39,926 nt of DNA, from positions 1-39,926 of IMG/VR virus record IMGVR_UViG_3300037205_000144. The stretch is one strand, 5' to 3'. This stretch comes from a virus. Made by a program: the position numbers and the translations under genes. Within the stretch, counting starts at the first letter, position 1, and every line of letters starts with the position of its first letter. The notes below the pieces were generated by a model. It ran no database searches. It was not told the DNA's origin and was given only the letters and a program-made list of their open reading frames with translations. This document shows, in pieces, positions 1 to 39,926 of the stretch.

Positions 1-18
1 CTACTTTACACATGGGCG

Positions 19-933
19 ATGATTTTAAATAAGATCCAGGAAGACTGTGATCTGATCAACGAGCCATTCATCTCAAACGACGAACTTTTGGGCTACGCCA
101 ATGAAGCTATCGAATCCTCTGAGACGGCAGTTCACACTCTCGGTATTGAGGATGTTTATTTTCTAAGCTGGGATTTTATTTACTTGAGCCCAGGGCAATC
201 GAATTACAATCTTCCGGCGGACATCTACGCGAATAAAATTCGCAAAATGTTTTATTCAAACCCTACGCAATCCACTGTGACGACCGGCACTCTTGTCAGT
301 GGAAGCGCGAGTTTTACAGTCGCTTCAGCAGTCGGCCTTTACCAGGGGCAAGCGGTCTTCGGTACCGGTATTCCGCAGACGACTAAAGTTATTTCTGTCG
401 TCGGTACAACCGTTACGATAAGCGCTAATGCCACTGCTGCTGGCGTGCAAACTTTGACGTTCGTGGGCTTGCAACCGATTTACGGCGCAAGGAAATATGA
501 AGTCAAAAAGATTCGAAATATCGAGGACACTCAGTATTACGTTTATCCCGGTAATGACTACTCCTTTATCATTTTCAACCTGCAACAGTCTCAGGGCGGC
601 AATCAGCTAAATCTCTACCCGACACCGGCAGAGACTGGGCCTCTCATTTGGACGTCTTACATTCGGGAGCTTCACCGATTAACGAGTTCGCTCACGGATC
701 CGACGAACGTGTGCGAATTGCCCGAGTGCGTAAACTATTTGTTCCAGTACATGAAGTGGAAAATCGCAAAGAAACGACGAATCCCTGAGATCGTGGCGGA
801 AGAAGAAGCGACTCTCCAAATCGAATACAAGCTACTCCAAGAAACTTTTAAAGAAATGGTCCCCGACGGGAACAACAAGGTTCAGATGGATCTGTCATCG
901 TATTTCAACCAAGAACTAGATTTGTACTATTAG
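19..933 (+). CDS. Head-tail adaptor (connector) protein
   Basis: Probable adaptor that docks under the portal ring and starts the short tail. The N-terminal helical part, with the FISNDELLGYANEAI segment near residues 18-32, is typical of phage head-tail adaptor families (SU10 adaptor / gp6-like). The C-terminal half has the conserved helical CVNYLFQYMKWKIAKKR stretch near residue 238. Residues about 78-150 are a Ser/Thr/Gly/Val-rich beta insertion with the GTGIPQTTKV motif, resembling Ig-like inserts in phage structural proteins. The frame is open to the window edge, but if the window ends are joined a stop lies 21 bases before the ATG, so the ATG at 19 is favoured. There is no clear Shine-Dalgarno, and the start would overlap the preceding stop as ATGA. 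The fold assignment rests on pattern recognition only. Confidence 0.65.
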   Translation: MILNKIQEDCDLINEPFISNDELLGYANEAIESSETAVHTLGIEDVYFLSWDFIYLSPGQSNYNLPADIYANKIRKMFYSNPTQSTVTTGTLVSGSASFTVASAVGLYQGQAVFGTGIPQTTKVISVVGTTVTISANATAAGVQTLTFVGLQPIYGARKYEVKKIRNIEDTQYYVYPGNDYSFIIFNLQQSQGGNQLNLYPTPAETGPLIWTSYIRELHRLTSSLTDPTNVCELPECVNYLFQYMKWKIAKKRRIPEIVAEEEATLQIEYKLLQETFKEMVPDGNNKVQMDLSSYFNQELDLYY

Positions 934-942
934 AGGTGAATC

Positions 943-1683
943 GTGAGTGATATTTTTGGGGGCGGTTCCACAGATTACACGGGAGAGAATACCGGCACGC
1001 CTGCAATGCCGACTTTTCTCTCCGACTTAAATCCCGACGGCTCTCTCCAGAGTCAATACTCTGTTGCCAACAATAGTTACATGCCGCAGGAGGAGCAGCA
1101 GCTTGGAAATATTCCGCAGCTGAATGGTCAGCCGCTCACCAACCTGGAAAATTACGCGACCTCCGGGAGCAATAACCCCTGGGTACAGGCCCAGCAAGCA
1201 GCCCAAGTCCAACAACAGGGCCAGGCGATGGGTCAAGCCGGTTCCCAAGCTCAGTCGTCAAATACAGCTGCAGAAGATGCCTTAGCTTCCCATGGTGGGC
1301 TGAACACGGGCGCAATGGAAAACCTAGCCCGCAACGCCGCCAATAATTCGACGATGGCGGGTCAAGGGGTCATTGGCCAAGGCCTCCAACAGCAGGGACA
1401 AATTCAAACTCAGAATGCGCAAAACGAATTGGGTGTGTCGGAAAATCTGCCAGGTCAAGAAGTGCAGGCCCTTCAGCCAGCTTTGCAGGAGCAAAGCCTC
1501 TGGCAGAATGCGGCGAGCCAAAACCAGAATGCGGGAAACCAAGTCAACGAATTCAACACGCAAGCGGCCCTTGGTGGCCTGAACGCTCAGAACCAATTCA
1601 ACTTGACCAATTACCAAAACCAAGTCGCCACACAGGCCGGTAACGAGCAAGCCACGGCGCAGTCTAATTCCGGAAAAAAATGA
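943..1683 (+). CDS. Gln/Asn/Ala-rich virion-associated protein
   Basis: A 246-residue low-complexity protein, probably a virion component because it lies between the adaptor and other structural genes. The first 60 residues are Gly/Ser/Pro-rich, followed by a long Gln/Asn/Ala-rich helical region. The segment HGGLNTGAMENLARNA near residue 117 resembles the GGL-x-SGA-x-x-x-LA motif seen in many small phage virion proteins. The GTG start is preceded by GAGGTG at a good distance. The gene ends in an ATGA overlap with the acetyltransferase gene. Such Q-rich coiled proteins are often ejection or internal core proteins, but that role is inferred. Confidence 0.6.
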   Translation: MSDIFGGGSTDYTGENTGTPAMPTFLSDLNPDGSLQSQYSVANNSYMPQEEQQLGNIPQLNGQPLTNLENYATSGSNNPWVQAQQAAQVQQQGQAMGQAGSQAQSSNTAAEDALASHGGLNTGAMENLARNAANNSTMAGQGVIGQGLQQQGQIQTQNAQNELGVSENLPGQEVQALQPALQEQSLWQNAASQNQNAGNQVNEFNTQAALGGLNAQNQFNLTNYQNQVATQAGNEQATAQSNSGKK

Positions 1684-2108
1684 GCGAGTGGAAAGCCATA
1701 CAGATTGGTGAAGCGGAGTGGAAGGAAAAGTTTAGCGAGAATTTCCACAAACTCGTTTTCAAAGAGGTGAAGCCTGCTTTTCGCGATCGTATTAGTTATG
1801 CCCTTCTCGTCGTCAAAGCTGAAGAGGCTATCGGCTATGTCACAGTTCGTGAAATGGACGACGAGAACGTGTATTGGCAATTTGGTGGAGTCATCCCGAA
1901 GTTCCAGAAAAGCATGACGGCCGTCAAATGCATCGAGACGGCAATCCTTTGGCAGAAAGAACACTCGAAGAGGATCACGACCTATGTGGAAAACACTAAT
2001 CTACCGATGCTTCGTTTCTATCTGTCTTACGGTTTTCTCGTCGTGGGTACGAGGACGTATTTGGGCCACCTGATGGTAGACTTAATAAAGGAACTCCATG
2101 GCAACTAA
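1680..2108 (+). CDS. GNAT-family N-acetyltransferase-like protein
   Basis: A 142-residue protein with the layout of a GNAT domain. An early beta region (ALLVVKAEEAIGYVTV) is followed by an acceptor-side strand, a long helix around TAVKCIETAILWQKEH, and the characteristic ending VENTNLPMLRFYLSYGFLVVG, where a residue-dependent NxxMxxFYxxxGF motif closes many GNATs. It would transfer an acetyl group from acetyl-CoA to an amine on an unknown substrate. It starts in an ATGA overlap with the upstream virion gene and overlaps the next gene by 11 bases, so it is expressed with the structural operon. This suggests action on a virion protein or a host target late in infection. The canonical Q/RxxGxG/A loop is degenerate (IPKFQKS), so catalytic activity is uncertain. 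Confidence 0.65.
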   Translation: MSEWKAIQIGEAEWKEKFSENFHKLVFKEVKPAFRDRISYALLVVKAEEAIGYVTVREMDDENVYWQFGGVIPKFQKSMTAVKCIETAILWQKEHSKRITTYVENTNLPMLRFYLSYGFLVVGTRTYLGHLMVDLIKELHGN

Positions 2109-2343
2109 AAATTTATTCAGTGGAATGTTGAACCAAAAGCCGATCATGGCCCCTCAGATCCAATCAGGGGGATCGGTGAAGGTTCAGAAAGCTCCTGGCG
2201 TTACTCAGTTTGCTTATCTAGGCCAGGGGAATTCTGGCTATCGGCATCCGATGGAAAACCACGGTAACGACGTCTCCCAGAGTGTTTGGGGCAGAGCGTT
2301 GGAGATGAAACCGAAAAGCATGAAAGGGCCAAAAAATGTCTGA
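2098..2343 (+). CDS. Small hypothetical protein of the structural operon
   Basis: An 81-residue basic protein without a recognisable domain. It contains Gly/Gln/Pro-rich segments (APQIQSGGSVKVQKAPG) and ends MKPKSMKGPKNV. It starts inside the end of the acetyltransferase gene and its last 8 bases overlap the next gene, so translation is probably coupled. The upstream GGAACTCC sequence gives only a weak ribosome site. Its position among virion genes suggests a minor virion component or assembly factor, but nothing in the sequence proves it. Confidence 0.55.
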   Translation: MATKNLFSGMLNQKPIMAPQIQSGGSVKVQKAPGVTQFAYLGQGNSGYRHPMENHGNDVSQSVWGRALEMKPKSMKGPKNV

Positions 2344-3136
2344 TCCAATGTCGAGTGGTGGTGGAGGCGGCGGCGGGGGTGGTGGAATGCCGGGTGACGG
2401 CGGAGGAGCAGCGGGCTCTTTAGGCCTTGGCTTGATGCAGTATATTTCTGCGATCCAGGCCAACAAAAATGCACGAGCTCAGAATGCGACGACCGATAAG
2501 TGGGGCCCTCTCCTGGCGCTGAATACTCACGGGGGCGGCGCCGGTCAGATTACAGTCCCCAAGGCAAGCTTCTCCCAGATCATGGGCCCAGCCCTTGTGT
2601 CGGCCATGAGTTCGAGCGGAGGCCCCAGCTCCATGCCGAGTATGGGCGGTGGCGGAGGTAGTGCCGATTTTCAATCGATGCCGGACGTCGGGGGAGAAGG
2701 CGCGGGAGGGGATGCTCTCGGTGGAGTGGGAGGCGCAAATGCGGGAATGATGTTCGGCGCCATGGCGCACGGCGGACAAGTGCCTAAATATTCCGGGGGT
2801 GGAGGAATCAGCTCGGTAATGAGCCTTCTGCCGATGCTAGCAATGCTTGCCTCGAACGGTGGCGGCGTTCCAGGACAAGCCAAAGTACCGGGAGATTCTC
2901 CTGAGAATGATACGCAACTCGTCGCTGCTTCCCCAGGTGAAGTGGTGCTCCCGAGAACGCTCGCAAAGACTGGCGCAAAGACACCTTGGAAAGTGGCCGC
3001 ATATTTGAACGAAGTAAAAAAACATGGTCCTGGCCCGATGCCTCCGAAATCGATGAACAGTAAGCCTTCAGGCCCTAAGGGCGGACCTTCAGTGAGCCCG
3101 TGGTCTGCTATGTGTAACGGCGGAATGACGAGGTAA
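2336..3136 (+). CDS. Gly/Met-rich virion protein with GDSPxND...SPGEVVLPR motif
   Basis: A 266-residue protein opening with a run of glycines (about residues 7-17) and rich in Gly, Met, Ala and Ser. Near residues 180-205 it carries GQAKVPGDSPENDTQLVAAS followed by PGEVVLPRTL. This block (GDS-x-x-NDxx-x-x-x-SPGEhVhPR) recurs in the C-terminal parts of many phage internal, tape-measure and minor tail proteins, so a virion role is likely. The hydrophobic stretch SVMSLLPMLAMLAS lies just before it. The next gene begins three bases after the stop. The exact function of the motif is not known to me. Confidence 0.6.
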   Translation: MSDPMSSGGGGGGGGGGMPGDGGGAAGSLGLGLMQYISAIQANKNARAQNATTDKWGPLLALNTHGGGAGQITVPKASFSQIMGPALVSAMSSSGGPSSMPSMGGGGGSADFQSMPDVGGEGAGGDALGGVGGANAGMMFGAMAHGGQVPKYSGGGGISSVMSLLPMLAMLASNGGGVPGQAKVPGDSPENDTQLVAASPGEVVLPRTLAKTGAKTPWKVAAYLNEVKKHGPGPMPPKSMNSKPSGPKGGPSVSPWSAMCNGGMTR

Positions 3137-3139
3137 ATT

Positions 3140-4543
3140 ATGAGCACTTGGGCAAAAGCCGCGAAGAGAAAATACGCCGACGGTGGCGCGGTGGATGATG
3201 ACCACGCTGACGATGTTCCTGCCGATGACGAGCAGAGCATGGATGAAACCACGCCAGCTGGCCAACGGAGCAAATTGGAGCGAATGCTCGCAGGGATGAA
3301 TCTCCCAAGCGAAACGAATGTGAGCGGTGCGGCCACTGGAATGAACGCAGGCTTAGATCCCTCGGTTAGCGGTGTACCGCAAGACCGCACGCTGAGCTCC
3401 TCGCCAGGCACAGCGACGATGAAAGCACCAAGGCAGGTTTTGTCATCCCAGGACAACGGCGCAAGCGGAGTGCCCACGACATCCCAAGGCAACGTTTTAG
3501 ACATGAGGCAGCAACTCCAAAATTACCTTCAGCAGCAAGGCGGCGGGATTGACCACATGCAGCAGCTGGCCAATCAATACCAGCAGCAGCTAGCGCAAGA
3601 AAACAATCGCCCTAATCGCAGTGCGCTATACGCTTTAGCCGATCACTACTACGGCACCAATTTTTCCAAGGCGCTCCCTCCTCCTACACCTGCATCGGGA
3701 CAGACTGCGGAAGTGATGAAGGCCAACGACCAGGTGCAGAAAGAGCGCCAGCCGATGACGAGCGATCTGCTGAAAGAATACAGCAGTGACAATAATTCCG
3801 TGTCCAAGGCGCAAGTGGCCTACCTTCAGACCCAGGCAAAAATTGCCAGGGACCAAGCCCGCGGAATAGCTAGCAGCGTTGATACGGGAATGACGGATGA
3901 TACGGGGAATAAAATTATCTTGAACGCTCACCAAGCTCCCATTGCAGACAAAATGCACCAAGCAATGTTCCTCGGACGCGGCTCCAATATGCAAGTCCAA
4001 CAGAGTATCGCAAAGCTTCGATCCGGTGCTCAATTTGAAAACCTAATCGCGGCAATCCCCAAGGGACAGCCAACGCCTCAGGACATGGCCGATTTGACGT
4101 CCGCCCTCGGACAAACAGTCAACGGTACCAACATCCTGACCGACCACCGTTTCGCCGGACTTTACCCCGGAGGTGCACCTCTCTCGGCGGCAGGCGTCGC
4201 CCAATGGCTAACGGGAGATCCCCACGGTGTGAATCAAACGAAGTGGATTAACCGAATGCTCAATGAGGTCCAAGCGGAAAAAGCTGGCGCGAATAAAACG
4301 CTCGGCACTTGGGTTGACTCGCAGGAAGACTATTACGGCTCGACCGGTCTACCACCGGCTTTTGTCCACCACGGAGCCCAAGCCGCGAAGTCCTTTTACA
4401 ACCACGGTTACGAGCCCGTTGCTGGAGTTGGAAAGTTTGTGCCGACAGGCGCCCAGCAACCGGATACGACTGGCGTCAAAATGAAAAACGGAGTGCCTTA
4501 CAAATTCAACCCAGCTAAAAACACTTGGGACAGGGTGAAATAA
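3140..4543 (+). CDS. Gln-rich putative internal virion protein
   Basis: A 467-residue protein. The N-terminus KRKYADGGAVDDDHADDVP carries a YADGG motif common in minor virion proteins, followed by an acidic and then a disordered Ser/Gly/Gln-rich region. Residues about 125-165 are Gln-rich (LQQQGGGIDHMQQLANQYQQ) and likely coiled. The C-terminal third looks folded, with regular helices and a WVDSQEDYYG segment. There is no lysozyme or transglycosylase motif that I can identify. It is tightly packed between two other structural genes and is probably an ejected or core protein, by position only. Confidence 0.55.
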   Translation: MSTWAKAAKRKYADGGAVDDDHADDVPADDEQSMDETTPAGQRSKLERMLAGMNLPSETNVSGAATGMNAGLDPSVSGVPQDRTLSSSPGTATMKAPRQVLSSQDNGASGVPTTSQGNVLDMRQQLQNYLQQQGGGIDHMQQLANQYQQQLAQENNRPNRSALYALADHYYGTNFSKALPPPTPASGQTAEVMKANDQVQKERQPMTSDLLKEYSSDNNSVSKAQVAYLQTQAKIARDQARGIASSVDTGMTDDTGNKIILNAHQAPIADKMHQAMFLGRGSNMQVQQSIAKLRSGAQFENLIAAIPKGQPTPQDMADLTSALGQTVNGTNILTDHRFAGLYPGGAPLSAAGVAQWLTGDPHGVNQTKWINRMLNEVQAEKAGANKTLGTWVDSQEDYYGSTGLPPAFVHHGAQAAKSFYNHGYEPVAGVGKFVPTGAQQPDTTGVKMKNGVPYKFNPAKNTWDRVK

Positions 4544-6097
4544 GTGGCCGACAAAATTCCCGACAGCATTCCCGCTGATCAGTTCGTCCCGGATGGGGAA
4601 GTACCGGATTCAATTCCGGCTGAGCATTTTGTTCCGGATAAGCCACGCGTCCCAGCTACTCCCGATGATGCCGCAACGACCCAGCCAACTGAGGAACCGG
4701 AAGAACCAAGTCTCGCTTCTAAAGCCCTAGATTATGCAGGTCGTGGTTTGGATTACGCAGGCGGCATGGCCCGCACCGGCCTGGTCAATTCTCCACCAGG
4801 AATGGCAGCAGATGCCCTCCAATCATACCTGCGCGGTAAGCCAATGGTGGGCGGTCCAAATCACCTAGACGACATCGGCAGAGCGATGCAAGGCAAAGCT
4901 CCCAGGACCGCAGAATATTTGGAAAGGGCAGGAATGCCCGAAGGTGGCTCTCTCTCAGATGTAATCCCAGGCGCGTATACAAATACCCCGGAAGAGGGGC
5001 AGAACTTCTGGAGGGCAAAACTCGCCAAGGGCGGTCTGTTGGATCCAACGGCCAGAGGTACCCTCGGTACGATCGGAGACATGGCGACCGATCCATTGAG
5101 CTATGTTCCGCTCACCAAATTAGCCGAAGCACCCGGCGCTCTCGCAAAGCTTGCCCGAGGTATTTCGCAGCCAGTTGCCGAAGGTGTAGAAGGTTTGGGG
5201 AACGCATATTACAAGAGCGCATTCAAACGGCCAGATGCTGCAGTTGGGGATTTTGTTGGATCAGCTGGCAAGAAGTTGCCTAGCGAAATTGCAATGGACA
5301 AGGGCCTCTGGGGATCGGATCAAGCACTGGAGAAACAAGTTAAGTCGACGATAGGGGATGTGACAGCCGAGAAAAAAGCCATCTTCCCGCAGATCAAAAA
5401 CCAAGCGCTAGATCCGGCTGACGCTTGGAGTCCTGCTCTCATCAAGAAGATCGAAACCCTGAAGGCGGACCCCACAACTGAAGAGGTTGCGGATAAGGCT
5501 CTTGAGCAGATGGCCCAGTACGGAGCAAAGGGACCAGTTACCCCCGACAACATTTGGCTCTATCAAAAGAATCTGACAGGAAAAGCCGCCGCTGGAAGCA
5601 ACGCTTTTAAGAACATCCGATCCATGGACCACTGGAAAGAAGTTGAAAAGCAGATGGGCCGAGACCTGGGTGACATGCTCCAACGGGAGGCAGAAAATAC
5701 CAGCCCGGAACTTGGTCAGGCTTTCAAGAACACCAATTCGGAATTGAGCCCTCTCATTCGCTCCGGTAAAGCCATGAGAAGTGGCGCAAAGAATGAAGCC
5801 AACCGAAAAGGCTTGGGCTCGCAGGTAGGGGCAGCTCTTTTGGGGTTAGGTACGGGAGCCGCTCCGGCAACCGGAGGAATGTCGCTCGCTGCACCTGCCG
5901 CTTTCTACGGAATGAAAGGGTTAACTACTCCCACCGCTCGCACTGGCGGTGGTCTGTTACTTAATCGAATTGGACAGGGATTGGGACAAGCAAATTTAGA
6001 CGCCTTGCTCCGGCAGAAAGTTATCGACGCATCTCGTGCGGGTAACGACAATGTTTGGGGTAATGCAGCAAACCAAAATCAAGGAGGAGAGCAATGA
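4544..6097 (+). CDS. Putative internal/ejection virion protein with N-terminal repeats and Gly-zipper segment
   Basis: A 517-residue protein that starts at a GTG directly after the upstream stop. The N-terminus holds two near-copies of a 14-residue repeat (PDSIPADQFVPD and PDSIPAEHFVPD) like the DSIP-x-DxFVxD repeats seen in other phage structural proteins. The middle is helical and charged. Near residues 430-465 there is a Gly/Ala-rich hydrophobic segment (VGAALLGLGTGAAPATGG) resembling a glycine zipper, compatible with membrane insertion during DNA ejection. The gene ends in an ATGA overlap with the next one. The ejection role is inferred from composition, size and position, since no homologue is certain. 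Confidence 0.55.
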   Translation: MADKIPDSIPADQFVPDGEVPDSIPAEHFVPDKPRVPATPDDAATTQPTEEPEEPSLASKALDYAGRGLDYAGGMARTGLVNSPPGMAADALQSYLRGKPMVGGPNHLDDIGRAMQGKAPRTAEYLERAGMPEGGSLSDVIPGAYTNTPEEGQNFWRAKLAKGGLLDPTARGTLGTIGDMATDPLSYVPLTKLAEAPGALAKLARGISQPVAEGVEGLGNAYYKSAFKRPDAAVGDFVGSAGKKLPSEIAMDKGLWGSDQALEKQVKSTIGDVTAEKKAIFPQIKNQALDPADAWSPALIKKIETLKADPTTEEVADKALEQMAQYGAKGPVTPDNIWLYQKNLTGKAAAGSNAFKNIRSMDHWKEVEKQMGRDLGDMLQREAENTSPELGQAFKNTNSELSPLIRSGKAMRSGAKNEANRKGLGSQVGAALLGLGTGAAPATGGMSLAAPAAFYGMKGLTTPTARTGGGLLLNRIGQGLGQANLDALLRQKVIDASRAGNDNVWGNAANQNQGGEQ

Positions 6098-6681
6098 GTT
6101 TTGTAAGTAAGGGTCAAAAGACCATGCGAAATATGGCAAAAAAAGGTGGCAAAGGTGGAATGGGCTCCTACGGAAAAGCCGGTGATGGAGATGCTTCAGG
6201 CGCTCCGCACAACATGGCGCCTGCCAGCAAGGACAAAACCTCTGAGCCAGTCTCTGAAGACGGGGCTAGCCAAAAAGGCTATGAAGAAAAAACGTCCAAA
6301 TCCTCCTATGATCCGGCATCGGGTAAGCGGGCAAAGAGCGTCGCCGACTTGCGCAATGCGGTAAAACTGATGAGCGAGAAGAGCGATGCTGGAGAAGCTA
6401 GTCCTACCGGTAGTGAGGGAGGACAAGATTCGAAGCACACCAATTCGTCTAAGAACACCACCGGCTACATGAAAGCCGGTAAATCCAAAATGGATATGAT
6501 GTCCATGAAAAAGCCTCGCGGCGAAGCTGACCAAATGGCTGGCGAAATGGAAGATCCGATGGATGAGGGCCAAGAGGATAATGAACAGACCGAAGAAGGG
6601 ATGACACCTTCAGGCAAGAGCCGCAAAAAAAACTCCGGCCTGAAGATGATGAAGCGGAAGATGGCAATGGAAATGGATTAA
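6094..6681 (+). CDS. Charged Lys/Met/Gly-rich protein at the end of the structural operon
   Basis: A 195-residue low-complexity protein with no recognised domain. It has a Lys/Gly/Met-rich N-terminus (MAKKGGKGGMGSYGKAG), a Ser/Lys/Asp-rich middle and a basic Met-rich tail (KMMKRKMAMEMD). ATGA overlap with the upstream gene and convergent 4-base overlap with the leftward gene at 6678 mark it as the last gene of this transcription unit. No obvious intrinsic terminator follows. The composition fits a DNA-associated or disordered virion protein, which is inference only. Confidence 0.5.
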   Translation: MSFVSKGQKTMRNMAKKGGKGGMGSYGKAGDGDASGAPHNMAPASKDKTSEPVSEDGASQKGYEEKTSKSSYDPASGKRAKSVADLRNAVKLMSEKSDAGEASPTGSEGGQDSKHTNSSKNTTGYMKAGKSKMDMMSMKKPRGEADQMAGEMEDPMDEGQEDNEQTEEGMTPSGKSRKKNSGLKMMKRKMAMEMD

Positions 6682-7115
6682 GCGGGTTCTACGGGGGCTT
6701 CACTCTCGGCGGGAAGATTTTCGACAACCGGCTGAAGAAATTCCCACATCCGAGGAGTGATCCCCCGGACTTGTACCAGTTTCTCAAAATTCAATTTAGT
6801 AACCTTCATCTCTAAAGACCTCTCAGAGAATTCCTTGGTGAATTCCTCTTCAAACTGCTTGCCGATTTCAGGGGTTTCAAACTGGATCCACCCTCTCTCA
6901 TCGTTAATCAGCTTTCCATCGGCATCTTTTTTCCCGTGCTTTTTGCAGAGAGCCAAGCGCAGATCCTTCACATCCTTTTCGACCTTCTCGATGCCCTGTC
7001 GAATGCGGTGAGCCGAGTAGCTTGTGTGACCATCCAAACTAGGGCAGTCCCAGATAGCGCCAACGGCTTGCTGGAAGAGAGGGTTAGCGAGCTCAAGCCA
7101 AGTGAGCGTTATCAT
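6678..7115 (-). CDS. DUF1617-like phage protein
   Basis: A 145-residue protein whose pattern resembles the phage family DUF1617. An N-terminal helix (LFQQAVGAIWDCPS) is followed by a basic helix RIRQGIEKVEKDVKDLRLAL, a KKHGKKDADGKLI turn, a helix with EIGKQFEEEFTKEFSERSLE, and the ending LVQVRGITPRMWEFLQPV. The function of that family is unknown to me. It starts in a 4-base overlap with the HTH gene and is the last gene of the leftward replication block. Its ribosome site GAAGGCGG lies inside the HTH gene. The family match is from memory and should be treated as moderate. Confidence 0.6.
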   Translation of the reverse strand: MITLTWLELANPLFQQAVGAIWDCPSLDGHTSYSAHRIRQGIEKVEKDVKDLRLALCKKHGKKDADGKLINDERGWIQFETPEIGKQFEEEFTKEFSERSLEMKVTKLNFEKLVQVRGITPRMWEFLQPVVENLPAESEAPVEPA

Positions 7116-7297
7116 TTGGCCGCCTTCTTCACTTTAGCAAGCGTCTCCTTGATCTGCTTTTTCAAATCTGAGTGGAACACTCGATTACCGTGTTCCAATT
7201 TGCAGATGAAAGAAGGCGTCTTCTTAATTAATTTCGCAAGACGCGTTTGAGAGATTCCAAGTTTCTTTCTAGTTTTTCTTACTTCAGAGATCGTCAT
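7112..7297 (-). CDS. Small XRE-type helix-turn-helix DNA-binding protein
   Basis: A 61-residue basic protein that is essentially one Cro/C1-type HTH. The sequence VRKTRKKLGISQTRLAKLIK corresponds to helices 1-2, and KTPSFICKLEHGNRVF to the recognition helix and following turn. AGGAGG sits eight bases before the ATG. It overlaps the nuclease gene upstream and the DUF1617-like gene downstream, so it is made with the leftward block. It is a candidate transcriptional regulator of the phage. It has no oligomerisation domain, so it may act as a Cro-like switch. Its operator is unknown, and the palindromes at 26897 and 11701 are candidates. Confidence 0.75.
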   Translation of the reverse strand: MTISEVRKTRKKLGISQTRLAKLIKKTPSFICKLEHGNRVFHSDLKKQIKETLAKVKKAAK

Positions 7298-7607
7298 TAT
7301 TGCCTCCTAGCATTGACTCGATTAATTCCAAGGCCTCCGGCCACATCTGCTGGTCTACGACGAGAGACATGCCATCGGCTTTGGAGATGTTGTGTAATTT
7401 CGCGTCTTGTATCGGCGAAAGTTTTCCGTTCATATCTTTCAATTCCAACGCAACAAAAAGGCCATTCACACACATATAAAAATCAGGAGAGCCCTTGATG
7501 GCTTTTTGTTGGATGGCATCGAAATACAGAGGTAGGCCTTTAGCGACAAGCGCATGAAGGTCAGCTCTGACTTTTTTTCTGAAAGTTGTTTCCGGCTTAG
7601 ATGCCAT
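7284..7607 (-). CDS. VRR-NUC family nuclease
   Basis: A 107-residue protein, counted from the ATG at 7607, which follows AAAGGG and lies two bases after the stop of the upstream small gene. A frame extension to 7673 exists but would overlap that gene. It has the PD-(D/E)XK core of VRR-NUC nucleases: E6, the KGSPDF motif with D42, ALELK with E55 and K57, and Q67 in SPIQDAKLHN, followed by the strand MSLVV. Members cut branched or structured DNA, so a role in recombination or in resolving replication intermediates before packaging is likely. It sits two genes after a putative ssDNA-associated protein and SNF2-like ATPase, consistent with a DNA-processing operon. Confidence 0.8.
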   Translation of the reverse strand: MASKPETTFRKKVRADLHALVAKGLPLYFDAIQQKAIKGSPDFYMCVNGLFVALELKDMNGKLSPIQDAKLHNISKADGMSLVVDQQMWPEALELIESMLGGNNDDL

Positions 7608-7609
7608 TG

Positions 7610-7714
7610 TCAGCCCTTTATCGATTGGACAATGCCAGTTAGCACCACGATGGCAAACTGCCCCACCGCCCAAGCGAATACAAAAACCAACATAGCGTGT
7701 TCATTAGGCGTCAT
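7610..7714 (-). CDS. 34-residue single-pass membrane peptide
   Basis: A very short gene filling the gap between two operon members: it starts two bases after the upstream stop and stops two bases before the nuclease ATG. The peptide begins MTPNEHAMLVFVFAWAVG and continues with a hydrophobic segment ending GIVQSIKG, giving one predicted transmembrane helix of about 22 residues. A GGGG sequence at the end of the upstream gene may serve as ribosome site. Exact tiling with both neighbours is the main evidence that it is real. The function is unknown; a small membrane effector or holin-like peptide is possible. Confidence 0.6.
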   Translation of the reverse strand: MTPNEHAMLVFVFAWAVGQFAIVVLTGIVQSIKG

Positions 7715-7716
7715 TT

Positions 7717-8427
7717 TCAGCTAACCCCGTTATCCTCTTCTTCGGCTTCCATGTGCGCCGTGACCTGGGCCTTGGAGAAGATGTCGTACCATTTTTTGGC
7801 TTGAGCTAATTCGTCTTTTTTCACTTCTCTCGTCGGTGCGACGCTGATGATGAACCACGAATTTTGTTTGTAGCTTTTTTCTGTCGACGACAACTCCACT
7901 ACTCTGTGAGGAGCCGGGTGCCCTTTGAATTTATTTTCTTGGATTATCGTCGATAGAAGCTTGCCGCCGCCCTTGTTGGTATTTTGGAAATCTATAAAAA
8001 ACGGAAAGCCTTTAATGTCTTTGACTAATAGCGTTAGGTAGGTGAGGCACTTATTCCGGACGACCGGCTTACCATCTTCAAAATCTTCTATTTTCCAGAG
8101 CTCGCTGTCGTTCTGCGGTGTGAGGGGTTCCTTGCGAATGAATTCTGGGAAGCCGCCGCCAATGGGTTTCGGTGTCGTGATGACCCAAGTCCCGATGCAG
8201 AGGATCGGAAGGATCTCAATCTTGCCGCCTTTAGCGGCGAGGATTTCTTTGGTGAGCGAGTGAAATAGATCGCCTGGGCGACAGAATCCTTCTTTGCAGA
8301 CTTTAGAATTAGCTTGAGCGATTTGAATCTTCGGGATGACCAGATCTTTACTCGAGGCGTTTTCTGAGCCCCAAGCGCTGTCGGTGGTTAGATCTTTATT
8401 CTGTTCGCTAGTTTTGGCCGGTAGCAT
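7717..8427 (-). CDS. Putative phage ssDNA-associated / replication accessory protein
   Basis: A 236-residue protein resembling a phage family often found beside recombination and replication genes. Its hallmarks are LVIPKIQIAQANS near residue 29, GDLFHSLTKEIL near 51, and IEILPILCIGTWVI near 70. A central conserved region around TYLTLLVKDIKGFPFFIDF and a C-terminal domain with WFIISVAPT follow. Some members are annotated as single-stranded DNA-binding proteins, but I am not certain of that activity. The start codon follows AAGGA by seven bases and the gene overlaps the end of the helicase gene by 40 bases, so the two are probably co-translated. The acidic C-terminus (EAEEEDNGVS) is compatible with the SSB-like idea. 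Confidence 0.5.
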   Translation of the reverse strand: MLPAKTSEQNKDLTTDSAWGSENASSKDLVIPKIQIAQANSKVCKEGFCRPGDLFHSLTKEILAAKGGKIEILPILCIGTWVITTPKPIGGGFPEFIRKEPLTPQNDSELWKIEDFEDGKPVVRNKCLTYLTLLVKDIKGFPFFIDFQNTNKGGGKLLSTIIQENKFKGHPAPHRVVELSSTEKSYKQNSWFIISVAPTREVKKDELAQAKKWYDIFSKAQVTAHMEAEEEDNGVS

Positions 8428-9839
8428 TCGTTTTCCTTTTGTTGTTTTATGTGTTCGAGAATGGCTTCAGAGAGAGATTGCTTTGAGGCCAAGGCTTCTA
8501 AAATGACTTCGTCTATAGTTCCAGGAGTGACAAGATCGATGCGGACAACGCTTTCATGGCGCTCGCTGCCGCCACGATGGTTTCTTGCTTCTGCTTGGAG
8601 GTCATCTTCGAGGGAGAATCCGCGGGAGAAGAAGATGGAGTAATCGGCTGCGGTGAGATTAACACCGACACCGCAGGATTTCGGGTGCCCCACAAGAACG
8701 CGCACTCGATCATCAGACTCAAAGATAGCGCAACGTCTACGCTGCTCGTCGCTCGGAATCCCCCCATACACAGATACGAATGGTACATGGAGCGCAGAGA
8801 GGAGAGATTCAATTCGTCGGAAATTATCTTTAAAGACGGCCCAGATAATGATCTTGTGATCGCCGTGAAGTCCTTCGAGCAGTTCAGACAAGACTGCCAG
8901 TCGACTGTTGGGTTTGAATTCATGGATGATTCCTTCTTCGTTTGGGCAGTAGCCAGACACGATTTGCTGAAGCCGAAGGCCCTTCGTAAGTTCCAAATCA
9001 GTGATGACCTTGCCGGTGCCGAGACTTGAGACGAAGTCCTTTTCCAAGGCTCTATAGACATCGGCTTGCTCGTCGGTTAGTGGACAGTCGACCCGCTGCC
9101 GGACTAGCGGCGGCAGATCGAGGCAATCCTTTTTGAGAATTCTCGCGGAAATCGGCTCTATAACTTTATTTATACGACTAGTGGTGTCAGGCTTCATTTT
9201 CCAGTTGGGAAAGTAAACGTGCCGAGGCATGCCTGCGTTGAAGTCGTGAAAATATTCCTGCCGGAATTTAAAAAAGTTATCTCCTAGCCGCTCTCCTCGA
9301 TCGAGAAACTGAATTTGTGGAAAGATGTCAGAGGCAGTATTGAGTACCGGTGTGCCAGAGAGGCAATAACGGTACTGGGCTTGCTCTCCAAGCTTCAAAA
9401 CTCTTTTCGTGGTCTTCGAATTATAGGTCTTGATTTTGTGGGACTCATCCAATACGACTACCTTGAAGGCCGAGTTTGAAAGCCGCTTGAAGAGATTATC
9501 CATCAAGAGGCTCTGATAGTTAGTAATGTAAATGGCGTCTTGTAGGGAGTTCGTTTGACTGAGCCGTCGCAACCCGCTTCCACTGAGCGTAATAATTTTT
9601 TTCTCAGGAATCTGACTATATTTCAGAAGTTCTCTTTTCCAGTTCTCGATCACAATCGGCGGGCACAATATGAGAGTACGAAGCGGATGTTCGTCGTCTG
9701 GAAATTTCTCTCGCAGAATATTTATAAGGGTGGACGTCTTACCGGTACCCTGTTCAAAGAAGAGGGCGAAGTAGTCCAATGGTTTTGCACGTTCAATGGC
9801 AAGTTTTTGATGCTCCCAGGGGCTTACCAAAAAATCCAT
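8388..9839 (-). CDS. SNF2-like superfamily 2 helicase/ATPase
   Basis: A 483-residue ATPase with both RecA-like lobes. Walker A is EQGTGKTST (residues 29-37), Walker B is VVVLDESHKIK with DESH at 131-134, and motif III is SGTP at 161-164. In the second lobe GVGVNLTAAD (391-399) is followed by motif VI QAEARNHRGGS (415-425), the arginine-finger region. This organisation is that of SNF2/RapA-like DNA translocases. Phage versions usually sit with recombination or replication genes. It heads a leftward operon with the ssDNA-associated protein, VRR-NUC and HTH genes. No good Shine-Dalgarno precedes the ATG, and upstream lies an AT-rich gap bounded by a strong terminator. Confidence 0.88.
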   Translation of the reverse strand: MDFLVSPWEHQKLAIERAKPLDYFALFFEQGTGKTSTLINILREKFPDDEHPLRTLILCPPIVIENWKRELLKYSQIPEKKIITLSGSGLRRLSQTNSLQDAIYITNYQSLLMDNLFKRLSNSAFKVVVLDESHKIKTYNSKTTKRVLKLGEQAQYRYCLSGTPVLNTASDIFPQIQFLDRGERLGDNFFKFRQEYFHDFNAGMPRHVYFPNWKMKPDTTSRINKVIEPISARILKKDCLDLPPLVRQRVDCPLTDEQADVYRALEKDFVSSLGTGKVITDLELTKGLRLQQIVSGYCPNEEGIIHEFKPNSRLAVLSELLEGLHGDHKIIIWAVFKDNFRRIESLLSALHVPFVSVYGGIPSDEQRRRCAIFESDDRVRVLVGHPKSCGVGVNLTAADYSIFFSRGFSLEDDLQAEARNHRGGSERHESVVRIDLVTPGTIDEVILEALASKQSLSEAILEHIKQQKENECYRPKLANRIKI

Positions 9840-9930
9840 GAGGTCGTTGTTTCAGCTAATATTTAGAGTTTTTCGTTAATAAAATTTTGGGTGATTTAGT
9901 TTTAGACGAGTTCCACTGACGAGACAAGTA

Positions 9931-9972
9931 AAAAAAGAAGCCGGGAGAAGGCCCAAATCCTTCTCCCGGCTT
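9931..9972 (-). terminator. Rho-independent terminator for leftward transcript
   Basis: A perfect 14-bp stem (9938-9951 with 9959-9972) and 7-base loop, followed in the leftward direction by CTTTTTT. It ends the transcript of the Cys/Pro-rich gene at 10010 and isolates the helicase operon, which must therefore have its own promoter in 9840-9930. I found no convincing -35/-10 pair there. Confidence 0.92.
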
Positions 9973-10009
9973 AACACTCAACATAGCTGACTTTGCTTTC
10001 GACGATATC

Positions 10010-10513
10010 TTAGGGCGCTTTAGACTCAGCCGCAATTTCTTTTTTCGGCTCGGCTAGCCTTCTGCCGTCTTTGGCAACTTTGGAGATCTTAATGCCGGGA
10101 CGGTTTGGTTGCACGGCATCAAGCGCTTTGTCCATTTCTGTACGGGTGTCCAGACCTTCAGGTATCGACGGTACCGGAATATAATTTGCGACCGGTGGTG
10201 GCAAAAAATCTACAGGCACTTCAACCGGTGCTGCTTCTACATTGGGGGGATCCACTGGGTACACCGGCACTGGGGGCGGTGCCGGGTGCCCTTTGGCTCT
10301 CGGCAGGTTTACTTCCGACTGATTACCAACGTGCGTCGGAACTAAGTCCTTAGGACTCGGAGCCGGAGTAAGGTTTACCACCTGCGGCTTTCTCCATCCA
10401 TAATCATTGCACGGACGGAACTGAAAGCAGCGCTGGCAAGAATGTAAAAATACTTTGGTCGTGTCCCAGGGCCACCCTGGTTTTACTGAGCAAGGCTGAC
10501 AGAAATAATCCAT
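10010..10513 (-). CDS. Cys-pair and Pro-rich hypothetical protein
   Basis: A 167-residue protein whose first 40 residues contain CQPC, then CQRCFQFRPC, a spacing suggestive of a small metal-binding ribbon. The rest is a Pro/Val/Ala-rich, probably extended region (PPPVPVYPVDPPNVEAAPVE) with a basic C-terminal end. I do not recognise a family. The start has a textbook AGGAGG six bases upstream, but this site is locked in a hairpin at 10518-10540, implying regulated translation. It lies downstream of the holin-like gene and just before the strong terminator at 9931. Confidence 0.6.
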   Translation of the reverse strand: MDYFCQPCSVKPGWPWDTTKVFLHSCQRCFQFRPCNDYGWRKPQVVNLTPAPSPKDLVPTHVGNQSEVNLPRAKGHPAPPPVPVYPVDPPNVEAAPVEVPVDFLPPPVANYIPVPSIPEGLDTRTEMDKALDAVQPNRPGIKISKVAKDGRRLAEPKKEIAAESKAP

Positions 10514-10517
10514 TTAA

Positions 10518-10540
10518 ATCCTCCTTAATTCGAGGAGGAT
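10518..10540 (-). promoter_or_regulatory. Hairpin sequestering the Shine-Dalgarno of the 10513 gene
   Basis: On the leftward transcript an 8-bp perfect stem (ATCCTCCT pairing with AGGAGGAT, 7-base loop) covers the whole ribosome-binding site of the gene starting at 10513. The start codon lies five bases outside the stem. Such a structure would keep translation low unless melted by temperature, a protein, or an elongating ribosome. The base pairing is directly visible; regulation is inferred. Confidence 0.6.
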
Positions 10541-10550
10541 ATCACACAGC

Positions 10551-10577
10551 AAAAAAAGCACGGTAAGAGCGCGGTGC
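10551..10577 (-). terminator. Weak hairpin with T-run after the holin-like gene
   Basis: Reading leftward, GCAC pairs with GTGC across an imperfect stem, followed by seven T residues, immediately after the stop of the holin-like gene. The short mismatched stem suggests attenuation rather than full termination, so part of the transcript may run into the 10513 gene. Confidence 0.4.
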
Positions 10578-10578
10578 G

Positions 10579-10767
10579 TTAGTTGTTTTGACCGAAGAAA
10601 TGTCCCATTAATACTCCAAACGCGAAGGGGATAATGGGGTATTGTTTTGACCACTGGGTGATCTGCACACTTATCGTCGCATTCTTGCCACCGGAAAGTG
10701 CCAATCCTATATCAATGACCGCCACCACTGAAACCGTGATGACGATAATCCACTGAGTCAAGTTCAA
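10579..10767 (-). CDS. Holin-like small membrane protein
   Basis: A 62-residue protein with two hydrophobic segments. Residues about 5-25 (QWIIVITVSVVAVIDIGLAL) and 44-58 (YPIIPFAFGVLMGHFFG) are separated by a short soluble loop with NATISVQITQW. The TIS...YP-x-IPF-x-x-GVLMGH-x-F pattern recurs in small phage proteins annotated as holins. It would form lesions in the cytoplasmic membrane that time lysis. It follows a TM/coiled-coil protein by 8 bases, and together they could form a lysis-related pair. No classical lysozyme gene lies beside it; the DUF5675 gene at 13192 and the protease at 15592 are possible partners. Confidence 0.6.
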   Translation of the reverse strand: MNLTQWIIVITVSVVAVIDIGLALSGGKNATISVQITQWSKQYPIIPFAFGVLMGHFFGQNN

Positions 10768-10775
10768 TTAATCTC

Positions 10776-11069
10776 CTATTCCTCGATACCTTCTCCATTG
10801 GAGTGTCGCGGCGTTTTTGATTGGTAAAGAATTTTTGATTTCAATAGCGCTAATTCTACCCTGAGGTCATTGACAGTTTCTACTTTGCTGCAAAGTTGAT
10901 CGAGTCGTTTTGCAAGAACTCCTATATTTACCACCAAAGAATCGATGAGATCTACTTTACGAACTAATCGGCGTAAGAAAAATAAATTCCCAAAGAGCAT
11001 TACGGACATCATTGCTCCCACAAGACCAAAAATAATCTGAAAAATTTCTGGAGAGGTAAGATCGGCCAT
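10776..11069 (-). CDS. N-terminal TM plus coiled-coil protein
   Basis: A 97-residue protein taken from the ATG at 11069; the frame is open to 11117, but that longer start would run into a terminator stem. A hydrophobic segment (FQIIFGLVGAMMSVMLFGNLFF) is followed by Arg-rich RRLVRK and a heptad-like region through residue 80 (VNIGVLAKRLDQLCSKVETV). This inside-anchored TM-coiled-coil layout is shared with i-spanin-like and holin-associated proteins. Its position directly before a holin-like gene supports a lysis role. No second o-spanin lipoprotein gene is seen inside or beside it, so a spanin call would be premature. Confidence 0.55.
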   Translation of the reverse strand: MADLTSPEIFQIIFGLVGAMMSVMLFGNLFFLRRLVRKVDLIDSLVVNIGVLAKRLDQLCSKVETVNDLRVELALLKSKILYQSKTPRHSNGEGIEE

Positions 11070-11094
11070 GCAGACTATTTTACAACAATATGAA

Positions 11095-11139
11095 TAAAAA
11101 AAGGTGATGGACAGCACGGGTCAAAGCGTGTCCACCACC
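11095..11139 (-). terminator. Rho-independent terminator for leftward transcript
   Basis: Reading leftward, a GC-rich stem (11127-11139 with 11103-11118, one bulged base) is followed by seven T residues. It lies 49 bases after the stop of the virion-like gene at 11188, separating it from the lysis-like pair. A second hairpin with a TTCG loop lies at about 11150-11180. Confidence 0.8.
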
Positions 11140-11187
11140 CCTATTGGGAAAGGAAGGTTCTTCGGGAAGCCTTCTCTCCCTATCTTT

Positions 11188-11676
11188 TTATAACACGTAC
11201 CAAACGTAAACTGAACCCACGCCGGCAGTAAGGGCAGCCGTTGCAATCGTGAGGCTCGTTTGATACCCAAGTGCCGTTGTTCCAAGTGCAATGGCGGCAG
11301 CCGTTGTACCTGTAGGAATCCCTTCGAGTAGTCCAGTGTAAGAGCTGATTGCGGTAGCTGCTTTCAAATCATTGGCAGCTGCGCCCGAGCCCAAGGCAAT
11401 CGTCGCCGATCCGCCCGAAGTAACTGCCGTCGTCCAATTCGAGAACGAACGAATAATAATGGCATTAGGCGGCAGAATAGCCGAATTTCCCAGATCATCT
11501 AAAAGACTCAACGCGCCAATCGCGCCGCCTTGAACCGCAAAACTATAAACGCTTTTGATGACATTGAGCGATCGGTGAAGAATCGTGCCGAGGCCCGAGC
11601 CACCGAAGCTATCGGGAGGCCCATCAAGCGGGGCGTGAGAGTTAAAAATAGGGACTTGCGCAATGAGTCGGAACAT
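11188..11676 (-). CDS. Virion-like protein, paralogue of the 37397 gene product
   Basis: A 162-residue protein with AGGAG nine bases before its ATG. Its central part is clearly related to the protein encoded at 37397-38005: AVQGGAIGALSLLDD matches ATQGGAIGNINLLNED, and TTAVTSGGSATIALGSGAAA matches NTAVTSGGSATISLSTGQAA. Both end in a strand region with AALTAG. The AVTSGGSATI motif occurs in small phage structural or decoration proteins. Unlike its paralogue it lacks a signal peptide (N-terminus MFRLIAQVPIFNSHAPLDGP) and is transcribed leftward, outside the structural block. A minor virion or decoration role is inferred. Confidence 0.6.
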   Translation of the reverse strand: MFRLIAQVPIFNSHAPLDGPPDSFGGSGLGTILHRSLNVIKSVYSFAVQGGAIGALSLLDDLGNSAILPPNAIIIRSFSNWTTAVTSGGSATIALGSGAAANDLKAATAISSYTGLLEGIPTGTTAAAIALGTTALGYQTSLTIATAALTAGVGSVYVWYVL

Positions 11677-11700
11677 AGTTCATTCTCCTAGGTTTATGGT

Positions 11701-11721
11701 TGTCGCGACACACTTAGTGTG
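11701..11721. promoter_or_regulatory. Overlapping palindromes between leftward genes
   Basis: The 50-base gap between two leftward genes contains TGTCGCGACA (11701-11710, perfect palindrome) overlapping CACAC-TTA-GTGTG (11709-11721). The TGTCG/CGACA half-sites recur as TGTCG-TAA-CGACA at 14166-14178 next to a predicted promoter. A shared operator is possible; hairpin-mediated RNA processing is the alternative. Confidence 0.4.
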
Positions 11722-11726
11722 CCACA

Positions 11727-12041
11727 CTAGTTAGCTTGTTCAAGAGTCGATAGCAACTTCCTTAATCTTCCGACACATCGGGCCCCAAAATCTACCCGGT
11801 CAATTTTCCCCATCGCTTCTAGGGTATCGACGAGACCGGCAATTTCACTCGCTGTCACGATCACCTGAAGATGAACCGCGTTTACCTTGTCAGTCATCGT
11901 GGACGTGGCAAAAAACGTCCTGCGGTTAAGAGCCGCATAAATACGATGGTTCAAGTCTTCCATCTCAAGTTCTATTTTTGAGATGTTGGCTTTCTTTTTT
12001 TCGTCCCACTCGGTGCGTGTGTCACTAATCTGATCAGACAT
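11727..12041 (-). CDS. Hypothetical alpha-helical protein
   Basis: A 104-residue protein with a charged helical N-terminus (TEWDEKKKANISKIELEMEDLNH) and a helical C-terminus (LVDTLEAMGKIDRVDFGARC). No family is recognised. It overlaps the end of the exonuclease gene by 8 bases, so it belongs to the same leftward operon and may be a partner or accessory factor. The Shine-Dalgarno region is AGGAG inside the end of the exonuclease gene. Confidence 0.55.
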   Translation of the reverse strand: MSDQISDTRTEWDEKKKANISKIELEMEDLNHRIYAALNRRTFFATSTMTDKVNAVHLQVIVTASEIAGLVDTLEAMGKIDRVDFGARCVGRLRKLLSTLEQAN

Positions 12042-12666
12042 TTTTTACTCCTAAAAGCGACTGAGGTGCCGTGACCCACTTCTGCCCGTGGACCAAAGTT
12101 TGTACCCAGCCCTCATGCCAGATATTTTCGAATACCATACACGTGCGTTTCACGTCGGCAATGCAATAGGAGACGAGCGGTCCCCACTGCTTTTTCTGAT
12201 AGAGCTGGGGAGCGAGCTCGCCGTGACCCGTCTTCATCGCGGCTTTGCCGAACATCGCTTCCAGGTGATTATCGAGCTTACAACCCTTGGGAAATGGATC
12301 CCCCGGGCGGTAGCCAAGAGACTTACGGGATTCGACGAGAATGTCATAGTTAAGAAGTTCCTCGTCGGACTTCAACGAATTCAAATTGGGGACTTGGGCT
12401 CTGAGTAATTTATTGTCGAAGCCAATTTGATTAAAGCCTACGACCATCTCAGCACCATTTAACTGGGCTACCAGTTCGTGCATATTGTCATCAAAGTAAG
12501 TGCGAATATCACCATCACGATAATCAAAAGATACCCCCACTGAGATCCCCATGCTTCCAAAGCTGCTCCACGTAACCGTCTTGCCATCAATCGGTAGCTT
12601 AATCTCCAAGTCGTACACCACGATCGATTTCCCTTTGAGCTGATTTTTCTCGTCGATGGGTCCCAC
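12034..12666 (-). CDS. DEDDy-type 3'-5' exonuclease (RNase H-like)
   Basis: A 210-residue protein with the four-acid signature of DnaQ-like exonucleases. YDLEI gives D19 and E21, GFNQIGFDNKLL gives D84, and YCIADVKRT gives Tyr167 with D171 four residues later, the DEDDy arrangement. It would remove nucleotides from 3' ends using two metal ions. The spacing and the GHGELAP region recall the proofreading domain of family A/B polymerases, but no polymerase domain follows, so it is a free-standing proofreader or nuclease. The GTG start follows AAAAGGGG. A good leftward promoter lies at 12702-12731. Confidence 0.72.
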   Translation of the reverse strand: MGPIDEKNQLKGKSIVVYDLEIKLPIDGKTVTWSSFGSMGISVGVSFDYRDGDIRTYFDDNMHELVAQLNGAEMVVGFNQIGFDNKLLRAQVPNLNSLKSDEELLNYDILVESRKSLGYRPGDPFPKGCKLDNHLEAMFGKAAMKTGHGELAPQLYQKKQWGPLVSYCIADVKRTCMVFENIWHEGWVQTLVHGQKWVTAPQSLLGVKNV

Positions 12667-12985
12667 GTTGATCCCCTTTTTCTAAATTTATGAATAGGCT
12701 ACTTATACCGGCTCAGTTACAATGTCGGCAACATATGATTGATTATTGCCCGATTTTTCTCACCGAAAAAATTCAGATGGTGCCACGAGGAGATTTGCTT
12801 TTTTGCTTCTGTGGCCATTGCTCGAAGCAACTCGCTTGGCGGCCAGCGGGAGGCATGACTTTTCGTGCGGTGTGTTGCGCAATCATTTACGACTCATTGC
12901 CTGCGTCGATAGATCTCAAATTCTTCCAGATCATTCAACAGCCAGCCAAAATGGACAACGTGAAAATTTTACGAAGGGGGAAACC
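12667..12985. other. Divergent intergenic control region
   Basis: About 320 bases between the leftward exonuclease operon and the rightward DUF5675 operon. It holds the leftward promoter at 12702-12731. I see no convincing rightward promoter and no strong hairpin. An open frame crosses it (12735-13016, with a Cys-rich CFCGHC stretch), but it lacks a ribosome site and runs through that of the next gene, so I do not call it. Confidence 0.5.
12702..12731 (-). promoter_or_regulatory. Sigma70-like promoter for the exonuclease operon
   Basis: Leftward reading gives TTGCCG (12731-12726), an 18-base spacer and TATAAG (12707-12702), placing initiation near 12695, about 29 bases before the GTG start at 12666. 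Four of six and five of six consensus matches make this one of the better promoters in the window. Confidence 0.5.
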
Positions 12986-13195
12986 ATGGAAAGCGACGAC
13001 CAAAACTACCGGGTGATGCAAGACAAACAGGTCGAGTACATCGCTCACATGAAGCGGGAAGCCAAAGCCAACGGCGTTGAAATCAGCCAGTGGGAACTCG
13101 AAGAAATAGAGATGGCCTTCGAGCACGGCTTTGCTCACGGATTCGTTGCCGGTTACCAGTCGCTTCGCGAAGTGGCCAGAGAAGGTGTGCATTGA
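12986..13195 (+). CDS. Small hypothetical helical protein
   Basis: A 69-residue acidic helical protein (QVEYIAHMKREAKANGVEIS, then WELEEIEMAFEHGFAHGF). The ATG is preceded by the excellent ribosome site GAAGGGGG, which decides this start over earlier in-frame codons. Its stop TGA overlaps the TTG start of the DUF5675 gene. No domain is recognised. The operon context links it with that gene, so it could be a lysis regulator or chaperone, without direct evidence. Confidence 0.65.
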   Translation: MESDDQNYRVMQDKQVEYIAHMKREAKANGVEISQWELEEIEMAFEHGFAHGFVAGYQSLREVAREGVH

Positions 13196-13581
13196 TCCTA
13201 GAGCGCACGGCATATTTAAAAACGGGCATCTGGGGAAAGCTCATTACCGACGACAAAGTCTACGTCACCCTTGAGCACGCTTTCATCAATCCCAAGGCCG
13301 ATGGCTTCCGCCCGATACTACAGAGCGGCGTCTATCCCTGTGTCAGGGGTATGCACCAACTAAAAAGAATGTCGGTGCCGTTCGAGACTTTCGAAATAAC
13401 CAACGTGCCGGGTCACACCGGCATACTTTTTCACGTGGGTAATTTTAATGGAGACTCTGAGGGATGCGTGCTTCTGGGTAACAGTTCTAATACTAACCAG
13501 CTCTTTAACAGCGCTGATGCTTTTACAGCTTTCATGAAGTCACTCAAAGGAATTAATTCTTTCAATCTACGAGTGGAATAG
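13192..13581 (+). CDS. DUF5675 family protein, possible cell-wall enzyme
   Basis: A 129-residue protein matching DUF5675 in outline. An N-terminal strand ILERTAYLKTGIWGKLITDD is followed by YVTLEHAF, a GVYPC turn, an FEITNVPGHTGILFHVGN block, SEGCVLLGN and a final helix with SADAFTAFMKSL. The combination of H in LFHVGN and S-x-GC about ten residues later recalls the HG...S-x-GC active site of L,D-transpeptidase-like folds, so peptidoglycan processing is conceivable. No activity is established to my knowledge. The start is a TTG overlapping the previous stop, with GAAGGTG seven bases upstream; there is no nearby ATG. An intrinsic terminator follows at 13752. Confidence 0.72.
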   Translation: MILERTAYLKTGIWGKLITDDKVYVTLEHAFINPKADGFRPILQSGVYPCVRGMHQLKRMSVPFETFEITNVPGHTGILFHVGNFNGDSEGCVLLGNSSNTNQLFNSADAFTAFMKSLKGINSFNLRVE

Positions 13582-13772
13582 TTTAGTCTCTAACTTCCTC
13601 CTGGATGTATGGCAAATCCGTCTTGGTGGAATGGGTTGGGGGGTGCGTCACACCACCCTCCGACTTCAAATTTTAGAGGTCCCCGAAGCTGACGGGATTA
13701 AATTGGTTGAGACGATTAAAAGAGCCGGGTTGCAACCTGGTCACTTGAATCGAGGCGACCGGCCTCCTTTTT
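13582..13772 (+). terminator. 3' region with intrinsic terminator at 13752-13772
   Basis: The 170 bases after the DUF5675 stop hold no convincing gene and end in a GAGGC/GCCTC hairpin (13752-13756 with 13762-13766, loop GACCG) followed by CTTTTT. The stem is short but GC-rich, a plausible Rho-independent terminator. An earlier imperfect hairpin (GGGTG with CACCC) is at about 13640-13660. Confidence 0.6.
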
Positions 13773-13776
13773 AAAT

Positions 13777-14022
13777 ATGGAAGAAAAAACTCCGATTCGA
13801 ATGCGCGGATACTATCGGGCGCTAAAGCGTAAGGCGTCTTGGGCGATGAAAATTGCCAAGTATCCTGTCGGCAGCTTTGCTTGGATGATGGCCTATTACC
13901 TTCGAGACGGCCAATTGAAAGACGCCATAAGGAATATGCATTCCGTCTTTAATCTAATTCCAAAAGAACACGACACTTGGAAGGGTGCTTATGTACCCAT
14001 ACCAATGAATTTCAAAAGATGA
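13777..14022 (+). CDS. Small basic hypothetical protein
   Basis: An 81-residue basic protein (RMRGYYRALKRKASWAMKIAK) with an aromatic middle (VGSFAWMMAYYLRDG). It lacks a good ribosome site and begins just after the predicted terminator at 13752, so expression is uncertain. Its ATGA overlap with the following mini-gene is the best sign that it is real. No family is recognised. Confidence 0.5.
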   Translation: MEEKTPIRMRGYYRALKRKASWAMKIAKYPVGSFAWMMAYYLRDGQLKDAIRNMHSVFNLIPKEHDTWKGAYVPIPMNFKR

Positions 14023-14114
14023 TGATCAAAAAAATTCTTAAACGGCTCGCAGTGCGTTATTTAGGACTTGGATACCGCAAGACCAAAGCCCTGCCCAGTT
14101 CTACAGACGCATGA
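14019..14114 (+). CDS. 31-residue basic peptide in ATGA overlap
   Basis: A mini-gene starting in an ATGA overlap with the 81-residue gene. The product, MMIKKILKRLAVRYLGLG plus a short tail, is strongly basic and amphipathic, like a membrane-active or nucleic-acid-binding peptide. No ribosome site is needed if translation is coupled. It is too short for family assignment. Confidence 0.4.
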   Translation: MMIKKILKRLAVRYLGLGYRKTKALPSSTDA

Positions 14115-14148
14115 CGTTATTTCGAAACTCGTTGAAGTTGAGTCGCTA

Positions 14149-14178
14149 TGGTATTATTTTACCCCTGTCGTAACGACA
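14149..14178 (+). promoter_or_regulatory. Extended -10 promoter with palindrome at the start site
   Basis: TGG-TATTAT (14149-14157) forms an extended -10 element without a good -35. The expected start point is near 14164, directly followed by TGTCG-TAA-CGACA (14166-14178), an operator-like or 5'-hairpin palindrome. The gene at 14212 follows after a short leader with GGAG inside the palindrome GGAGATCTCC. Confidence 0.5.
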
Positions 14179-14211
14179 ACCTTTCAAAACCGGTAATAGG
14201 AGATCTCCAAA

Positions 14212-14616
14212 ATGCCCGCAACAGTAAACGAACAGATCGTCGATGATGTTAGCTTAACGAACGTAAAAGTTATCGCCGGAGCGGCTGCCGCTTCCGTCGC
14301 CAATTTATACGCCATGTTCCCGGGCCATGTCCGGTTCATGGACGGAATGCGTGAGAAACTTTACGCAAACGTGGTCGAAGGTAAGATCACGGTTCCGGAA
14401 GCCGTCGCTGTCACGAAATTGATCAAAGGCGAAGCGGAAGCCTCGATCCTTGGTGACTTGTCGCAGCTTGATGCTGGACAAATCGGCCAAAAAACCGCCA
14501 ACACCACGCCTCCCGAGACTGGCAATAACTTAGCGGCTTACTCCGCTCAGTTGGCAACTGCCTTGGCGTTGCTGCAAGCTCAGTCGAATGGTCCGGCGCC
14601 TGTTGCCGCGAAGTAA
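14212..14616 (+). CDS. Ala-rich hypothetical protein, own transcription unit
   Basis: A 134-residue protein with a folded helical N-terminal half (VIAGAAAASVANLYAMFPGH, then MREKLYANVVEGKITVPEAV) and an Ala/Gln/Pro-rich C-terminal tail. It has its own extended -10 promoter (14149) and a strong terminator (14635), so it is likely expressed at high level as a single gene. High-level single-gene units in phages often encode abundant small virion or early proteins. No family is recognised. Confidence 0.65.
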   Translation: MPATVNEQIVDDVSLTNVKVIAGAAAASVANLYAMFPGHVRFMDGMREKLYANVVEGKITVPEAVAVTKLIKGEAEASILGDLSQLDAGQIGQKTANTTPPETGNNLAAYSAQLATALALLQAQSNGPAPVAAK

Positions 14617-14634
14617 TCTTTGAGTTAGAAAATT

Positions 14635-14670
14635 GACCTGGGCGGAATTTTCCGCTCAGGTCTTTTTTTT
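14635..14670 (+). terminator. Strong Rho-independent terminator
   Basis: A GACCTG...CAGGTC stem extended by GCGGAA/TTCCGC across one G-T wobble, with a tight loop and followed by eight T residues. It lies 19 bases after the stop of the 14212 gene and immediately before the ribosome site of the next gene. Confidence 0.95.
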
Positions 14671-14682
14671 AAGGGGCAATTT

Positions 14683-14913
14683 ATGGCAAAGCAGAAGATC
14701 TTCAAAGTGTCCCAAAAAGTAGGTGACACATCTAGCAACCAATTTTTCAGTGCAGACGCCGCAACCGCCGTTGCCGGTCAACTCATCGCCATGGCAACGA
14801 GCGGTGGACTCACCGTCACCGTGAGCGTAATGGACGTCGAAACATCGTCGGTTAACTTAGATGCGTTTTTGAAAGCCGGAGGAATCCTCGTCGGTTTTGG
14901 AGATATCAAGTGA
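14683..14913 (+). CDS. Small hypothetical protein
   Basis: A 76-residue protein with a beta-rich look (KIFKVSQKVGDTSSNQFFSA, then GLTVTVSVMDVET). AAGGGG precedes the ATG and lies directly after the T-tract of the upstream terminator, so this gene depends on readthrough or on a promoter overlapping the terminator. Its stop is embedded in a GTGA overlap with the next gene. No family is recognised. Confidence 0.6.
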   Translation: MAKQKIFKVSQKVGDTSSNQFFSADAATAVAGQLIAMATSGGLTVTVSVMDVETSSVNLDAFLKAGGILVGFGDIK

Positions 14914-15005
14914 CCGACGACGAATTGAAAGCGATCTTAGCGAGAGCGAATGCGGCGTGGACCTCAGACCATTGGATGGGGGATTTCTTCGAGGTGATCG
15001 AATGA
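14910..15005 (+). CDS. 31-residue peptide linked by GTGA/ATGA overlaps
   Basis: A mini-gene with a GTG start overlapping the upstream stop as GTGA and a stop overlapping the downstream ATG as ATGA. The peptide is acidic and helical (TDDELKAILARANAAWTSDH). Perfect linkage on both sides argues that it is translated; otherwise a 90-base hole would sit in a compact operon. Confidence 0.5.
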   Translation: MTDDELKAILARANAAWTSDHWMGDFFEVIE

Positions 15006-15286
15006 CCCCACCCCTAGGCACGCTGGAGTTTCGCGCGGAGGATTTCTCAAAAGAAAATCTAAGAGATGAGAGGGAGCGATTTTTTCCATACGGAGCCGGT
15101 GAAGAACGAGTGATTCAGTTCCGAGCTAACCGCCTCCTCGCCGAGCGATTGGAGAATGCGCCGGAAGTATTTGGCTACGTAAATACAACAAATGGAGTGA
15201 TTGGTGATTTTTGCGGTGACGATGTTCACCCCGGAGTTACCCACACAGCCAGACTCGTCTGCGTCGAGAAACTAGAGGGGAAGTGA
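15002..15286 (+). CDS. Hypothetical protein
   Basis: A 94-residue protein starting in an ATGA overlap, which decides this start over earlier in-frame codons. It is charged in the first half (EDFSKENLRDERERFFPYG) and beta-like in the second (GDFCGDDVHPGVTHTARLVC). No domain is recognised. It ends in a GTGA overlap with an HTH-like gene. Confidence 0.55.
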   Translation: MTPPLGTLEFRAEDFSKENLRDERERFFPYGAGEERVIQFRANRLLAERLENAPEVFGYVNTTNGVIGDFCGDDVHPGVTHTARLVCVEKLEGK

Positions 15287-15477
15287 CAATCAAAGACCAA
15301 TGTAAAGCCATTGGCTTAAACTATAAAACCTATTGCCACCGTCGTCACACTTGCGGCTGGACCCACGAAGATGCCCTGAATCGACCGGTGCAGGTTCATG
15401 TGAAAAAGAAGAAGTTCTCTACCGACAATTGCCCAAAGAATTCGCCAATGTTTGGCCTGATGAAAGATTTAAGATAG
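15283..15477 (+). CDS. Small HTH-like DNA-binding protein
   Basis: A 64-residue basic protein starting at a GTG that overlaps the preceding stop. The pattern IKDQCKAIGLNYKTYCHRRH followed by GWTHEDALNRPV matches short phage domains in which a sigma-region-4-like helix-turn-helix precedes a GW-x-x-x-x-AL-x-x-P ending, often attached to homing-type or regulatory proteins. The tail is Lys-rich (HVKKKKF). It probably binds DNA, but the target is unknown. It is the last gene of a chain of four overlapping genes and precedes a bidirectional terminator. Confidence 0.55.
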   Translation: MTIKDQCKAIGLNYKTYCHRRHTCGWTHEDALNRPVQVHVKKKKFSTDNCPKNSPMFGLMKDLR

Positions 15478-15524
15478 GATCGTACCGACCCAAGTAATGG
15501 TTAATTGAGATGCTCTGAAGATAC

Positions 15525-15560
15525 AAAAGCCCGGTCTCCACTAAGGAGATCGGGCTTTTT
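15525..15560. terminator. Bidirectional Rho-independent terminator
   Basis: A long stem (15525-15539 with 15545-15558, one mismatch) with an A-run on the left and TTTTT on the right. It sits between the rightward operon ending at 15477 and the leftward protease gene ending at 15592, and can stop both transcripts. Confidence 0.93.
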
Positions 15561-15591
15561 GTCACCATTCCCCAACGGTTATCGCTCAGTT

Positions 15592-16443
15592 TTACTGAGC
15601 GAATGTCACATTATCGATCACCGCCGCAGAATTTCCAACGCTATTGCATTTACGGCCGTTTTTATCGACGTATTTAATCCAAACGTAACCGTCTTCACCG
15701 TAGGATGTTCCCCAGCTATTTTTTACTAACCAAGCCTGCGTCGAGTCATCCCATCCGACTATTGATACCATATGGTTTTCTCCACCGACGCGACAACCAT
15801 TAAAAACGCCCTTCTTGTAAGCCATGAAGGCGTTATCGGCGTAAATTGTGACTACCACGGGGGCTTTGACCTGGAAGAGCGCTTGCTTGATATCATCGGT
15901 AGTAGGAGAACTTCCACTCCCCAACATGTGCCAAGAGACAACAGTTCCCGACGCGGGAGCGGTGTGACACCGTCCGTTGTGACCGATGAAGGGATAGGCC
16001 GCGGAAGCGGGTACACCTTGTTCTGCCTGATCAAGCGCGGTGAAATATCCACCGTTGCAACCGAAAGACTGCTGGTCGCAGTCGATAAGATATTGGGGCG
16101 ATAGAGAGACGCCTTTGTTGCCGGGAAAATTCTCAACGGCTCCGGCGCTAGCGAACGCCCAGCATCCACCGCATTGGTTTTGGTTGGTGATGGGCAGAAG
16201 TGCCGTGAGCTTAAATTGAGCAGGGACCGCTTGAGGAGCGAATACCATGTGAGGAAATTGGTGGAAGACTTCCGGCGTCACGTGTCCCGTGGCGTGCAGA
16301 CCTTCCCATTTCCACTGGAAGGACCAGCCTTCAGCTTTCGCTCTCTCCTGTAATTCTTGCTCGATGGTTGGCTGAGCGCGGATCGCCGTCGATAAGAACA
16401 ACGTCAACATCGCCAAGATAAGGTAATTCACTTTGAATTTCAT
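15592..16443 (-). CDS. Secreted papain-like cysteine protease (peptidase C1)
   Basis: A 283-residue protein from the ATG at 16443, which has GGGGGAG upstream and opens with a Sec signal peptide ([20 protein letters not shown], cleavage after IRA near residue 23). The mature part has all papain hallmarks: oxyanion Gln88 and catalytic Cys94 in [11 protein letters not shown], the DC-x(n)-GCNGG block near 121-132, catalytic His224 in [10 protein letters not shown], and Asn242 in [17 protein letters not shown]. The propeptide is short (about 50 residues) without an obvious ERFNIN helix. It would act in the periplasm or outside the cell. Peptidase C1 is very unusual in a phage genome. It may aid lysis, degrade a host surface or secreted protein, or have been captured from a host. 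All catalytic residues are intact. Confidence 0.93.
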
Positions 16444-16540
16444 TTTTCTCCCCCTGTTTTTTTTCCACCACTTCGTTAATAGCCCTGCGTAACAAAATGT
16501 TTCCAATTCTAAAGTGGAGTTCTGTCGGTAGGTGTTTCAT
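16331..16540 (-). CDS. Possible small gene overlapping the protease start
   Basis: A 69-codon frame that starts in an ATGA overlap with the gene at 16537 and runs 113 bases into the protease gene in another frame. The first half ([20 protein letters not shown]) looks like a normal helix; the second half overlaps the signal-peptide region and may be non-authentic. It fills the otherwise empty 93 bases before the protease and could couple its translation. No family is recognised. Confidence 0.3.
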
Positions 16541-16833
16541 CCGTTTTTATTGACGGAGTCCGGAACCTGTTGGACGACCATGATCCTGTTGTGTATTGAG
16601 TTGGGTAATTTGTAGATTCCTAAATCATTAGGGATCAGATGAAGCAAGTGGAGCTGGGGAACGTTTTTTTGCTTGCCGAAATCTATAACTTTTTTGATAG
16701 CTGGTATGTCAGTATCCAAACATTCAGAGTAAGGCACGCGAAAGCAAGCAGCCAGTTGTCGTCCGGATATATAGCCAAGAGCGCGATCTGAAGTAACCCG
16801 ACCAACTCCAGGGTACAGGACATATTTTTTCAT
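16537..16833 (-). CDS. Hypothetical phage protein
   Basis: A 98-residue protein starting in an ATGA overlap with the upstream gene. It has the pattern YVLYPG...YISGRQLAACFRVPYSEC...LHLLHLIPNDLGIYKLP, which resembles a widespread small phage family with an 'ISG-x-x-LA-x-x-F' helix and an H-L-x-P ending. The function of that family is unknown to me. It lies in the leftward operon that ends with the papain-like protease. Confidence 0.55.
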   Translation of the reverse strand: MKKYVLYPGVGRVTSDRALGYISGRQLAACFRVPYSECLDTDIPAIKKVIDFGKQKNVPQLHLLHLIPNDLGIYKLPNSIHNRIMVVQQVPDSVNKNG

Positions 16834-17099
16834 TCTCCGATGATCCTCATTCCGGTAAAGCTGCGATCCCCTTTGCCACCAACGATCTTCACGAACGGGT
16901 AGGCAAGCTGAATAATACCCCAAATGTCTTCGATTGGAAGGGTGCGCAATTTCGACTGTCGAAGCCAATCCTTATAGAGCGAATAAACTTCTGTCGTCGA
17001 GACACGCCATGTCAAATTGTGAATTGTTTCTTTGTCGAAGAGGAAAGTGCGACCGAGCCAGTAGTAAGCTGCCTCAACTGCGGGATCACAAATGTCCAT
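16830..17099 (-). CDS. Hypothetical protein, first gene of the protease operon
   Basis: An 89-residue protein (first residues MDICDPAVEAAYYWLGRTFL) with a helical middle (TEVYSLYKDWLRQSKLRTLP) and a more hydrophobic segment IEDIWGIIQLAYPFVKI. No family is recognised. It lacks a good ribosome site, and only 35 bases separate it from the divergent gene at 17135. Its promoter must overlap that gene or its leader. Confidence 0.5.
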   Translation of the reverse strand: MDICDPAVEAAYYWLGRTFLFDKETIHNLTWRVSTTEVYSLYKDWLRQSKLRTLPIEDIWGIIQLAYPFVKIVGGKGDRSFTGMRIIGE

Positions 17100-17107
17100 T
17101 TGACGTA

Positions 17108-17120
17108 TATACTACAAAAA
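17108..17120 (+). promoter_or_regulatory. Probable -10 element (TATACT) for the secreted-protein operon
   Basis: TATACT at 17108-17113 lies 21 bases before the ATG at 17135 and just before a strong AAAGGAG ribosome site. The -35 side is poor (ATCACA at 17085), so an activator or extended contacts would be needed. A very short leader results. Confidence 0.35.
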
Positions 17121-17134
17121 AAGGAGATTTCTAC

Positions 17135-17539
17135 ATGAAGACTCTAGCACTTTTATTCTTACTCCTCGCGTCAAATGCCTTCGCAGTTCTTCCGGTCTAT
17201 GCTCCGCAAAGTGCATGCGTCACGGCGGCTTCTGGGTCCTCCGCTATTCCCACTTCTTATTCACTGGCAAACGCGCAGTCATATATTTTGCCGATTGCTT
17301 CAGGAACGGCGGTCACGCACTTCGCCATTACCACTAATACCTTAAATTCCGCGATTGCTATTTCTCTGAGCTCTCCCAGTTCATCGACAGTCCCAAGCAA
17401 CAGTTCTCCGAACCAAATTCTATTGGACGCGTCTTTATTACCAGCGTTGGATGGAGTCAGAATCGCAAACGCCGTACTCATTCGAAGTAACACCGGGAGC
17501 AATATCACTTCCGGAACACTCTGCATCTTGGTGTGGTAA
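17135..17539 (+). CDS. Small secreted protein
   Basis: A 134-residue protein starting at ATG 17135 behind AAAGGAG. The first 17 residues ([17 protein letters not shown]) are a classical signal peptide with an AFA cleavage site. The mature part is Ser/Ala/Ile-rich and beta-like, with two Cys (SACVTAAS and TLCILVW) that could form a disulphide in the periplasm. No family is recognised. It is followed closely by the fibre-like and esterase genes, which also carry signal peptides, suggesting one exported assembly. Confidence 0.65.
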
Positions 17540-17541
17540 CC

Positions 17542-19824
17542 ATGAAATTTAAAAGCCTGCTCCTCTCTTTTATTTTATTAAGCACGCCCTCATTCGGTTC
17601 TTACATTAGCGGAGGATCAGGAAGCTCGCTGCCTGTTTGCAGTAACGGACAGGTACTCGAATACAATAATGGTTGGAATTCTTGCCTCACAGCCAGCGGC
17701 TCTGGAACGGTCACTTCAGTAGCAATGACAGCCCCGAGCTGGCTCACGGTCAGCGGCTCACCGGTTACCGCGTCGGGCACGCTAGCTATTACAGGAACCT
17801 CAGAAACAGCAAATTTCTTCCTAGCCGCTCCTAATGGATCCTCTGGAGCAATGACTCCGCGCGCGATGGTAAGTGCAGATGTTCCTCCAATCAATCTTGC
17901 CTCACCCTCTAATGGAGGCATCACAGGAAATTTACCGGTCAATAATTTAAATTCTGGAACAAGTGCCGGTTCCACCACCTTTTGGCGCGGGGATGGCACC
18001 TGGGCGACTCCTGCCGGATCCGGCACGGTGACATCCGTAGCAATGACCGTTCCCAGTTTTTTAAGCATCTCTGGAAGCCCTGTTACCAGTTCTGGGACGC
18101 TTGCCGTCTCTCTTAGTGGCACAGCACTTCCTATCGCCAATGGCGGAACCGGTCAGACAACCGCAAATACTGCGCTCAATGCTTTGTTACCGTCTCAGAG
18201 TGGGGTCACCTCGGGCTGGGTGCTTCAAACGAATGGCACCAATACTTCTTGGGTAGCCCAAACAGGCGGAGGAGGCGGCGTAAGTTCTGTAGCGATGACC
18301 GTGCCATCGTGGCTTACCGTATCAGGAACTCCCATTACGTCTTCTGGGACATTGGCTGTGACTGGCACTTCTGAGAGCGCAAATTTATTTATTGCCTCGC
18401 CCAATGGTTCTTCAGGCGCTGTGAGTCCCAGAGCAATTGTGGGAGCTGATTTACCGACTATCAATTTAGCTTCGAGCAGTGCCGGTGGTGTAACGGGAAA
18501 CTTACCTGTTACAAATTTAAATTCTGGCACGAGTGCGAGTTCCTCCACCTATTGGAGGGGTGATGGTAGCTGGGCAACTCCTGGCGGCGGTGGAACCGTC
18601 ACTTCTGTCGGCATGAGTGTGCCAAGTTTCTTAAGCATCTCTGGAAGTCCAGTGACTGGAAGTGGCACATTGGCTGTCTCTCTTAGCGGGACAGCACTTC
18701 CCATCGGCAACGGAGGGACTGCGGTAACGAGTGTCACAACAGCGCCTACTGCTTCTGCTTTTGCCGGTTGGGATGCGAATAAGAATTTTTCCGCAACCGG
18801 ATTTATCGGCGGATATACCACTACAGCAACGGCTGCTGGAACTACGACGCTTACCGTCGGAAGTAACCAAGTTCAATTTTTTACCGGAACCACTACACAA
18901 ACGGTCGCTTTGCCAGTGGCATCCACTCTGGTCTTAGGCCAGACGTTTCTCATCGTAAACCGCTCTACAGGGGTTGTGACAGTACAATCATCTGGTGCCA
19001 ATTCTATTCAGGCTATGGCGGCTTCTACTCAATTGCTGGTCACCTGCATCTTGGCATCGGGGACGGGGACCGCGTCTTGGGATCCGGTGTATGCCTCTAA
19101 TGCTTTGGCCTCGGGTGGGAGTGGGGCAAATACCGCTTTAAGCAACTTAGCATCGGTAGCGGTAAGCGCGTCGTTGGTACCAGGGACAGATAATAGTATA
19201 GCCATTGGTTCAAATGGCACGACTGGTCGCTACACTAGCGGATATTTTTCTACCAACGTTTCAGTGGGTCAGTATCCATTTTCTTCCGGTCATACCTACA
19301 TCAACCTAAATCCGACAGCGGCTAGCATTGGGGCGGGATTAGAAGCATATGAATCGGGAGGTGCCATTCTAGCAGCTTTCGCTTTCAACGGAAGTGATTG
19401 GATCGCCTATGATCAATCGAACTCCCACAATATGTTTTTAGCGGGAGCAGGCATCTTTAATACTTACAACGGCGCTTCATTGATGACGTCGACCAATCCA
19501 TCAGGAAGCGGCGGGTTAATCCTCTATAACAACATCGGCGTGGCCTTTGGACAAACGAGCAATCGCTCTACGGGTACCCTTACTTTTTATAGTAATGCCA
19601 GCAACGGAACCACAGGTACATGCACTCTATCGTCAGGCGCTTGCACAGTTGCAAATACGTCGGTAGATGCAAATTCGGAAGTTTTTCTCACGGTGAAAAC
19701 TCCCGGTGGCACGCAGACTACGGCTCCCTATATTTCTTCATTTACCTCTGGAACGGGATTTAACATATCCGCCGGGGCCGCAGATACTTCTGTAGTCTGG
19801 TACGAAATTCACGAGAGTAAGTAA
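17542..19824 (+). CDS. Fibre-like repeat protein with a signal peptide
   Basis: A 760-residue protein from ATG 17542; a GTG nine bases earlier is possible. It begins with a signal peptide ([19 protein letters not shown]), which is unusual for a tail fibre. The body contains two copies of a 190-residue unit, each with [20 protein letters not shown]-type strands, [19 protein letters not shown], and [11 protein letters not shown]. These repeats are characteristic of phage tail-fibre shafts and tail-fibre-like surface proteins. Residues from about 410 on hold a further beta region ending with a small Cys-containing domain ([16 protein letters not shown]). The stop overlaps the esterase ATG (TAATG). 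It may be an exported adhesin or a fibre assembled after export; both are inference. Confidence 0.78.
17701..18720 (+). repeat. Two-copy 570-base intragenic repeat in the fibre-like gene
   Basis: Two diverged copies with a 570-base period: the VTSVAM/VSSVAM codons start at 17713 and 18283. The unit encodes the beta repeats described for the fibre-like protein. Nucleotide divergence is mainly at third positions, so the duplication is old and maintained at protein level. The second copy ends near 18720, where it is followed by a unique region. Confidence 0.7.
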
Positions 19825-20867
19825 TGAAAAAGCTTCTTGGTCTTATTTTATTCTGCGCCATCGCACGAGGCTCGGGTGTGGGCAACGGCAACGTGCTTAT
19901 TCCAGGAGTCCCAACCCTCTCGACTCCCATGACGCGACAAATCTTCCAACGCAATAGTAGCAACATTGGAAGCGTGTCCATCAGTGGCACCGGCACGGGA
20001 ACTTTTACTGCCGTGCAAGCTTCTACTACCGTCACTAATGGTGGCACGGCGGTGCCATGGACCACTATTTATACGGGCTCTGGCCCTTCTTTCAGTGGCA
20101 TTTTGCCGGTGGGACCTGGGCAATATTCACTTCTAGTCAGACTTATGCGTGGGGGCATTGGGGGAGGTCCGGCCACCATTGCTAAAGTGGGAGTCGGGGA
20201 AATATTTTTAGTTGCCGGGCAATCCTTGGTAGCTAACTGGGGCAATAATATAAATACCCCCACCGATGATAGAGTATCTAACGTCACCTATGCCGGAGCA
20301 TGGGCCTTTGCTCAAGATCCACAGCCCAATTGCGATGGAACCGGAGGCTCTCCGATTCCGGCGATGGGATCAGCCCTTGCAAGTTACTTAAATATGCCCA
20401 TTGGAATTATGTCGATAGCGATTGGAGGTACAAGTTCCGCGCAGTGGGTAGGAACTGGCTCTCCTAATTATTTTGTAGGAAATTTTGAACCGGCACTTAC
20501 TTTACTAGGAACTAATTTTAGAGCAGTCATCTGGGAGCAGGGGCAAGCCGACGGAATAGCCGGCGTCACCGCGGCACAGTACGAAACGAATATCGCTAAT
20601 CTCATCGCTGAAGTGAGAACTTATGCCGGATGGAATATGCCCTGGGGAATTGCTAGTGCCTCTACAATTGCAGCAGACACAGCTTATCCAGTAATCGCTG
20701 GAGCACAGGCTTTCATCGTATCCAATGATACATTGGTATTCCAAGGTAGTAACTCCGATTCAATACCCAACAGCGACCGCTGGGATATGACCCACTTCAA
20801 TGCGGCAGGGCAGCTAATCCATGGTGGCCTTTGGGCTACAGCCATTGAAACTTATTTCGGCTGGTGA
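19824..20867 (+). CDS. Secreted SGNH-type carbohydrate acetylesterase
   Basis: A 347-residue protein with a short signal peptide ([16 protein letters not shown]). The catalytic domain matches sialate/xylan O-acetylesterase-like SGNH hydrolases. EIFLVAGQSLVANWG carries nucleophile Ser134, IAIGGTSSAQW the block II glycine, AVIWEQGQADG the W-x-QGE/Q-x-D block III, and DRWDMTHFNAAG the Asp321/His324 pair. It probably removes acetyl groups from a surface polysaccharide such as LPS O-antigen or capsule. Residues 50-110 form a beta region that could bind the fibre protein. The start overlaps the fibre-like stop, so the two are translated together. Combined with a signal peptide, this points to action in the periplasm or at the cell surface from inside the infected host. 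Confidence 0.78.
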   Translation: MKKLLGLILFCAIARGSGVGNGNVLIPGVPTLSTPMTRQIFQRNSSNIGSVSISGTGTGTFTAVQASTTVTNGGTAVPWTTIYTGSGPSFSGILPVGPGQYSLLVRLMRGGIGGGPATIAKVGVGEIFLVAGQSLVANWGNNINTPTDDRVSNVTYAGAWAFAQDPQPNCDGTGGSPIPAMGSALASYLNMPIGIMSIAIGGTSSAQWVGTGSPNYFVGNFEPALTLLGTNFRAVIWEQGQADGIAGVTAAQYETNIANLIAEVRTYAGWNMPWGIASASTIAADTAYPVIAGAQAFIVSNDTLVFQGSNSDSIPNSDRWDMTHFNAAGQLIHGGLWATAIETYFGW

Positions 20868-21163
20868 TTCGGTTTTATTTTGGAGCAATCTTTCGATGCG
20901 TCATTTAAAGCCTGAATCTGATGCTGGCACTCCCCAGCTAACGAGTTAGAGAGTAAAATCACCCTCTCGACGACTTTTTTTGGATCAGAAATATACTCGA
21001 TAGAATTATTTTTAGTATCGACGGTAGCCATAACTTTACCATCCGCGTCCATAATATGCTGATAGCGAATTTGCGCTGGGGGGCGCGGCTCTTGGGGGTG
21101 GCTAGGTTTTTTGGCTTCTGCCATGGCTAGGGAAGTTAGCAGAAGAAGTAGATAAATTTTCAT
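20852..21163 (-). CDS. Small secreted protein with paired Cys
   Basis: A 103-residue protein with a signal peptide (MKIYLLLLLTSLAMAEA) and a Pro-rich mature start (KKPSHPQEPRPPAQ). A beta hairpin-like part (GKVMATVDTKNNSIEYI) is followed by a helix with two Cys (AGECQHQIQALNDASKDC). AAGGA precedes the ATG. It converges on the esterase gene with a 16-base overlap at the 3' ends and faces away from the structured region at 21187. No lipobox is present, so it is not an obvious o-spanin. No family is recognised. Confidence 0.6.
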   Translation of the reverse strand: MKIYLLLLLTSLAMAEAKKPSHPQEPRPPAQIRYQHIMDADGKVMATVDTKNNSIEYISDPKKVVERVILLSNSLAGECQHQIQALNDASKDCSKIKPNHQPK

Positions 21164-21186
21164 TTCGCGTCATCCTTAGAAATTAG

Positions 21187-21345
21187 ATAAGCCCAGGTTA
21201 TTCCTTTACGGAACGACCTGGGCTTATTATTGTCGGTCTCTAACACGGATTGCTTTTTAAACAACAAACTCAATCCGTGGCTTACTGCTACCTAGGACCG
21301 ACCTTAATAAAACCGGATCCCGGTAGCAAGCGAAATTTGTTGTTT
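21187..21345. repeat. Nested and interlocked inverted repeats (candidate origin or structured RNA)
   Basis: Four perfect inverted repeats occupy 160 bases between divergent genes. (1) A 12-bp stem 21187-21198/21216-21227 has an inner TTCC/GGAA stem. (2) GTCGGTC 21232-21238/21296-21302 encloses CACGGATTG 21244-21252/21271-21279. (3) TGCTACC 21286-21292/21322-21328. (4) AAACAACAAA 21259-21268 in the loop of (2) pairs with TTTGTTGTTT 21336-21345. Pairing (4) crosses (2) and (3), giving a pseudoknot topology. The primase-helicase gene starts 19 bases after the last arm. A replication origin or a folded mRNA leader controlling the primase are the main options. Confidence 0.7.
21229..21248 (+). promoter_or_regulatory. 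Shared upstream motif, copy 1
   Basis: ATTGTCGGTC followed by TCTAACACGG. Copy 2 at 27415-27436 has the same 10-mer, two extra bases, then TCTAACGCGG. Each precedes a rightward transcription unit (primase-helicase and late operon). TATTAT overlaps the left edge here and could be a -10 element. Possibly a common activator site. Confidence 0.5.
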
Positions 21346-21363
21346 CTTGCATGGGGATTTGGA

Positions 21364-23502
21364 ATGACGATGGTCGAGCACGCTTTAGAACTTGCCTCTC
21401 ACGGTTTTCCGGTTTTCCCACTAGCTCCCCGGACAAAGATTCCTCCCAAAGGGCTCACTCATTATAAAGTTGCCACTACAGATCCCGCGGCCGTTGAAGC
21501 TTTGTGGCAGAAGTACGGCGCCCAATGCAACGTGGGCCTTCTCATGGGAGTTGGTCTTCTCGGATTAGATTTCGATCTCAACAATGGTGCCGACATGGCA
21601 TTTTTTGAACACATTCCGCCCACATGGTGCGCAAGGAGCAAAAATGGATTCCACCCCTATTACAGAATTCCAAGCCACTGGCCAAAAGACATCACCAAAA
21701 TTGACCTGGTCAAGGCGGCTAAGGGTAAAGCTTGCATCACCCTTCGTGCTCATCATCACTATTTTGTCGGCGCTGGTTCGATTCATCCTGAAGGAGGAGT
21801 CTACGAGTGGGCAAAGAACCAAGGACAGTGGCCAGGAATTGACGCTGACATCCTCGGCCCAGGAGAGCTTGAATGTGCCTTTGCCCCAGATTGGATGCTT
21901 ACCTCCTGGCACGCTAGTCACGATGAATCCCAGAATAGAAATCCTAGAGATTTATCCCAACGAGCAAGAGACGCCGGTTATTTCTCCGTCGGAACTGAAA
22001 TCGGAAATGGAAAATATCCAAGCCGACCTTCCAGAAATAAAATCCTTGCCAACTCCCGACACTCTGAGCTCACCCGCACCGCCGTCGCCTGTCGCAAAGA
22101 AGGCAAAGACCTCGAAGCGATCGTCGAGCGCCTCACCTTCCGCAATCAGAATGACTGCGATCCGCCAATCGGCTCAGAAGTCGGTGGAGAAAAAAGAGAT
22201 GCCCAAAAAGAAATCTACAATCTCGCCAAGTGGGCTGTCGCCACTGTAAGTGTCGACGAGAAAAAGATGAAAGAAGCCGAAGCGAAAGAGCAGGAAAGAG
22301 AAAATAATCCCAATGCCGATATTGTTTACACTCCCTTTCCCGATGAAAATCACAACGGCATTCGCAAGGGCACGATTGAAAATGTCACCGAGTTGTTACG
22401 TCGACTGAAGGTGGTTTGCCGGTATAACGGCATCACCAAAGAACAGGAAATTCTAATCCCAGGGCTATCAACTACCATTGACAATCGAAGCAACGTAACG
22501 GTGGCTTGGCTTACCAGTTGGTGCAAACGCTGCGGAATTCCCACGGGGGAATTGGGCGGGTACTTGACTGCAATTGCCGATAGCAATCTGCACAACCCCG
22601 TCGCCGTTTGGATCGAAAGCAAACCATGGGACGGCGTCTCCCGAATTAAAGACTTGCTAGATACTGTTTACGCTCCCGACACCAAGATGAAAGACCTTCT
22701 TATCCGCAGATGGTTGATCTCGGCTGTCGCAGCGGCTTACGAGCCTAATGGGGTTAGCGTTCGCGGCGTACTCGTGTTCCAGGGAAAACAGAATGTGGGC
22801 AAAACCCATTGGATAGAGAAGTTGGCTCCCAAGGAACTAGTTCGCACCAACGTGTCACTCAAATGCGACGACAAGGATTCAGTCTACAAAGCGATCTCAG
22901 CTTGGCTAGTGGAGCTCGGCGAACTCGATTCCACTTTCAAGAAGTCTGAGATCTCGCAGCTCAAAGGGTTCCTCTCTTCCGATTCGGATATGATTCGACG
23001 GCCCTACGATAAGCGGGAGAGCCACTATGCCCGTCGCACCGTCTACTTCGGATCGGTGAACCCGGATGTGTTTCTAAATGACGACACGGGCAATACTCGT
23101 TTCTGGGTTATCAAGTGCCATCGCATACACCATCTTCACTCTATTGACGTCCAACAACTCTGGGCTGAAGTGCTCACCCTCTATAGAGCAGGTGAGACTT
23201 GGAGGCTGACAGAGCAAGAAGTCGAAGAGCTCAACGCTAACAACGAAGAATACCAATCGATCGATCCCATCGAAGAACGCATGCTCGATTGGTATGGATG
23301 GGGCCTTCCGGCCGAGCAAGTTGTCATGTACCCGGAGAGCTCTACCTCTATCTGCATGACCATAGGCATCACGAATCCAGGGCGCGCTGACACCGTTGCG
23401 GCTGGTAAAGCGGCACGGAAGCTCACTGGCAGAAAGCCGGATCGAGAGCGAAAGTTCCTTATGCCGAGGCGGAGAGACCCCAAGCCACCTCCTAGCTACT
23501 AG
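21364..23502 (+). CDS. Primase-polymerase / VapE-type helicase
   Basis: A 712-residue replication protein from the ATG at 21364; the frame is open from 21250 but would cross the structured region. The N-terminal Prim-Pol (archaeo-eukaryotic primase) domain shows HGFPVFPLAPRTKIPPKG, catalytic D69 and D71 in LGLDFDLNNG, and GFHPYYRIP. A charged linker follows. The C-terminal VirE/VapE-like P-loop domain has PWDGVSRIKDLLDTVY, Walker A QGKQNVGKTHW (residues 474-481), the acidic ELGELD Walker B region, a DDKDSVYK motif and sensor-like FGSVNPDVFLNDDTGNTRFW. It should prime synthesis and unwind the origin. No phage DNA polymerase is visible, so host replicase recruitment is expected. The basic Pro-rich tail is PRRRDPKPPPSY. 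Confidence 0.88.
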   Translation: MTMVEHALELASHGFPVFPLAPRTKIPPKGLTHYKVATTDPAAVEALWQKYGAQCNVGLLMGVGLLGLDFDLNNGADMAFFEHIPPTWCARSKNGFHPYYRIPSHWPKDITKIDLVKAAKGKACITLRAHHHYFVGAGSIHPEGGVYEWAKNQGQWPGIDADILGPGELECAFAPDWMLTSWHASHDESQNRNPRDLSQRARDAGYFSVGTEIGNGKYPSRPSRNKILANSRHSELTRTAVACRKEGKDLEAIVERLTFRNQNDCDPPIGSEVGGEKRDAQKEIYNLAKWAVATVSVDEKKMKEAEAKEQERENNPNADIVYTPFPDENHNGIRKGTIENVTELLRRLKVVCRYNGITKEQEILIPGLSTTIDNRSNVTVAWLTSWCKRCGIPTGELGGYLTAIADSNLHNPVAVWIESKPWDGVSRIKDLLDTVYAPDTKMKDLLIRRWLISAVAAAYEPNGVSVRGVLVFQGKQNVGKTHWIEKLAPKELVRTNVSLKCDDKDSVYKAISAWLVELGELDSTFKKSEISQLKGFLSSDSDMIRRPYDKRESHYARRTVYFGSVNPDVFLNDDTGNTRFWVIKCHRIHHLHSIDVQQLWAEVLTLYRAGETWRLTEQEVEELNANNEEYQSIDPIEERMLDWYGWGLPAEQVVMYPESSTSICMTIGITNPGRADTVAAGKAARKLTGRKPDRERKFLMPRRRDPKPPPSY

Positions 23503-23696
23503 AACTCTTCCTTTGATACCAAGTGCTACGTAGTCGAACGTTCTTTTTAAAAAGAACGTAGCGCCGGAACGCGGCTCTCGTTAAGGCTATACCGTTGTTT
23601 GTTACGTTGTTACGTTCTTTTTCTCTAAAAATTAGAAATTAGATATATAGCAAAATAGACATGGTACTGAATTAGAGAGAGCCTCTAAAAACCGAT
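23503..23696. repeat. Intergenic palindrome and direct repeats after the primase gene
   Basis: ACGTTCTTTTT-AAAAAGAACGT (23538-23559) is a perfect 22-base palindrome flanked by GCTACG/CGTAGC (23525-23530 and 23557-23562). The half-site ACGTTCTTTTT recurs at 23612-23622, just after a tandem GTTACGTT-GTTACGTT (23601-23616). The palindrome could terminate transcription in either direction, or the group could be iteron-like binding sites. No gene is seen here. Confidence 0.55.
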
Positions 23697-23939
23697 TTGA
23701 AAGGTATAGAAAAGACCGTCGCACTACGTAACATCGTCGCACTTTCGGTTGCCGCCGATCCCGGTTCGGGTATCCTTAGCCTCATGGGGCTAGCATTCTT
23801 ATTCGCGGTGTCATTCCTTATTGGGATCCTGGTGAAGAAGATGAACGATGGGTGGTTGATTAGAGGCGATGCGTTGCCGCGGTACACCGATACACCGCTT
23901 AAGGAGATCGGGAAGATTCTATCGAAGGATCAGCAATGA
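23697..23939 (+). CDS. Small membrane protein (TTG start, uncertain)
   Basis: An 80-residue frame with a hydrophobic segment (ILSLMGLAFLFAVSFLIGIL) followed by a basic KKMNDGW and a soluble tail ending LKEIGKILSKDQQ. The TTG start at 23697 lacks a good ribosome site; an ATG at 23784 would remove most of the N-terminus. The ATGA overlap with another hydrophobic mini-gene suggests a real two-gene unit of membrane proteins. A holin/antiholin-like pair is possible but unproven. Confidence 0.45.
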   Translation: MKGIEKTVALRNIVALSVAADPGSGILSLMGLAFLFAVSFLIGILVKKMNDGWLIRGDALPRYTDTPLKEIGKILSKDQQ

Positions 23940-24049
23940 GGTTTTGGCTTGTACCCATGGTGATGATGGTGGTGGTGTCTACGATGATGCTCGGGATGGT
24001 TATGCTGAGATTCTACTTTTTTTTTACATCGGTGATTGGGCCCAGCTGA
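23936..24049 (+). CDS. 37-residue Met/Val-rich membrane peptide
   Basis: Starts in an ATGA overlap with the 80-residue gene. MRFWLVPMVMMVVVSTMMLG continues hydrophobic to residue 34, giving one long transmembrane helix. The last 37 bases overlap the 3' end of the leftward glycosyltransferase gene. Function unknown. Confidence 0.45.
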   Translation: MRFWLVPMVMMVVVSTMMLGMVMLRFYFFFTSVIGPS

Positions 24050-24786
24050 ATAGCCGATGGGCTATTGGTCACCTGGTGAGCGTGGCAAGGGCAGAAGGGC
24101 TTCGTCGTCCTACCGTTCCAATTAGCTCCCATGGGAGCGTTCTCACTGGCAAGGTGGTAGCAGAAGAGCTGGGGTAAGAGTACTCGCTTCACCCTGGGCC
24201 ATTGGAGTGCGAATAGCACATCACTATGCTCCGAGGTCCCAGCGCTCCCTGGATACGTTCGATGCTGACTCGAGTGCCACATCTGGAAATATCCGATTGG
24301 ACAGTATCCATAGTCACCATGGAGTAGCCGAGAGCACATCTTGAAGTCTCCATGCGGCATCACATGGCATCCATCCTGCCACTGGGGAACTAGTCGATGC
24401 TGGACCGTCTTCCATTGGTCGTAATTCTGAACGTAGAGTCGATCAGCACCGTATATGCAATCCTTCTCTGGCTTCGCGGTATTCAATAGGTATCTGAAGC
24501 GATGCGGCAAAGCCGTGTCGGCATCCAAGTGGATGAGCCAGTCATCGTGCCTCAAGTGGGCCAAGCCCAAAGTGATCGCCCTGCCCTTGTTGAACTTATC
24601 CCCGTGTTCGGTAAACACGTCAGTGTCGATGCAGACAACGCCGAGGTGGTTACAGAGGTCCTTAGTCGCCTTGTCGTCCCGGCTGGTAACGACCACGACG
24701 TGGTCTAAATGCTGCAAGTTTTCCGGCAAGGTATGAGCCAAAAAATCACTGTAATTGACGCAGGTTATAATAGCCTCAAGGCGCAT
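24013..24786 (-). CDS. GT-A fold glycosyltransferase (family 2-like)
   Basis: A 257-residue enzyme with the GT-A outline. LEAIITCVNYSDFLAHTLPE is the first beta-alpha unit, HVVVVTSRDD the second, GRAITLGLAHLRHDDWLIHL leads into the DxD metal-nucleotide motif DAD (residues 88-90), and FQMWHS and ALQWPRV blocks follow. It should transfer a sugar from a nucleotide-sugar to an unknown acceptor: a virion protein, a modified base in phage DNA, or a host surface glycan. AGGGGGAA precedes the ATG. The gene is isolated downstream of the duplicated element at 24837-25224, which probably holds its promoter. Confidence 0.8.
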   Translation of the reverse strand: MRLEAIITCVNYSDFLAHTLPENLQHLDHVVVVTSRDDKATKDLCNHLGVVCIDTDVFTEHGDKFNKGRAITLGLAHLRHDDWLIHLDADTALPHRFRYLLNTAKPEKDCIYGADRLYVQNYDQWKTVQHRLVPQWQDGCHVMPHGDFKMCSRLLHGDYGYCPIGYFQMWHSSQHRTYPGSAGTSEHSDVLFALQWPRVKRVLLPQLFCYHLASENAPMGANWNGRTTKPFCPCHAHQVTNSPSAIQLGPITDVKKK

Positions 24787-25289
24787 CGGTTCCCCCTGCC
24801 GAGCATTCTAAACTAGTTTTGAAAATTTTCCTGCGGTCGAATTTTTGCGTTTCGAAACCGTATTCGAAATGCCTTAAAACCGATTTAAAACGTTCCCGGT
24901 TGCGTTGCAACGCGTTAAGGCAGGTATCCGGCTGGGCGGTCGTCCGGAAACGCCTTGTAGGCAAGGTTCTCGAAGAATACAGGTAAAAATTTCAGGGTGC
25001 CAAAAATTGTCACAAATCTTAAAGGAACGCGCGAGATAAGCCCTGGATTAGGGCGAAGGCTTTTCGAATTTTTGAGCCGTCGGTTTCGAGGTTTCGATTC
25101 GTTTTTAAAATGCCCGGGAAACCGCGCCGAAACGGCCTAGGTTCGTTTGCGGCGCGTCGACGCAGGTATCCGGTTCGGTAAGATTTTTGACACTTTTTGT
25201 CAGGCTAATGCCGTAAATTGTCACTCTGAAAAAGGCAAAAAAAAGAGGCATAGCCTCTCTCGAAGCTATGCCTCTTTTTGCAGCGGGGT
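24787..25289. repeat. Duplicated composite non-coding element (two copies)
   Basis: Two diverged copies, 24837-25013 and 25064-25224, share three blocks in the same order: TCGAATTTTTG (24837 and 25064, identical), GCAGGTATCCGG (24920 and 25162, identical) and TGCC-NN-AAATTGTCAC (end 25013 and 25224). A palindrome precedes the middle block in each: GCGTTGCAACGC at 24902 and GCGTCGACGC at 25154. Around the middle block about two thirds of bases match over 69 positions without gaps. In-frame stops in copy 2 argue against coding. The region lies upstream of the leftward glycosyltransferase and ends at a terminator. Options are tandem promoters/operators, an origin, or a recombinase site. Confidence 0.6.
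25237..25279. terminator. Bidirectional Rho-independent terminator
   Basis: A 14-bp perfect stem (25241-25254 with 25265-25278), 10-base loop, an A-run on the left and T-run on the right. It lies 11 bases past the stop of the leftward gene at 25290 and closes that operon; it would also stop rightward transcripts from the repeat region. Confidence 0.95.
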
Positions 25290-25550
25290 CTATTTAGGAA
25301 AGCGCGGCAACTTGCGAATAAATGAGTTCGCACCGTCGTCTTGATTGGATATATCGTCGGATATACCCTTGCCAGTCAGATCCTTGAATGCCTTGGCAAA
25401 GCCAGGCAGATCCCGATCCTCTTCGAGGTACGCGGTCTCATTGTCGAGGGACCGATAGGAATACTCGCTTGGCGTGAAGCCAGTTGCCTTGAGCTTATGC
25501 ATCGGTACTGCAAGCCAACCGTGCGAACTATCAAAGTGAAAAACAAACAT
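25290..25550 (-). CDS. Small phage protein with C-terminal SFIRKLPRFPK
   Basis: An 86-residue protein taken from the second ATG (25550), which has GGGGGG at the correct distance; the ATG at 25556 is too close to it. The pattern MFVFHFDSSHGWLAVPMHKL, YSYRSLDNETAYLEEDRD and a C-terminal SFIRKLPRFPK resembles a recurrent small phage protein with an acidic middle and a conserved R-x-LP-x-[FY] end. Its function is unknown to me. It is the last gene of a leftward operon of small proteins, before a strong terminator. Confidence 0.65.
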   Translation of the reverse strand: MFVFHFDSSHGWLAVPMHKLKATGFTPSEYSYRSLDNETAYLEEDRDLPGFAKAFKDLTGKGISDDISNQDDGANSFIRKLPRFPK

Positions 25551-25562
25551 TGGCATTCCCCC

Positions 25563-25712
25563 CTAATCCCACATGTCGAATACGGCCAAGCCGATACCCG
25601 CGCCGCTGAACATAAGAATAACGGTCGTCGTGGTGGTTTGCGGCAAGACGGTGCCGAGCCACCAAAGCCCTAAGAACATAGCCACGGTTACAATCACTAA
25701 TAGTGGATTCAT
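25563..25712 (-). CDS. 49-residue two-helix membrane protein
   Basis: A short gene between two operon members, with GGGAG eight bases before its ATG and 12 bases to the next start. The product has two hydrophobic helices: NPLLVIVTVAMFLGLWWLGT and TVILMFSGAGIGLAVF, joined by a short Thr-rich turn (VLPQTTTTT). Function unknown. It could be holin-like or a host-membrane effector expressed with the small-protein operon. Confidence 0.65.
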   Translation of the reverse strand: MNPLLVIVTVAMFLGLWWLGTVLPQTTTTTVILMFSGAGIGLAVFDMWD

Positions 25713-25732
25713 TGTTAACTCCCTAAATTATA

Positions 25733-25796
25733 GGCTCCCAGACCCAAGGTGCATCTGGGAGCCGTGCCGAGCCTCGCCTCGAGCTACAAGCTCGGC
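25733..25796 (-). other. Tandem intergenic hairpins in the leftward operon
   Basis: Two consecutive stems: GGCTCCCAGA/TCTGGGAGCC (25733-25742 with 25754-25763) and GCCGAGC/GCTCGGC (25766-25772 with 25790-25796), the latter competing with GAGCT-ACA-AGCTC. There is no T-tract, so these are more likely mRNA-stabilising or processing structures than terminators. Confidence 0.6.
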
Positions 25797-25813
25797 GTGC
25801 AAGGTCTCTTAAG

Positions 25814-26188
25814 TTATTTTTTGCCACCCGCTACATAGAATGTTTTTGTCGATGGATCGCTCGTGTAAGCGTCTTGCCGTTTGGCTTCGGCTTCGGTGCA
25901 TTCTTCAAAGCGTCCGAGCCGTATCCGTCTTCCATCGGCGTGATATACCAACCAAGCGACACGCGTATCAGCCTCGACGAATAAATAGGATTCTTGGGAG
26001 TATTTAGAGGCGAACTCTAAAACATGCCCTTCAGCATCACCGACTATTAGGAAAGACCGCTCCGGGACGCCCTTGTAGCAACCCTCGACCTCTTTCCATT
26101 GCACACCTAAATAGTTTAGGTCCCGAATCATTTCATTCTCGCGGTTATTCGCACACACCAAGAAAAATTGAGGTCTAAAGTTATTCAT
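25814..26188 (-). CDS. Hypothetical protein of the leftward small-protein operon
   Basis: A 124-residue protein from the ATG at 26188, which overlaps the stop of the secreted-peptide gene and follows GAGGGTG; an earlier in-frame ATG would lie inside that gene. The layout alternates strands and helices: FRPQFFLVCANNRENEMIRD, FLIVGDAEGHVLEFASKYSQ, then VAWLVYHADGRRIRLGRF. It ends with a charged helix and AGGKK. It looks like a small globular protein; no family recognised. Confidence 0.55.
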   Translation of the reverse strand: MNNFRPQFFLVCANNRENEMIRDLNYLGVQWKEVEGCYKGVPERSFLIVGDAEGHVLEFASKYSQESYLFVEADTRVAWLVYHADGRRIRLGRFEECTEAEAKRQDAYTSDPSTKTFYVAGGKK

Positions 26189-26346
26189 TAGAACACCCTC
26201 GAATCCATGCACCACGAGCCGTGCTGATAAGAGCCCTCGCTGGGCGCTTGGTATTGGATCTGCGTCGGCATCCGTTCAACTTGAGCGAACGCCGAGGTCA
26301 ACTGAATCATTACCACCGCTACAATCAGAGGAATTAAATACTTCAC
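26188..26346 (-). CDS. 52-residue secreted peptide
   Basis: A short gene with GTG start behind AAGGTGG. The first 21 residues (MKYLIPLIVAVVMIQLTSAF plus A) are a clear signal peptide with AFA cleavage. The mature 31-residue peptide is Gln-rich with one Cys (QVERMPTQIQYQAPSEGSYQ then HGSWCMDSRVF). Its TAA shares a base with the next ATG. A periplasmic effector or inhibitor is possible, but no function can be assigned. Confidence 0.6.
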   Translation of the reverse strand: MKYLIPLIVAVVMIQLTSAFAQVERMPTQIQYQAPSEGSYQHGSWCMDSRVF

Positions 26347-26365
26347 TTTGTCCACCTTGGGTTAA

Positions 26366-26451
26366 GAGCCCTTGCAAGGCTCGTTATACTGTTTCGGGCT
26401 ACTTGCCCTCGTCAGTGCCGGTTGGCATACAGCGGGGACCTTGCGGTCCCC
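26366..26451 (-). other. Intergenic hairpins with TTGC loops
   Basis: GAGCC/GGCTC (26366-26370 with 26378-26382) and GGGGACC-TTGC-GGTCCCC (26434-26451), the latter a perfect 7-bp stem with a four-base loop, sit between the first and second genes of the leftward operon. There are no T-tracts, so a role in mRNA processing or stability is more likely than termination. Confidence 0.55.
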
Positions 26452-26458
26452 TGATGGC

Positions 26459-26848
26459 TTACTTAGATTGTTTTTTCTTATCAGCTTCGAGTTTACGAGC
26501 CTCGGCGCGGACCTTTTTTGCAGCCGCAACTTTGTCAGGGTTATTCTTGATATACTGAAGGGCTTCACTGATGCCGTCGCGAATGTCGTCGACGTGGCTC
26601 AATAAGAGCTCCGCCGAATCGACACGCAGCCCCATCGGATAACGGTTACCCAATCCACGGATCACGAGGTTACCGATCTCGTTCACGGTTACAGAGAACT
26701 TATGCCGATTCGCAAGCGTGAGCTCCATTGATTCAGCCTTGCTCTGAAGGTAAGAATCAGTAGCAGTAGCTCTTAATTCCTCTGGTAAGCGGTCAATGAA
26801 CGCTTGTTCTGCCTGGGACAACTTCACTTCAAATTTAGATTCACTCAC
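26459..26848 (-). CDS. Hypothetical helical protein, first gene of leftward operon
   Basis: A 129-residue protein. A GTG at 26848 with AAGG eight bases upstream is preferred to the GTG at 26857, which overlaps the ribosome site. The N-terminus is acidic (MSESKFEVKLSQAEQAFIDR), the middle may form a small sheet (KFSVTVNEIGNLVIRGLGNR), and the C-terminus is a Lys/Ala-rich helix (KVRAEARKLEADKKKQSK), possibly coiled or DNA-contacting. Directly upstream is the operator-like palindrome at 26897. No family is recognised. Confidence 0.55.
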   Translation of the reverse strand: MSESKFEVKLSQAEQAFIDRLPEELRATATDSYLQSKAESMELTLANRHKFSVTVNEIGNLVIRGLGNRYPMGLRVDSAELLLSHVDDIRDGISEALQYIKNNPDKVAAAKKVRAEARKLEADKKKQSK

Positions 26849-26857
26849 TGTATTCAC

Positions 26858-27447
26858 CTTGTTTTTAGTGCCCGGCCTTGCGACCGTGGCTTGTTAGTGG
26901 TTCCGAAATGGAACCACTTGATTCGCAGTAAGCTGGTTTCAGCTACAGCGTCTCAAAACTAATACAGTGCATCATCGGTGCCAAAACGGAACCACATGAT
27001 TTCGGCGGGTTAACTTTTGGCAAAACGTCAAATTGTTAGACAGTCGTCTAGTTCTTAGACGCTTTGTGCCTAAAGTCGGTGCGCTCCCCACATTCGCAAA
27101 AATTTGTGTGTGGTTTTCAATTGATCGCGCGTGTCCCTCTCTCTCCCCGTCTTGACCTGCCCTTCGGGTACGGCCGATGCGTTCGGGCCCGGATTCGGAT
27201 TCTGGTTTCCGATTCGATTTTTTGGTTGACAGCCTTAAATTTTTTGTTAATTGTTTGTCTGGCAAAAATATGTGACACGACATGTCAACGCTTTCCGCCT
27301 CTGTCGGCAGAGCTCTTACCCTAGACTAGTCCATGCCTAGGGGGTGGTGGGGGTTGGCCATTCTGTTCCATTGGCCTGTAAGTCCCCAGGTCTCTAAAAA
27401 AAACAAAAACGGCTATTGTCGGTCGTTCTAACGCGGGAAGTAATCAG
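26858..27447. promoter_or_regulatory. Large divergent control region between early-type and late operons
   Basis: About 590 bases with no convincing gene. Left part: GTGGTTCC-GAAAT-GGAACCAC (26897-26917) and a second GGAACCAC (26988-26995), each followed by WTGATT; these look like operator copies 78 bases apart upstream of the leftward operon. Middle: TAGAC-AGTC-GTCTA. Right part: TTGACA at 27226-27231 with an AT-rich stretch after it, GTTGACA/TGTCAAC inverted (27225 and 27283), and the shared motif at 27415-27436 just before the late operon. The -10 for the rightward promoter is not clear. Confidence 0.6.
27415..27436 (+). promoter_or_regulatory. Shared upstream motif, copy 2
   Basis: ATTGTCGGTC, two bases (GT), then TCTAACGCGG. 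Copy 1 is at 21229-21248. The motif ends 11 bases before the first late gene and includes no start codon. TATTGT overlapping its left edge could serve as a weak -10 element. Confidence 0.5.
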
Positions 27448-28140
27448 ATGAGCTACGACGGCTTAATCCACATCAAAATAGGCGCCACCAAGGGCCTCAA
27501 AGACTTGGTAAACAGAGTAGAGGAATCTTTCCCAAGGGAGGAGTTTGAATCTTGGGTGCTCCAGTTAGCCAACCGCATCCAAGCCCAGATAACCGAGCTT
27601 CAAGGAATCCCGGCTGGCCCTACGAGGGCAAGGATTTTACATGCCCGGATTCAGGAAAGTATCGACGTATTCTTCGCCAAAAGCCCAGTTAATAAAAAGA
27701 TGGTTAGTTGCTTCGGGTGCAAATTTTCCGGCTGCTGCCATACCAACGTAGACATCACCACGGATGAGGCGGCCCTTTACGCTGAAAAGATCAAAAGCGG
27801 CGAGGTGCCAATCAACCATCAGCGCTTGAATCGGCAAGCTGCTGTGTCCGATAAATTGGAAAGTGGAGAGAAGTTTGACGAGTGGGGGAAACTGTCCTTT
27901 GATGAGCGCCGTTGCGTTTTCCTCTCCCCTGAAGGCCGGTGCCGCATTTACGATGACAGACCCTTCGTTTGTCGCAAGTGGTACGTGGCCGAGGAGCATT
28001 ACACTTGCGACGATTACAACGGGACTGGTTTGATCCAGGTAATCCAGCGCGCCGAAGAATTGGCGAGCGCAGCATTCTCTTTTTTAGAATCCGGTCGCCT
28101 GCCCGGCATGGTCAAGAAAGCTTTAGAGGCCAACCAATGA
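27448..28140 (+). CDS. YkgJ-like Cys-cluster (metal-chelating) protein
   Basis: A 230-residue protein with the CxxCxxxxCC-type cluster of the YkgJ / 'zinc- or iron-chelating' family: C88, C91, C96, C97 (SCFGCKFSGCC), C156, C165 (GRCRIY), C175 in the diagnostic IYDDRPFVCRKW, and C187. An N-terminal helical part (about 1-80) is extra to the domain. The domain probably binds an iron-sulphur cluster or zinc, and its biochemical role is not well defined. As first gene of the late block, starting 11 bases after the shared motif, it might sense or regulate. It ends in an ATGA overlap. It is uncommon cargo for a phage. Confidence 0.8.
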   Translation: MSYDGLIHIKIGATKGLKDLVNRVEESFPREEFESWVLQLANRIQAQITELQGIPAGPTRARILHARIQESIDVFFAKSPVNKKMVSCFGCKFSGCCHTNVDITTDEAALYAEKIKSGEVPINHQRLNRQAAVSDKLESGEKFDEWGKLSFDERRCVFLSPEGRCRIYDDRPFVCRKWYVAEEHYTCDDYNGTGLIQVIQRAEELASAAFSFLESGRLPGMVKKALEANQ

Positions 28141-28451
28141 CTGACGACGACCGCCGCATCCTAAACGACGCTTCCCGTCTAATCGGCGACGTAATCTCCG
28201 ATCTCTCCCGCCGCATGGTTATTGGAGGTCCTAAGGTGCTTCTCGAATGGTTAACCTACCTAAGAGATGAGGTGGCCAACAAGCAGCAGGCCAGAGACGC
28301 CGCGATAGAAGCCCAGCTCTACAACGACGCGCAGCAACTCTCCTCATATCTAGTGGGCTGTGCAACGCTAGGCATCAGGCTCGGAGACATCGGCAAGTCT
28401 TTCTCCGAGGCCATGACTGACATTCAGAAAAATGACTCCCGGCCAAGATGA
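28137..28451 (+). CDS. Hypothetical helical protein
   Basis: A 104-residue protein starting in an ATGA overlap; longer in-frame starts would lie inside the upstream gene. It is almost entirely helical (TDDDRRILNDASRLIGDVIS, KVLLEWLTYLRDEVANKQQA, IRLGDIGKSFSEAMTDIQK). No family is recognised. It overlaps the next gene by 20 bases. Confidence 0.55.
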   Translation: MTDDDRRILNDASRLIGDVISDLSRRMVIGGPKVLLEWLTYLRDEVANKQQARDAAIEAQLYNDAQQLSSYLVGCATLGIRLGDIGKSFSEAMTDIQKNDSRPR

Positions 28452-28683
28452 CTGCGACGAGTGGCGCCGTAACCGGGAGATGGATCGGCTGATCTATTCC
28501 TTACGCGAGAGCCACAAGGCGGATGTAAAAATTTCGAGGCAGGTCTTGTATGGGCAGTTACTCCAAGCCCTGGCGGTGGCCGTGACCTTTGGTATTTGGC
28601 AAGCTTCGTGGAATGCCTTTTCCTTTGCCCTATCCTTGGGCTCGATGGTGATTTCGCTAGTGAGGTGGCGCTTTGAACACTGA
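28432..28683 (+). CDS. Small membrane protein with two TM helices
   Basis: An 83-residue protein with a charged N-terminal half (DDCDEWRRNREMDRLIYSLR) and two close hydrophobic segments (LLQALAVAVTFGIWQASW and AFSFALSLGSMVISLV) ending in RWRFEH. It overlaps the upstream gene by 20 bases. It could be holin-like by topology, but it sits at the head of the late block rather than beside an endolysin. Confidence 0.55.
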   Translation: MTPGQDDCDEWRRNREMDRLIYSLRESHKADVKISRQVLYGQLLQALAVAVTFGIWQASWNAFSFALSLGSMVISLVRWRFEH

Positions 28684-28695
28684 GGAGAATTTGAA

Positions 28696-28917
28696 ATGAA
28701 AATACTACGTCTAACCGAATCCGACTACTCTGTCCTGATGATGATGCTAGGAATGGCTACAGGCACAGCGTCTAAAGACGGAGCAATCCCCGACAGCTTC
28801 AAAAAACTTGTCGACTGGATTATCGTGCAGGGCGGTAACGAGCATTCGTACACCTACTTCACCGACAAGCAGACCATCAAGGCAATTAAAGAAGATGAAA
28901 TTGCGAGGGAGAAATGA
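28696..28917 (+). CDS. Hypothetical protein
   Basis: A 73-residue protein behind GAGGAG. A helix (SDYSVLMMMLGMATGTA), a loop, another helix (FKKLVDWIIVQ) and a basic/acidic tail ending EDEIAREK. No family recognised. It ends in an ATGA overlap with the next gene. Confidence 0.5.
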   Translation: MKILRLTESDYSVLMMMLGMATGTASKDGAIPDSFKKLVDWIIVQGGNEHSYTYFTDKQTIKAIKEDEIAREK

Positions 28918-29150
28918 CCGAAGATGAATTCAACCAGATAGGAAAATGGTATTCGGAGCCTCATGCAATTGTGCCGTGGGCGGCGAACGAATTGGTGGGA
29001 AAGTTGATTGCCGAGCTCGCCGAGACTCGCACCGCATTGCGCTTAGCTTTGATGAGAATAGACACCGGAAACGAAGGGCATGACCATCGGACTTGTGGTG
29101 AGCCTTCTTGCGTGATGGGTCGGAAAGTGTTGGGGGAGAAATGCCCCTGA
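28914..29150 (+). CDS. Small protein with His/Cys cluster
   Basis: A 78-residue protein, helical at first (WAANELVGKLIAELAETRTA) and ending with HDHRTCGEPSCVMGRKVLGE, a spacing that could bind one metal ion. It overlaps both neighbours (ATGA at the start, 10 bases at the end). No family recognised. Confidence 0.5.
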   Translation: MTEDEFNQIGKWYSEPHAIVPWAANELVGKLIAELAETRTALRLALMRIDTGNEGHDHRTCGEPSCVMGRKVLGEKCP

Positions 29151-29560
29151 ACCGCCAACAGCGCCGCGCCGCCAAAGCCTATTGGAAGAAAGAATCAGCG
29201 CCTGGTCTTTGGGGAGAGTGGGAGAACGGAACTCTCGCGGCGAAAGATCTGTTTGAAAAGTCAGCTCGGCCTTATCTGCGTGCCATCCGCCGCTTCATGA
29301 AGAACAAAGTTTACTCAGTGCAGCACTACGTGAAGCCGACCAACTGGGGACCTGTGGATCATCTGATGGTGCGCCGCAACGATGAAGAGCCGGTAAGAAG
29401 CTGGCAGGACCTGCAACGAATAAAAAATGAATTGTGTGGAGTAGACCGGACAGCGGTGGAAGTTTTCCCGGCTGAGACGGACCTCGTCGACGCGGCAAAT
29501 ATTTATCATCTCTGGGTGCTCCCGGAAAACTTCACACTCCCTTTTTCACTGAAGGATTAA
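29141..29560 (+). CDS. DUF7694-like phage protein
   Basis: A 139-residue protein from ATG 29141, which has GGGGGAG upstream. It begins with the common phage motif LNRQQRRAAKA. The C-terminal domain pattern RSWQDLQRIKNELCG, AVEVFPAETDLVDAANIYHL and WVLPENFTLPF matches a recurrent phage domain I believe is DUF7694. The function is unknown to me. It lies just upstream of the serine recombinase gene with one base between them. Confidence 0.6.
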   Translation: MPLNRQQRRAAKAYWKKESAPGLWGEWENGTLAAKDLFEKSARPYLRAIRRFMKNKVYSVQHYVKPTNWGPVDHLMVRRNDEEPVRSWQDLQRIKNELCGVDRTAVEVFPAETDLVDAANIYHLWVLPENFTLPFSLKD

Positions 29561-29561
29561 G

Positions 29562-30314
29562 ATGAGAGTAGCCCTCTACGCCAGAATTTCTAAGAAAGAC
29601 CAAAATCTAGAGATCCAACTTGCGGCCCTCGAAAAATATGTGGCCTACCACAATTACCACGTAGTTGCGGTCTACACCGACACCGTCACCGGCAACGTCA
29701 CCAAGCGAGAGGCCAAGGGCATAAAGACTCGTTATGACGATCTGATGGCAGACGCGGAAGCTGGAATGTTCGATTGCGTCGTGGTGATCCGCTACGACCG
29801 CTTCGGCAGAAGCTTTGTCGACTTGATTAACGCTCTGCGCACCTTCCGAAGATTAAACATTCGCTTTGTCGCTGTCGCGCAGCAGGTCGATACGTCGACA
29901 CCTTCGGGCGAGCTGCTGTTCAATATGCTGGCGAGCATTTCTCAGTTTGAGCGGGAATTAATCAGTGAGCGAACAACCGCCGCTTTGAAACACGCAAAAG
30001 CCCGCGGTGTAATCTTAGGCCGCAAGGAAAAAGAAGCCACCAAGGCTATCAAAGTGGAAGTATTAAACCGCTATCACCGAGGAGAAACCTTCCAATCCAT
30101 TGCAACCGCGCATCAATTACCGCTTCCTACCGTCTATTCGATCATAAAACGCAATGTGGTACCATGCGAGCATGGAAAGTACCGGTGTAAGCATTGTAGA
30201 CAGTCTCTCAGAGTTGCGAAGAGACTTATTGCCGCCGGTACTCGACCGAATTTGGGAAAAAACGCCCAAGCACTTGTGGGATCTGAACGAATGGGAGTTG
30301 CGCACCAAGGTTAA
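29562..30314 (+). CDS. Small serine recombinase (resolvase/invertase family)
   Basis: A 250-residue site-specific recombinase. Catalytic Ser10 and Arg8 sit in LYARISKKDQN, the YDRFGRS active-site loop at 78-84 has Arg80 and Arg83, and the long E-helix region SISQFERELISERTTAALKH follows. A C-terminal HTH (GETFQSIATAHQLPLPTVYS) would bind the core site. After the HTH there is an extra CEHGKYRCKHC (about 207-217), a possible zinc-binding addition. The size matches resolvases/invertases, not large phage integrases. The last 143 bases overlap the candidate small terminase in another frame, which is unusually long. Possible jobs are multimer resolution, DNA inversion or regulation at the late block. 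Confidence 0.88.
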   Translation: MRVALYARISKKDQNLEIQLAALEKYVAYHNYHVVAVYTDTVTGNVTKREAKGIKTRYDDLMADAEAGMFDCVVVIRYDRFGRSFVDLINALRTFRRLNIRFVAVAQQVDTSTPSGELLFNMLASISQFERELISERTTAALKHAKARGVILGRKEKEATKAIKVEVLNRYHRGETFQSIATAHQLPLPTVYSIIKRNVVPCEHGKYRCKHCRQSLRVAKRLIAAGTRPNLGKNAQALVGSERMGVAHQG

Positions 30315-30915
30315 GGATCAGACGGGCCCGGTAGCGCGGGATTTTCCGACGTTAGTGCGGCTTCGGCTGTCATTTTGGGAAGAATACGAGCGAGCCGCTC
30401 GTGAAATGGTGCCGATGCAGCTCACCAACCTCTATCGAGGGGTTTGCCGCAACGATGTCTACTGGAAACTCTTCGAAAAGTACCCTGCACTGCTTCCATG
30501 GGTCGTTTGCCCCTTGGCGGGCTTCCTCCTCCAACGAAAAGAGCTAGAATTCCTTGCCGAGGAGAGAATGGTCGAAGTTTTATCGGTATCGCCGGTAAAA
30601 GACGACGGTAAAGTAGATTCTCGCCTGGCTAAAGTGCAATTAGAGCTTTATCAAACGCTCCAAGACAGAATTTACGGAAGTGCGATCCAAAAGATGGAGT
30701 CGCAGCAGAAAAACGTCAACGTCAACGTCAACTCCAACCAGACACACGAAGAAGCCAAGGCGACGATCTCTTTGATCACCAATATGGATGAATTGGATCG
30801 AAGAATAAAAGCCATCCAAGAAAAACGCCTCGCTTTGCAGACGATAGCGCAGCCCCTGGAAGTAAATACCCAAAAACTAATGCGCCCTGACGAAGTGGAC
30901 ACCAACCAGGAATGA
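30172..30915 (+). CDS. Candidate small terminase subunit
   Basis: A 247-residue protein directly before the large terminase (4-base overlap). The start at ATG 30172 is preferred; an ATG at 30154 would lengthen it by six residues. Helical N-terminus (DSLSELRRDLLPPVLDRIWE), a helical core with RNDVYWKLFEKYPALLPWVV, then MVEVLSVSPVKDDGKVDSRL and a QQKNVNVNVNSNQ segment. The 'EVLSVSPVDKDGKxDxR...NVNVN' layout recalls small terminases from other podoviruses, which recognise the packaging site and feed the large subunit. The assignment rests on position and this resemblance. Confidence 0.6.
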   Translation: MESTGVSIVDSLSELRRDLLPPVLDRIWEKTPKHLWDLNEWELRTKVKDQTGPVARDFPTLVRLRLSFWEEYERAAREMVPMQLTNLYRGVCRNDVYWKLFEKYPALLPWVVCPLAGFLLQRKELEFLAEERMVEVLSVSPVKDDGKVDSRLAKVQLELYQTLQDRIYGSAIQKMESQQKNVNVNVNSNQTHEEAKATISLITNMDELDRRIKAIQEKRLALQTIAQPLEVNTQKLMRPDEVDTNQE

Positions 30916-32420
30916 ATGACCTCGTCACCCTCGGCAACGAGGAACTACTTCTTGAGCAGCAGCGCCTCGAGGTAGAGCAAGACCTGCCTCACCTTTACGG
31001 TTGGAAATTTTACAAATGGTCGAGAGCATTTTTCGAAAGCACCGAGAGAGAGAATCTTCTTTGTGCCGCTAATCAGATCTCAAAGAGTTCCACGCAAATC
31101 AGAAAAGCTATTCATTGGTCGACCGCCACTGAGCTCTGGCCAAAGCTTTGGCCACGTCGCCCATTACAATTTTGGTATTTTTATCCGACCTACCAGGTCG
31201 CAACAATCGAATACAAAAAAAAATGGGTACCTGAATTTCTTCCTCGCGGAAAGATGATCGATCACCCTGAGTACGGGTGGAAGCCAGAGTGGAAGAACGG
31301 CGTCATCGTTGCTATCCACTTTAAGACGGACGTATCGATTTATTTCAAGACCTACGCGATGGACGTTCAGGATCTGCAGACGGGATCTGTGGATGCAATG
31401 TTCCTCGATGAGGAGTGCCCAGAGGATTTACTCGCCGAGTTGCAAATGCGCCTTGCGGCAAAGGGCGGATACTTCCACGCGGTGTTCACTCCGACACTCG
31501 GCCAGGAAGTATGGCGCTGCGCGTTTGAGGAGCGCGGTAAAAAGACAGAGACCTTTCGCGGCGCGTTCAAGCAACAGGTCTCCATGTTCGACTGCTTATT
31601 TTACGAGGATGGTACCCGTTCGCCCTGGAGCCTTGACGCGATACAGCGGGCAATGAACGCCTGTAAGTCCGAAGCGCAGGTCCAGCGCCGCATATACGGC
31701 CGCTGCGTGAGCGATGAGGGTTTGAAGTATGGAAGCTTCACCCGACTAAGAAACGTCGTCCCCGAGGAAAACCAGCCGCCAAAGGGCTGGGATATTTTCG
31801 TGGGCGCGGACATTGGATCCGGCGGCGAGGAGAATCATCCGGCAGCAGTTACTTTTGTCGCGGTCAATCCAGAAAGAACGCGCGGCGTCGTCTTCAAGGG
31901 TTGGCGGGGAGATGACACCATCACCACTGCTTCGGATGTAGTGCAACGCGTCGTCACGATGAAAGCAGGGCTTCACGTCGAACGCATCTTCTACGATTTT
32001 GCAAGCCGAGACTTTTACACCATCGCAACTGGTATGGAGCTCGAAGTAGAGGCGGCCGAGAAGTCTCATTCTATCGGCGAGCAAGTGCTAAATGTTTTGT
32101 TTAAAAACCAGCGTCTTTCGATCTATGATAGCGAGGAACTTGACCCGCTGTGCGTCGAGCTGACGACACTTAAAGCATCTACCCCAAAACGAAGTGCGAA
32201 GGACGATTTTACCGATTCGCTTCGTTATGCCGTTACGAAGATCGATTGGGATTGGTCGGTCTTGAACGCGAAGGTGCCAGAAGCCGCACCAAAGCCCAAG
32301 ACGGAGATCGAGGAGCGCCGAGAATTTCATTCGGTGGAATTAGTTGAATCGGGATCGATCCAAGAAGAATTTGATTCGTGGAATGAGCTTTTTCAAAGTG
32401 AGGAAGTAGATGGCTGGTAG
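30912..32420 (+). CDS. terL: Large terminase subunit (packaging ATPase/nuclease)
   Basis: A 502-residue packaging motor. The ATPase has Walker A AANQISKSST (K58, S59; the usual Gly before Lys is Ser57), Walker B MFLDEE (D166, E167) and a coupling-like VFTPTLGQE at about 191. The nuclease half has RNase H-like acids at D300 (FVGADIGSG), near 362 (FYDFASRD) and in KDDFTDSLRYAV near 450. It would translocate DNA into the prohead and cut concatemers. It overlaps the small terminase by 4 bases and the next gene by 11. Confidence 0.92.
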   Translation: MNDLVTLGNEELLLEQQRLEVEQDLPHLYGWKFYKWSRAFFESTERENLLCAANQISKSSTQIRKAIHWSTATELWPKLWPRRPLQFWYFYPTYQVATIEYKKKWVPEFLPRGKMIDHPEYGWKPEWKNGVIVAIHFKTDVSIYFKTYAMDVQDLQTGSVDAMFLDEECPEDLLAELQMRLAAKGGYFHAVFTPTLGQEVWRCAFEERGKKTETFRGAFKQQVSMFDCLFYEDGTRSPWSLDAIQRAMNACKSEAQVQRRIYGRCVSDEGLKYGSFTRLRNVVPEENQPPKGWDIFVGADIGSGGEENHPAAVTFVAVNPERTRGVVFKGWRGDDTITTASDVVQRVVTMKAGLHVERIFYDFASRDFYTIATGMELEVEAAEKSHSIGEQVLNVLFKNQRLSIYDSEELDPLCVELTTLKASTPKRSAKDDFTDSLRYAVTKIDWDWSVLNAKVPEAAPKPKTEIEERREFHSVELVESGSIQEEFDSWNELFQSEEVDGW

Positions 32421-32739
32421 TCAAAATTACAGCTTGGCGGAAATTAAAGCTATAATCAAAGCGTGCCGTGAGAGTGGGGTGACCCAACTGCAAATTGGGA
32501 CCTTCAAGGCACAATTCTCCCCTCCAGAGCCGAAAACTCCGGTAGCGGCCCTCCCCACACATGAACAAGTGGAACTGGCGAAAGACTATGAGAACGAGGC
32601 GTTTCGGGAAGCTGAACGTCGTCTCAAACTCGAGGATCTCGCCCAACTTCGTTTAACCGACCCGGTGATGTACGAAGAACTTCAAGCCAGGGGAGAACTA
32701 GAGCATGTTAGAGAAGAATCCGAAGGATCTGACACTTGA
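32410..32739 (+). CDS. Small conserved protein between large terminase and portal
   Basis: A 109-residue protein with a short N-terminal domain (SLAEIKAIIKACRESGVTQL, then QIGTFKAQFSPPEPK) and a charged helical C-terminus (LRLTDPVMYEELQARGEL). Such a small gene between terminase and portal is common in podoviruses of this kind. GAGGAAG precedes the ATG, and the gene overlaps both neighbours (11 and 35 bases), so its translation is tied to theirs. A packaging or assembly accessory role is inferred. Confidence 0.6.
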   Translation: MAGSQNYSLAEIKAIIKACRESGVTQLQIGTFKAQFSPPEPKTPVAALPTHEQVELAKDYENEAFREAERRLKLEDLAQLRLTDPVMYEELQARGELEHVREESEGSDT

Positions 32740-35065
32740 TGATCTCGAAAGGCTCTATACGGAATCGGAAGCCTGCGACAAAAGAATCTTCAGTGAGCAA
32801 AGAACCAACCTCCAACTCGTCGCGGGGGAGCACTATGTACGTGAAGGAAGTAAATATTGGAACCGAATACGTGACAATAAGCAGCTCACCGACGAGCAGC
32901 GAATCAAACTCACTAAAAACCACATTCAGAGAATTATTAAGATCTATTGCAATGCGATTACGTCCGCTGCCCCCGGTGTCGCGGTCGAGCCGAAAGATGA
33001 AAAATCTCTTCAGCATCAAAAAGCCGCAGAGCTCCACTACGCGGTAGTCCAAGACTGGAAAGAATCCCTCCACTTCGAAGAGAAGATCGAGGAGTGGGTC
33101 AAAAACTTTTTTGAAATTGGTGAAGTCGCTTGCAAGGTCTTTTGGGAAGCCGATGACGGTAAAGTCATGGGCTACGAAGCCCTCGAAGAGGAGAGTGACG
33201 ACGAAGCCGAAGAGGATGAACTCGCCGAGGTACTCGAAGAAACCGAAGACGAGCCAGACGATGCCGGATCAACGTTCGATCCGGATGATGGTCTCACCGA
33301 ACAAGGTGACGATGGGTCCGATTCCCAACAGATTGACGAAAGTAAGCCCGTATATTCTGGGAAGCTCTGTATGGAGACGATCTACGGGTACAATTTGAAG
33401 AGAGATCCCGACGTCGGGTCGATGCACGATAGCCCTTATCTGATTTACACCCACATGACTTCCCTTTCGGCGATGCGAGCACGCCTTGACGATGAGGCCT
33501 TTGAAAAACTGAAACAGTCGACGAGCTACGAGTACACCGTCTTTGATAATAATACCGGCAGCTATCGCAACACCAAGAATCAGATTCTGCTCAAAGAGAT
33601 CTACTTCCGCCCTAATCCGAAAATCCCGAAGGGATATTTCTATATCTACAACTCGCACCAAAAACTTTCTAAAGGGGAATTGCCGCATGGGTTTTTCCCG
33701 ATCATTTACGAAGCCTGCGAACAGCAGACGGGCAATGCGCGGGGTCACTCCATCATCCGGCATGTCCGCCCCTGTCAGGTGGAACTTAATCGTTGTGCCT
33801 CCAAAGTTGCCGAGCATCAGATCACCATTGGGGATGACAAAGTTTTTATTCCGTCGACGAGCAAGATGGTACAGGGAGCGATGCTTCCTGGCCTTAGAGT
33901 AAATACCTTTTCCGGCCAGGCTCCTACGGTGCTACCAGGTAGGACAGGCGACCAATACGTGGCTTACATGGCGGCCACCATCGACGAGATGTATAAACTT
34001 GCCGAACTCGAAGAAGTCACTCAAGACATGGACCCGCAGACGGACATCTACTCCCTTTTATACCGAAACCTTCGGTACAAAAAGAAATTCTCCCACTACT
34101 CGGACAAGTTTGAGCGCTTTCTTTGCCGAGTGACGGAATTGGGTTTGAAAGTGACGAAGGCGTGCATTCCCGACGAGGCTTTGATCCCGGCTATCGGAAA
34201 ATCGGAATATATCAACGTTTCCGAATTTAAAAACGCCGACGAATTATGTCACCAGATTAAAGTTAAAGCCCGCGCAGACGATTTAGAATCTCAAATGGGC
34301 AAGCAGCTCACGCTCAATCATTTTTTGCAATATTCGGGCAGCAACATTTCTCGCCAAGACATCGGCATGGCGATGCGGATTAGTCCTTTTCTGAATAAGG
34401 AAGAAATTTTCAAAGATTTCACTTTGGACTACGACAACGTGACAAACGACATCCTAGCGCTGGACCGCGGGCAGTGGCGGCCGCCGAGACGCTTCGATAA
34501 TCACGAATACCTTTGCAAGAAACTGTCGACGAGGATGAACCAGGAAGATTACAACTTCCTTCCTCCTCAAGTCCAACAAATGTACGACAAAAAGCTCATG
34601 ATGCACGAGCAACTAAAGACGAAGGAACTCCAAGACCTTCAAGCCGCCGAAGCTGGATTCATTCCTAGCGGCGGTTACCAAGTTGCCATGGATTACTACG
34701 TTACTGAACCCGGTGGGGATCCCAATAAGACAAAGCGCGTTCGCGTGCCGTCGGAGAGTGTGGCCTGGCTTTTGGATAAACTCCAAAAGCAAGGCTCGCA
34801 GATGTCCGACCTTACAACCCTACCTGGTGGAGTCCAACACGACATAGCTGGCATGCTGCCTCAAGGGCAAGTGCCTCCGAGGCCAATGGGCGCGCCAGGC
34901 CCGGCGATGCCAATTGCTCACGCAGGGCCAGGAAGCAACGCAATGCTTCCAGGAGCTATGAATGGACCAAGACCAGGAATTAGACCTCAACCCGGAATCC
35001 CAGCCCCTCCCTTCCGATTCCCCGGCGCCGGACCAGGTGCGGGAGGAATCCCCCCGCTCAGATGA
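32705..35065 (+). CDS. Portal protein (podovirus type)
   Basis: A 786-residue protein with the hallmarks of P22-like podovirus portals. The N-terminus has RIFSEQRTNLQLVAGEHYVR and WNRIRDNKQ, followed by the conserved LTKNHIQRIIKIYCNAITSA. A Glu/Asp-rich insert covers about residues 158-215, then the crown/stem region with SLSAMRARLDDE, YFRPNPKIPKGYFYIYNS and SIIRHVRPCQVELNR. A Met/Pro/Gly-rich C-terminal tail resembles a disordered barrel tail. Twelve copies would form the DNA entry vertex. The last 104 bases overlap the scaffold gene. Confidence 0.85.
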   Translation: MLEKNPKDLTLDDLERLYTESEACDKRIFSEQRTNLQLVAGEHYVREGSKYWNRIRDNKQLTDEQRIKLTKNHIQRIIKIYCNAITSAAPGVAVEPKDEKSLQHQKAAELHYAVVQDWKESLHFEEKIEEWVKNFFEIGEVACKVFWEADDGKVMGYEALEEESDDEAEEDELAEVLEETEDEPDDAGSTFDPDDGLTEQGDDGSDSQQIDESKPVYSGKLCMETIYGYNLKRDPDVGSMHDSPYLIYTHMTSLSAMRARLDDEAFEKLKQSTSYEYTVFDNNTGSYRNTKNQILLKEIYFRPNPKIPKGYFYIYNSHQKLSKGELPHGFFPIIYEACEQQTGNARGHSIIRHVRPCQVELNRCASKVAEHQITIGDDKVFIPSTSKMVQGAMLPGLRVNTFSGQAPTVLPGRTGDQYVAYMAATIDEMYKLAELEEVTQDMDPQTDIYSLLYRNLRYKKKFSHYSDKFERFLCRVTELGLKVTKACIPDEALIPAIGKSEYINVSEFKNADELCHQIKVKARADDLESQMGKQLTLNHFLQYSGSNISRQDIGMAMRISPFLNKEEIFKDFTLDYDNVTNDILALDRGQWRPPRRFDNHEYLCKKLSTRMNQEDYNFLPPQVQQMYDKKLMMHEQLKTKELQDLQAAEAGFIPSGGYQVAMDYYVTEPGGDPNKTKRVRVPSESVAWLLDKLQKQGSQMSDLTTLPGGVQHDIAGMLPQGQVPPRPMGAPGPAMPIAHAGPGSNAMLPGAMNGPRPGIRPQPGIPAPPFRFPGAGPGAGGIPPLR

Positions 35066-36032
35066 TCCAGGCGAGCAAAGCCTAGATGAACGGCTCGATG
35101 CAGAGCGCGAGGAGATAGCAGAACTTGAAGAGGCCAATCAGGAAACTGAAGAGGGCGAAGACGGCAGCGAAGTAGAGGAAGGCGACGAGGATCCATCCGG
35201 CGATAAAACGGCCTCCGGCGATTACAAGCCTAACGCAAAGTATAAAGTTCTTGATGAAGAGCACGAATTTGACCCCAAGTTAAAGAGCCTCCTAACCAAG
35301 GAGACTGAGCCGATTATCCGTGAGCTTTATGAAAAAGCCCATGGAATTGAAGCCATAAAAACGAGCCGCGCCCAAGCCACTAGAGAGCGTGACGAGGTAC
35401 GAGGTAATTATCAAAACCTCGTCGGAGAAGTCGGTCGAATCCTCAATTACAAAAAGGGAGGCGACCTCCAATCATTTTTCGAATCCGTCCAACTCGATGA
35501 CAACACCATTGCCAAGTACATCATGGAAAAAGCGCGGATCGCGGCGCTTCCGCCGGACCAACAGGCGGTGTACAATGAGTACGAAGCAAACCGTAGGCGC
35601 TTAAATGCGGTGGAGCAGCAGCTCCAAAATACCAGAGTAAGCGCCGATAACTCCGCGGTCCAAGCAAGGGTCACGGAATTAGATCAGGTACTTTCCTCTT
35701 CTGAAACGTCACCAGTTGCCAAAGCATTCGATGCCAGGAACGGCAAAGGAGCTTTCAAGCAAGCGGTGATGGAGCATGGGGCGGCAAAGTTTTACGCCAC
35801 AAAGAAAGATTTGTCGGCGCCTGAGGCGGTACAAAGCTTCATAAAAATGAATGGCCTCAGCGCTCCTAAGGGCCAGCCAAAGCCCGGTGCTGACGCTACA
35901 AAACGTGTGGTCGCCCGACCGAAAGTCAAAACGATCCCGAATTACGGTGGCGGGCAAGCTTCCGTAACATCCACTAAACCAAAAAGCATTGCAGATTTAA
36001 GAAAACTATCGCGTGAAATGAGTTCAAGGTGA
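34962..36032 (+). CDS. Scaffolding protein
   Basis: A 356-residue acidic protein between portal and capsid genes, the usual position of the scaffold. The N-terminal 80 residues are strongly acidic and disordered (EEANQETEEGEDGSEVEEGD), the middle is a long coiled helix (TRERDEVRGNYQNLVGEVGR, YNEYEANRRRLNAVEQQLQN), and the C-terminus is basic (TKRVVARPKVKT ... SIADLRKLSREMSSR), fitting an interaction with the capsid protein. AGGAG is seven bases before the ATG, inside the portal gene. It would guide prohead assembly and then leave. Confidence 0.78.
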   Translation: MDQDQELDLNPESQPLPSDSPAPDQVREESPRSDDPGEQSLDERLDAEREEIAELEEANQETEEGEDGSEVEEGDEDPSGDKTASGDYKPNAKYKVLDEEHEFDPKLKSLLTKETEPIIRELYEKAHGIEAIKTSRAQATRERDEVRGNYQNLVGEVGRILNYKKGGDLQSFFESVQLDDNTIAKYIMEKARIAALPPDQQAVYNEYEANRRRLNAVEQQLQNTRVSADNSAVQARVTELDQVLSSSETSPVAKAFDARNGKGAFKQAVMEHGAAKFYATKKDLSAPEAVQSFIKMNGLSAPKGQPKPGADATKRVVARPKVKTIPNYGGGQASVTSTKPKSIADLRKLSREMSSR

Positions 36033-36077
36033 GCTCCTTCTCTCGTCGATAAAATTCAATATTTGGGGATCTGAAAA

Positions 36078-37316
36078 ATGGGGACGACACGCTCATTTCA
36101 GGCAATGTTGAATCAATACTTGCCCAACGATTTGCTCCGCGAGGAGCTCGTTAAGCGGGATTGGATTCTTCAAAACGTAGAACGCGATGATTCTTGGAAA
36201 GGCGGCGACTTGGTTGTGCCCTTCCGAGGAGCGCGGGCCAGTTCGGTTTCTTTCGGCGGATTAACTGCGTCGACTGACATCGCACAGGATTTATATGTTC
36301 GTGGAACGATCAGCGGCGGTTACCCGGAAGTCTGGGGATCGATGCTCTTCAACCACAAAGATATCATCGAGCACGATAAAATTTCAGAGCAGAATTTCCT
36401 GAAACTGCTCCCTGACACCGTAGAAGACTTCATGGATTACATGAAGCAATGCGTCAGCCTTTCTTGGTTGAACGGTCCGGCCTTCGCCGCCTTGACTGTC
36501 TCCGGTACGTCCGGTGGTGTCATCGTCGTCAACCGTCCAGAGCGTTTCGAAATCGGACAAAAAGTATTTTTGTACGATTCCGCGGAAGGTCTCTCGTCTG
36601 CGTGTTACGTCGGAGCGATTCTTATCGATACGGCCACGATCACGCTTTACACGGATCGTGGATTCGGCACTGTGCAGAACGTGGCCGGATGGACGGTAGG
36701 AAATTCAGCGAAAGTTTACTTCGACGGTTCCCAGTCGAATGGTCTGACTTCTCTGAAGCTTTCTTGCTTGTCGGCGGCAAACGGCGGAACGACAGCGCTT
36801 TATGGCCAAACCAAGACGGGGTACCCGTACTTGCAGTCGATCAACGTCAACGGTGCTTCCTCGACGGCGGCGACGATCCTCGAAGACATCTTCAATGCCT
36901 ACACGGTCATCAAAAACCGCGGCAAAGGAGATCCGAACAAAGTTGTGATGTCCTACCTTCGGTTAGGTTACGTCATGACTCTGCTCGAACAGCAGAAGGG
37001 CGCTTACCACATCGATCAGAAGGGAACTCGCGTTAACGTCTTCGGATGGACCGAGATCACGATCTTCGGTGTGAAAGGCCGCCTCGATGTAATCGGTATC
37101 CAGGAGATGGACGACGATTACATGTTGTTTTTAGATCTTCGCGCGATGAAGATCTTCACCAACGGCTTCTTCCGGAAACGGATCAACCCGGATGGTCGAG
37201 AGTACTTCGAAATCCGTAACACTACGGGTTACCAGTACGTGATCGATCTGTGTATGTTCGGAGATATAGTTTTACTCCGTCCTTCGTACTGCGGAATTCT
37301 TTACGGCTTACTCTAA
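36078..37316 (+). CDS. Major capsid protein (HK97 fold)
   Basis: A 412-residue protein after the scaffold gene, with the outline of HK97-fold capsid proteins of podoviruses. The N-terminal arm (SFQAMLNQYLPNDLLREEL) leads to the E-loop-like VPFRGARASSVSFGGLTAST, followed by a long spine helix LLPDTVEDFMDYMKQCVSLS. An inserted beta domain (about 145-235) resembles the I-domain region, and the P/A domains include DPNKVVMSYLRLGYVMTLLE and RKRINPDGREYFEIRN. GGGGAT precedes the ATG. It is probably the most abundant virion protein. Confidence 0.85.
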   Translation: MGTTRSFQAMLNQYLPNDLLREELVKRDWILQNVERDDSWKGGDLVVPFRGARASSVSFGGLTASTDIAQDLYVRGTISGGYPEVWGSMLFNHKDIIEHDKISEQNFLKLLPDTVEDFMDYMKQCVSLSWLNGPAFAALTVSGTSGGVIVVNRPERFEIGQKVFLYDSAEGLSSACYVGAILIDTATITLYTDRGFGTVQNVAGWTVGNSAKVYFDGSQSNGLTSLKLSCLSAANGGTTALYGQTKTGYPYLQSINVNGASSTAATILEDIFNAYTVIKNRGKGDPNKVVMSYLRLGYVMTLLEQQKGAYHIDQKGTRVNVFGWTEITIFGVKGRLDVIGIQEMDDDYMLFLDLRAMKIFTNGFFRKRINPDGREYFEIRNTTGYQYVIDLCMFGDIVLLRPSYCGILYGLL

Positions 37317-37396
37317 AAAGTAGCTACCAATCGACGGGGAGTGCCGCCACCCTGGCCCTCCTCGTCGATAAATTTTTTAGGGTGAAGGGGAAGCCA

Positions 37397-38005
37397 ATGA
37401 AAAATATTTTTCTCTCTGTCTTGTTTTTACTCTTTTCGGTGAGTGCCTTCGGCATCGTGTCACCTACTTTAAATACCGCACAGCCTCGCTTGTCGCCGGA
37501 TCCTGACTTTAAATATGCTTTCGACAATCTTCAGGGCGTTCCGGCCGCGAGAAAATATAAATTGGGAACGGTTCTCTGGCAGGCGCACAACACTGCGGTC
37601 TGCGTTTACGATTTTGCAACGCAGGGCGGAGCAATCGGAAACATCAATCTTCTAAACGAAGATTTAAAGACGCCTTGCACGCTCCCTGGAAAAGCCGTCG
37701 TAAGAAACGGTTTCATCGATACCAACACCGCGGTGACTTCAGGTGGCTCCGCCACCATTTCGTTGTCGACGGGCCAAGCCGCTGCCGACTTACTCGCTGC
37801 AACTGGAAAAGCTTCTTTCTCGACGGGAGAGCTGGCAATTATTCCGGTGGTCGGAACGGTGTCGACTTACATCAAACTCACTACGGCCAATTCAATTGTG
37901 AGCGGCGTTAACTTAAACCCCTACCAAGTCTACGCAACGGTGGCAGTGGCGGCGTTAACCGCGGGACATTTCCGGTTGTTTATCGACTACGCGCGAGGCG
38001 AATAA
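37397..38005 (+). CDS. Secreted virion-like protein, paralogue of the 11188 gene product
   Basis: A 202-residue protein from the ATG at 37397 (GAAGGGGAAG upstream). The first 19 residues (MKNIFLSVLFLLFSVSAFG) are a signal peptide, odd for a gene just after the major capsid gene. The region from about residue 70 on (ATQGGAIGNINLLNEDLKT, then NTAVTSGGSATISLSTGQAA) is related to the protein at 11188-11676. The AVTSGGSATI motif is known from small phage structural or decoration proteins. Two Cys (VCVYDF, TPCTLP) are unique to this copy. An exported version of a decoration-like protein is the simplest reading, but its purpose is unclear. Confidence 0.62.
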   Translation: MKNIFLSVLFLLFSVSAFGIVSPTLNTAQPRLSPDPDFKYAFDNLQGVPAARKYKLGTVLWQAHNTAVCVYDFATQGGAIGNINLLNEDLKTPCTLPGKAVVRNGFIDTNTAVTSGGSATISLSTGQAAADLLAATGKASFSTGELAIIPVVGTVSTYIKLTTANSIVSGVNLNPYQVYATVAVAALTAGHFRLFIDYARGE

Positions 38006-38008
38006 CTA

Positions 38009-39457
38009 ATGAACGTTTACGGCGAACTAACGAGAGCTCAGTTAGAAAACCTAGCCGCGGACCCCACGCTGGCGACAGTCACGAAGGGGCGGCTTTGGTA
38101 TCGGACTGACTTGACGGCGCCGAAAATAGATCTGGGCGGGAGTGCGGACACTCTCGCCCTTTTGTCTTTAGCTCAGACGCTTTTGAATAAGACGATCGAC
38201 ACCGGCCCTTCGGCCGTGAATCCGAATATCTTCAAGTCGACCGGCGCAACGGCTCTTCAGGTGCCGGTGGCTGACGGTTCGGGCAACGTATCATGGGCAA
38301 CTCAATCGTCAGCTCCTGACTCGAGTACATTTTTCGAAAATGGAAGTATCTCAGCCTCGGTTTCAGCCGGTGCCTTAACAATCAATCTGATGACCAAGGC
38401 TGGTTCTACTCCCTCGGGCGGAAGTCCGGTAAGCGTCGGCATGAGAAATGCGACGGCAGCCACAGGGACGTATAATTTCCGTACTGTAACTTCCGCCCTC
38501 TCTTTGGTTGTCCCTTCTGGTACCACGTTAGGAACCGCAAGCGCTGTTACGACTTACCTTTACATCTATTTAATGGACAACGCTGGAACGTTGGTGCTTG
38601 CCATAAGTGGATCTGCCTTTGATGAAGGATCTCTTCAATCGAGCACTGCGATCGCTGCGGGGGCGTCAGTGAGCACGCTTTACTCGACTGCAGGGCAGTC
38701 TAGCTTACCAATTCGTTTGATCGGTCGAATTAAAGTCAATGAGACCACAGCAGGAACTTGGGCATCAAGCCCCACAGAAATTTCGAATATACTTTTTTAT
38801 CCTCCCGTGAATTACAAAGCTCCCACGCAACAAAGATTTACTTCTGGAAGTGGTACTTACACCACGCCCACATTTCCTCCGCCTCTCTATATCGAAATTG
38901 AGATGGTTGGTGGCGGCGGGGCTGGCGGTAGTTCTGGTGTCGTGACTGTTCCTGCAGGAGGCGCGGGAGGTAACAGCACCTTCGGAACTTCTCTGCTTGT
39001 CGCTAATGGTGGGGCGGGCGGTCAAACGGCACTTTCTGGCGGGACGGGCGGAGCGGGTGGAACAGCTTCGCTGGGATCAGTTTCAATTGGTATTGCAGTT
39101 AGCGGCGGCAGCGGTACGGGAAATTCAGTTGAATCTTCTGGTGCGATACCTCCGGGTGGTCCTGGAGGTAGCTCGGCGCTGGGTGGAAACGGCGGCGGCG
39201 CGGCTGCCGGTCAAACTGGTTTTAGCGGAGTCACCAATACAGGAGGCGGAGGCGGAGGCGGAGGCGGAAATACGAGCATTTACTCCGGAAATGGCGGCGG
39301 TGCGGGTGGCTACGTCAAGGCGGTTATCCCCGCCCCTGTTTCAAGTTATGCTTACGCAGTTGGCGCGGCAGGCTCTGCTGGATCTGCGGGAACGAGCGGT
39401 TCGGCAGGCGGCGCTGGTGGAAGCGGGATAATTGTTGTCACCGAATATTATCAATAA
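38009..39457 (+). CDS. Tail fibre/adhesin with Gly-rich C-terminal domain
   Basis: A 482-residue fibre-like protein. The N-terminus (NVYGELTRAQLENLAADPTL, then KGRLWYRTDLTAPKID) matches a common virion-attachment start of phage fibres. The middle is a beta-rich shaft. Residues about 300-470 are a glycine-rich adhesin region with repeated GGAGG, VANGGAGGQT and GGGGGGGGGN stretches, like polyglycine-helix receptor-binding tips of other phages. It is probably the true receptor-binding protein of the virion, in contrast to the signal-peptide-bearing fibre-like protein at 17542. Confidence 0.75.
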   Translation: MNVYGELTRAQLENLAADPTLATVTKGRLWYRTDLTAPKIDLGGSADTLALLSLAQTLLNKTIDTGPSAVNPNIFKSTGATALQVPVADGSGNVSWATQSSAPDSSTFFENGSISASVSAGALTINLMTKAGSTPSGGSPVSVGMRNATAATGTYNFRTVTSALSLVVPSGTTLGTASAVTTYLYIYLMDNAGTLVLAISGSAFDEGSLQSSTAIAAGASVSTLYSTAGQSSLPIRLIGRIKVNETTAGTWASSPTEISNILFYPPVNYKAPTQQRFTSGSGTYTTPTFPPPLYIEIEMVGGGGAGGSSGVVTVPAGGAGGNSTFGTSLLVANGGAGGQTALSGGTGGAGGTASLGSVSIGIAVSGGSGTGNSVESSGAIPPGGPGGSSALGGNGGGAAAGQTGFSGVTNTGGGGGGGGGNTSIYSGNGGGAGGYVKAVIPAPVSSYAYAVGAAGSAGSAGTSGSAGGAGGSGIIVVTEYYQ

Positions 39458-39469
39458 AAGGAGAGAAAA

Positions 39470-39718
39470 ATGGCAGTCGAATCAGTTTCCGTAAATATCG
39501 TTTCTTCAGTCGACAAATTTCTCCAGATCGCAGTCGATCTAGTTGCCGCATTGAAATCAGGCAAATCTCCAGAAGCCGCGGTTGTTAGCGTTCTTCCCGA
39601 GGCGGTGACCGCTCTTTCAGGTCTTGGAGACCTAAAGACCGATATCGCGGACCGCAAAGATTTAGAGACGACTGTGGCCCTTAAATTGGCTGCAATCATC
39701 GACGTTCTCGTTCCCTAA
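39470..39718 (+). CDS. Small hypothetical helical protein
   Basis: An 82-residue protein behind AAAAGGAG. It is helical and hydrophobic in parts (SSVDKFLQIAVDLVAALKSG, PEAVTALSGLGDLKTDIADR, TTVALKLAAIIDVLVP), resembling small Ala/Leu-rich phage proteins of unknown role. It sits between the fibre and adaptor genes, so a minor virion role is likely. Confidence 0.55.
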   Translation: MAVESVSVNIVSSVDKFLQIAVDLVAALKSGKSPEAAVVSVLPEAVTALSGLGDLKTDIADRKDLETTVALKLAAIIDVLVP

Positions 39719-39732
39719 CAAGGAGAAACCCA

Positions 39733-39926
39733 ATGCCCGTTTGGTTGCTTAATATCGTAGCCGGACTTGCAACGCCTGCTTTGAAGATTCTCTTGAAGGC
39801 GGTGTTACGGGGCCTTGAGTCAAAGTATCCAGGGCTCGCGCCTTTTGTAGACGCAGTCATTGGGTTTTTGGAGAACGGAGGCAACGCCGCAACGCTTCAT
39901 CTTCATTGCCAGCGGCTTCCTGACTT
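39733..39926 (+). CDS. Partial small protein running off the window end
   Basis: Starts at ATG 39733 behind AAGGAG and is open to the last base (64 codons so far). The N-terminus PVWLLNIVAGLATPALKILL is hydrophobic/amphipathic, followed by AVLRGLESKYPGLAPFVDAV. If the window is circular it gains seven codons and stops at 20-22, overlapping the adaptor ATG. No family recognised. Confidence 0.6.
   Translation, partial: MPVWLLNIVAGLATPALKILLKAVLRGLESKYPGLAPFVDAVIGFLENGGNAATLHLHCQRLPD

Follow-up and report, generated by a model that had tools for sequence, protein, structure and literature searches.

What is the role of the densely paired stretch of about 200 bases that separates a minus-strand small gene (20852–21163) from the plus-strand primase gene (ATG at 21364) in the viral record IMGVR_UViG_3300037205_000144? 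The window analysed here is the whole of that record, 39,926 bases in length, which carries a portal-like gene together with terminase- and capsid-like genes that are common to other records. In this intergenic stretch the first-pass annotation had seen four perfect inverted repeats with pseudoknot topology before a primase-helicase gene, and had offered a replication origin, a self-folding regulatory leader or a small structured RNA as candidate roles. Domain matches bear out the naming of the gene:

21364–23502, plus strand: primase gene, 712 amino acids, with a Prim-Pol domain (PF09250) and a VapE-like helicase domain (PF05272)
21353–21357, plus strand: GGGGA, the Shine-Dalgarno-like sequence of the primase gene

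The primase reading frame is open from 21250, and a GTG at 21277, inside the structure, is a possible alternative upstream start. A promoter scan of 20700–24100 found no sigma-70-like promoter. Elsewhere in the record, strong intergenic hairpins with T-rich flanks at 15524–15600 and 25240–25280 are probably bidirectional terminators, and a minus-strand ORF (15592–16506) that adjoins lysis and tail-type genes resembles, by eye only, a cysteine protease of the papain type that bears a signal peptide, which would be unusual phage cargo.

An unbiased exact-stem search of 21185–21346 recovered every inverted repeat where it had been placed: a 12-bp stem (21187–21198/21216–21227), a 10-bp stem (21259–21268/21336–21345), a 9-bp stem (21244–21252/21271–21279) and two 7-bp stems (21232–21238/21296–21302 and 21286–21292/21322–21328), all exact and summing to 45 bp. 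This pairing exceeds chance. Among 2000 dinucleotide-preserving shuffles the combined stem length averaged 4.2 bp and peaked at 29 bp, with none reaching at least 45 bp, and when 162-bp windows were scored across the record in steps of 20, the leader ranked first with a score of 42, the next-best place scoring 28. The predicted RNA fold of 21180–21363 has an energy of −77.4 kcal/mol (z −8.55), equalled by none of 200 shuffles, and the four lowest z-scores of a fold scan of the whole record all fall in the leader region. With DNA parameters the fold is still strong (z −7.3). When the first hairpin, P0, is left out, the plus strand folds at −48.8 kcal/mol, against −41.8 kcal/mol for the minus strand (z −4.2). 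A structured leader before the primase gene is thus real and unusual; one detail to be corrected is its distance from the gene, the last arm ending 18, rather than 19, bases before the ATG. The elements of the leader are:

21186–21228, plus strand: P0, a separate, strong hairpin with arms 21186–21204 and 21210–21228, followed by TTATTATTG
21232–21242, plus strand: P1 5′ arm, GTCGGTC plus CTA, partner 21293–21302
21244–21279, plus strand: P2 hairpin, 9-bp stem (21244–21252/21271–21279) with an 18-nt loop
21259–21268, plus strand: PK 5′ arm, AAACAACAAA, within the P2 loop
21280–21292, plus strand: P3 5′ arm, GCTT then TGCTACC, partner 21322–21331
21293–21302, plus strand: P1 3′ arm, adjoining the P3 5′ arm with zero gap
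21322–21331, plus strand: P3 3′ arm, GGTAGCAAGC, shared with the competing Shine-Dalgarno hairpin
21336–21345, plus strand: PK 3′ arm, TTTGTTGTTT, shared with the competing Shine-Dalgarno hairpin
21313–21362, plus strand: competing hairpin over the Shine-Dalgarno sequence, outer arms 21313–21321/21354–21362 with G-U pairs, −22.7 kcal/mol

The arms follow one another in the order P1 5′, the P2 hairpin with PK 5′ in its loop, P3 5′, P1 3′, P3 3′ and PK 3′, so that P1 crosses P3 and P2 crosses PK, while P3 (with GCTT/AAGC) is nested within PK. The interlocked topology proposed at the outset therefore stands at the level of sequence, where pairing of the P2 loop with 21336–21345 spans a 7-bp stem and the 7-bp stems themselves cross; the 12-bp hairpin has to be taken out of it, P0 being a separate nested element outside the knot. 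It is probably a terminator or insulator, was not picked up by a simple terminator scan, and lies immediately before P1, leaving little space for a promoter between them. A descriptor of the topology, run over 1.06 Mb of DNA, matched only the leader (on both strands), one AT-rich stretch and one simple inverted-repeat stretch, and gave two matches in 3.2 Mb of shuffled controls. The P2 loop also holds a slippery-like heptamer, UUUAAAC (21256–21262), with no upstream frame that requires slippage.

The hairpin at 21313–21362 links this structure to the start of the gene. Its stability (z −4.3) was equalled in one of 1000 shuffles, and when the bases after 21345 alone were shuffled, 8 of 500 sequences folded equally well. 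In the pseudoknot-free ensemble the pairing probability of GGGGA is near 1, its first base excepted, and the primase start ties for the highest occlusion among the 38 phage gene starts compared. Because it needs G-U pairs, this hairpin belongs to the plus-strand RNA and is not an inverted repeat of the DNA. The minimum-energy structure, computed by a program that cannot form a knot, omits P3 and PK and pairs 21313–21321 with 21354–21362. Since the 3′ arms of P3 and PK lie inside the hairpin, it and the combination of P3 and PK are mutually exclusive.

These predictions suggest that the primase mRNA carries 21232–21362 as its 5′ leader and that this leader acts in cis as a two-state translational switch, a reading to which we give an even chance. 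In the OFF state, P1 and P2 would form alongside the hairpin at 21313–21362, covering the Shine-Dalgarno sequence. In the ON state, 21322–21331 would pair with 21280–21292, and 21336–21345 with the P2 loop (21259–21268), giving a knotted fold or, if P1 and P2 were absent, one long imperfect helix, with the Shine-Dalgarno sequence and ATG exposed in either case. As the ON partners are transcribed ahead of the strand that carries the Shine-Dalgarno sequence, the nascent RNA could fold into the ON state first; in folding of successive 3′ ends, the Shine-Dalgarno hairpin first appears near 21360, once the P3 and PK arms exist. The nascent ON state would then relax to the more stable OFF state, capping the yield of primase per transcript, or the balance between the two might instead be set by a ligand, the primase protein or an antisense RNA. 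In pseudoknot-free energies OFF (−48.8 kcal/mol) lies about 15 kcal/mol ahead of the best fold that leaves the Shine-Dalgarno sequence free (−34.1 kcal/mol), which may make the ON state rare; the long PK and P3 helix with P1 and P2 open comes to −26.2 kcal/mol in the same kind of model. Transcription of the leader, formation of both states and the driver of switching are all three things that we infer. Counting against the switch are the lack of a sigma-70-like promoter in 20700–24100, the failure of the searches described below to find a homologous leader, the possible GTG start within the structure and the mostly unremarkable upstream regions of VapE relatives. Such a switch would probably set the amount of primase made.

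The nearest likeness is to the plasmid leaders of repZ (IncI-alpha ColIb-P9) and repA (IncB, IncL/M), where a hairpin loop pairs with bases just before the Shine-Dalgarno sequence of the replication gene. In these leaders a competing stem hides the Shine-Dalgarno sequence, and in ColIb-P9 repZ translation of a leader peptide opens that stem. In the phage leader, loop 21259–21268 pairs with 21336–21345 (10 bp, exact) just upstream of the Shine-Dalgarno sequence, and the predicted hairpin at 21313–21362 would hide both that sequence and the distal arm of the knot. The phage leader differs in having another sequence, an additional crossing stem (P1/P3) and a PrimPol-VapE-type gene. The plasmid group is also marked by an antisense RNA directed at the hairpin loop; in the phage region the promoter scan gave no promoter-like site. 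No ATG-started ORF precedes 21351, nor was a short Shine-Dalgarno-bearing ORF ending in the stem found, and as the leader-peptide ORF is absent, membership of the repZ/repA group is not claimed; the best reading, by analogy, is that the phage leader works like these pseudoknot leaders but is not filed among them. A second comparison is the T4 gene 32 mRNA operator, an RNA pseudoknot in the leader of a phage replication gene (PMC3014915). There the knot lies ~67 nt upstream, and after it comes an unstructured track, rich in A+U, that spans the ribosome-binding site and is bound by an ssDNA-binding protein (PMC3014915). In contrast, the primase gene has its ribosome-binding site inside a stable predicted hairpin, and its product is a primase-helicase. 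An operator of the gene 32 type was rejected, as the primase ribosome-binding site has no unstructured A+U-rich track over it.

Searches for relatives of the leader were negative within their scope. Rfam gave no match at gathering score and chance-level matches only at E up to 10, comparison of the leader DNA with phages and plasmids gave nothing above chance, and a search of IMG/VR with leader fragments found no relative; L139 shares one 16-mer with the leader and nothing more. A covariance model of the nested OFF fold, which reaches close relatives only, being built from one sequence given twice, matched only itself in 607 kb of DNA. Pairs of AAACAACAAA and TTTGTTGTTT in L128–L138 were considered as leader relatives and rejected, as no P2-like hairpin surrounds the first arm there, bar two weak 7-bp chance stems. 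The group I intron and HDV-like readings that the crossing topology brought up were also dropped, both for want of an Rfam match and the latter because its stem order differs from that of HDV. For the N-terminus of the primase, no relative was found among viral contigs and only weak matches in Gordonia phages, and in the relatives of its VapE core (~52% identity and below) nothing corresponding to the N-terminal Prim-Pol part could be detected. Since the regions upstream of these VapE-core relatives are mostly unremarkable, the leader is no feature of VapE genes in general. In another group of VapE phages (L035, L037 and L038), a strong fold (z −6.1) lies ~300 nt upstream of the VapE primase ORF.

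The other readings of the locus draw on features at the edges and the 3′ side of the primase gene:

23526–23731, no strand assigned: candidate replication origin, with a YTACGTW cluster, three ACGTTCTTTTT copies and an AT-rich 100 bp
21176–21189, plus strand: left copy of the 14-bp direct repeat TTAGAAATTAGATA, at the edge of the leader-primase module
23632–23645, plus strand: right copy of TTAGAAATTAGATA, at the edge of the leader-primase module

YTACGTW was picked post hoc; 7 of its 18 sites in the record fall within ~200 bp 3′ of the primase gene, at five distinct places, and in an unbiased 6-mer test this region ranks high, with several others equal or higher. The sites lie on both sides of the 100 bp with the highest AT content in the record (23611–23710, 71%), on the left at 23526–23616 and on the right at 23724–23731, where the set amounts to one place. 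The ACGTTCTTTTT copies in 23503–23760 are both inverted and direct, one pair forming a perfect 22-bp palindrome (23538–23559). PICI origins are placed directly downstream of the replication gene, where an AT-rich stretch lies between two groups of repeats (PMC6092414), and the phage locus resembles this SaPI-like pri-rep-ori arrangement in having repeats beside an AT-rich stretch directly 3′ of a primase gene. Unlike that of a PICI, the primase gene here belongs to a phage record that also carries capsid, portal and terminase genes of its own, and the passages of PMC6092414 on pri-rep-ori describe no folded leader.

The replication origin is more likely to be found on the 3′ side of the primase gene than in the leader. 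An origin in the leader itself, whose inverted repeats would either form extruded hairpins or serve as binding sites for the primase-helicase, would suit the perfect Watson-Crick repeats adjoining a replication gene, the strong fold with DNA parameters and the copy of the 14-bp repeat at 21176 on its edge. We consider it unlikely, as the leader is not the AT-rich minimum of the record, the 3′ region is the better candidate, and a DNA origin would have no evident need of crossing pairs or of G-U pairs over the Shine-Dalgarno sequence. We hold it likewise improbable that the region encodes an independent, structured small RNA, or an antisense RNA on either strand, that acts for example on the primase mRNA or on functions of the host and for which P0 would serve as terminator or cap. 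The compact multi-stem fold with its crossing pairs would fit such an RNA, as would the folding of the minus strand, yet Rfam holds no match, no strong terminator directly follows 21345, and the fold extends into the primase start, where it shares bases with the Shine-Dalgarno hairpin. Of the three roles suggested in the first-pass annotation, the self-folding regulatory leader fits best, since the plus-strand-only hairpin over the Shine-Dalgarno sequence shares bases with the knot, and the origin fits less well here than just 3′ of the gene, where there are clustered repeats and the most AT-rich stretch.

A further reading would make the leader structures one end of an inserted, mobile or swapped-in replication module of 2.46 kb, comprising leader, primase gene and 3′ repeats between the 14-bp direct repeats. 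These are exact at both edges, with no further copy within two mismatches. The primase was not found in 14 records of capsid relatives (from L083–L099) in a weak search run without a positive control, and separate tblastn of seven of them also failed to find it. Pfam identified Pol A in G003, G004 and G011, which a protein of G008 resembles by eye, and D5/DUF5906-type proteins in G003, G008 and G011. Because the capsid relatives lack the primase, and Pol A, D5-type proteins or both are present in those that were examined, the replication module looks swapped in. Against insertion as the explanation of the leader, the module contains no recombinase, a relative with an empty site was not found, the gene, at 0.515, matches the record, at 0.505, in GC content, and the 14-bp repeats, rich in AT, might serve as binding sites; the fold that hides the Shine-Dalgarno sequence would also be left unexplained. 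We therefore regard this reading as quite improbable, and the repeat pair may be either an insertion mark or a pair of binding sites.

The translational switch thus remains the preferred reading. A 2010 review noted that there may be no viral pseudoknot in translational autoregulation other than the T4 gene 32 operator (PMC3014915). Plasmids are already known to ration a replication initiator through pseudoknot switches. It is conceivable, though rather unlikely, that the leader represents a novel kind of cis-regulatory RNA in phages, with a knotted leader of several stems in which the primase start would be open while the RNA is nascent and later hidden by refolding, so that primase is rationed per transcript. 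If true, this would be a larger case in an unrelated phage replication module, and would suggest that DNA phages too ration replication enzymes via knotted leaders.
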